Assembly (NCBI GenBank): GCA_003223975.1
Contig: QHXS01000052.1
Span: 1-38,516, forward strand
Direction: 5' to 3'
Length of the DNA stretch: 38,516 nucleotides
Origin: Acidobacteriota bacterium
Lineage (GTDB): Bacteria > Acidobacteriota > Blastocatellia > Pyrinomonadales > Pyrinomonadaceae
The translations under genes and the position numbers were made by a program. Positions 1 to 38,516 of the stretch are shown here, piece by piece. Numbering within the stretch: position 1 is the first letter of the stretch; each line of letters begins with the position of its first letter. A model generated the notes under the pieces. The model did no database searches and had not been told where the DNA came from. It saw only the letters and a list, made by a program, of their open reading frames with translations.

Positions 1-1
1 C

Positions 2-2032
2 GCCACCGGCGGCGTAAAGTTGGTCCAAACGTCTTTTCCTGGCGGAGGCCAGCCGCAACTTCCCCAGAAATTGGAAAAGTATCGAAACGTTCTATGGCCG
101 AACGGAACCGATATGCAGAATCTGATCAAGGAGCTTGCGGGCGACCTCGACCTGAACGTGCTTTTTGACTCGGAATCATTTCGGCAACCGCGACAAGTGA
201 AGATCGAGTTGAGGAACGTCACACCCGCTCGGGCGCTGGATTACATCTTCCTTCAGGAAAACCTCTTCTTTCAAAAGGTCGGGCCGAGAACGATATTGGT
301 AGCGAACACCAGTCAGCGGCCGAAATTCCAACAATTGGTTTTAAGAACGTTTTATCTTGCGAACGCGAGTCCGAAGGACGTTAAGACGATAGTCCAGGCT
401 GCGATACCGGCACAACCGGGACGAAGCCAAACAATCGTTTTGGAAGATGCCGCAACAAACAGTATTACGGTCCGCGACACGGCCGAGAATATACGTCTCA
501 TTGGGCGACTTATCTCATCGCTCGACAAGGATCGGGCAGAGGTAGTGATGGACGTCGCGTTTTATGAGATCAATAAGAATGACCTTTTGAAGCTCGGAAA
601 TCAGGTTGGAACCGCAGGCCAATTGAATAACCTCGGTGGTTCGGATCCCGCCGCTATTCCGATCAACGGCGATTGGGCTCTCGACATCGCTCGAAGCGTT
701 GCAATGGGCTTCCTGATCCCGTCTATGCAGATCAGTGCGTTTCAGAGCAAAGGCGATGTGAAACTGCTTGCATCAACGCAGATCCACGCATTTAATAACG
801 AAGATTCATCCGCAAGGATAGGGCAGCGAATTCCCGTACGTTCGGCAACTTTTGCGCCGGTTGGTTCCGTAAATCCGGGTCAGCAGAACAATTTCGTCGG
901 TGACGTTATCAACTACGAGCAGATCGGCCTGACCTTGAAATTCAAACCGATCGTGTTTCCGAATCAGGACGTCCAGGTTGCGATGGAGATCGAGTTTAAA
1001 GACCGCGGAGCACCGGTCGAACAGGATGCATTGACCCCGACGTTTACCGAAAGAACGATCAAGGGCACGGCACGGATCCAGAATAGCAAAACCCTTTTGC
1101 TCGCAAGCGTCGCTCAGGACACAAACATTAACAGCCGTTCGGGGCTTCCAGTATTGGGTTGGCTGCCGGTGATCGGCAGGTTATTTACGGCACCGACTCA
1201 CAACAATAACAAGGTTGACATCGTGATCGCGGTAACTCCGAGGGTGTTACGTGCTCCATCGATTCTGCCGGATGACGAGGCTGAAAAAGACACAGGCAGC
1301 GTCGGTCAGCCGACCAACAGCAGCCTGGAAGCGATGATCCTCCAGGAAGAGAAAGACGAATTACTTGCAGCGGCGCGAAAGCTACCGTCCGATTCGGTTG
1401 TTCAGCTTCCTCCGGCAGATGTTCCGGCGTATGTACGGGATGACAAGGCGGTTTCCACAAATATGACGAACACTGCGAATCCGGCTGCTGCAGACCCTGC
1501 TGTGACAACTGGTAATGCGGCTTCGCCTGCGGTCAAGCCGATCGACAATTCGGTGAAAACTCTGCAGATCACTCAGACTTCGGATACAACGGCCGCAAAA
1601 TCGCCCTCAACTATACTGGCGAATGACTCCTCCGATATCTCCGCCAGTATTAAGTTCGGCGATGTTCCGCAGGCTTTGAAAACCGGCGAGAAAATAAAGA
1701 TACCGGTGCTGGTCGAAGCGTCGTCGTTGTTCAGGTCCGCGCTTGTCGGCTTGAAATACGACCCGTTGAAATTTGCGGTTGGTCAGATCACGTTGGGCGA
1801 CGTTTTTGGAACACAAAGCGCAGGGAAGGTCGTAATCCCGTTTCTGAACCAGAACGGCAAAACTTATGTAACACTTGCTATACCGGACGGAGCTTCGATG
1901 ACTTCGAAGGGCATAATCGCGTATTTAGAGGTTCAGGCACTTGCCGACGGTCCGCTGCAAATGGAAATAGACAAAGATGTCCTGAATTTCCTGACGCTCG
2001 ACGGTAAGAATTTTTCGGTAAAGGTTCAATAG
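2..2032 (+). CDS. Secretin (GspD/PilQ family) with C-terminal cohesin-like domain, 5' partial
   Basis: Outer-membrane secretin forming the exit pore of a type II secretion or type IV pilus machine. The frame is open from base 2, so the gene begins upstream; the first in-window start-like codon is a TTG at 20, which is probably internal. Counting from that TTG, residues ~30-95 look like an STN/secretin N-terminal domain, ~105-170 like an N1 ring-building domain, and ~250-415 like the secretin core, with the hallmark GLPVLGWLPVIGRLF near residue 374 and the closing VDIVIAVTPRVLR strand. A long Ala/Thr/Pro/Ser linker follows, then residues ~538-670 resemble a cohesin-type beta sandwich (VGLKYDP...., GDVFG). 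No signal peptide is visible because the start is missing. Two pseudopilins and a PilM-like gene follow within 10 bases each, so this is one operon. The secretin call is firm; the cohesin call is from fold-like pattern only. Confidence 0.9.
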   Translation, partial: ATGGVKLVQTSFPGGGQPQLPQKLEKYRNVLWPNGTDMQNLIKELAGDLDLNVLFDSESFRQPRQVKIELRNVTPARALDYIFLQENLFFQKVGPRTILVANTSQRPKFQQLVLRTFYLANASPKDVKTIVQAAIPAQPGRSQTIVLEDAATNSITVRDTAENIRLIGRLISSLDKDRAEVVMDVAFYEINKNDLLKLGNQVGTAGQLNNLGGSDPAAIPINGDWALDIARSVAMGFLIPSMQISAFQSKGDVKLLASTQIHAFNNEDSSARIGQRIPVRSATFAPVGSVNPGQQNNFVGDVINYEQIGLTLKFKPIVFPNQDVQVAMEIEFKDRGAPVEQDALTPTFTERTIKGTARIQNSKTLLLASVAQDTNINSRSGLPVLGWLPVIGRLFTAPTHNNNKVDIVIAVTPRVLRAPSILPDDEAEKDTGSVGQPTNSSLEAMILQEEKDELLAAARKLPSDSVVQLPPADVPAYVRDDKAVSTNMTNTANPAAADPAVTTGNAASPAVKPIDNSVKTLQITQTSDTTAAKSPSTILANDSSDISASIKFGDVPQALKTGEKIKIPVLVEASSLFRSALVGLKYDPLKFAVGQITLGDVFGTQSAGKVVIPFLNQNGKTYVTLAIPDGASMTSKGIIAYLEVQALADGPLQMEIDKDVLNFLTLDGKNFSVKVQ

Positions 2033-2041
2033 GTTTAAAGA

Positions 2042-2701
2042 GTGAATTTCATCTCAAAAATACGAGAACGAAAGCGCAGGCCGGCAAAGTTTTTTGCCGG
2101 TTTCACTCTTTTCGAATTGGTCGTCACGATGACCGTGCTATCGATCTTTGTGCTAGGAACCGTCCCACTTGTTACGAATGCAGTTCGCCGGCAAAAGGAA
2201 GAGCGGCTTCGCGAGTCGCTTAGAATGATCCGCCTCGCTATCGACGAGTTCAAACGCGATACGGTCGGTGCATGTCCGTTGGGATCGGGAACAACAGTAA
2301 ACCCGGCCGCGCGAAATTTCAACGTGCAGTCCGATCCGCGCAGCCGAGTAGTGATAGACGACTGTACGATCTTCGACACGGAAAACCTCGACCGTTTTCC
2401 TCCAACATTGGACGTTTTGGTTGATGGGATAGCGGTTCGCCCACGCGGGCTGAATATCATGGGCGGCAGGGGAATTTCGGGAACCGTAAACGCGACCGAC
2501 CTCGGGGATGCGACCGAAGAGATCAAGAAGGTCTATCTTCGCGAATTGCCGGTCGACCCGTTTACCGGGGAGAAGGATTGGATATTGCGTTCGTCATACC
2601 AAACGAAGGATGACGATTCATGGGATGACATAAATGTCTTCGATGTACGTTCCGCCTCGGATCAGATTGGCCTTAACGGGGTGAAGTACAACGAGTGGTA
2701 A
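2042..2701 (+). CDS. Type II secretion pseudopilin, GspG-like
   Basis: Pseudopilin of the type II secretion/type IV pilus apparatus, 219 aa, starting at a GTG 9 bases after the secretin stop. A type III (prepilin) signal is clear: a basic leader, then G20 followed by FTLFE, with Glu at mature position +5 (E25) and a hydrophobic helix to about residue 45. It should be cut after G20 by a PilD-type prepilin peptidase. The C-terminal part holds the GspG-like strand around LPVDPFTGEKDW (residues ~169-180). C78 and C108 could form a disulfide. It is longer than usual GspG proteins (~140 aa), with an insertion between helix and C-terminal strand. The next pseudopilin starts 4 bases after its stop. 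Confidence 0.88.
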   Translation: MNFISKIRERKRRPAKFFAGFTLFELVVTMTVLSIFVLGTVPLVTNAVRRQKEERLRESLRMIRLAIDEFKRDTVGACPLGSGTTVNPAARNFNVQSDPRSRVVIDDCTIFDTENLDRFPPTLDVLVDGIAVRPRGLNIMGGRGISGTVNATDLGDATEEIKKVYLRELPVDPFTGEKDWILRSSYQTKDDDSWDDINVFDVRSASDQIGLNGVKYNEW

Positions 2702-2705
2702 TTAA

Positions 2706-3095
2706 ATGAAATTGTCCGAATCAAAAGGTTTTTCGCTGCTCGAATTGATGATCGCGATGTTCATCCTGATCATTCTGCTTTCGGTTGCGATACCCACGTA
2801 CAATCGAAGCGTGCAACAGGCACGGCAAACCGTGCTGCAGGAAAACCTTTGGCAGATGCGACGCGCGATCGACCAGTATCGCGCGGACAAAGGAAAGCTG
2901 CCGCCTTCGATCGAGGAACTCGTCCAAACCGAATATCTGCGTGAAACGCCTATGGATCCGACAAGCGATAAAGCTGAGTGGGACGAGATCAAGGGCGAAG
3001 ATTCGCTCTCGCCAGACGGCGAAGAGGGCCTCGTAAATGTCAAAAGCCTTACCGAAGGCAAAGACATGGACGGCAAAGATTTCAAAGAATATTAA
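2706..3095 (+). CDS. Type II secretion pseudopilin, GspG-like
   Basis: Second pseudopilin, 129 aa, near the usual GspG length. The prepilin cleavage site is G8/F9 with Glu at mature +5 (E13) and a hydrophobic helix to ~residue 30. It continues with an amphipathic helix (QARQTVLQENLWQMRRAID) and a GspG-like DP turn (RETPMDPTSD, residues ~78-87). It lacks the larger insertion of its upstream neighbour. The two adjacent pilins probably have different roles, one as a major subunit and one as a minor or adaptor subunit; the sequence does not say which. Spacing of 4 bases upstream and 9 bases downstream supports one transcript with the secretin and PilM-like genes. Confidence 0.9.
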   Translation: MKLSESKGFSLLELMIAMFILIILLSVAIPTYNRSVQQARQTVLQENLWQMRRAIDQYRADKGKLPPSIEELVQTEYLRETPMDPTSDKAEWDEIKGEDSLSPDGEEGLVNVKSLTEGKDMDGKDFKEY

Positions 3096-3104
3096 TAGAT
3101 CCAG

Positions 3105-4034
3105 ATGCTTTCATTCCTTACGAAACCAAATTTTCCAAAGGCCGCGGTCGGCATTGGCCAGGACCGTGTAACAGTGATAGCCCTTCAGAAACAGGGCCGA
3201 AACGGCTTTGATGTTCGAAATGCAGCCTCGGTCGATCTGCCTGCGAGCCTCGTTCAGCCACAATTTTTAGGGACGAATATTTCAAGCAAGCCCGGCCTTC
3301 GCGCGATTCTTCAAGAAGTGGCGGGATTGGCTGGCTTGCTCGGACAAAGGAATTGGTCGGTCGCTCTTCCGTCGAGCGCCGCGCGCACGGCTATTTTGAC
3401 GATCGAGGCCGCCGGCCGTTCCGAGGCTGAAGATGTACTCGATTGGAAAGCAGAGCAAAGTTTTGGCGCACCTGCTGCGCAACTTCGGATCGCAAAGCAC
3501 AAGATAGCGAACGACGCCGAAGGCCGCGTGCGTTATTTTGCTTCTGCGATAAAACTTTCGGTTATCGACGAGTACGAAACGGTTTTTGAGGAAATGGGGT
3601 GGAAGGCCGGCCTTATTCTGCCGCGTCCCGTTTGCGAATCGAACTGGCTTGTAGGAAACGTTGCGCCCGAGGACGCATTGCTGATCAGTTCTCAACACGA
3701 AGGTTTTACTGCGGTGCTCTTTGGCGACGGAGAGCCCAACGTGATCCGCTCGGTAACTTGCGGCGAATCGGAAAAAGACGACGAGATCTATCGGTTACTT
3801 ATGTTTTACAACGACCGGTTCGCAAATGAACGCGGCCCTCGCCAGTTGAATCGGGTTCTTACCATCGGAGACGACCTTAGCGCGAAGAGAGTGCTTGACA
3901 TCGCGCGAGAGGCATTGGGCCGAAATATTTCCATTATTACCCCTCCCGAGCTCGGTCTTAATATTCCTGCGGGTACGCTCAATTTCACCGAATTGGCAGC
4001 TCCGGCCGGATTAGCCGCCCTAGGCTGCCGGTAA
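3105..4034 (+). CDS. PilM/GspL-like actin-fold ATPase of the pilus/secretion inner platform
   Basis: A 309-aa cytoplasmic protein resembling PilM, the actin-like ATPase that docks PilN at the inner face of type IV pilus machines. The N-terminus has an actin-fold phosphate-1-like strand (AVGIGQDRVTVIALQ, residues ~14-28), though without the full DxG motif. The middle has the PilM-like pattern of a conserved LPSSAARTAI strand and an E/D-rich helix (EDVLDWKAEQ). It is shorter than typical PilM (~350 aa) and its nucleotide-binding residues look degenerate, as in GspL-type relatives. It is the last gene of the operon; no pilN or pilO follows, so partners must lie upstream of the window or elsewhere. 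ATPase activity should not be assumed. Confidence 0.72.
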   Translation: MLSFLTKPNFPKAAVGIGQDRVTVIALQKQGRNGFDVRNAASVDLPASLVQPQFLGTNISSKPGLRAILQEVAGLAGLLGQRNWSVALPSSAARTAILTIEAAGRSEAEDVLDWKAEQSFGAPAAQLRIAKHKIANDAEGRVRYFASAIKLSVIDEYETVFEEMGWKAGLILPRPVCESNWLVGNVAPEDALLISSQHEGFTAVLFGDGEPNVIRSVTCGESEKDDEIYRLLMFYNDRFANERGPRQLNRVLTIGDDLSAKRVLDIAREALGRNISIITPPELGLNIPAGTLNFTELAAPAGLAALGCR

Positions 4035-4053
4035 AAACCTTAAAAAAGTGTCG

Positions 4054-4083
4054 AACCGTTTCGTTCGCGGGACGAAATTGGTT
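4054..4083 (+). other. Hairpin between pilM-like gene and sigma factor
   Basis: An 11-bp inverted repeat with one bulge: AACCGTTTCGT (4054-4064) pairs with ACGAAATTGGTT (4072-4083), loop of 7. No T-tract follows, so it is not a standard intrinsic terminator. It lies 48 bases before the sigma factor start. It may be a 3'-end stabiliser of the pilus mRNA or a leader structure. The left arm contains GAACC, reminiscent of ECF -35 elements, but no convincing -10 is visible. Confidence 0.35.
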
Positions 4084-4130
4084 GTGCACCTCTCCCGAGT
4101 CGGTCAAACTAAAACCGCAGACTTGGGAAA

Positions 4131-4736
4131 ATGACCGCCCTCAGCTTAACTTTAGATAAACTTCAAATGCTTTCAGATGCCGAATTGATCGGTGTCTCGA
4201 TCAAAGGGCGCGAAGACAGCTTTGAGGAGCTTGTCCGCCGCTATCAGCGTCCGATCGCCGGTTATGTGTTCAGAATGCTTGGCGATTATGACGCATCGCT
4301 GGATGTGACCCAGGAAGTTTTCATCAAGGTCTATAATTCACTTCACCGCTACAGTTCCGACTACAAATTCTCGACATGGCTCTATCGTATTGCTCATAAT
4401 GCGACCATCGACCATATTCGTCGGAATTCATATAATACACTGAGCCTTGAAACCGAAACTGCGGATGGTGCGTATCAACTCCAGATCGAAAGCCGCGATC
4501 CTTCACCTGAAAAGGAAAGGGAAAGAAAGGAATGGCGCGCCGAGATCGATACGGTCGTAAAGCGGTTGCCGCCGGCATATCGAGAGCTTATCCTGCTAAG
4601 ACATTCTCAGGACCTCAGCTATGACGAGATCGCCGAAGTCACCGGTTTGCCTCTGGGTACAGTCAAAAACCGATTGTTCCGCGCACGTGAAATGATGCGT
4701 GAGATCTTTGTCGACCGAGGTTTTACCGGCATCTGA
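4131..4736 (+). CDS. ECF-type RNA polymerase sigma factor (RpoE-like)
   Basis: Sigma-70 family factor of the extracytoplasmic-function type, 201 aa, the usual size. Region 2 spans ~28-95 (FEELVRRYQRPIAGYVFRML, then DVTQEVFIKVY for core binding, and FSTWLYRIAHNATIDHIRR for -10 recognition). Region 4 spans ~140-195 with the helix-turn-helix LSYDEIAEVTGLPLGTVKNRLFRAR. No region 1 or 3 is present. The ATG at 4131 is chosen because the frame has good sigma-factor similarity from residue ~16 on; the first 15 residues are a variable extension. The gene is followed 42 bases later by a zinc-finger anti-sigma factor, the standard regulator of this class, which implies an envelope-stress circuit. Confidence 0.95.
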   Translation: MTALSLTLDKLQMLSDAELIGVSIKGREDSFEELVRRYQRPIAGYVFRMLGDYDASLDVTQEVFIKVYNSLHRYSSDYKFSTWLYRIAHNATIDHIRRNSYNTLSLETETADGAYQLQIESRDPSPEKERERKEWRAEIDTVVKRLPPAYRELILLRHSQDLSYDEIAEVTGLPLGTVKNRLFRAREMMREIFVDRGFTGI

Positions 4737-4778
4737 TCGACGGAACAAATTCGGAATAGCCGAATTCGTTATCCGTCG

Positions 4779-5357
4779 ATGGAAAACCGCGATCTCAAAA
4801 TCAGTCAGAATTGCTCCCCAAGATCGCTTCAGGAATATTTCGACGGCGAATTACCGCAGCAACAGGAATCGACCCTCCTCGAACACATCTCAATCTGCAA
4901 GACGTGCAACGAAGAACTCAATTTTCATAAATCGGTTTTCGGAAAAGGCCGGGAACTTGAGAACGAAATAGAAATTCCGTCAAATTTCGCCGAAGTGGTC
5001 GCAACAAATGCCGGGAGCCAAATAAGCGGGCTTCGGCGTCGAAAGGAACGGACCGCCGCGCTTTTAGTGGTTGCTTTTCTTGCGTTTGCGACGCTTGTTT
5101 TGATCTCATTCGACGTTTCTCGGCCATTAGCCGCCACGAACTTGATGATCGGTAAACTTGCGGCCTTGCTTGCAATGATCGGCAGTTTTCTAGGAAATAT
5201 GGCGATCGGGATATTAGTGGTCGTCCGTGTCGTGATCCAGGGAGCTGCTAGTTCAATGGCCACGGCAATATTTTGCTTTGCGTTATTCTTGGTGATCTGT
5301 TTCCTTTGGTTGTTTCGCTCTGGAAAGTTCTCTGCTCCAAAGGAACTGAAAAGATGA
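4779..5357 (+). CDS. Zinc-finger (ZAS-type) transmembrane anti-sigma factor
   Basis: Likely membrane anchor that holds the upstream ECF sigma factor inactive. The 192-aa protein opens with a cytosolic anti-sigma domain carrying the HxxxCxxC motif (H36, C40, C43); C12 may be an extra ligand. An amphipathic linker follows, then hydrophobic segments at ~91-112, ~122-150 and ~155-180, so it is multi-pass, unlike the commonest single-pass RseA/RsrA types. There is almost no periplasmic domain, so a signal could come from within the membrane or from a partner protein. The stop overlaps the next start (ATGA at 5354-5357), which couples translation to the bactofilin-like membrane protein, a natural candidate partner. 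Confidence 0.88.
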   Translation: MENRDLKISQNCSPRSLQEYFDGELPQQQESTLLEHISICKTCNEELNFHKSVFGKGRELENEIEIPSNFAEVVATNAGSQISGLRRRKERTAALLVVAFLAFATLVLISFDVSRPLAATNLMIGKLAALLAMIGSFLGNMAIGILVVVRVVIQGAASSMATAIFCFALFLVICFLWLFRSGKFSAPKELKR

Positions 5358-6292
5358 AAATGCGTCGACATCTGCTTTCGGCAGCATCGTTCTTTTCTGC
5401 CCTCGCGATCTCATTTTTACTACCGCTATTAGTGCACCCGCAGTCCCAGCTGTCCGAAGACGCTGGTCAACAGATACTATCGGTCGATGATGCTCCCGAT
5501 ATGAAGGTCATCGCGATCTCTAAAAACGTCGTTATCAAAAAGCACGCGAAGGACGTGCTTGCCTGGGGCGGCGACATCATCGTCGAAGGCACGGTCGACG
5601 GCGATGTTGCAGCGATCGGCGGATCGGTCGTACAGAAAGAAGGAAGTTTTATTGGCGGCGACGTGATCGTATTTGGCGGCCAATATCGCGCCGAAAACCA
5701 AACTGCCGGAAGAGTCGATGGCAAGAACACGATCATGTTCGGCGTTTTCGAAGACGAACTTCGCGGCCTGGCTCGCGATCCGACACAGATACTTTCGCCG
5801 AAACTAACTATTACCTTCCTAGTCCAGCGCGTTCTCGCGATTCTGTTTTGGTTTCTGGTGACAATGGCAGCGGCGACCATCGCGCCTGGAGCACTGAGCC
5901 GTGGTGTTGCGGGCCTGCGGCTTTCCGGATTGAAGATCGCCGGGTTCGGCGCCGGCGGATTCGTTTTGGCGTTTATTGCAACGGTCATCGGCGTCGGGTT
6001 TCTTCCCGAGTACCTCTCGGCGATCGTGGCATTAATGGGATTCATTTTGATCATGCTCGCCTACGGCTTCGGCAGAGTCGTAACAAATGTTTTGGTCGGT
6101 AAGTACATAACTGATCGATTTTTCTCGGCGCGCAAAAGGTCAGAATCTGTAACAATCCTAGCGGGAGTGTTGCTCAACGTCGCCCTTTTGTCCCTCCCTT
6201 ATGTTTGGCCGCTTGCTCTTTTTGCTTTCTTTGCAATTGGTACAGGGCTTGTGGTTACTAGTCGTTCTTCGGCCTCTTGGAAAGTAAGTTAA
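5354..6292 (+). CDS. Membrane protein with bactofilin-like polymer-forming domain
   Basis: A 312-aa protein. I chose the ATG at 5354 because it overlaps the previous stop (ATGA) and begins a signal-like N-terminus (MKMRRHLLSAASFF..., hydrophobic to ~residue 25); the frame is open upstream but runs inside the anti-sigma gene. Residues ~50-115 form short beta repeats with VDGDVAAIGGSVV and IGGDVIVFGG, typical of the right-handed beta-helix of bactofilin-like domains. About four hydrophobic segments follow (~150-290). The predicted order (exported beta-helix, then membrane domain) resembles uncharacterised polymer-forming membrane proteins next to ECF sigma operons. Function unknown; a role in envelope sensing with the anti-sigma factor is inference. 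Confidence 0.8.
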   Translation: MKMRRHLLSAASFFSALAISFLLPLLVHPQSQLSEDAGQQILSVDDAPDMKVIAISKNVVIKKHAKDVLAWGGDIIVEGTVDGDVAAIGGSVVQKEGSFIGGDVIVFGGQYRAENQTAGRVDGKNTIMFGVFEDELRGLARDPTQILSPKLTITFLVQRVLAILFWFLVTMAAATIAPGALSRGVAGLRLSGLKIAGFGAGGFVLAFIATVIGVGFLPEYLSAIVALMGFILIMLAYGFGRVVTNVLVGKYITDRFFSARKRSESVTILAGVLLNVALLSLPYVWPLALFAFFAIGTGLVVTSRSSASWKVS

Positions 6293-6303
6293 ATTTGTAA
6301 GCC

Positions 6304-6340
6304 TAGGTTTTACAAAACTTTACATTTAAAACCAAACCTA
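6304..6340. repeat. Nested, mutually exclusive inverted repeats
   Basis: The left arm TAGGTTTTA (6304-6312) can pair either with TAAAACC (6327-6333, using GGTTTTA) or with AAACCTA (6334-6340, using TAGGTTT). The two 7-bp stems share most of the left arm, so only one can form at a time. The site is AT-rich and lies just after the sigma/anti-sigma operon and 80 bases before the DUF5666-like gene. It may be an operator or a leader switch. Confidence 0.4.
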
Positions 6341-6368
6341 TCGACCCCATTGTTCGTCATAATACTTA

Positions 6369-6397
6369 GAAGGATTTTCCTTCAAGCTATTTTTGTA
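6369..6397 (+). terminator. Weak intrinsic terminator candidate
   Basis: Short stem GAAGG/CCTTC (6369-6373 and 6379-6383, extendable by one A-T pair) followed by a T-rich run (TATTTTTGTATTTT). The stem is short and not GC-rich, so it is a weak candidate for ending the sigma-factor operon. Confidence 0.35.
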
Positions 6398-6418
6398 TTT
6401 TAAATATCGAAGACCATC

Positions 6419-7606
6419 ATGATGCGCAAATATTCTTTTATCATTGGTTTCATTTTAAGCGTAGTCGGGGCGACAGCGGCGCAGCCTGCCGAAGGTGTAA
6501 AGGCATCGCTCGTCCCGGGCGAAGTTGTTTCGATCTCCGAGAAAGCGATCGTCGTGAAAACGAAAGACGCGCAGTTGAGCGTCGAACTTTCACCGAAAAC
6601 CGAGTTCAAACGTGTCGCACCTGAACGCCCAAACCTGAGTGCCGCTACGTCCGCGGCTCTTGCGGATATCGCTGTCGGCGATAAGGTGATCGTTTCGGGT
6701 GTTTTTGGCGCAGATAGGTCGAAGATTCCGGCACGAACCGTATACCTGATGTCACAGTCCGATATTGCGAAAAGGAATGCGAATGAAGCGCAGCGATGGA
6801 CGACACGCGGAATTTCGGGCAAGGTCGCAACGGTAAACTCGCAGACGGGCCAAATCGGCGTTGAGGTTCGTGGGTTAGTAGGAACTACGCACGTCATGGT
6901 CAACGCTAAAGACGGGGCGACATTCAAACGTTACGCACCAAACTCGGTGAAGTACAGCGAAGCTGTCTCAAGCTCGGTAAGCGATATTAAAGCGGGCGAT
7001 ATGCTGCGTGCTGTCGGTGACAAGAGCGCGGACGGGCTTAGCTTTCAAGCGGAAGAGATCGTAACCGGAGCGTTCCAGACACTCGCCGGAACAGTGAAGT
7101 CCATCGACGCCGAAAAGAACGAAATAGTTATCACGAATCTCCAAACGAAAAAAGACGTTACGATCGCTCTTGGATCTGCTTCCGTGATGAAGAAGTTTCC
7201 TGAAGAGATGGCGCAGCGAATGGTCCAATTTCAAGGTGCCGGCGGCGGGCGTCCGGGCCAGCCGGGACCGCAGTCGGCGGGGACACAGGCCGGAGCCCAG
7301 ACAACGGGCGGCAATCCCGCGGGCGGGCAGGGCAGGATGATGGGGCCGGGAGGCCGAGGTGGCGGCATCGATGAGATGCTTGAGAGATTTCCCAATATTA
7401 CAGCTTCAGACCTGAAAGTCGGCGATATGGTCGCAGTATCTAGCACCCGCGACGGCGCAATTGACAAGATCAGTGCGATCAAACTTCTTGCCGGCGTGGA
7501 ACCTTTTATTAGAGCCGCACAGGCGTCAGGCAACATGCAACAGCGGCCAGGTCAACAAGGCGGCGGATTTAGTATTCCCGGCCTCGATGGTTTTGATTCT
7601 CCCTAG
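6419..7606 (+). CDS. Secreted DUF5666-like repeat protein with Gly/Met-rich linker
   Basis: A 395-aa exported protein of unknown function. The N-terminus (MMRKYSFIIGFILSVVGATAAQ) is a signal peptide. Several small beta-barrel modules follow, each with the DUF5666-like pattern of a strand, an IVVKT-type strand and a KVGDxVxVSG turn: visible at ~28-105 (VGDKVIVSGVF), ~125-210 (AGDMLRAVGD) and ~220-370 (VGDMVAVSSTRDG). Residues ~275-325 are a disordered Gly/Pro/Gln/Ala stretch (GGGRPGQPGPQS..., RMMGPGGRGGG) inserted in the last module. No clear ribosome-binding site precedes either of the two adjacent ATGs. It sits directly upstream of the Oar-like receptor and may be a periplasmic or surface partner; that is inference. 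Confidence 0.72.
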   Translation: MMRKYSFIIGFILSVVGATAAQPAEGVKASLVPGEVVSISEKAIVVKTKDAQLSVELSPKTEFKRVAPERPNLSAATSAALADIAVGDKVIVSGVFGADRSKIPARTVYLMSQSDIAKRNANEAQRWTTRGISGKVATVNSQTGQIGVEVRGLVGTTHVMVNAKDGATFKRYAPNSVKYSEAVSSSVSDIKAGDMLRAVGDKSADGLSFQAEEIVTGAFQTLAGTVKSIDAEKNEIVITNLQTKKDVTIALGSASVMKKFPEEMAQRMVQFQGAGGGRPGQPGPQSAGTQAGAQTTGGNPAGGQGRMMGPGGRGGGIDEMLERFPNITASDLKVGDMVAVSSTRDGAIDKISAIKLLAGVEPFIRAAQASGNMQQRPGQQGGGFSIPGLDGFDSP

Positions 7607-7613
7607 GTTTTTT

Positions 7614-7640
7614 CCGTCTTAAAGGCGGCTATATTTTCTT
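7614..7640 (+). terminator. Weak intrinsic terminator candidate after DUF5666-like gene
   Basis: Stem CCGTCT/AGGCGG (7614-7619 and 7623-7628, one G-T wobble) with a 3-base loop, followed by the T-rich TATATTTTCTTATT. It lies 7 bases after the stop and could end transcription before the receptor gene or only attenuate it. Confidence 0.38.
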
Positions 7641-7656
7641 ATTATCAGATTCTTTT

Positions 7657-10600
7657 ATGCGTTTATTCAGTACTTTTATTCTGCTTGCCATATTGGCATT
7701 ATTTTCCGCCTCGCCGGCGTTTGCACAGCAGACCGGCAGCATTAGCGGCGTCGTGCAGGATTCTCTCGGCGCTGTCATAGTCGGGGCAACGATAACAGTA
7801 GTCTCGGCTGCCGATGCGAAGGAAAAGACAGCGACCTCGAACCAGCGTGGCGAGTTTAGCGTCAGCGGGCTTGCACCGGGCAAATATACGGTTAAAGTCA
7901 TCGCGCCGAATTTCGCTTTATACGAAAACACCGAAGTAATTGTGACCTCTGGCAAACGCGAAGAGTTGACCGTGCCTCTTACGGTAGAAGCGGTTGCCGA
8001 GCAGGTACAGGTCGATACCGATCAAGGCGTTTCCACTGATCCCGACGCAACGGCAGGAGCGACGGTGCTTAAAGGGAAAGATCTCGAAGCATTACCGGAT
8101 GACCCGGACGAACTTGCGGCTGCGTTACAGGCCCTTGCAGGACCGTCGGCCGGACCTAACGGCGGACAGATCTATATTGACGGATTCACCGGCGGCCAAC
8201 TTCCGCCTAAGGATTCGATTCGTGAGATCCGCGTTAATCAAAATCCTTTTTCCGCGGAATTCGACCGGCTGGGATTTGGCCGCATCGAGATCCTCACGAA
8301 ACCAGGCTCGGATAAATTTCGCGGCAGTGCTTTTGCGAACTTTAATGATGAAAGTTTGAACTCCCGAAATCCGTTCTCGGCAAACCGAGCTCCAAGCCAA
8401 ACGCGATTCTTTGGCGGCAATTTCTCAGGTCCAATCAAAAAAGGCAAATCTTCGTTCTTCTTCGATATCAACAGTCGAAATGTGGACGAGAATGCGGTCA
8501 TAAATGCCTTCGTTCTAGATGAAAATCTAAACGTCGTACCGTTTAATCAGGAGGTCGTTGTTCCTACGCGGCGTTTTTCGTTCAGCCCGCGTTTCGATTA
8601 TCAGATCAACAAGAATAATACCCTCGTTTTACGCTACAGTTTCAACAATGCGACCCTTGAAAATCAGGGCTTGAATGGGGGCTTGACACTTCCTTCGCGT
8701 GCCTACGACTCGACCCAGCAGAATCATGAATTTCGTCTCACCGAAACGATGATCATCAATCCGACGACGGTTAACGAAACCCGGTTTTCTTACGAACATC
8801 GCAAGCGCGATCAAATTGGCGACAACTCGATACCGTCTCTTAGTGTCGGCTCGGCATTTATTGGGGGCGGCGCGACTATCGGTGACAGCTTCAATCACGC
8901 CAATGCGTGGGAGGTTCAGAATTATACGACGACGATCCTCGGGAAACGTGCGCAGCATTCGTTAAAATTTGGAGCGCGAATTCGGGGAACCTCGTACGAC
9001 GATCAGTCGGAAAATAACTTTGGCGGTTCGTTTAGTTTTTCAGGTATCGCGCCTCGCACTGCTCTGAACGGGACGTTTATTCCGAGTCTAACGGGAATAG
9101 AGCAGTACCAGAACACGATCTTACAGACCGTCGATCCCCGGTACAATTTCATACCGAATCAGTTTTCGATCACCACCGGCACTCCGCTGCAGCATGTTTC
9201 GCAGTATGATTACGGGGTATTCTTCACTGATGATTGGCGCGTCAATCCGGGCCTGACGCTGAGTTTCGGACTGCGGTACGAAAATCAAACCAATATTAGC
9301 GACAACATGAACTTTGCTCCGAGATTCGCTTTCGCGTGGTCACCCGGAGCTGGAGGTGCTCGTGCACCGAAGACGGTCATCCGGGGCGGGTTCGGCGTCT
9401 TTTATGATCGAATTAGTGACAATTACACGCTTCAGGCGCTGAGGTTCAACGGCGTCGAACAACAGAATTTTGTGGTGAGTGCCGACGATCCAGACCCGGT
9501 CCGCCGCGCTATTGCGATTAATCTACTGAGGCAGCCTATATTTACGGTTGACGGTGTCACGAATGTGCCTACGGCAGAACAGATATCGGCGGTCCTTCCG
9601 CAATCGAACACGATAAGGCAAATGGCAACGGGGATCGGAGCGCCGTACTACTATCAGTTCGCGTTGTCGGTTGAGCGCCAGTTGCCGGGCCGAACGGTAG
9701 TTTCCGGTTCATATATTGCTACGAAGAATTACGACACGCTTCGAACCCGCAATATAAACGCCCCGGTTTGCCCTAATCAGTTTGACTGTCTGAATCAGCC
9801 GCGGCCCTTTCCGACACTCGGCAATATTTACGAATACGAGACAACGGGACGAGGCACAATGCAGCAGTTCATACTGAATTTCCGGACGAACTTCAGTCCG
9901 AGAATCTCGCTCTTCGGTAACTATGCATTAGGTTTTAATAATAACGATACCGACGGCGGTTTCCCGGCCTATAGCTATGATCTGTCAAACGAATACGGCC
10001 GTTCTTCGCAAGATGTGCGCCATCGATTCATTATTGGCGGAAACCTTAACCTTCCATGGAGCATTTCGCTGAGTCCGTTTATCAACGCATTTACTGGAAG
10101 ACCATTCAATATTACGCGCGGCGTCGACACGAACGGTGACGCACAGTTTAACGAGCGTCCGACATTTGCGGAGCTGGCCGTACGGTGCAATCAACTCGGA
10201 TTGACATCGAAATCGTTTTGCGATGTTTCGGGTCAGGACCCGACGGCGATCGTCCCTCGAAACTTCGGACAAGGAACCGGTTTCTTCAGCGTTAATATGC
10301 GATTTTCGAAGAACTTCGCATTCGGCGGGTCTAAAGAAGCGCCGGTGGCAGCCAACGGCAGCGGTAATCGTGGCGGAGGCCGCGGTGGTAATCGCGGCGG
10401 CGGAGGCGGCGGTGGCGGCAGCCGAGGCGGCGGTGGACAAAATGTCATGATGGCCGGAGGTGGCGGTGGCGGAGCAATGATGATGATGGGCGGCGGCGGC
10501 GACGCACGGAAGCCGTACAACCTAAATTTCAGCGTGCAGGTCACAAACCTCTTCAATAATGTGAACTACAATCCGCCGGTTGGCAGCCTGATCTCCGAGC

Positions 10601-10707
10601 GTTTTGGCCAAGTTACGTCGACTGCAGGCGGATTCGGCGGATTTGGTGGATTCGGTGGCGGCGCTGCAAATAGACGCGTCGAACTGCAAATGAGATTTAG
10701 TTGGTAA
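7657..10707 (+). CDS. Oar-like TonB-dependent outer-membrane receptor with carboxypeptidase-regulatory domain
   Basis: A 1016-aa outer-membrane beta-barrel of the Oar/CarboxypepD_reg type, very common in Acidobacteriota. Residues 1-23 are a signal peptide ending ...SPAFA/QQ. Residues ~26-110 form the regulatory-like beta sandwich (GSISGVVQDSLGAVIVGATITV). The plug follows at ~125-230 (VLKGKDLEALPDDPDELAAALQ, IREIRVNQNPFSAEFDRLGFGRIEILTKPG). The rest is barrel strands, ending in FSW, an aromatic C-terminal beta-signal for BamA. Residues ~890-945 hold a striking Gly/Arg then Gly/Met-rich insertion between late strands. No tonB, exbB or siderophore genes adjoin, so the substrate is unknown; these proteins are usually linked to complex carbohydrate or protein uptake, or adhesion. 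An intrinsic terminator follows. Confidence 0.92.
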   Translation: MRLFSTFILLAILALFSASPAFAQQTGSISGVVQDSLGAVIVGATITVVSAADAKEKTATSNQRGEFSVSGLAPGKYTVKVIAPNFALYENTEVIVTSGKREELTVPLTVEAVAEQVQVDTDQGVSTDPDATAGATVLKGKDLEALPDDPDELAAALQALAGPSAGPNGGQIYIDGFTGGQLPPKDSIREIRVNQNPFSAEFDRLGFGRIEILTKPGSDKFRGSAFANFNDESLNSRNPFSANRAPSQTRFFGGNFSGPIKKGKSSFFFDINSRNVDENAVINAFVLDENLNVVPFNQEVVVPTRRFSFSPRFDYQINKNNTLVLRYSFNNATLENQGLNGGLTLPSRAYDSTQQNHEFRLTETMIINPTTVNETRFSYEHRKRDQIGDNSIPSLSVGSAFIGGGATIGDSFNHANAWEVQNYTTTILGKRAQHSLKFGARIRGTSYDDQSENNFGGSFSFSGIAPRTALNGTFIPSLTGIEQYQNTILQTVDPRYNFIPNQFSITTGTPLQHVSQYDYGVFFTDDWRVNPGLTLSFGLRYENQTNISDNMNFAPRFAFAWSPGAGGARAPKTVIRGGFGVFYDRISDNYTLQALRFNGVEQQNFVVSADDPDPVRRAIAINLLRQPIFTVDGVTNVPTAEQISAVLPQSNTIRQMATGIGAPYYYQFALSVERQLPGRTVVSGSYIATKNYDTLRTRNINAPVCPNQFDCLNQPRPFPTLGNIYEYETTGRGTMQQFILNFRTNFSPRISLFGNYALGFNNNDTDGGFPAYSYDLSNEYGRSSQDVRHRFIIGGNLNLPWSISLSPFINAFTGRPFNITRGVDTNGDAQFNERPTFAELAVRCNQLGLTSKSFCDVSGQDPTAIVPRNFGQGTGFFSVNMRFSKNFAFGGSKEAPVAANGSGNRGGGRGGNRGGGGGGGGSRGGGGQNVMMAGGGGGGAMMMMGGGGDARKPYNLNFSVQVTNLFNNVNYNPPVGSLISERFGQVTSTAGGFGGFGGFGGGAANRRVELQMRFSW

Positions 10708-10732
10708 ACCGACTGAATTGTTTTAATCTAAC

Positions 10733-10769
10733 TGGGGTCGCCAAGAATTTGGCGATCCCAAAGTTTTTG
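10733..10769 (+). terminator. Intrinsic terminator of the Oar-like receptor gene
   Basis: A 12-bp stem with one G-T wobble: TGGGGTCGCCAA (10733-10744) pairs with TTGGCGATCCCA (10749-10760), loop GAAT, followed by AAG then five T. It lies 25 bases after the receptor stop and 14 bases before the next gene, so the small downstream gene probably depends on read-through or its own start signal. Confidence 0.82.
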
Positions 10770-10782
10770 AACGAGTGATTTT

Positions 10783-11511
10783 ATGAATCGAATATTAATA
10801 TTGATCTTTTTTACCGTTTCGCTGGTTATTCCATTATTGGCACAGCCGAAAGAGACTATAGCTGTCCGCGATAATTTTGAAGCGGAAAAACAGCTTGCAA
10901 AGCTTGCTATTGATGCTCATGGCGGCGAAAAACTGAGGAAAATGCGCACGCTTTCGGTGATCGGAACGGTCGACGTAACTGCCTCGGCGATGCCCCAACC
11001 GATTCCGGCCACTTTCGTAACCATTTTTGCTGGCGACAAATATCGTGTCGAGATCAACAATCCGTTTCAGCCGCTGAAGCAAGCATTTGACGGCACAAAT
11101 ACGATAACGTCTGTTGGAAACGGTTTTCTTCTGCCTCCATTTAACCGCGTCGGCTTTCCCGTCCTGCAGCGGATAGGCGATACAGGTTTCATCGTAACTT
11201 CGATTCCCGAGATCAAGAAAGGAAAGAAAGGATTTCGCGTTACAACTCCAGAAGGTTACACGACCGACTTTTATTTAGACGAAAAAACGAATCAGGTTAG
11301 ATCTTTTGAATCCGTGTTCACTGTAAACGGTAGAACAACGAAAACAGTCGCTGAGATCGATCGGTTAAAGCTGGTTGAAGGTGTGTCAATTCCAGAAAAA
11401 TACGTTCAGCGGTTTGATATCGGCCAACTCACCGCATTTGCGAATTTTACGGCGAAACAGATCCTGGTTAACACTGAAATAGCTAACGACGTTTTTGAAA
11501 AAGTAAATTAA
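10783..11511 (+). CDS. Secreted LolA/lipoprotein-sorting-like protein of unknown function
   Basis: A 242-aa exported protein with signal peptide MNRILILIFFTVSLVIPLLAQ. The mature part starts with a helix and the motif AHGGEKLRKMRTLSVIGT (residues ~46-63), a pattern seen in LolA-like outer-membrane lipoprotein-sorting relatives. It continues as alternating strands ending in RFDIGQLTAFANFTAKQILVN. No lipobox Cys is present, so it should be soluble and periplasmic. It lies 75 bases after the Oar-like receptor and may serve it. Its TAA stop shares the TTAA at 11508-11511 with the stop of the convergent epimerase gene. Fold call is moderate; function is not known. Confidence 0.65.
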   Translation: MNRILILIFFTVSLVIPLLAQPKETIAVRDNFEAEKQLAKLAIDAHGGEKLRKMRTLSVIGTVDVTASAMPQPIPATFVTIFAGDKYRVEINNPFQPLKQAFDGTNTITSVGNGFLLPPFNRVGFPVLQRIGDTGFIVTSIPEIKKGKKGFRVTTPEGYTTDFYLDEKTNQVRSFESVFTVNGRTTKTVAEIDRLKLVEGVSIPEKYVQRFDIGQLTAFANFTAKQILVNTEIANDVFEKVN

Positions 11512-12464
11512 CGAGCGAACCGGCTTGTACGCCACCACTCGATCGTTTGCCGAATCCCGTCTTCCAAACCGATCAATTTCTCGTATCCAAACCACTCGCG
11601 AGCCCGAGTATTGTCGGCCTGTGAATGCTTTACGTCGCCTTTGCGCTCGGCCTCGTAAATCGCATCGGCACTCCCTTTGCCGGTTACGTGTTTCATTACT
11701 TCAAACAGCTTATTTAGCGAAATGCGTTCCCCATTTGCAACGTTTGCTGTTTGCCCAAAGCCTCGATCTGTTTGAGCGGCTTTTATATTCGCGTCAGTCA
11801 CATTGGCGATAAATGTGAAATCACGCGTCTGTTCGCCATCGCCATAGATAACAGGTTGACCGCCAGTCATCAGCGCGTCGATGAATCGTGAGATCACGCC
11901 AGAATACTGGGACGACGGATTCTGACGCGGCCCGAAGACGTTAAAGTAGCGCAGGCTCATCGTTTCAAGCCCGTAAACGTGATGGAATACGCTGCAATAA
12001 TATTCGCCTGTAAGTTTCGCGACCGCGTAGGGGGACATTGGTGACGGCGACATCGTTTCGACCTTTGGAAGCGTTTCTTGATCTCCGTATGCAGAGCTTG
12101 AGGCTGCGTAAATGAACCGGCGAACACCGGAACCTTTTGCTTTGACCAAGAGATCGAACGTTGCGTTAACGCACGCCTGATGCGTTTCAGCGGGATCCGC
12201 CACCGAACGCGGAACGCTGGGAAGTGCTGCTTCGTGAAAAACGATCTCGACGTTTTCCAAAGCTTTCGCAAGGGATATCGGATCATTCAGGTCGCCTTCA
12301 ATGAAATCGAAATCGCCGCGGATCTCTTCTAGATTCTCTCGGAAACCGGTTACGAGATTATCGATGATCGCGACCTTTGCGCCTTGACGAATAAGTTCGT
12401 CCGCAAGATTCGAGCCAATAAAGCCTGCGCCGCCGGTTACCAATACTTTCGACGTGATTGCCAT
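11508..12464 (-). CDS. NAD-dependent UDP-sugar 4-epimerase (extended SDR, GalE/WbpP-like)
   Basis: A 318-aa short-chain dehydrogenase/reductase epimerase. The NAD-binding GxxGxxG is GGAGFIG at residues 11-17. The catalytic Ser/Thr region is SSSAYGD (122-128), and the YxxxK pair is Y146 and K150. Residues LRYFNVFGPRQNP (~171-183) and the later DFTFIANVTDA match the sugar-nucleotide-binding side of the GalE/WbpP group. Probable reaction: reversible C4 inversion of UDP-glucose, UDP-GlcNAc or the corresponding uronic acid, for envelope or capsular polysaccharide. The neighbour, 9 bases upstream on the same strand, is UDP-glucose dehydrogenase, so UDP-glucuronate is also a possible substrate; the sequence alone does not settle this. 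The stop overlaps the convergent gene by 4 bases. Confidence 0.9.
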   Translation of the reverse strand: MAITSKVLVTGGAGFIGSNLADELIRQGAKVAIIDNLVTGFRENLEEIRGDFDFIEGDLNDPISLAKALENVEIVFHEAALPSVPRSVADPAETHQACVNATFDLLVKAKGSGVRRFIYAASSSAYGDQETLPKVETMSPSPMSPYAVAKLTGEYYCSVFHHVYGLETMSLRYFNVFGPRQNPSSQYSGVISRFIDALMTGGQPVIYGDGEQTRDFTFIANVTDANIKAAQTDRGFGQTANVANGERISLNKLFEVMKHVTGKGSADAIYEAERKGDVKHSQADNTRAREWFGYEKLIGLEDGIRQTIEWWRTSRFAR

Positions 12465-12473
12465 TAGGTAATT

Positions 12474-13775
12474 CTAACGTCCGACCCCGACGTATTCGAA
12501 GCCTAGCGCGCGAATATCTGCCGGTTCGTATATGTTCCTGAGATCCGCGATTTTTGGTGCCTTTAGAAGTTGTTTCACCCGCTCCATATCGAGAGCCCGA
12601 AATCGATTCCATTCGGTTACGATCACCAGAGCGTCCGCATCCTGGATAGCACCATACTCGTCCTCAGCATACTGAACCCCGTCGTCCAAATAATGTCGGG
12701 CCTCGTCCATCGAGACAGGATCGTACGCACAAACGCTCGCGCCTTTTGCCACCATCATTTTGATGACATCGACAGCGGGTGATTCCCGCATATCATCAGT
12801 TTCGGGTTTGAAAGATAGCCCGAGGACGCCGATGCGCTTACCATTCAAGTCGCCAACAAGACCTTCCACTTTCGCGAGCATCGCATCACGCTGACGGTCG
12901 TTGGCCTCTATTACCGCGTCGACGATCCGCGTCTCAACACCGAATTGGTCTGCTACCGTCGTTAGAGCCCGCGTGTCTTTCGGAAAACACGAGCCTCCGT
13001 ATCCTGGCCCTGGATGGAGGAACTTGCGCCCGATGCGATTGTCCATTCCCATCCCGCGAGCTACGTCGTGTACATCGCATCCGATCGCATCGCATAGGTT
13101 CGCGATCTCGTTAATGAAAGTTATCTTGGTCGCGAGGAATGCATTTGCCGCATATTTGATGAGCTCAGCCGCTTCGAGCGAAGTAATAACGATAGGCGTT
13201 TCGATCAAATAAAGCGGCCGATAAAGCTCCTTCATTATCTCGACCGCTTTTTCTTCATTGCTACCGATAACGACTCGATCAGGACGCATGAAATCACCGA
13301 TCGCCGCGCCCTCACGCAGAAATTCGGGATTGGATGCCACGCCAAAGTCGGATTTTACTTTCTGATTTTCGCCGACAAACTGCCGCAGCCACTTTCCGGT
13401 GCCTATAGGAACGGTCGATTTAGTGACCAGCACTTTGTAGCCGATCATCGCTTCGGCAACGTCTTTAGCGGCCTGCTGATAGTAGCTCATGTCGGGCGAG
13501 CCGTCATCCTTGGGCGGTGTTCCTACAGCAAAAAAGATAACCTTCGCTCCCTGGACTGCGGATGCGAGATCGGTAGTGAAGTGGAGGCGACCTTCTCGCG
13601 CATTTCGATCGACCATTTGATCGAGCCCAGGCTCGTATATCGGAATGCCGCCCTTATTTAGTTTGTCGATCTTTTCCGAATCCACATCAACACAAGTGAC
13701 GTTAACGCCGAATTCAGAGAAACAAGCTCCAGTAACAAGTCCAACGTATCCGGTCCCTATAACAGCTATCTTCAT
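12474..13775 (-). CDS. ugd: UDP-glucose 6-dehydrogenase
   Basis: Oxidises UDP-glucose to UDP-glucuronate using two NAD+, feeding exopolysaccharide or lipid-linked uronic sugars. The 433-aa protein starts at ATG 13775 with MKIAVIGTGYVG, whose GTGYVG (7-12) is the NAD site. An upstream in-frame GTG at 13826 would add 17 unlikely residues and overlap the FecR terminator stem, so I rejected it. The catalytic Cys is C263 in GYGGSCFPKD. The C-terminal domain has the ETDDMRESPAVDVIK region that binds UDP-sugar. Length is normal for bacterial Ugd/TuaD. The epimerase follows 9 bases downstream, making a two-gene nucleotide-sugar operon. Confidence 0.94.
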   Translation of the reverse strand: MKIAVIGTGYVGLVTGACFSEFGVNVTCVDVDSEKIDKLNKGGIPIYEPGLDQMVDRNAREGRLHFTTDLASAVQGAKVIFFAVGTPPKDDGSPDMSYYQQAAKDVAEAMIGYKVLVTKSTVPIGTGKWLRQFVGENQKVKSDFGVASNPEFLREGAAIGDFMRPDRVVIGSNEEKAVEIMKELYRPLYLIETPIVITSLEAAELIKYAANAFLATKITFINEIANLCDAIGCDVHDVARGMGMDNRIGRKFLHPGPGYGGSCFPKDTRALTTVADQFGVETRIVDAVIEANDRQRDAMLAKVEGLVGDLNGKRIGVLGLSFKPETDDMRESPAVDVIKMMVAKGASVCAYDPVSMDEARHYLDDGVQYAEDEYGAIQDADALVIVTEWNRFRALDMERVKQLLKAPKIADLRNIYEPADIRALGFEYVGVGR

Positions 13776-13805
13776 AAACAGAGAAACTACTTCCTGACGT
13801 TCCAG

Positions 13806-13845
13806 AACAAAATAATAACGGGCCACATCCTTAGAATATGACCCG
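13806..13845 (-). terminator. Intrinsic terminator of the FecR-domain gene (minus strand)
   Basis: On the minus strand CGGGTCATAT (13845-13836) pairs with ATGTGGCCCG (13828-13819) over 10 pairs with two G-T wobbles, loop of 7, then the T-rich TTATTATTTTG. It lies just after the FecR-domain gene and before ugd, which argues that ugd is not simply read through from it. Confidence 0.62.
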
Positions 13846-13878
13846 CCAAACTAAAATCAATTTAATACTTTGTGACTA

Positions 13879-14583
13879 TTAACGGATTGGGCTAACTACG
13901 ATCGAGTGTCCGCCAATTCGTACGTCATCATTTTTTAGACCTAAAAAGACAACAACCGCAGCAGCTCCGCCCGCTGCCAACCAGACCCACCATCCGCCGA
14001 TCGGAACCGGAGGAGCAGAGTTCGGTCGAAGACATGGCTTACATCCCGTCTGCGAAAGGTTGCCGGCGGTTGCCGACGTTCCCGCTGCGACCTGTCGGTC
14101 GGAGGCGCCTTCACGCATTGTGACAATGCCAGTTGCCGTGTCCACATGTGAATGCGAACACTCGACTTCTACCAAAAATGTATCGGCCTGGCCTGCGTCA
14201 GCGATCACGGTAGCATCTTTGGTCGTTATGGTCGCGGCAACGCCCGGAGCGTTCGAAACTCGAGCCTTTCCAGACGAAAGAATACCGACGATACCAGAGG
14301 CGGAAAAGTTTAGAACCAAATTCGAGTCTTCCAAAACCTCGACCCGACCAGTTTTACCCAAACTGATCACCGCGCTTGAATTTGCGCTAGTCACTATCGT
14401 GCTGCCGGATACGATCGTCGAATTCGAAATAGCAGCCTGACCATTAACTGTCACCTGGCCTGTAACGGTGATTTCCGCCGTAACGTCACGGGGGACCGCC
14501 AATGCTACCATCGAATAAACGCACAATATCGCGAAAGCAGTCAACGAAGTGATAATTTTACGAAAACAATTCTTGCCGAGCAT
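13879..14583 (-). CDS. Secreted/anchored FecR-domain protein
   Basis: A 234-aa protein with an N-terminal signal peptide (basic start, hydrophobic ~10-30, ...MVALA/VPRD). The middle (~35-165) is a FecR-like beta-rich domain: TVNGQAAISNSTIVSGSTIVT and VISLGKTGRVEVLEDSNLVLNF, ending with a GIVTMREGASDRQVAAGTSATA strand typical of FecR C-terminal repeats. A Gly/Trp-led hydrophobic segment near ~192-215 (GGWWVWLAAGGAAAVVVFLG) probably anchors it. There is no FecI-like sigma factor or TonB gene beside it, so it is not a classical iron-sensing FecR. A good SD (AGGAGG, 11 bases ahead of ATG) and a promoter at 14631-14659 support this start. Function unknown; the adjoining nucleotide-sugar genes hint at polysaccharide-related surface roles. 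Confidence 0.78.
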   Translation of the reverse strand: MLGKNCFRKIITSLTAFAILCVYSMVALAVPRDVTAEITVTGQVTVNGQAAISNSTIVSGSTIVTSANSSAVISLGKTGRVEVLEDSNLVLNFSASGIVGILSSGKARVSNAPGVAATITTKDATVIADAGQADTFLVEVECSHSHVDTATGIVTMREGASDRQVAAGTSATAGNLSQTGCKPCLRPNSAPPVPIGGWWVWLAAGGAAAVVVFLGLKNDDVRIGGHSIVVSPIR

Positions 14584-14630
14584 TTGTTTTAATTTCCTCC
14601 TGTAACAATCCCTAACTGCATCGGTATTGT

Positions 14631-14659
14631 TCTATATCTAAGGCGTTCTTCAGTATCAA
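14631..14659 (-). promoter_or_regulatory. Sigma-70-type promoter of the FecR-domain gene
   Basis: Read on the minus strand: -35 TTGATA (14659-14654; 5 of 6 to TTGACA), 17-base spacer, -10 TATAGA (14636-14631; 4 of 6). Transcription would start near 14624, giving a leader of about 40 bases with AGGAGG before the ATG at 14583. Confidence 0.58.
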
Positions 14660-15001
14660 CACTGTGAAGCTAGTTTAGCCTGAACCGGTATCGAATCGAT
14701 TTTCGTAGAATATCGAAACTTCGACTACCGCACTTTTCCAAAAGCGCAAAAAGGCTAAATCAAAGACTAAAAAATTGCTTAGCGTCGCGAAAACACGAAG
14801 CCTATCAATGTTTTACACGAATCAGAAAGCGTTGTCAATAAAAGTCGGATATCGGAATCCGGTCGCTGAAATCCAGCTAAGTAACTGCGTACCTAAACTT
14901 TGAGGCTATTTTATATCACAAACTTCGGCGTTCTCAAAGCTATTTTTGTTTATGCCCGCAAACTTGTTGGAATAATGTCCAAGAGCTTACATAATTCATC
15001 T

Positions 15002-15052
15002 AAAATCGGTCGCGCAGCCCGAAAATTGCGGGAGAATCCGATTTTTGTTCTA
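15002..15052 (+). promoter_or_regulatory. Nested hairpin with T-tract upstream of glucokinase (possible attenuator)
   Basis: Outer stem AAAATCGG (15002-15009) pairs with CCGATTTT (15038-15045); inside it CCCG (15018-15021) pairs with CGGG (15029-15032). The right arm runs into ATTTTTGTTC, so the outer stem resembles an intrinsic terminator with a large internal loop. It sits 58 bases before the glucokinase ATG with no gene ending upstream on this strand, which fits a leader attenuator or small RNA better than an end-of-gene terminator. Confidence 0.42.
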
Positions 15053-15102
15053 ATCTTACGATATTCGCAGGTGCGTCCGAAGCAAAATTGAGAACAAAGC
15101 AA

Positions 15103-16053
15103 ATGGTGGAAAAGGTGATCGGTGTCGATTTGGGCGGAACGAATATTCGCGCTGGTTTAATCGACGAAGGCGGCGAGATTGCAAAACGTGCGCATGCTAA
15201 AACGCCGCATAATGGATCCGCAAGCGAGATCGTTAACGCAATAGTAAACCTTATAAGAAGTGTCAATGATTCCGGGGATGCGGTGAAAAATGTAGGAATA
15301 GCCGCCGCGTCCGTAATTGATTTTCAGGACCTTCGAAAGTCGATGTGGCCGAATCTACCCCAGTTACAAGGGCTTGACTTGGCTGGGGAGATCGCGAACA
15401 TAAGCGGTCTAGAAGTCACCATCGAGAACGACGCGAACGCGGCGGTGATCGGCGAACATTGGCAGGGGTCAGCAAAAGGTGCGCAAAACGTAATCGGAAT
15501 AACACTTGGCACGGGCGTGGGCGGCGGGATAATTGTCAATGGTGAGATATTCCGAGGCGCGAGCGGCAGTGCCGGCGAGATCGGCCATATTTGCGTCGAA
15601 CCTGACGGGGTACCGTGTGGCTGTGGCAGCACGGGGTGTCTGGAACAGTACTCTTCGGCAACTGCTATCGTAAGATTTACTAAAGAAGTATTGGCAACTT
15701 TTCCGGAATCACCTTTACACTCGAAGTTGGAATTTGAGGCAAAAGATGTTTTCGAAGCAGCGCTCAAAGATGACCTCGCGGGCATACGGGCATTTGAAGT
15801 AGCCGGTCGATATTTGGGCATTGCATGTGCAGCGCTTATTAACCTTCTGAATCCGGAGGTTATAGTGGTGATGGGCGGCCTTGCGGGTTCCTGGAACCTT
15901 TTGAGTCGGTCGGTGCTGGAAGAGTTGCAAAAAAGGGCGTTTCAACAAGCTGTGGAACGTGTTAATATTGTGCGCGGCGTGCTAGGTGACGATGCCGGTA
16001 TTTTGGGCGCAGCAAAACTGACGTTCGCCGACATGGGGTTTTCCGGATCCTAA
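15103..16053 (+). CDS. ROK-family glucokinase
   Basis: ATP-dependent sugar kinase of the ROK family, most likely glucokinase, 316 aa, making glucose 6-phosphate. The phosphate-binding DLGGTN lies at residues 9-14. The catalytic region is IENDANAAVIGEHW, followed by GTGVGGGIIVNGEIFRGASGSAGEIGH and the ROK zinc motif CGCGSTGCLEQY. A late NPEVIVVMGGL strand completes the family pattern. I chose ATG 15103 over the in-frame TTG at 15088, since family members start a few residues before the DLGGTN strand; the SD is weak for both. No N-terminal DNA-binding helix is present, so it is a kinase and not a ROK repressor. The next gene starts 19 bases downstream. Confidence 0.9.
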   Translation: MVEKVIGVDLGGTNIRAGLIDEGGEIAKRAHAKTPHNGSASEIVNAIVNLIRSVNDSGDAVKNVGIAAASVIDFQDLRKSMWPNLPQLQGLDLAGEIANISGLEVTIENDANAAVIGEHWQGSAKGAQNVIGITLGTGVGGGIIVNGEIFRGASGSAGEIGHICVEPDGVPCGCGSTGCLEQYSSATAIVRFTKEVLATFPESPLHSKLEFEAKDVFEAALKDDLAGIRAFEVAGRYLGIACAALINLLNPEVIVVMGGLAGSWNLLSRSVLEELQKRAFQQAVERVNIVRGVLGDDAGILGAAKLTFADMGFSGS

Positions 16054-16072
16054 AATTTCTGAATCGACATCT

Positions 16073-16483
16073 ATGGACGTTTATCACAAGATCTTGGCAC
16101 GGATCTACAAAGATTCCGCTGGACAAGAGACTGTTCGAGTGGATTTCGGCGAGATCCTTAAGCAAGAGGGTTTTTTCCCGAGCATCGAACAAATTGCCAG
16201 CCACATGATAAAGGAAGGCTGGATAACCGACTCGGACCGGGTGCATCATGTTCAAATAACACATTGGGGCATCGCGGAAGCCAAAAAAGCGGCTAAAGGT
16301 GTTCCGGACAGTTCAAAGGCAATAGAGAAAGATTGCAACGCGCTTGTTTCCCGTGCGAAAGAGATAACTGTAATGAGCGAAGAGTTTGCAGGTGCACCAA
16401 GTAAAAAGAAATTGAACGAGATCGAAAAGAGTATTTCCGAGATAGGTAAGGTGATCGGGCGGTTAAGCGACAATGTGAACTGA
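16073..16483 (+). CDS. Small protein of unknown function, winged-helix-like N-terminus
   Basis: A 136-aa soluble protein. Residues ~1-75 show helix-helix-strand spacing with IKEGWITDSDRVHHVQITHWGIAEAKKA, as in winged-helix domains where a wing precedes a final helix. Residues ~85-135 are charged helix with heptad-like spacing (LNEIEKSISEIGKVIGRLSDNV), probably a coiled coil. I do not recognise a named family. It lies 19 bases after glucokinase on the same strand and before the rimP promoter, so it is probably co-transcribed with glucokinase. A DNA-binding role is inference. Confidence 0.6.
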   Translation: MDVYHKILARIYKDSAGQETVRVDFGEILKQEGFFPSIEQIASHMIKEGWITDSDRVHHVQITHWGIAEAKKAAKGVPDSSKAIEKDCNALVSRAKEITVMSEEFAGAPSKKKLNEIEKSISEIGKVIGRLSDNVN

Positions 16484-16488
16484 TTTGT

Positions 16489-16518
16489 TTGCAATTACGA
16501 ACGATTTCGCGGTAATAT
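16489..16518 (+). promoter_or_regulatory. Sigma-70-type promoter candidate of the rimP-nusA-infB operon
   Basis: TTGCAA (16489-16494; 4 of 6), 18-base spacer, TAATAT (16513-16518; 4 of 6). Transcription would start near 16525, about 64 bases ahead of the rimP ATG, placing the 16546-16570 hairpin inside the leader. Confidence 0.45.
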
Positions 16519-16545
16519 AACAACTTGAAGCGATACGCAGTGCGT

Positions 16546-16577
16546 AAAGTGGGTCTTGTGCCCACTTTTTATTTTGC
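16546..16577 (+). terminator. Attenuator-like intrinsic terminator in the rimP leader
   Basis: AAAGTGGG (16546-16553) pairs perfectly with CCCACTTT (16561-16568), loop of 7, then TTATTTTG. A small TACGCA/TGCGTA palindrome (16540s) precedes it and overlaps the A-rich flank. It lies 21 bases before the rimP start. Similar premature terminators before rimP-nusA have been described in other bacteria (the rimP leader idea), so it may tune operon expression. It could alternatively end the upstream glucokinase transcript. Confidence 0.75.
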
Positions 16578-16588
16578 TTGATAAAGCG

Positions 16589-17074
16589 ATGGATCTTGGT
16601 TTCGTGGATGAGCGTGTTCGAGAAATATCGAAGCTGGTCGCAGAAAAAGGCGGATTCGAATTTGTTCGTTCTGAGGTTGCCGGTACGAAGCGCAATCCGA
16701 TCGTTCGGGTTTTCATTGACAAAGTTGGTGGTGTTTCGGTCGAACATTGCGCCGATGTTTCCCGTGAAATAGAGGCCATTCTGGACGCTGAGGACCTAAT
16801 CCCTTCTAAGTTCGTTTTAGAGGTGTCGTCACCCGGACTTGAACGAGGGCTTTATTCGATCGAGGATTTTCGCAGGTTCTCCGGAAAACTCGTCAAATTG
16901 AAGACCAACACTGAGATTGAAGGTTCGAAAACGATCGTCGGGTATATCAAAAGCATCGATGGTGACTCCGTTGCGCTGGAAGTTCGGGAAGGGAAGAGAG
17001 TTACGGTTCCTTATTCCGAGGTCGCGAAAGCGAATTTGAAGATCGATCTCGACGCGGAATTTCGCAAAAAATAG
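16589..17074 (+). CDS. rimP: Ribosome maturation factor RimP
   Basis: Assembly factor for the 30S subunit, 161 aa from ATG 16589. An earlier in-frame ATG-like start at 16556 falls inside the terminator hairpin and was rejected. The N-terminal domain carries the RimP patterns FEFVRSEVAGTKRNPIVRVFIDK and VSVEHCADVSREIEAILD, then the hallmark FVLEVSSPGLERGL (~residues 83-96). The C-terminal part is the SH3-like barrel (GKLVKLKT..., VTVPYSEVAKANLKID). Its position directly before nusA and infB matches the widely conserved operon. Confidence 0.95.
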   Translation: MDLGFVDERVREISKLVAEKGGFEFVRSEVAGTKRNPIVRVFIDKVGGVSVEHCADVSREIEAILDAEDLIPSKFVLEVSSPGLERGLYSIEDFRRFSGKLVKLKTNTEIEGSKTIVGYIKSIDGDSVALEVREGKRVTVPYSEVAKANLKIDLDAEFRKK

Positions 17075-17094
17075 AAAATAATTGGTTTTGGGTT

Positions 17095-18642
17095 ATGACA
17101 TCAACGATCGGACAGAGTATTGAAGCTCTTTGCAATGAGCAGGGCCTCGACCGCGACATGGTCATCGAAGCGATGAAGGATGCCGTGAAGGCGGCGGCGC
17201 GCAAACAATTTAAGAACCAGGATAAGACGGGCGATAGCATACAGGTTGACTGGAACTCAGAAGAAGGCGACGTCGAGGTCTCGGTCCAGAAGACTATTGT
17301 CGAAGAGGTTGAAAACCCATCGGCGGAATTATCGCTGGTGGAGGCACAAGAACTTGCCGGCGATGACGTTGAAATAGGCGACATGCTGCAGATACCGCTT
17401 CCGCGTGAGGAGATGGGACGAATTGCTGCCCAGACCGCGAAGCAGATTCTGGTGCAAAAGGTCCGCGAGGCGATACGCGAAAAGGTTTACGACGAATACG
17501 TCGATCGCAAAGGCGAGTTGATCAATGGCATGGTCAAAAGATTTGAGCGTGGCGACCTTATTGTCGATCTCGGAAACAATCTTGAAGCGATCCTCCCGAG
17601 AAAAGAGCAGTCGCGCGGCGAAATGTGGAATCAGGGCGAGCGGATCCGCGTCGTCATTACCGATGTTTCAAAAGAACAAAAGGGCCAGCAGATCACCGTT
17701 TCACGTGGCTCGCCTGAGTTGATCAAGCGGTTGTTTGAAATGGAAGTGCCCGAGATCTATGACGAAACCGTCGTGATCAAATCTGCCGTCCGGGAACCGG
17801 GCGACCGTGCGAAAATTGCGGTCTCCTCAAATGAAAAGGACGTCGATCCGGTTGGGGCCTGTGTCGGTATGAAAGGTTCACGAGTCCAGTCGATCATCAA
17901 GGAACTTCGTGGTGAAAAGATCGACATTATCGAGTGGTCGGACGAGCCGTCTGTTTTTGCCGCTAACGCGCTTTCCCCTGCAAAGGTTTCGCAGGTGCGT
18001 ATTACTGACATCGAAAATCGCGGAATGACCGTTATCGTCGGTGAAGATCAGCTTAGCCTTGCGATCGGTAAAAAAGGACAAAATGTCCGACTTGCGACAC
18101 GTCTTGTCGGTTGGGATATCAAGATAGTTAGTGAAGAAGTATTGAAGAAGGAAATTGCTCTTCAAATGGGTCGAATGATCGCATCGGGCGAGGCAGTACC
18201 GATCACGGAACTGGAAGGGGTTACACCGATTCAGGCGGAAGCACTTGCGGAGCACGGAATCGAAGATATAGAGAAACTTGCGGCAACGTCGGTGGACGAT
18301 CTTAGCGAGTATCTAAACGTCAGTTTGGATGAAGCGGAAGGCATTCTTTCATCGGCGCGTACGATCGTGGCGGCAAAAGAAGCTGACGGAGAGGAAAGTA
18401 CCCCGGACCAAGCGGACGTGGAATCGTCGGAAGCGGCAGAGGTCGCTGAGATCGCGGAACCTGTTGCAACGGAGGGAGCGTCCGACCTAAATTCAGACGG
18501 AGAAAATACTGTCAAGGATGATACTTCCGAGGCGGCTAAGGAAGGCGATGCGGTTGCGGAAGCTGCAAGCGAAAGCGACGTAGATACGGGTAGTGACGAG
18601 AATGGCCCAGACAACACTAACGTTGAAGAATCGGCCGCTTGA
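17095..18642 (+). CDS. nusA: Transcription termination/antitermination factor NusA
   Basis: RNA polymerase-binding elongation factor for pausing, termination and rRNA antitermination, 515 aa. Order: polymerase-binding N-terminal domain (~1-125, DRDMVIEAMKDAVKAAARK), S1 domain (~138-203, GELINGMVKRFERGDLIVDLG), KH1 (~205-285, with GACVGMKGSRVQSIIKEL), KH2 (~300-350, SLAIGKKGQNVRLATRL), then one helix-hairpin repeat (LEGVTPIQAEALAEHGIEDIEKL). Residues ~430-515 are an Ala/Glu/Asp/Ser-rich acidic tail, likely disordered, in place of the E. coli-type acidic repeats. No obvious SD precedes ATG 17095; it is 21 bases after rimP. Confidence 0.96.
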   Translation: MTSTIGQSIEALCNEQGLDRDMVIEAMKDAVKAAARKQFKNQDKTGDSIQVDWNSEEGDVEVSVQKTIVEEVENPSAELSLVEAQELAGDDVEIGDMLQIPLPREEMGRIAAQTAKQILVQKVREAIREKVYDEYVDRKGELINGMVKRFERGDLIVDLGNNLEAILPRKEQSRGEMWNQGERIRVVITDVSKEQKGQQITVSRGSPELIKRLFEMEVPEIYDETVVIKSAVREPGDRAKIAVSSNEKDVDPVGACVGMKGSRVQSIIKELRGEKIDIIEWSDEPSVFAANALSPAKVSQVRITDIENRGMTVIVGEDQLSLAIGKKGQNVRLATRLVGWDIKIVSEEVLKKEIALQMGRMIASGEAVPITELEGVTPIQAEALAEHGIEDIEKLAATSVDDLSEYLNVSLDEAEGILSSARTIVAAKEADGEESTPDQADVESSEAAEVAEIAEPVATEGASDLNSDGENTVKDDTSEAAKEGDAVAEAASESDVDTGSDENGPDNTNVEESAA

Positions 18643-18689
18643 AGTGTTAATTTGTTGCGATGAGATGATCGCGTGAGTTTGACGAATTT

Positions 18690-21368
18690 ATGGCAATTGG
18701 TAAGAAGATCCGCGTTTACGACCTTGCGAAAGAAGTAAAGCAGGATACTAAACGCATCATGGAAGACCTTCGGCGTGAAGGAGCTGATATCAGTGTGCCC
18801 TCAAACTCCGTCAGCGCAGAACTCGCGGAGAAGATACGGCTGCGTTATGTGCCAAAGGCCGAGGTCGCACCAAAGCGAACGATCAAAGTTATAAAGGGAT
18901 CAAAGAAGGCCGACGAACCGGCGGAGGTGACTGCGGAGCCGGAAGAAGAGGTTCCTCTCGTTGCAGAACCGACCGAAGAGCCGACGACGATCGAAGAGCT
19001 TCCTTTAACTGCGGATGAACCCAAATCCGTACGAAAGGTGCTAAAAAAGAAGCCCGTTCTTGAGGAGATGCCAGCCGAGGTGCTCTCTGATTCGGAAGGC
19101 CATGAGGCCGTTACCGAGACAGAACCGGCGGAAACGGTCGACCTGCCTTCCGATGCGGAGACGAACGGCGCAGAGACCGCAACATCTGGTGTGACGACCG
19201 GCCGTATCCTCAGACCAAGCGGAACTCAGATCAAACAATTAACCCTCACAAAGGACGCGCTTGAAAAGGGCGTGAAGCCGGGTGAACGGGTTGTCGCTGA
19301 GGCGCCTACCAAAACTGGAAAACTTAATCAGCCGACCTCTGACCGTTTTGGACGGCCGCAATTCAAGGGGACGCCGGGCGAGACCGCCGCACCACAGCTT
19401 ACATATACGCCACCAGCTGATAATCGGCGGCGACCGGGACGTTCCGGCGGCCGCAAAGGTAAAGCGGACGATAAGAGCGGCCGATTTGCCGAGCGAGATC
19501 AAGACGCACCGCGGCTTCGAACGATCGAAGAGCGGATCATGGATCAGGTCGGACCACACGCGGAGGGCGAATTTAAGACGGTTCGTCTGACCGAGGGAGC
19601 GACCGTTCGAGAGTTCGCCGAGGCTATGGGGATAACGCCTCGCGATATTGTCCAGCTCCTGATCAAGAAAGGCGTTTTTGCCACCCTCAATCAGCCCATC
19701 GGCGAGAAAATGGCGACGGAATTCGGAATGGATTTCGGGTATGACGTCAGCTTCGTTCCTTTCGAAGAAATGGTGATCGAAGAGGAATTCGAGGATTTGA
19801 TCGCAGCGGATGCCGACGACGTCGAATTGCCCCGAGCACCCGTGGTTACGGTTATGGGCCACGTCGACCATGGCAAGACGTCATTGCTCGACGCGATCCG
19901 CTCGGCCTCGGTTGCCGAGGGCGAAGCCGGCGGCATCACCCAGCACATTGGCGCCTATAGCGTTCTTGTACCTAATCCGGACAAACCGGGCGAAGAGCGT
20001 CGTGTCGTCTTCCTGGATACTCCGGGCCACGAAGCCTTTACAATGATGCGTGCTCGCGGCGCAAAGGCAACGGATATCGTTATCCTTGTGGTCGCCGCGG
20101 ATGATGGCGTTATGCCGCAAACAGTCGAAGCTGTCGAGCATTCCAAAGCGGCCGGGGTTCCGATGATCGTCGCGATCAATAAGATCGATAAACCGGATGC
20201 GAACCCTGATAAGGTCAAACAAGGATTAGCAGGCCTTGGCTTGCAGCCGACAGACTGGGGTGGAGACGTCGAGATGGTACCGGTTTCCGCGAAGAAACAC
20301 GAAAATCTCGACACTCTTCTTGAGACAGTATTATTGCAGGCAGATATTTTAGAGCTGAAAGCAAGTCCGACGCGTCTTGCTTCGGGCGTCGTCCTGGAAG
20401 CGAAGCTAGATAAAGGCCGAGGCGCCGTCGCCACCGCGCTCGTGCAACAGGGAACCCTTCGTGTAGGCGATCCGTTCATTGTTGGCCAGTTTTATGGCAA
20501 GGTTCGCGCGATGTTCTCTGATCGGGGCGAGATCGTGACCGATGCGCCACCAGCGACACCCGTTGAAATTTTAGGGTTGCAGGGCGTTCCGCAGGCCGGG
20601 GATACTTTTCAGGTAGTTTCCGACATTGATAAGGCTCAAACCATTGCAGGTCAACGGCAGATGCATGCGCGTCAGGCCGCGATGCTTAAGACCACGAAGC
20701 GCGGGATCGAATCGCTCGGACTGGCTGAGATCAAAGAACTGCTTGTAATTCTAAAAGCCGATGTTCAGGGTTCGGTCGAGGTGCTCCGCGGTACTCTTGA
20801 GAAACTTTCGACTGAAAAGGTAAAGGTACGCGTGATACGCGCGGGTGTTGGTGCGATCGCAGAATCTGACGTGCTGCTCGCCTCGGCCACACAGGCCGAT
20901 GATGCTTCGACGGCGGTTGTAATTATTGGATTCAACGTTCGGCCAGAAGCTCGGGTTTCCGATATTGCGAAGCATGAAGATGTAGACATTCGGCTGCATT
21001 CGATCATTTACAAGGTCGAAGAAGAGATCAAGGCCGCTATGATCGGGATGCTCGACGCTATCGAGAAAGAGGTCATTCTCGGCAAAGCAGTTGTGCAGGA
21101 AACGTTCAAAGTTTCGCGAATTGGCACGATCGCCGGCTGCCGCGTCACTGAAGGCGTCATTCGCCGTCAGGCGAAAGCCAGGCTTATACGTGACGGTGTC
21201 GTCATTTGGGATGGAGACATCGCGACGCTCAAACGGTTTAAGGACGATACGAATGAAGTGCGACAAGGGTTCGAGTGCGGTATTAGTCTCGTCAACTTCA
21301 ACGACATTAAGGTCGAGGACGAGATCGAAGCATTCGTTATTGAAAAGATCGCGGCAACGGAGTTGTAA
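18690..21368 (+). CDS. infB: Translation initiation factor IF-2
   Basis: GTPase that places initiator tRNA on the ribosome, 892 aa. It starts with an IF2_N module ([21 protein letters not shown]), then a long acidic/Pro/Lys-rich variable region, and a second IF2_N-like module near 305-355 ([25 protein letters not shown]). The G domain has G1 GHVDHGKT (~390), G3 DTPGHE (~444) and G4 NKID (~497). Domains II, III and IV follow, with the conserved C-terminal [18 protein letters not shown] region. The next gene, rbfA, begins 3 bases after its stop. Confidence 0.97.
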
Positions 21369-21370
21369 TA

Positions 21371-21748
21371 ATGCGGCGTCCGGAAAGGCTCGGCGAAGCC
21401 TTGAAAGCAGAGATCGCCGAGGTCGTCGGATTTGAAATGGACGACCCGAGGCTTGGGTCAATAACTGTCACCGACGTCAGTGTGGCCCAGGACCTTCGCG
21501 ATGCGAAAGTTTACGTCCTTGTAACGGGCGAAGAAAAGGAAGTCGACCAGGCTTTGAAGGCTCTTCGAAATGCCGCAACGTTCGTGCGGCAACAGGTCGC
21601 GATGAATTTAAGTTTACGACACGCGCCGCTTTTGCATTTTGTCCGCGATACGGCCGAAGAAAATGCAGCCAGGGTGGGAGCGATAATCCAGGACCTGACG
21701 AATCGGGGCGAATTTCGAGAAAAGGATCCGGAAGATCCCATCGATTAA
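21371..21748 (+). CDS. rbfA: Ribosome-binding factor A
   Basis: Cold-shock and 30S assembly factor, 125 aa, usual length. Family signatures are RRPERLGEALKAEIAEVVGFEMDDPRLG near the start (DPRLG pattern, ~residues 24-28), VTDVSVAQDLRDAKVYV, then VAMNLSLRHAPLLHFVRDTAEENAARV (LRxxPxLxFxxD pattern, KH-like fold). A two-base gap from infB and 6 bases to the next gene indicate coupled translation. Residues after ~110 form a charged tail. Confidence 0.95.
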   Translation: MRRPERLGEALKAEIAEVVGFEMDDPRLGSITVTDVSVAQDLRDAKVYVLVTGEEKEVDQALKALRNAATFVRQQVAMNLSLRHAPLLHFVRDTAEENAARVGAIIQDLTNRGEFREKDPEDPID

Positions 21749-21754
21749 GGATCT

Positions 21755-22753
21755 TTGTACGTTGAAATGCTAAGTCAAGTAGTAGAGCTGATTGAAAATA
21801 AACAGAAGTTTGGGATCACCACCCATATCAAACCCGACGGTGACGGCGTCGGATCATCTTTAGGCCTTTGCTGGCTGCTTCAATCCCTTGGAAAATCTGC
21901 AGAAGTTATAGTGCACGGAGAAGTGCCGGTGGCATATCGAAGCCTTCCCGGTGCAGAAAATATCCGCGACGTCGAAGCACTAGATGATCAGTACGACGCG
22001 GTATTTGTCATAGAATGCTCCGACCTTGAGCGCCCGGGAATAAAAGGTCTGGACGACGTTTTTACGGTAAACATCGACCATCACGCAACGAGTGCACATT
22101 TCGGCACGATAAACTGGATCGATTCAACAGCGTCGGCTGTTGGCGAAATGATCTATAACCTGTGCAAAGCGATCGGCGGCCGCATAACACGCGAGATCGC
22201 TGAATGCGTTTATATGGCGCTCGTCACAGACACGGGCTCGTTTCATTTTTCAAATACGACGGACCGCACATTAAAGGTGGCTTCCGAATTGGTCAAAGCC
22301 GGTGTAAAACCTGCCGAGGTTTCCGAAGCTGTTTATAACAATTATCCCTGGTCACGTATCGAGCTAATGCGGCAAGTGTTGGAGACCGTCAGGCGGGATG
22401 AATCGGGAAAGGTCGCTTCGATGCGGCAAACTCTTAAGATGCGTGAGATCGCCGGAGCAGTTGACGGTGATAATAACGGCTTTGTAAATATTCCCCTTGC
22501 GGCACGCGAAATTCTTGCAGTCGTTTACATGCGCGAGGTCGGAAAGGATGAATACCGGGTCAGCCTGCGCTCCAAGGGTGATATCAACGTTGCAAAAGTG
22601 GCCGAGAAATTCGGCGGCGGCGGACATCGAAATGCATCCGGCCTGCGTGTCGAAGGAAATTGGGACGAAAAAGAAACGGAACTAGTAAATGCAGTCAGAG
22701 AGGCGGTTGATCGTGCAAGCGCAGATTGGATCACCGACACGCCGAATTCTTAG
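21755..22753 (+). CDS. nrnA: DHH-family nanoRNase/pAp phosphatase (NrnA-like)
   Basis: Manganese-dependent phosphodiesterase that degrades short RNA oligomers and, in many members, 3'-phosphoadenosine 5'-phosphate. Motifs: HIKPDGDGVGSS (~residues 26-37), VIECSDLERPG (~84-94), the DHH triad at 108-110, and the C-terminal DHHA1 motif GGGGHRNASGL (~289-299). A TTG at 21755 has AAGG 5 bases upstream; the ATG at 21767 lacks a near SD. I give the TTG start as likelier (332 aa), but the ATG form (328 aa) is possible. It follows rbfA by 6 bases, a widespread arrangement. Confidence 0.9.
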   Translation: MYVEMLSQVVELIENKQKFGITTHIKPDGDGVGSSLGLCWLLQSLGKSAEVIVHGEVPVAYRSLPGAENIRDVEALDDQYDAVFVIECSDLERPGIKGLDDVFTVNIDHHATSAHFGTINWIDSTASAVGEMIYNLCKAIGGRITREIAECVYMALVTDTGSFHFSNTTDRTLKVASELVKAGVKPAEVSEAVYNNYPWSRIELMRQVLETVRRDESGKVASMRQTLKMREIAGAVDGDNNGFVNIPLAAREILAVVYMREVGKDEYRVSLRSKGDINVAKVAEKFGGGGHRNASGLRVEGNWDEKETELVNAVREAVDRASADWITDTPNS

Positions 22754-22995
22754 CAAATCGCAGCAGCCTTTAAACGCGATTTTGAACCCGGAAATTGCAT
22801 TTTTTGACCCCGGATCCGATCAATTTCGACCGCAAATCGACCGATTTTACCCTTAAATTTGCCTTTTTTCCCAACAATTGGATTTCTTTGACACAGTGAT
22901 CGAAGCCTGAGTGGGGCCGAATCGACACCTGCCGTAACGCGTTCGTTGAAACGGCGTTCGACACCGGTGCCGAAACAGTGGATATTATCTAGCTG
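22754..22995. other. 242-bp gap before cobO with degenerate direct repeats
   Basis: The left half contains TTTTGAACCCGGA and TTTTGACCCCGGA (one mismatch, about 24 bases apart), then looser echoes further right. No ORF with gene-like composition crosses it; a 99-codon minus-strand frame is open but resembles no protein I know. I looked for a cobalamin riboswitch because cobO follows; CACCTGCC near 22928 recalls part of a B12 box, but the other conserved boxes are absent. Confidence 0.4.
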
Positions 22996-23568
22996 ATGCC
23001 TGAAAAGCGATACAAGTGGCGCCGCGAGGATTATCGGGAAAAGACTCACGGTCTTTTGATGGTTAACACGGGCGACGGCAAAGGAAAGACAACCGCGGCG
23101 CTAGGCGTTCTGGTTCGAGCCGCGGGACGCGGGCTTAAATGCTGCATGATCCAATTCATGAAGTCGAAGAATGACCGCTATGGCGAACATGAAGCACTCG
23201 ATAAACTTGGCGTCGAAGTTCACACAATGGGCGACGGATTTACCTGGGATACAAATGACCCCGCGCAAGATATCAAAACAAGCGAAGAGACCTGGGCGAC
23301 GTGTGTCGAGAAATTGCGGAGCGCCGAATACGAACTGTTGGTCTTCGACGAACTTGTATATGTGCTCGATTACAAATTTCTTGATGTAAATGAAGTTCTG
23401 AAAGAGATCAAAACAATTCGTGAAAAACAACCGCACCTACATTTGATCCTGACAGGCCGGAATGCGCCCGCGGAATTGGTCGAGGCGGCCGACCTCGTAA
23501 CAGAGATGCGAGAGGTTAAACATCCGTTTCACGCGGGTATTTACGCGCAGCAGGGAATTGAATTTTAG
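22996..23568 (+). CDS. cobO: Cob(I)yrinic acid a,c-diamide adenosyltransferase
   Basis: Adds the 5'-deoxyadenosyl group of ATP to cob(I)alamin or its precursors (BtuR/CobO/CobP family), 190 aa, normal size. The P-loop GDGKGKTT lies at residues 26-33 after the family signature LLMVNTGDGKGKTTAALG. Later signatures are CCMIQFMKS, WDTNDPAQDI, ELLVFDELVY and LHLILTGRNAPAELVEAADLVTEM. No other cobalamin genes adjoin, so here it may serve salvage. The start is preceded by CTAGCTG, with no strong SD. An array of 7-bp repeats begins at its stop codon. Confidence 0.94.
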   Translation: MPEKRYKWRREDYREKTHGLLMVNTGDGKGKTTAALGVLVRAAGRGLKCCMIQFMKSKNDRYGEHEALDKLGVEVHTMGDGFTWDTNDPAQDIKTSEETWATCVEKLRSAEYELLVFDELVYVLDYKFLDVNEVLKEIKTIREKQPHLHLILTGRNAPAELVEAADLVTEMREVKHPFHAGIYAQQGIEF

Positions 23569-23601
23569 CTATCAGCTGTCAGCTAATAACTTTCAGCTAC
23601 T
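23567..23601. repeat. Degenerate 7-bp tandem repeat (five units)
   Basis: Units AGCTATC, AGCTGTC, AGCTAAT, AACTTTC, AGCTACT run head to tail from the cobO stop codon into the gap before pgpA. Heptamer arrays of this sort occur as short tandem repeats between genes in several phyla; this copy is short and degenerate. It is not CRISPR: units are too short and there are no spacers. Confidence 0.6.
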
Positions 23602-23617
23602 CGATAACAACCCCGCG

Positions 23618-24175
23618 ATGTCGAAAGAACAAGTTGAAAAGCGTAAGCCGAATGGACCTCTCGACTACCTTTCGTTGGGCATTACTACGTTTGGCGTCGG
23701 CTATCTCCCGCTCGCTCCGGGAACGTGGGGCTCATTAGTCGCGGTCGCATTTTACGCAACATTATCTAATGCGTTTGGTTCCTATCGGTATACACCGAGC
23801 CTTGCCCCGCCGGAATCGACCGTTGCCGCGATACACGCCGCGATCATGGTCGCATTCGGAATTTTCATACTAATCGGGATATGGGCGGCAAACCGTTCGA
23901 TCCCGCTGCTTGGAAATTCCGACGCACCGCAGGCGGTTGTGGATGAGGTAATGGGTCAACTGACCGTTTTTCTCTTCATACCATTTACGCGAACCTGGCT
24001 CTTGATCGGTGCAGGCTTCATTCTTTTCCGACTGTTCGATATTTGGAAGCCGTTTCCGGTAAACGAGCTGCAAGAACTCGAAGGCGGCATCGGTGTTTGT
24101 GCTGACGACATTGGCGCGGGGATTTACGCCGGAATTGTTCTCACCGTAATTCACGCGATAAGCTTATACATATGA
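23618..24175 (+). CDS. pgpA: Phosphatidylglycerophosphatase A
   Basis: Membrane lipid phosphatase that makes phosphatidylglycerol, 185 aa. I chose ATG 23618 (MSKEQVEKRK) over a start at 23558, because the latter begins inside cobO and would translate the 7-bp repeats. Signatures in order: GVGYLPLAPGTWGS (~residues 28-41), VVDEVMGQL (~107-115), FRLFDIWKPFPV and GGIGVCADDIGAGIYAG. Four hydrophobic segments fit PgpA topology. The stop overlaps the next start (ATGA at 24172-24175). Confidence 0.93.
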   Translation: MSKEQVEKRKPNGPLDYLSLGITTFGVGYLPLAPGTWGSLVAVAFYATLSNAFGSYRYTPSLAPPESTVAAIHAAIMVAFGIFILIGIWAANRSIPLLGNSDAPQAVVDEVMGQLTVFLFIPFTRTWLLIGAGFILFRLFDIWKPFPVNELQELEGGIGVCADDIGAGIYAGIVLTVIHAISLYI

Positions 24176-24894
24176 TCTTTCATGTTTTGCCAGGAGACTC
24201 ACTGGTCGGCACTTTCGAGCGAGCGAAGATCGACGGCGAGGTCGTCGTTTGCCGCGAAGCTTTTGTGACGGGCGATCTGGACGGCGATAGTTTAGAGGAG
24301 TTTTGGGAAACACGTGCAAATTTTCTGTCCGTTGATCAGGGCAGCGACCCGATAGAATATTACGAAAAGGCGGCACTGGAGCTCGAAAGGCTTTTGGAAG
24401 CAGAACCGACCGACGAAGTAAATCTTTGGTTTGAGTATGAGCTCTTTTGCTCGGTCAATATGTGGTTCTGCCTGGACCTGCTGAAAGTCACAGGCACGAA
24501 ATTGTTTCGCGTTGCTCCGTTGAACACCTCGCCCGATAATGTTTGGGAAGGATTTGGCCAGAATTCTGAAGACGACCTTGTCCAGTGCTACGATGCTCGA
24601 ATTCAATTTTCACAAGAGGATATATCCGTCGGGAGTCAACTTTGGCAAGCATATCGGACCCGGGATATTTCTGCCATACGAACGCTCGGCGCCTATAGAT
24701 CATCATGTTTTCCGTTCCTTAATGAAGTTTGCAATGCCGCCGTCGATATCGACACTCAGCCTATCGAATTCGTCAGGGAATTAAAGGCGAAGGGGCTTAC
24801 CGAACTCGAAACTTTGTTTCCTGAATTCAGAAGAATCGCGGGAGTTTATGGTTTTGGGGATTCACAAGTAGAAAGCCTGATGCGGCACGCTTGA
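24172..24894 (+). CDS. DUF1835-domain protein of unknown function
   Basis: A 240-aa soluble protein. The N-terminus HVLPGDSLVGTFERAKIDGEVVVCREAFVTGD matches the DUF1835 pattern (small beta-alpha domain). The rest is helical with VNLWFEYELFCSVNMWFCLDLL, a stretch typical of these proteins, and ends in a short helical bundle. It is translationally coupled to pgpA by a 4-base overlap, which suggests a functional or at least expression link. Biochemical role is not known. Its TGA is one base from the stop of convergent corA. Confidence 0.75.
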   Translation: MIFHVLPGDSLVGTFERAKIDGEVVVCREAFVTGDLDGDSLEEFWETRANFLSVDQGSDPIEYYEKAALELERLLEAEPTDEVNLWFEYELFCSVNMWFCLDLLKVTGTKLFRVAPLNTSPDNVWEGFGQNSEDDLVQCYDARIQFSQEDISVGSQLWQAYRTRDISAIRTLGAYRSSCFPFLNEVCNAAVDIDTQPIEFVRELKAKGLTELETLFPEFRRIAGVYGFGDSQVESLMRHA

Positions 24895-24895
24895 C

Positions 24896-25951
24896 CTACA
24901 TGGTGTCGGAGTCCGGATGTTCAAGGTGGCTTTTTACCGGCAAAACTATTTCATCGCCCTGAAATATCCAACCACGCCGCCAAAAGTAGACCAGCAAGAC
25001 CACAGCCACGATCGCCATAACGATCATCGTGACGAAATATCCATTCTTCGAGTGTAGCTCGGGCATGTTCTCAAAGTTCATTCCGTAAATTCCTGCTATC
25101 AGAGAGAGCGGCAATATTATTGCTGAAAGAACTGCAAGCGTTTTCATCACATCATTGGTTCGGGTTGCGATGACTGCGAAATGAATATCGAAGAGACTGC
25201 CCACAAGGTCGCGATAGCCTTCGGATAGGTCCGAGATACGCAGCAAATGATCGTGTACATCTCGAAAGAAGGGCAGAACGTTCGCCGGTATCTGTGGGAA
25301 TTCACCATGCGAAATGCGATATAACACTTCGAGTTGGCGAGCCGAGATACGTCGAAGCCTGGCAACACTACGCCGTAGGTCCATCACTTGCTCGAGAATC
25401 GCCGTATTGCTCTTTTTCATATCGAACACACGTTCTTCGAGTGTATTTATCTCATTGTCAAAGTCGTCGACGATCGGCATATACAGATCGACGATATTAT
25501 CCAGTATCTGGTGCAGAAGATATGCAGCACCGCGCCGGCAGGAAAAAGTGCTGGTGCGAATTTGCTGCTTCACTACCTTTATCGAACGAAACCGTTGGTC
25601 GTGATAGGTCACTACGTAGTTTTCGCCAAGATAGCCGTCGAGCTCTTTCGTAACAAAATTCGCAGGGCCGGTTTCGCCGGGTTTAATACCGTGTACAACA
25701 AAATAAAAATGGTCCGGGAACGCCTCAACTTTGGGCTGGTTGCGCGTCTCAAAACAATCTTCAACCGTGAGCGGGTGAAAATGGAAAACCTCGAGCATGA
25801 TGCGCCGGGCTTCCTCGATCTGTTCAGGGTGTTCGCCTAAAAGGTCGACCCATATTACCGAATCTTTTTCCCTGAGCAACGCCGGCAATTCAGAAGCGGA
25901 GAATCCTTCTTCGACCTTTTCGGCCCCATGCCTGTAAACGAAGATCTCCAT
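24896..25951 (-). CDS. corA: CorA-family magnesium/divalent cation channel
   Basis: Pentameric inner-membrane Mg2+ channel, 351 aa. A large cytosolic N-terminal alpha/beta domain (HPLTVEDCFETRNQPKVEAFPDHFYFVVHG) is followed by long stalk helices and two C-terminal membrane helices. The selectivity loop GMN is at residues 290-292 (IAGIYGMNFENMPE), and the C-terminus is basic then acidic. No SD stands before the ATG at 25951. It ends 1 base from the convergent DUF1835 gene. Confidence 0.95.
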   Translation of the reverse strand: MEIFVYRHGAEKVEEGFSASELPALLREKDSVIWVDLLGEHPEQIEEARRIMLEVFHFHPLTVEDCFETRNQPKVEAFPDHFYFVVHGIKPGETGPANFVTKELDGYLGENYVVTYHDQRFRSIKVVKQQIRTSTFSCRRGAAYLLHQILDNIVDLYMPIVDDFDNEINTLEERVFDMKKSNTAILEQVMDLRRSVARLRRISARQLEVLYRISHGEFPQIPANVLPFFRDVHDHLLRISDLSEGYRDLVGSLFDIHFAVIATRTNDVMKTLAVLSAIILPLSLIAGIYGMNFENMPELHSKNGYFVTMIVMAIVAVVLLVYFWRRGWIFQGDEIVLPVKSHLEHPDSDTM

Positions 25952-26328
25952 ATATATTGCCGTGGGCGATTATACCGAAGAACGATATGGAATCAATGTC
26001 GGTTCAACCAGGTAAGTCGAGATTCCCGGATCCGAGAAACGTGGCCGGATTACATTTATGCTCGTCACTTGAACTTGACCTTGCTATTTTGATGCAAACA
26101 TGCCACTCTAAACGGGTTAATCCTACTCTCGCGTCCGATTTGTGCGACGCGCTTCGTCTTGAACGGTTTTCGGATAAGTCAGAGAGCAGGCCATTGTTAG
26201 AACACCAGAAGTGCTCTCAGTAGTTATTGAGTATCCGAAACCCGGCATCCTTTCTAAAAAGCGAAAGATAAAAGCCTCGTTTCCAACTTCGCAGATCACC
26301 CGAACGATCGGGAAAGGAATAAATCAAA
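25952..26328. other. 377-bp gap between corA and the RRM gene with leader hairpins
   Basis: A TTG-initiated 88-codon frame (25957-26223) is open but begins 6 bases from the corA start, has no SD and mixed composition, so I do not call it. Toward the RRM gene there are two hairpins: GAGAGCA (26182-26188) with TGCTCTC (26212-26218), and CCCGA (26299-26303) with TCGGG (26308-26312), the latter directly abutting the SD (AAAGGA) of the RRM gene. No tRNA or other RNA gene seen. Confidence 0.5.
26299..26319 (+). promoter_or_regulatory. Hairpin abutting the SD of the RRM gene
   Basis: CCCGA/TCGGG stem with a 4-base loop ends one base before AAAGGA, the ribosome-binding site, about 10 bases ahead of the ATG. 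It could modulate initiation, for example by temperature or by the RNA-binding product itself. This is inferred from position only. Confidence 0.35.
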
Positions 26329-26685
26329 ATGAAACTCTACGTAGGAAATCTTTCCTTCAACACCACGAATCAGGACCTTAATGAACTTTTCGGCACAGTC
26401 GGAACGGTTCAGTCATCGAACATTATTGAAGACCGCGAAACCGGCCGCTCACGCGGTTTTGGCTTTGTCGAGATGTCGTCGCAGGCAGAAGGCCAGGAAG
26501 CGATCGCTCAACTCGATGGCAAAGAAGTTGACGGCCGTACCCTTAAGGTCAATGAAGCGAAACCGCAGACGGACCGAAATGGCGGCGGCGGTGGCGGACG
26601 CGGTGGTCGTGGCGGAGGTGGTGGTGGAAACCGCGGCGGATACGGCGGCGGTGGATACGGCGGCGGCGGTGGCCGCGGTTGGTAG
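26329..26685 (+). CDS. RRM RNA-binding protein with RGG/glycine-rich tail
   Basis: A 118-aa single-RRM protein like the cyanobacterial Rbp family and plant glycine-rich RNA-binding proteins. RNP2 is LYVGNL (residues 3-8) and RNP1 is RGFGFVEM (42-49), with the aromatic residues needed for RNA stacking (Y4, F44, F46). Residues ~84-118 are Gly-rich with RGG and YGGGG repeats, probably disordered and able to self-associate or bind RNA loosely. Such proteins are usually cold- or stress-induced; the long structured leader would fit. It has its own terminator, so it is a single-gene unit. Confidence 0.93.
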   Translation: MKLYVGNLSFNTTNQDLNELFGTVGTVQSSNIIEDRETGRSRGFGFVEMSSQAEGQEAIAQLDGKEVDGRTLKVNEAKPQTDRNGGGGGGRGGRGGGGGGNRGGYGGGGYGGGGGRGW

Positions 26686-26705
26686 TCCTAACCAATTAAA
26701 TCTAC

Positions 26706-26738
26706 AAAAAGCCCTGGCAAATCGCCGGGGCTTTTTTG
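26706..26738 (+). terminator. Intrinsic terminator of the RRM gene
   Basis: AAAGCCCTGGC (26708-26718) pairs with GCCGGGGCTTT (26724-26734), 11 bp with one G-T wobble, loop of 5, then six T overall (26732-26737). Strong, and 20 bases after the stop. Confidence 0.9.
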
Positions 26739-26828
26739 TTTCCAAACTTGTGCCCGTCGGATATGGCAGATCGTCGATTCACTGAATGTGAATTGCAAAA
26801 CGTAAACCTTAAATACAAAATATCGTAG

Positions 26829-27755
26829 ATGTCCGACACTGTTTCGGCGGAAGTAACGATCCGCGCCTCAAACGTTACAAAACGGTTTAGCGATTTTACT
26901 GCGGTCGAAGACCTCAGTTTCGACGTTCGAGCGGGACGTGTTTTTGGTTTTCTGGGCCCAAACGGCGCAGGCAAAACAACCACGATAAGAATGATCGTCG
27001 GGATCACAGCACCTGACCAAGGCACGGTCGAGTTGAACGGCGAAAGGATCTCATATCGACTGCAAAATCGGATCGGGTATCTGCCTGAAGAACGCGGGCT
27101 ATATAAGAAGATGCGGATCGTAGATCAACTACGTTATTTTGCAGCCCTAAAAGGCGTTGGCACAGCGGAGGCGGATAAACGAATTGATGAATGGCTTGGA
27201 CGGATGCAGCTTTCTGAATGGAAACGAAAACGGACGACTGATCTTTCGAAAGGTATGCAGCAAAAGATCCAATTTATCGCGACCGTGCTTCATGATCCCG
27301 AGGTTCTGATCCTGGACGAACCCTTTTCCGGGCTCGATCCGATCAATGTCGAGTTTTTGATGGATGTCATCGATGAATATAAAACTGCGGACAAGACGAT
27401 CATCTTCTCCACGCATTTGATGGAAACGGCAGAGAGGCTTTGTAAGGACATAATTTTGATCAACAAGGCACGGAAAGTTCTCGGCGGAAGCCTTCGCGAG
27501 ATCAAGGAGAGCTATGGCAAGAATCTTGTGGCCTTGCGGGGTTCGAACTTCGGTCCCCTATTGGGCGACCGGACCCTCGTTTCAAAGGTGGTTTCGAATG
27601 CTGACGATATTGAAGTGCAGCTTGCGAACGGGGTTTCGTCGGGAATCCTGTTGAAAAAACTTGTTGACGCAGGTTCTTCGCTCACCAAATTCGAAGAGAT
27701 CGAACCAAGTTTAAACGATATCTTCATCGAAAGAGTTAAAGGAACAGATGAATAA
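26829..27755 (+). CDS. ABC transporter ATP-binding protein (NatA-like)
   Basis: ATPase subunit of an ABC-2 exporter, 308 aa. Walker A GPNGAGKTTT near residue 44, Q-loop region NRIGYLPEERGLYKKM, signature LSKGMQQK near 139 (variant of LSGGQ typical of NatA-type exporters), Walker B VLILDEPFSGLDP near 158, and H-loop in STHLMETAE. The extra C-terminal ~80 residues are a DUF4162-like regulatory domain. It overlaps the permease gene by 8 bases (27748-27755). Substrate unknown; NatAB-type relatives export sodium or antibiotics. Confidence 0.93.
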   Translation: MSDTVSAEVTIRASNVTKRFSDFTAVEDLSFDVRAGRVFGFLGPNGAGKTTTIRMIVGITAPDQGTVELNGERISYRLQNRIGYLPEERGLYKKMRIVDQLRYFAALKGVGTAEADKRIDEWLGRMQLSEWKRKRTTDLSKGMQQKIQFIATVLHDPEVLILDEPFSGLDPINVEFLMDVIDEYKTADKTIIFSTHLMETAERLCKDIILINKARKVLGGSLREIKESYGKNLVALRGSNFGPLLGDRTLVSKVVSNADDIEVQLANGVSSGILLKKLVDAGSSLTKFEEIEPSLNDIFIERVKGTDE

Positions 27756-29100
27756 GTTTCTCGCGGTAGTGAAACACGAATACCGAAAGGTGGTATTAAA
27801 GTGGTCGTTTTTGATCGGCACTTTGTTGATGCCGTTTATTGCCATCCTGATCTCATTAGTACCGTTGATAATTTTCTCGATAAAGAGCGGCCCGACAAGG
27901 ATCGCAGTCGCCGACCAAACAGGCAACGTATTGGCGCGTTTGCAGAAAAATCTTTCTGCTGAGCGCATGATGGAAAAGGCAAAGGCTGCTACGAGCGAGC
28001 AATTCAAAAATATCCCGGCATCTCAACAAGACAAGATGCGGAATAATGCTGCGCAATTTATACAGGATTTCGTGATCGAACCGGTTGCAACCACAGGGAA
28101 GAGTGAGAGCGAATTGCGTAGCCAGGTGCTCGAACAAATAAATCGAGGTGAATTGGATGCCTATTTGATCATCCCGAGCGACATTGAAGATCCGAATGCG
28201 AAGTTTGAGTTCCGTTCGCGAAAGGGGAGTGACTTTATTTCCAACGATACTTTCACGGATGCTTTGAACGACGCCGTCCGCTCCCAACGGCTCTCGGATG
28301 CCCACATTGATGAGGCAAAGCTCGCGTCTCTGAACGAAAGGATAAATCTTGATTCGAAAGGTCTCGATGAAAGCGGGGTGGAAAAAGACAATTCGGCCGT
28401 GTTTGCAGCTTCTTTCGCGATAGGACTAATGATCTATGTGACGCTCGCGATCTACGGACAAGCGATAATGGGAGCCGTTGTCGAAGAGAAAGAGACAAGG
28501 ATCGCCGAGATATTATTTTCGTCCGCACGGCCATTTGAACTCATGATGGGAAAGCTTGTCGGCGTTGGGCTCGCAGGGTTGACCCAGTTTTCAATTTGGC
28601 TTGGCACAGCGGTTACTGTAATAACCGTGGCCGCGTTTCAAACAGACCTTGGCTCAATTCTTGGATCGTTGCCGGCGATATCGCCTCTGATGATCGCTTT
28701 GTTTTTGGGATTTTTTCTGGTCGGTTTTTTTCTCTACGCTTCGATCTTTGCGTTGATCGGCTCAATGGTCACAACCGTTCAGGAAGGCGGACAGTTCGCG
28801 TTCCCTCCGATCTTGATAATGCTCGCTGCTTTTTATTTCTGCTTTGCGGTGATCCGCGATCCAAACTCCTCCCTTTCATTCTGGGTCTCGATCGCGCCGT
28901 TCATGGCACCGATCACAATGCCGGTCAGAATACTTGCAGAAATGCCGCCTTATTGGCAGATCGGTCTTTCGTTTCTTACAAACATCGCAGCTATCGCTGC
29001 CCTCGTTTGGTTTGCCTCTCGCGTTTACCGTGTGGGAATGCTGATGTACGGCAAGCGGGCGACTATTCCGGAAATGCTTAAATGGATCCGACAGGCGTAA
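27748..29100 (+). CDS. ABC-2-type permease (NatB-like)
   Basis: Membrane partner of the ABC ATPase, 450 aa. One N-terminal helix (~18-48) is followed by a ~175-residue extracytoplasmic domain (GPTRIAVADQTGNVLARLQ..., QVLEQINRGELDAYLIIPSDIE) and then five or six helices clustered in ~220-435, as in NatB/CcmB-like ABC-2 permeases. The conserved VVEEKETRIAEILFSSARPFELMMGKLVG loop after the second helix is present. Start ATG lies inside the ATPase gene, so translation is coupled. The CYTH gene follows 6 bases after it. Confidence 0.92.
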   Translation: MNKFLAVVKHEYRKVVLKWSFLIGTLLMPFIAILISLVPLIIFSIKSGPTRIAVADQTGNVLARLQKNLSAERMMEKAKAATSEQFKNIPASQQDKMRNNAAQFIQDFVIEPVATTGKSESELRSQVLEQINRGELDAYLIIPSDIEDPNAKFEFRSRKGSDFISNDTFTDALNDAVRSQRLSDAHIDEAKLASLNERINLDSKGLDESGVEKDNSAVFAASFAIGLMIYVTLAIYGQAIMGAVVEEKETRIAEILFSSARPFELMMGKLVGVGLAGLTQFSIWLGTAVTVITVAAFQTDLGSILGSLPAISPLMIALFLGFFLVGFFLYASIFALIGSMVTTVQEGGQFAFPPILIMLAAFYFCFAVIRDPNSSLSFWVSIAPFMAPITMPVRILAEMPPYWQIGLSFLTNIAAIAALVWFASRVYRVGMLMYGKRATIPEMLKWIRQA

Positions 29101-29106
29101 ATTTAC

Positions 29107-29655
29107 GTGTCTATAGAGATCGAAAAAAAATATCGTCTTACCGAAGAACTTCGCTCGGAGGTAGTTGCAGCCCTTGACGAATTCGGCGCGAAGTTCATTT
29201 GTAATGACGTTGAGGAAAACATCATCTTTTCCAATGATCTGCTTTTTGAGCGCCGGGCGATGGTTCGGATCCGAAAGACCGCCGATCGATCAATGATCAC
29301 ATTTAAGCAGCGTACGGAATCGATCTCAGAAGAGAAGCAGCAGATCGAATATGAAACCCAGATCGAAGACGCAAACGCGGCGCGGTCGATCCTCGAAGGC
29401 ATTGGCTTGCGAAGGGTGCTGATCTACGAGAAAAAGCGTGCGACGTACAATTTTCGAAACGCAGAAATAGTCCTGGACGAATTGCCGTTCGGCTTGTTCA
29501 TGGAGATAGAGGGTCCGCTAACGGCGATCGCCGAGGCCGAAATGTTGCTGGGTATCGAAGACCTCGAAATTGAGCCGGAAACATATCCGCGACTAACCAC
29601 AAAATTTGGGGTAAAAAATGGAGATGTTATTGAATCCCGATTCCGAGAATCTTAA
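29107..29655 (+). CDS. CYTH-domain protein (class IV adenylate cyclase/triphosphatase-like)
   Basis: A 182-aa protein with the CYTH signature ExExK at E4, E6, K8 and alternating charged beta strands (MVRIRKTADRSMITFKQRT, VLIYEKKRATYNF, IVLDELPFGLFMEIEG) that build a triphosphate tunnel. Members are class IV adenylate cyclases, thiamine triphosphatases or inorganic triphosphatases; sequence here does not choose, although the FMEIEG strand is shared with the CyaB branch. It starts at GTG, 6 bases after the permease stop, hence likely in one operon with the exporter. Its TAA overlaps the TTAA of the convergent kinase stop (29652-29655). Confidence 0.85.
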   Translation: MSIEIEKKYRLTEELRSEVVAALDEFGAKFICNDVEENIIFSNDLLFERRAMVRIRKTADRSMITFKQRTESISEEKQQIEYETQIEDANAARSILEGIGLRRVLIYEKKRATYNFRNAEIVLDELPFGLFMEIEGPLTAIAEAEMLLGIEDLEIEPETYPRLTTKFGVKNGDVIESRFRES

Positions 29656-31613
29656 GTCTTTCTGGCAACCTCAACTATTGCCTGCGTAAAGGACTTCGGA
29701 TCGAATGGTTTCGCAACGTAGCGTTGAAATCCAGAAGCGAGAGCGCTGTCTTTGAACTCGCCGGTTGCAAACGCGCTGAGAGCGATCGCGGGAATGTTCG
29801 CGATCAACGGATTTAGCGACGCGCGGATACGCTTGATCATCGAGAGCCCGTTCTCTTCAGGCATTCCTATGTCGGATATGATGAGGTTTGGCGGCACTTC
29901 AAGGCTTTCAAGGATCTTTAGCCCGGCGGCGACGTTTTCAGCTTGATGCACCGTGGCACCCTTGTTTTCAAGAAAGAGTCGTAGAACTTCGCGCGAATCG
30001 TGCTCGTCTTCGACGATCAAGATCGTAAGGTCTGACAGAAGCTTTAGTGATTCGGAAGACGTCAAATCACCTGATGTTCGCTCTAATTTCGAGCTTTCGA
30101 GTACCGGCAGTGTCACGACAAAACGGGAGCCCTTGCCAACGCCTTCACTCTCTGCGTGGACGCGTCCGCCATGTCTTTCGACAAGCGTTCTAGCGATCGA
30201 CAGGCCCAGGCCCAGGCCGACACTTTTTCGTTCGCCTGCGCCGACTTGCGAAAATTGTTTGAAGATCGTGGGGAGCGAGTCCGAACTTATTCCTTCGCCG
30301 GAATCAGCGATCACAACTTCTACTTCCGAATTGGCGCTCGAAGCCGAAATCGTGACACATCCGCCTGGGGGCGTGAATTTGATCGAGTTCGACAGCAAAT
30401 TGCCAAATACCTGTTGCAGACGGTTAACATCGCCCATTACGTACGCCTTGCCGGGTGCGATCCGCATTTTATATGTCAGGCCGCGAGTTTCGAGCGAAGG
30501 CCTATGAGCGTCGACGACGTTTCGAACGACGGAAAAAACGTCGGTGGGCCGATATTCGAGGCGGATCTTGCCTGAAGCAACCCGCGCCGAATCAACAAGA
30601 TCATTTATCAACTTGGTCTGCATTCGTGCGCTCCGCTCGATCGTTTCCATCGCCTTACGACGGGTTTGATCGTCAACGTCTTTTGTGAGAAGGATATTCG
30701 ACCAACCCAGGATCGAATTAAGTGGCGCACGCAATTCATGCGAAACAAATGCAAGAAAAATGTCTTTTGAACGATTGGCCTCTTCGGCTTCGTCTCGCGC
30801 GGCTTTCTCACGTTTGTAAACAGAAGCGAGTTCTTCTGCCGCTCGCTTTTCGTCCGTGATCTTTCGTACCGCACCGACCATTTGCTCAGGCTTCCCGTCA
30901 GTGCCGAGAAACGACTTACCCTCGGCTGCGACCCATTCGATCGTTCCATCGGCAGAAACTATCCGGAACTCATTTTCATACCGATCACCTGCCTGGATAG
31001 TTTCGGTTAAAAACTCACGAACCGACGTTTGGTCATCCGGATGGACGATTTCGAGAAAGGCTGAAAAAGTGAGTTCTTTGCCGTGCTCGAGCCCCAGGAT
31101 GTCGCTGAATTGGCTCGTCGACCTAATAATATCTTCGCCAAAATTCAGATACCAGAGCCCGATCTTTGCACTTTCCGCTGCCAGAAGCAGGAGCGCGGCG
31201 GGTTCGTTGGGAGACGAATCTTGCAGAACAGCAGCTTCGGTTCGTCGGGCGCAAACAAGTAACCTGCCTTCATTTTCCGAAGGAATCAGGTTCAATTCGA
31301 GTGGGACCTTTACTTTAGAGCTCGCGCGAAATTCGACAAAAACGCGCGAAAAGCTGCCACTGAGCGCGTTTTTAAGTGCTTTCGTAACCGCGGCTGAGTT
31401 CGTTTCCGAAGACTGCCAAAATGCGGTCTCAGAGAAGACCTGGGATCGAAGTAAACGCGGCTCGACATTTGTTTTCTCGAATATCGAACCGGCTATTTCG
31501 ATTATACGGCCGCTGTCGTCGAGCAAACCATAAAGCTCGAATAGTCGGTTGAACACGATTTCAACCGTTTTTGGGAATTGTTCGTTTTGAGACATTTCAG
31601 CCGCGAAATTCAT
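29652..31613 (-). CDS. Soluble PAS-containing hybrid histidine kinase
   Basis: A 653-aa sensor kinase with no membrane segment. Residues ~1-140 form a PAS-like but divergent input region (LFELYGLLDDSGRIIEIAG). A clearer PAS domain with PAC strand is at ~150-265 (ILGLEHGKELTFSAFLEIVHPDDQ, GTIEWVAAEGKSFLGTDGKP). The phosphoacceptor H292 lies in FVSHELRAPLNSILG. The ATPase domain follows with NLLSNSIKF (N box), DSGEGIS (G1) and GLGLGLSIAR (G2). A C-terminal receiver (~535-650) has acidic EDEHD and phosphorylated D581 in LIISDIGMPEENG. There is no HPt, so the receiver may act as an output or a phosphate sink. It is divergent from an NtrC-type regulator. Confidence 0.93.
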   Translation of the reverse strand: MNFAAEMSQNEQFPKTVEIVFNRLFELYGLLDDSGRIIEIAGSIFEKTNVEPRLLRSQVFSETAFWQSSETNSAAVTKALKNALSGSFSRVFVEFRASSKVKVPLELNLIPSENEGRLLVCARRTEAAVLQDSSPNEPAALLLLAAESAKIGLWYLNFGEDIIRSTSQFSDILGLEHGKELTFSAFLEIVHPDDQTSVREFLTETIQAGDRYENEFRIVSADGTIEWVAAEGKSFLGTDGKPEQMVGAVRKITDEKRAAEELASVYKREKAARDEAEEANRSKDIFLAFVSHELRAPLNSILGWSNILLTKDVDDQTRRKAMETIERSARMQTKLINDLVDSARVASGKIRLEYRPTDVFSVVRNVVDAHRPSLETRGLTYKMRIAPGKAYVMGDVNRLQQVFGNLLSNSIKFTPPGGCVTISASSANSEVEVVIADSGEGISSDSLPTIFKQFSQVGAGERKSVGLGLGLSIARTLVERHGGRVHAESEGVGKGSRFVVTLPVLESSKLERTSGDLTSSESLKLLSDLTILIVEDEHDSREVLRLFLENKGATVHQAENVAAGLKILESLEVPPNLIISDIGMPEENGLSMIKRIRASLNPLIANIPAIALSAFATGEFKDSALASGFQRYVAKPFDPKSFTQAIVEVARKT

Positions 31614-31729
31614 GCCAGACTTCCATTTGTAGACCTCAGTTTACCAAAATGGCCGCTTTTAAGATGCGATATTTGGGCAAACGAACTACTGTTATATTGA
31701 CCGACGCCGAAGGAAGCGTGCGTTTTGTT

Positions 31730-31738
31730 TGATACAAT
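31730..31738 (+). promoter_or_regulatory. Extended -10 promoter candidate for the NtrC-type gene
   Basis: TGATACAAT fits TGnTAtAAT with one mismatch; no good -35 stands 17 bases upstream. Transcription would start near 31745, about 20 bases before the ATG at 31764. Confidence 0.38.
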
Positions 31739-31763
31739 CAATTTACACTAAGGTCCCAAATAA

Positions 31764-33272
31764 ATGGAAAACTCAATGCGTAAAGCACTGATCATTGAAG
31801 ACGATCCAGATACGATCGATCTGTTTTCCCACCAGTTAACGAGCGAGGGTTTCGAGGTTACGGGTGCTCAAACGGGAGCCAAAGGCCTCGAGAGGATCGG
31901 GAGCGAGGAATTCGATGTGATCCTTACCGATCTGAACCTTCCCGACATTAATGGGATCGAATTGGTTAGCCGATCACGTTCGATCGCACCTAATACTGAG
32001 ATCATAGTAGTAACCGGTAATGACTCTGCCGAAAAAGCCATTGAGGCGACGCGCGTCGGTGCCTTCGGTTACATTGTAAAGCCTGTTGATTTCGGTGAGT
32101 TGATGATCGACGTGCGCAACGCGGTCGAACGTCGGCAACAGTACAAGATCAACCAGCGACAGGCCGAAGAAATACGCTCGCTTCGAGGGCGACTTACCAC
32201 ACCCGAAGCATACGAAGGCGTCGTAGGCAGCAGTCGCGCGATGCAGCAGATCTTCGAGCTGATCGAAAACGTCGCTGATTCCGACGCGAATATCTTGATC
32301 CTTGGGGAGTCCGGTACAGGAAAGGAAGTGATCGCAAATGCGATCCACTACAAGAGTTCGAGGAACTCGAAGCCATTTGTGAAAGTGAATTGTTCCGCTT
32401 TACCGAAGGAACTCATTGAATCGCAGCTCTTTGGCCACGTAAAAGGAGCCTTTACGGGAGCAAATTCCGATAAGACAGGTTTCATTGGCCAGGCAAATGG
32501 AGGAAGTCTTCTGCTTGATGAGATCGCCGAAATGCCTGTCGATCTGCAGCCTAAGCTCTTACGCGTTCTTCAGGAGAAGGCATATCAGCCGGTTGGCAGT
32601 GAGAAGATGCGCGAAGCCGATTTTCGCCTGATCTGCTCGACCAACAGAGATCCGTTTGAGGCCATCAATGAAGGAATGCTTCGCGAGGATCTCTACTACC
32701 GAATCAACACTATCGAGATCCGGATACCGCCGCTTCGGGATCGAATGGACGATGTGCCCGTCCTCGCGGAATACTTCCTAAAGCAGTTCGGTGAGAAATA
32801 CGAACGGGCGAATCCGCGATTTTCGCCGAATGCATATGACCAAATGCTCCGTTATCATTGGCGAGGGAACGTTCGCGAACTTCAAAACAACATTGAACGT
32901 GCGTTGCTGCTATCTAAGAACGGTACGATCGAGCGTCTCGATCTGCCGACAAGCGATGAAAATTCGATCGTGCCGGCGAGCTCGGTCTCTCCGCTTAGCG
33001 AGAACAACGGCCTCAACCCTACCCATTCATTTGAAAACCTGTCTGAGCTCGAGATATTTGAGATCACTGGCAAAATGATCGTCGAGCGATTGCCCGAGAC
33101 GGCAAGCGACCAAGAGCGAAAGGATGTGTTTGGCGAGGTCGAAAGAAGCATCGCGAAGGCCGCTCTTGAACGGACACGCGGAAATAAGCAAGCCGCTGCG
33201 AATCTGCTTGGGATATATCGGCCGAGGCTTTACGGTATACTGAAAAGGCACAACATCGAAAAATCGGAATGA
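31764..33272 (+). CDS. NtrC-family sigma-54-dependent response regulator
   Basis: A 502-aa two-component regulator. The receiver domain (~6-125) has the acidic cluster E12-D14 and phosphorylation site D56 in DVILTDLNLPD. The AAA+ domain (~150-385) has Walker A GESGTGKE (~178-185), the sigma-54 contact loop GAFTGA (~229-234), Walker B-like GGSLLLDEIAEM, and an arginine-finger region (LREDLYYRI). The C-terminal Fis-type helix-turn-helix ends the protein (AAANLLGIYRPRLYGILKRH). It needs RpoN to activate its targets. The divergent hybrid kinase is the obvious candidate partner, though hybrid kinases often work through other proteins. Confidence 0.95.
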   Translation: MENSMRKALIIEDDPDTIDLFSHQLTSEGFEVTGAQTGAKGLERIGSEEFDVILTDLNLPDINGIELVSRSRSIAPNTEIIVVTGNDSAEKAIEATRVGAFGYIVKPVDFGELMIDVRNAVERRQQYKINQRQAEEIRSLRGRLTTPEAYEGVVGSSRAMQQIFELIENVADSDANILILGESGTGKEVIANAIHYKSSRNSKPFVKVNCSALPKELIESQLFGHVKGAFTGANSDKTGFIGQANGGSLLLDEIAEMPVDLQPKLLRVLQEKAYQPVGSEKMREADFRLICSTNRDPFEAINEGMLREDLYYRINTIEIRIPPLRDRMDDVPVLAEYFLKQFGEKYERANPRFSPNAYDQMLRYHWRGNVRELQNNIERALLLSKNGTIERLDLPTSDENSIVPASSVSPLSENNGLNPTHSFENLSELEIFEITGKMIVERLPETASDQERKDVFGEVERSIAKAALERTRGNKQAAANLLGIYRPRLYGILKRHNIEKSE

Positions 33273-33355
33273 GGCTTTGCACAGATTTTTGCCTCGATAT
33301 CTGTAGTTTTTGGACTCGCAGTTTGAACGAGGATTCTTGGACAGGAGAAAAAAAC

Positions 33356-33634
33356 ATGCTTGGAATTATCTGGCAACTGATCGTTGGTTTGATCGTTGGT
33401 GTTTTGGCAAGGTTGCTTTTGCCGGGACGTGAAGCGTTTCCGGCCGGGGCTTTGGGCTGGCTGTTAACGGCCTTGCTCGGTGTAGCCGGCGCATTCATCG
33501 GCAGCGTGATCGCACGCTCGCTATGGGCCGGTGAGAATTATGCTGCCGGCTGGATCATGTCGATCCTCGGAGCGATCATTTTGCTCCTGATCGTCCGTAT
33601 GATATTCGGGCGAGGCGGAACTACAGTGGTTTGA
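33356..33634 (+). CDS. GlsB/YeaQ/YmgE-family stress membrane protein
   Basis: A 92-aa small membrane protein (transglycosylase-associated family). I chose ATG 33356 with SD AGGAGA ahead of it; the open frame back to 33269 overlaps the NtrC stop and has no family sequence. Three hydrophobic segments (~3-20, ~27-50, ~58-82) and the family GALGWLLTALLGVAGAFIG and SILGAIILLLIVRM repeats are visible. Usually induced by general stress; a link to the adjacent sigma-54 regulator is only positional. Confidence 0.9.
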   Translation: MLGIIWQLIVGLIVGVLARLLLPGREAFPAGALGWLLTALLGVAGAFIGSVIARSLWAGENYAAGWIMSILGAIILLLIVRMIFGRGGTTVV

Positions 33635-33663
33635 TCACTGCAATCCGGCGTTGTGAAGTCGTG

Positions 33664-33686
33664 AGGGCGGCGAGTTGCGCCCTTTT
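33664..33686 (+). terminator. Intrinsic terminator of the GlsB-like gene
   Basis: AGGGCG (33664-33669) pairs with CGCCCT (33678-33683) with an 8-base loop, then TTTT. The right arm and T-tract run into the TAA of the convergent gene at 33685. Confidence 0.55.
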
Positions 33687-34188
33687 ATCTCATCATCGTC
33701 TGTTGCGATGAACGGAGCATCCATTTTCCGCCTTGTTGAACAAATGAATCTGTGACACGCGCTCGACCACTTTGACCCGTCTTTAGGGTCACATTCAAGA
33801 TATATCGAAGAACAGCGTCGCTATCGCTCGCGCTCACTATTTCTCCGTTTGTGATCGCCCAGGACCGAATGGAACGTTCCTCCTTTACATCGGCCAAGGC
33901 TTTGTTCTTGTTTTGAATCTTTCCCTGGACATCGGTAAGTTCAAAATCGTCAGTTGTATTCTGCGCGAGGTAGGTGATATCACCGTCCTTCGAGGCTTCA
34001 GCTATATTATTTGCAATGCTCAGCAGCTCGTTTTTCAATGCTTCGCGATCGACTGGCCGTTTCTCAGACGTGCTTGGTCGATTCGCCGCAGGCTGTTGTT
34101 CTTGAGGAACGGCCGTCCTGCCGCCGTTCGACAAATTACAGAATGAAAATGCGATCGCGAGGGGAAGAAAAGCGAATATCAGTCTCAT
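33685..34188 (-). CDS. Secreted NTF2-like (DUF4440-type) protein
   Basis: A 167-aa protein with a hydrophobic signal (MRLIFAFLPLAIAFSFC). The Cys is preceded by FSF, not a consensus lipobox, so lipidation is doubtful. After a Gln/Pro/Ala linker, residues ~50-160 form an NTF2-like cone: a helix (LKNELLSIANNIAEASKDGD), DDFELTD, then strands VLRYILNVTLKTG and GKWMLRSSQQT. Catalytic function cannot be inferred; DUF4440/SnoaL-like domains can be enzymes or binding modules. The SD is moderate. Confidence 0.7.
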   Translation of the reverse strand: MRLIFAFLPLAIAFSFCNLSNGGRTAVPQEQQPAANRPSTSEKRPVDREALKNELLSIANNIAEASKDGDITYLAQNTTDDFELTDVQGKIQNKNKALADVKEERSIRSWAITNGEIVSASDSDAVLRYILNVTLKTGQSGRARVTDSFVQQGGKWMLRSSQQTMMR

Positions 34189-34252
34189 AAGGACAATCCT
34201 GAATAAGTGTCACGGAAAACGTCGATCGATTTCAATACTAAAAACCGACCAA

Positions 34253-34651
34253 CTATTTCAATCCATATAGGGTGATCATCGATCTTTGTCCTTTACCGAC
34301 CGAAGCGGCCTCGTACCAGAATTTTACGCTAGTGATGTAGCGGTCTTTGCCTGGAAGATCCATAACACGAGATTCGCGACCGGCTTTGATCACGGCTTTA
34401 ACCTCCAAAGGCGTCGTTTCCCCGTTTCTATACGTAACCTCGATCCGGTAAAATCGTATCGCGTGTCGAGAAACGAAGAATTTCAGCGCCCTGAATTGGC
34501 CTTTTGTTGAGCCGATATGAAACGTGTCGGATTCTTCCTGATCAGTTACTTCCTTCGTACCCAGATTTTTCCAGTTTTGAGCTGAAATCTGCGTGGCAGC
34601 TGCAGCGAAAACGAAAACCACGACCGCAGAGATGATCAATGTCTTGAACAT
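34253..34651 (-). CDS. Secreted small protein, DUF2541-like
   Basis: A 132-aa exported protein with a signal peptide ending near ATQISA/QNW. The mature part is beta-rich (WKNLGTKEVT, HIGSTKGQFRALKFFVSR, FYRIEVTYRNGE, KDRYITSVKFWYEA) with charged turns, resembling DUF2541 proteins and small jelly-roll-like periplasmic folds. SD AAGGAG is close ahead of the ATG. Function is not known. The family match is moderate. Confidence 0.6.
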   Translation of the reverse strand: MFKTLIISAVVVFVFAAAATQISAQNWKNLGTKEVTDQEESDTFHIGSTKGQFRALKFFVSRHAIRFYRIEVTYRNGETTPLEVKAVIKAGRESRVMDLPGKDRYITSVKFWYEAASVGKGQRSMITLYGLK

Positions 34652-34724
34652 ATTATTCTCCTTGCTAATCTAAATCGGGACTGGTTGTTGCAAAAGGTAG
34701 AATAGCGAAATCAAGTCAAAAAGA

Positions 34725-34750
34725 AAATGCCCCGCCAAAAAGGCGAGGCT
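34725..34750 (-). terminator. Intrinsic terminator after the 53-aa membrane protein gene
   Basis: On the minus strand GCCTCGCC and GGCGGGGC pair around a five-base T loop (roughly 34748-34727), followed by ATTTTCTTTTTG. It lies 23 bases after the stop at 34773. Confidence 0.7.
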
Positions 34751-34772
34751 TTTGTTGCGGTCATAAACACGA

Positions 34773-34934
34773 TCAGCGAGTTGGTACAGTCACGTTGACA
34801 TCGAGCTCCTTCTTCTGCTTTCCCGAAAGAAATCCTCCATAATACAATGCGCCCATTACGATCGCGACGATCACGATCAGGGCGAATGCCCATACAAAGT
34901 TGCTTGCTGCTCCCGACCCGTTATCTTCTGCCAT
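34773..34934 (-). CDS. Small single-pass membrane protein, unknown function
   Basis: A 53-aa protein with one hydrophobic helix (~13-35, NFVWAFALIVIVAIVMGALYYG) and short charged ends (MAEDNGSG and SGKQKKELDVNV). I chose ATG 34934 because GGAGG stands 7 bases ahead; the open frame continues to 35000 without an SD. It is followed by a good terminator. I recognise no family. A hydrophobic mini-protein with N-out/C-in or reverse topology is likely; role unknown. Confidence 0.72.
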   Translation of the reverse strand: MAEDNGSGAASNFVWAFALIVIVAIVMGALYYGGFLSGKQKKELDVNVTVPTR

Positions 34935-35034
34935 ATTCCTCCGATTGAAATCAAAGTTTAATAAAACGGGAACTGACGTCCATATGGCGTCAGAAGCCAC
35001 CTTTCGACGCTATCCCATCCGGCGCCCTAAAGAC

Positions 35035-35047
35035 TGTCTGCCAGACA
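35035..35047. repeat. TGTCTG-C-CAGACA palindrome
   Basis: A perfect 6-bp inverted repeat around one base, in the short gap between the hemerythrin stop and the upstream region of the 53-aa protein gene, about 100 bases ahead of that gene's start. Size and symmetry suit a dimeric repressor or activator site; no hairpin T-tract follows. Confidence 0.35.
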
Positions 35048-35063
35048 ACACATGGGACCTGCC

Positions 35064-36197
35064 TTAGCGTGATGTAGCTCGAGCTTGTTCAGGTTCCGTC
35101 GCATTGCTTCGCCGGAAACTCGCTTTTTCCGCTTCCATCTGGCTCGCCAGTCTCTCCAATGTCGCGTCTTCTACCTGATCATCCACGAGCGGGAACATTT
35201 CGTCCTCTTCTTCCTCAACGTGATGCTCGACGTCTTCCATGAGAACCCTGATCTTCGCTCTAAACGCTTCCGAATTACCGGAAAGTCCGGCGAGTTCTGC
35301 GAGGAAAGCCTTCACCTGCCGATGTTCTTCCACACCCTCGCGCACTATGCGCTGGAGGTCCTGATCGCCGTTTTTTAAGAGATATGGATAGAAGATCGTC
35401 TCTTCGATATGAGCGTGAGTGTCAAGCTCCTGTTTGATCTTTCGAAAGACCCCCGCATTATCGCCGTTCTCATTCGCTTTAACTCGCTCGAACAGTTCCT
35501 CAACCACTCGGTGGTCCGCTTTTAACAGGTCGATCGCGTTGGGCTCGGTTGGCGTGAGCGCCGACGAAACGGCGTCAACAACTCTCGAAACGATGCCCTT
35601 CTTCGCCGGCTGTTTTCGTTTTGCTGCTGTCGAACGGTTCGTAGTCGTGGTCCGAGTTTTCGGTTTTGCTGTAGAACGGCTTCCAGCCGACGTCGTTCGG
35701 TTTGAAGTACGACCGCTATTCATTGACCGCGTCTTCGAACTCGTCGATTTTGCTCGACCGTTAGTTTTGACTGTAGTTCGCGTTGTCGAGGTTCTCGACT
35801 TTGAAGCGGCTCCGTCACCACGTTTGGTCGAGCTGCGTTTCGCAGATGCCGTCTTCGCCTTAGAGGACGACGTTTTTCTCGACGCCCCGTTTCCCGAACC
35901 CGTAGTTCTGCTTTTGGAAGCCGCCGCGGCTGAACGTGATGCTGAAGTTGATCTTGAAGCAGATCCCTTGGATCCCGATTTCGATGTTGATCGCGAAGAG
36001 CCGGCCTTGGATGTTGTTCGCGACGCCGATGACCTAGACGACGCTGACTTCGATGCCGAAGACGAAGACTTCGATCTCGAAGGCGCCGAGCCGTTCGATC
36101 TCGACGAACTGCTCTTGGTCTTTGCTGCGGTTCGCGACCTTGATGAAGAAGCCCTGGAACCCGATTTGGACTTTGCCGTTTGTTTGGTTGCTGCCAT
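35064..36197 (-). CDS. Hemerythrin-domain protein with long basic histone-H1-like tail
   Basis: A 377-aa protein of two unlike halves. Residues 1-200 are almost only Ser, Lys, Arg, Thr, Ala and Gly with repeated SRS/SKS/TRT units; the only acidic residue is D128. No signal peptide or membrane helix is present. Residues ~220-345 are a hemerythrin four-helix domain with likely di-iron ligands H229, H261, E265, H292, H325 or H326 and E330 (motifs DHRVVEEL, HAHIEETIFYP, EHRQV, EHHVEEEEDEMFP). It ends in a short helical tail. The tail resembles H1/HctB-like DNA-condensing sequences, so DNA or RNA binding is plausible. Start ATG has the strong SD GGGAGG. Hemerythrins bind O2 or NO or sense iron; this one has no signalling domain. 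Confidence 0.88.
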   Translation of the reverse strand: MAATKQTAKSKSGSRASSSRSRTAAKTKSSSSRSNGSAPSRSKSSSSASKSASSRSSASRTTSKAGSSRSTSKSGSKGSASRSTSASRSAAAASKSRTTGSGNGASRKTSSSKAKTASAKRSSTKRGDGAASKSRTSTTRTTVKTNGRAKSTSSKTRSMNSGRTSNRTTSAGSRSTAKPKTRTTTTNRSTAAKRKQPAKKGIVSRVVDAVSSALTPTEPNAIDLLKADHRVVEELFERVKANENGDNAGVFRKIKQELDTHAHIEETIFYPYLLKNGDQDLQRIVREGVEEHRQVKAFLAELAGLSGNSEAFRAKIRVLMEDVEHHVEEEEDEMFPLVDDQVEDATLERLASQMEAEKASFRRSNATEPEQARATSR

Positions 36198-36365
36198 TAG
36201 ATGCCTCCCTTTCTAAGAGTTTTTTCGTTCTCTTCGACCGAGAGTAACAGTTCTTTACAGCGGGATTTGTATTAAACAATACCGGAAAAGGAAACGGCGC
36301 AGCGATGGATTTGCGTGGGAGTCCTGCTCGATAATTATCTGTCAGGTCAAATCAGCCGTCTGCCT

Positions 36366-36512
36366 TCAGGCACATCCAGAGTGCCCGCAATCGCACCTGA
36401 TCTCAACCATGTCCTGGTCCGCGGCATCGCGGCAATGGTCGCTGCAATACGATGCATCGCCAGCCGTCGGACAATTACAGATCTCATGTTCACATCTTCC
36501 ATCGTCAGCCAT
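36366..36512 (-). CDS. Metallothionein-like Cys/His-rich small protein
   Basis: A 48-aa protein whose ATG (36512) has SD GGAGG 8 bases ahead; the frame extends to 36569 but without an SD. Eight Cys (C7, C12, C14, C23, C27, C40, C42, C47) and three His (H9, H26, H44) lie in a pattern like SmtA-type bacterial metallothioneins: CxCN, YCSxxC, and CGHxGC near the end. Such proteins bind zinc, cadmium or copper. It lies upstream of and on the same strand as the tailed hemerythrin (169 bases apart), so shared regulation is possible. The call rests on Cys/His spacing; function in this organism is inferred. Confidence 0.72.
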   Translation of the reverse strand: MADDGRCEHEICNCPTAGDASYCSDHCRDAADQDMVEIRCDCGHSGCA

Positions 36513-36592
36513 TTTTCTAACCTCCATAGGATTTGGGGATGTTCCTCGTTGGTGCGAAGGTTGCCCCAAAATCTACAGAATCGGTCAATAGA

Positions 36593-37369
36593 CTACGGTT
36601 TCTTGGGAGGCACGGTCTTGATCGGCGTCGTTTTGGGATAGATGATCTCGCGACGATCGACTGTCGGCGACGGTTTCGGAGCGTCGGCGCCAGCTGGCAC
36701 GATCCAGATCTCATAAGCCGGATCTTCGCGGAAACCGCCGTCAATTGTCCCGATTCGGTCGGCTGTAATGCCGGCCGTCGTCAATTGCGTTTTCATCCTT
36801 CGCAGCGCAGTCACGGCATAACCGCGAGCGTTTGTTCGCCCGGCATATGCGACAAGATAAACCGAGTCATTAGTATTCGAAAGTGCATTCACAGCGCCTG
36901 CGAGCTTTTCGTTCTCTTTTTCGACCGTCAAGTCATTGAACTCGTCCAGCTTTGTCGCGGGTCCGATCACTTTTAATATCGTGCTAGCCTGAGACGCACA
37001 TTCCGGAGCGTAACCACCGACCCACAGATCCGCGACGATCTCGCGGTTTTGTCCTGCACCCGTCGTATCAACGTTGATCGTCCTCGTGCCTTGCCCGTTT
37101 AAGATCGAGCCGGCCGAAACGCTCCAAACGATCGTCGGAGTTATGTGGGCTTCGCCGCCGGCGATCGAGGCGCCGAACACGGCGGGCTGTCCATCTTTCA
37201 GCACCTTGCCTGAAGAGCTTTGAATGTCGATCTTCGGGCACGGCGGAGCATCAGTGTTTGCCTGAACGACTTTTTCAGTTCGCGCTGTTGGCGGCGGTGT
37301 CTGGGCGAACAACGGCACTGAGCAAAAGCAAAGCAAAACAAGTGTGATGCGAAACGATCTACTTTTCAT
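36593..37369 (-). CDS. Secreted protein with OmpA-like C-terminal domain
   Basis: A 258-aa exported protein: signal peptide MKSRSFRITLVLLCFCSVPLFA/QTPP, then a Pro/Thr linker and a beta-sandwich-like region (~45-140, IVWSVSAGSILNGQGTRTINVD) as in Ig-like bacterial modules. Residues ~160-235 (VYLVAYAGRTNARGYAVTALRRMKTQLTTAGITADRIGTIDGG) follow the OmpA-like peptidoglycan-binding pattern of a strand, helix with NxxRA-like spacing and GxxxxRI. The C-terminus is Pro/Thr/Lys-rich. Strong SD GGAGG. Role probably in cell-wall association. Confidence 0.68.
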   Translation of the reverse strand: MKSRSFRITLVLLCFCSVPLFAQTPPPTARTEKVVQANTDAPPCPKIDIQSSSGKVLKDGQPAVFGASIAGGEAHITPTIVWSVSAGSILNGQGTRTINVDTTGAGQNREIVADLWVGGYAPECASQASTILKVIGPATKLDEFNDLTVEKENEKLAGAVNALSNTNDSVYLVAYAGRTNARGYAVTALRRMKTQLTTAGITADRIGTIDGGFREDPAYEIWIVPAGADAPKPSPTVDRREIIYPKTTPIKTVPPKKP

Positions 37370-37422
37370 TTAGGTTGACCTCCGGCGGGAATCAACAAAA
37401 TATTAACACGAAAAACATTCAT

Positions 37423-38516
37423 CTAACGCAGCAAACTCAGCCGTTTCCGGTATGTTAGCTGACGCCAAATCCACTCCATTGGACCGTATTCAAAATACCT
37501 CAACCACAGTGCGCTGATCACTATTTGGATCGCAAATATCGCGAGTGCGATAAGCGTCGAATTGAATGCTCCGAACCGGCCAAACTGGCCAAATCCGTAA
37601 CCGTAAAATATCGTTACGCAAATCACGGTCTGCAGAAGGTAGTTCGTCAATGCCATTCGCCCGACTGGTGCGATCAGCTTCAACAAGGTCTGCCAAACGT
37701 CCTTCTGCCAAAGCGTTGCGACCAAGGCGATAATAAAAAGTGCGAGGGCCGGAACTCCGAATGCGTAACCAATAACGCCCACAACAGCCGCCAACGATGG
37801 CGGAACCGGCGATTCGTTTCCGGCGAGAATCGCGAAAACAAGGTTGCCGACCACACCAACCGCGAAGCCCCATATCAAAACTTTTCGGAGCAACACTTGG
37901 TTATTCGATAAATCCTGAAAGATCCTTTTCCGGTGCGCATATACGCCGAGCAGGAACATCGCCAGGATCTTTGGGAATCGCATTCCGGCGACGAGGCCGA
38001 TATAACGTCCGACGACGTAATTCTTGTTGTAATCAGTGACGATCTGCCAAAAGCCCGACGTCGAGACGGTGCTAACCGCGTTGTTCCATTGATCGGCCTG
38101 GGCTTTTTCGATCGCCGCCCCTGCGTCCGGCGGTGCAAATACCGAAAACAGGACGAACAGCAGTGCGTACCAAATTACCGGCATGAGGACCATCCAAAAT
38201 GCCCATTTGAGAAGCGACTCGTCAGGTTTTTTGCGAAACAGGATCAGGACAAAGCCCATCAGCGCATAGATGCTCAGGATATCGCCCGCCCACAGCAAAT
38301 ATGCGTGCAGCAGCCCGATGACGAGCAGCCAAAACAACCGCCGCGTGAAAAGCGACGCATTCGTGTCGTCGCGTTCCTCGGCACGCGCGATCTGAAGTGC
38401 AAAGCCGAAACCGAAAAGGAACGAAAAGATCGAATAGAATTTACCCTCGATCAGAAAATGCACGAGGAAGTGAACTATCTGGTCGGTCAACGGCGCTTGT
38501 GCTTCAAGGGCCGGCG
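37423..38516 (-). CDS. DUF418-domain membrane protein, 5' partial
   Basis: Multi-pass inner-membrane protein of the DUF418/YeiB group. The frame remains open to the window end (PALEAQAPLT... before the first in-window TTG at 38490), so the N-terminus, normally containing the first helices, is outside. Visible signatures: GKFYSIFSFLFGFGFALQ, RRLFWLLVIGLLHAYLLWAGDILSIYAL, and the C-terminal VGRMALTNYLLQTVICVTIFYG and LRYFEYGPMEWIWRQLTY. About nine hydrophobic helices remain. The substrate of this family is not settled. Confidence 0.9.
   Translation of the reverse strand, partial: PALEAQAPLTDQIVHFLVHFLIEGKFYSIFSFLFGFGFALQIARAEERDDTNASLFTRRLFWLLVIGLLHAYLLWAGDILSIYALMGFVLILFRKKPDESLLKWAFWMVLMPVIWYALLFVLFSVFAPPDAGAAIEKAQADQWNNAVSTVSTSGFWQIVTDYNKNYVVGRYIGLVAGMRFPKILAMFLLGVYAHRKRIFQDLSNNQVLLRKVLIWGFAVGVVGNLVFAILAGNESPVPPSLAAVVGVIGYAFGVPALALFIIALVATLWQKDVWQTLLKLIAPVGRMALTNYLLQTVICVTIFYGYGFGQFGRFGAFNSTLIALAIFAIQIVISALWLRYFEYGPMEWIWRQLTYRKRLSLLR

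Follow-up and report, generated by a model that had tools for sequence, protein, structure and literature searches.

Genes and features of the locus

The window, the whole stretch of 38,516 nucleotides that was analysed, comes from a soil acidobacterium and contains on its minus strand a gene for a 377-residue protein, in which an HHE (hemerythrin-like) domain follows a long basic tail. The original prediction had placed this open reading frame at 35064-36197, which is exact, and had described its product as a hemerythrin fused to a 200-residue tail resembling histone H1: composition, Pfam and structural model confirm the fusion. The features of the locus are listed below, each with its supporting evidence in brackets.

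34729..34749, minus strand: terminator-like hairpin, 3' of the mini membrane protein gene (consensus scan)
34773..34934, minus strand: mini membrane protein, downstream of the tailed HHE gene (ORF; BLAST homologue in G012)
35064..36197, minus strand, stop codon included: tailed hemerythrin-like protein, 377 aa (ORF, Shine-Dalgarno, genus orthologues)
35100..35537, minus strand: predicted HHE di-iron bundle, residues 221-366 (Pfam, model, 6q09 match, ligand invariance)
35556..35594, minus strand: short amphipathic linker helix, residues 202-214, IVSRVVDAVSSAL (model, hydrophobic moment, orthologue linkers)
35598..36197, minus strand: cationic disordered N-terminal tail, residues 1-200, net charge +49 (composition, pLDDT, spacing of basic residues)
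36366..36512, minus strand: metallothionein-like Cys-rich small protein, from MADDGRC (Cys pattern; co-occurrence and linkage with HHE genes)

A strong Shine-Dalgarno motif, AAAGGGAGG, is found 7 nt 5' of the ATG of the tailed gene: its position directly 5' of the start codon makes translation of the tail very likely. The mini membrane protein has a homologue in G012, encoded some 8 kb away from the tailed gene (BLAST to L052:23-193, 49%). The hairpin at 34729..34749 marks a possible end of the transcription unit; in the consensus scan, the total number of terminator-like hairpins exceeds that of shuffled sequences only modestly. The metallothionein-like gene lies 168 bp upstream of the tailed gene, on the same strand. 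Its product has a conserved pattern of CxC, YCSxHC and CxCGHxGC; when compared with PF02069 (Metallothio_Pro), the window copy gives no match, and the copy of a relative scores E 1.4, 9.6 bits, against a cut-off of 33.

The HHE domain, the linker and the tail

PF01814 is the only Pfam match of the tailed protein (residues 221-338; E 5e-19; 69.5 bits against a curated cut-off of 25.3); membership of the Dps/ferritin family (PF00210) was accordingly rejected. An assignment to the RIC/YtfE Fe-S repair proteins was also discarded, the TIGR03652 score being 32 bits, with a cut-off of 204.7. In the predicted model, residues 221-366 form a bundle with pLDDT above 93 over most of its length. The best PDB match, by structure (TM 0.77 by target length) as well as by sequence, is 6q09, the HLP of M. 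kansasii, an orthologue of Rv2633c. Both proteins feature a five-helix HHE bundle with the H..HxxxE..H..HxxxE pattern; identity is about 28%, and the mycobacterial protein differs in having no tail and in using one more ligand, a Tyr described as peculiar to the HLPs of mycobacteria (PMC8913304). M. kansasii HLP is a di-iron protein that acts weakly as a catalase and as an NO peroxidase (PMC8913304).

Alignment and model agree on a four-helix bundle carrying the H..HxxxE..H..HxxxE ligands, and H229, H261, E265, H292, H325, H326 and E330 are invariant in the 41 aligned sequences. The ligands had been described as intact, which stands for H229, H261, E265, H292 and E330; for the pair given as H325/H326, alignment with 6q09 narrows the choice, and H326 with E330, rather than H325, is the likely ligand in the last HxxxE. 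According to PMC9388753, the ligands of O2-binding (bacterio)hemerythrins are five His, one Glu and one Asp. In the window protein HxxxH is absent, a K being found at position 296, after H292, and H326xxxE330 occupies the place of HxxxxD. The missing motifs speak against an O2-binding (bacterio)hemerythrin: judged from sequence, the ligand set is of the HHE cation-binding pattern, unlike that of O2 carriers. The suggested role as an oxygen sensor or buffer becomes therefore unlikely, and iron, peroxide or NO chemistry is indicated.

The tail is composed of 62 S, 31 T, 29 A, 26 K, 24 R, 13 G, 6 N, 3 P, 2 M, 2 Q, 1 D and 1 V. The six residue types S, T, A, K, R and G account for 185 of the 200 positions (92.5%), and D128 is the sole acidic residue, in agreement with the composition originally noticed. 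Its net charge contrasts with that of the rest of the protein, which is -16. In the model most of residues 1-194 are predicted to be disordered (pLDDT <50); the tail proper stops near residue 200, and the short helix follows. Among the 12,030 stop-free 100-aa stretches present in the six frames of the window, tail-like composition is confined to the 35064-36197 ORF. No counterpart of the tail was found elsewhere in the same genome, nor were tandem repeats found within it, DNA level included.

The four N-terminal tails known from the genus are alike mainly in composition, their sequences having diverged. In all four, K and R are more evenly spaced than in shuffled sequences (standard deviation of gaps, p 0.0004, 0.0018, 0.0038, 0.0024); ten further tails, located at either terminus, go in the same direction by a related measure, with p <0.05 in four of the ten. 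Even spacing in diverged tails argues against random low complexity: the charge distribution looks to be under selection, as for a polyanion binder. Similar tails, at one end or the other, are found in relatives, and this makes a tethering role probable, with DNA, RNA or some other negatively charged polymer as the partner.

The helix at residues 202-214 is modelled with pLDDT of about 77, and leads into the bundle. Its hydrophobic moment is 0.46, versus 0.23 in shuffles (p 0.011). A related linker is present in three orthologues from the genus; amphipathicity is significant in three out of four N-linkers of the genus (p 0.007 to 0.019; p 0.08 for L048) and in two out of five C-linkers, and for one C-tailed relative no confident model of the helix was obtained. 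Because of this partial amphipathicity and of the C-tailed model, the helix was dropped as a universal feature, and is not claimed for all tailed proteins.

Tailed relatives and their gene neighbourhood

A search for the fusion across Acidobacteriota, proposed along with the original prediction, found tailed relatives in several genera and families; the possibility of a unique oddity of one MAG was rejected for this reason. Within the genus (41 genomes), 10 genomes have an HHE protein of this group and 5 its tailed version: the tail is N-terminal in G000, G012, G008 and G054, where the gene is cut by the contig end, and C-terminal in G015. Within the family (119 genomes), tailed HHE proteins are present in at least 12 genomes, from three genera, a lower bound based on the long frames that were read; outside the genus itself, the tails are found in genera g36 and g42, and are C-terminal and KA/S-rich. 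Among farther relatives, KA-rich N-terminal tails occur in G285, G397, G446 and G376, from other acidobacterial families, and G439 has a C-terminal tail rich in Arg and Ser. Related HHE proteins are present in 30 of the 249 genomes of a Pseudomonadota sample; the loci read include one short basic N-tail (L144) and one protein with Arg/Gly-rich extensions (L154).

Untailed proteins are the majority among the HHE proteins of the family. Relatives lacking the tail, which had been named as evidence against the proposal, are paralogues and more distant relatives only; the objection fails for the tailed clades. When 95 HHE cores are arranged in a tree, tails appear at least at four separate places, with five changes of tail state, or six if the end is counted; this is a quick tree, based on few columns and with many open forks, and it leaves room for tail losses. 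HHE domain and cationic tail are each of known kinds; of their recurrent, end-switching fusion no description was found in the literature, searched in open-licence papers.

Other arrangements were met in the same survey. In two g36 genomes, G103 and G115, the C-tailed HHE gene is directly followed by an untailed one, as a tandem pair (L117:230-1647, L097:1522-2927). In L128 (G222 C1:2234000-2237500), HHE is combined in one protein with an apparent SRPBCC-type domain, judged by reading the sequence. L154, from the Pseudomonadota genome G630, encodes an HHE domain extended by a Lys/Ser stretch at the N-terminus and, at the C-terminus, by a long one rich in Arg, Gly and Asp. The only other PF01814 match of G000 (C216:349-801, L002) resembles RIC/YtfE, with a ScdA_N-like N-terminus.

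The genomic setting supports, mainly through relatives, the metal/oxidative-stress locus which had been put forward. The metallothionein-like gene is present in 10 out of 10 HHE-bearing genomes of the genus, versus 6 of the 31 others (Fisher 7e-6, ignoring phylogeny), and lies less than 4 kb from an HHE gene in G000, G008, G012 and G007. Of the 10 HHE-bearing genomes, 5 have a catalase (PF00199), versus 1 of the 31 others; the window's own genome gives no PF00199 match. Since Fisher tests ignore phylogeny, both co-occurrences may stem from shared ancestry. In three genomes, G007, G008 and G012, no more than about 1.5 kb separates catalase from an untailed HHE gene, and in G008 the tailed gene is found about 5 kb beyond this pair. 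In G054 the order is Fur-family gene, KatG-type peroxidase, DUF3618/holin-X cluster, tailed HHE gene; the same cluster precedes the tailed gene in G008, on whose copies the DUF3618 and holin-X assignments rest.

Some loci show further details. In G007 (C282:11791-18195) a metallothionein-like gene, an untailed HHE gene and catalase are contained within 6.4 kb. In G054 (L126:296-6488) a small membrane protein is also encoded among the genes preceding the truncated HHE gene. In G012 an arsenic-type set (L052:5436-8151), composed of ArsC-like phosphatase, transporter, glyoxalase-like protein and ArsR-type regulator, with Pfam checks on its first and last genes only, separates the metallothionein-like gene from the tailed HHE gene.

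Possible roles of the tailed protein

The preferred reading, with a probability of about 0.42, is that of an HHE di-iron protein whose long cationic disordered tail tethers it to a polyanion of the cell. It is favoured by the intact ligands, the 6q09-like bundle, the +49 tail on a -16 body, the even spacing, the recurrence at either end and the neighbourhood. The bundle would hold a di-iron centre handling iron, H2O2 or NO, and the evenly distributed positive charges would bind DNA, most likely the nucleoid, with no sequence preference; the tether would thus place this chemistry where oxidative damage matters. The amphipathic helix between tail and bundle might perhaps serve as a hinge or docking element. 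The working principle would be that of Dps, on an unrelated fold: in Dps, DNA is bound by disordered extensions of the N- or C-terminus (PMC13319912). The two share a four-helix iron protein, here predicted, with a cationic disordered tail at one end; Dps differs in its ferritin fold, its dodecameric state and its tails of tens of residues, and homology to HHE was not detected. Another bacterial protein with a basic tail is HupB, of the HU family, whose folded part, unlike that of the tailed HHE protein, is the DNA-binding HU domain itself. The HupB tail is Lys/Ala-rich and eukaryotic-like (PMC5676037).

Some observations weigh against tethering to the nucleoid. HHE proteins of the family are mostly untailed, and the genome itself gives no catalase match; the nearest NCBIfam model describes a ribosome binder, and a cationic tail would be equally suited to RNA. 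This last point leads to the chief rival, absent from the original prediction: a dormancy factor directed to ribosomes or RNA, where the HHE domain would act like PA2171 of P. aeruginosa and the tail would strengthen rRNA or RNA binding. PA2171 is a ribosome binder, a translation repressor and an FtsZ inhibitor; it copurifies with ribosomal proteins and lowers translation in vitro (PMC13041383). Its family, NF053874, is the nearest named single-domain HHE family, and all 41 aligned HHE sequences match it. The window protein, however, scores 103.5 bits (E 9e-30), below the equivalog cut-off of 190, and only over its HHE part, residues 220-366; a tail of this kind is missing from the PA2171 model, and the neighbours are metal and oxidative genes, not hibernation genes. 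Such a role is, on the whole, unlikely.

A poorer case can be made for a protein associated with polyP or other granules in the manner of AlgP and PhaF, the tail binding polyP or DNA and organising granules, the HHE domain storing or buffering iron. AlgP, from polyP granules, and PhaF, from PHA granules and equipped with an amphipathic helix, likewise have an unrelated domain extended by a long, cationic and disordered H1-like tail, and these tails are thought to bind DNA (PMC9239181). The predicted linker helix would fit, as would the inorganic pyrophosphatase gene adjoining the C-tailed orthologue in G015, but the latter is a single instance, and the helix lacks a confident model in the C-tailed relative. 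AlgP and PhaF, moreover, have Lys/Ala/Pro repeat tails and no di-iron domain; with 3 Pro per 200 residues and no tandem repeat, a KPAA-repeat tail was rejected for the window protein, and the granule role appears quite improbable.

Slightly more improbable still is a non-specific protective or solubilising segment, acting with no specific partner under desiccation or osmotic stress. The low complexity and serine richness of the tail agree with it, as do the general stress-type genes near relatives (DUF3618, holin-X family, BON, dehydrogenases); desiccation proteins, however, are usually of mixed charge, while here acidic residues are nearly absent, net charge is strong and spacing is even in diverged tails. 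Finally, an untranslated or mis-assembled stretch, suggested by low complexity and by a long antisense ORF on the same DNA, is very unlikely, given the strong Shine-Dalgarno at the tail start and the tailed orthologues found in frame in independent assemblies, and repeat expansion or assembly artefact was rejected on the absence of DNA repeats.

In its boldest and rather doubtful form, the tether reading would make of such proteins a class of nucleoid-associated metalloproteins, built on the hemerythrin fold: by gaining H1-like tails at one end or the other, HHE di-iron proteins of acidobacteria would repeatedly have become protectors of the genome, Dps-like and bound to the nucleoid. Should the tail bind the nucleoid, the trick of Dps, iron and peroxide chemistry set on DNA by a cationic tail, would have evolved again on an unrelated fold, probably more than once; should it bind ribosomes, a connection would emerge between hemerythrin-like proteins and translational dormancy, in a phylum abundant in soil. 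In both cases the tailed HHE architecture would acquire a function. A plain replacement of Dps was rejected, because ferritin/Dps-family genes are present in 40 of the 41 genomes of the genus.
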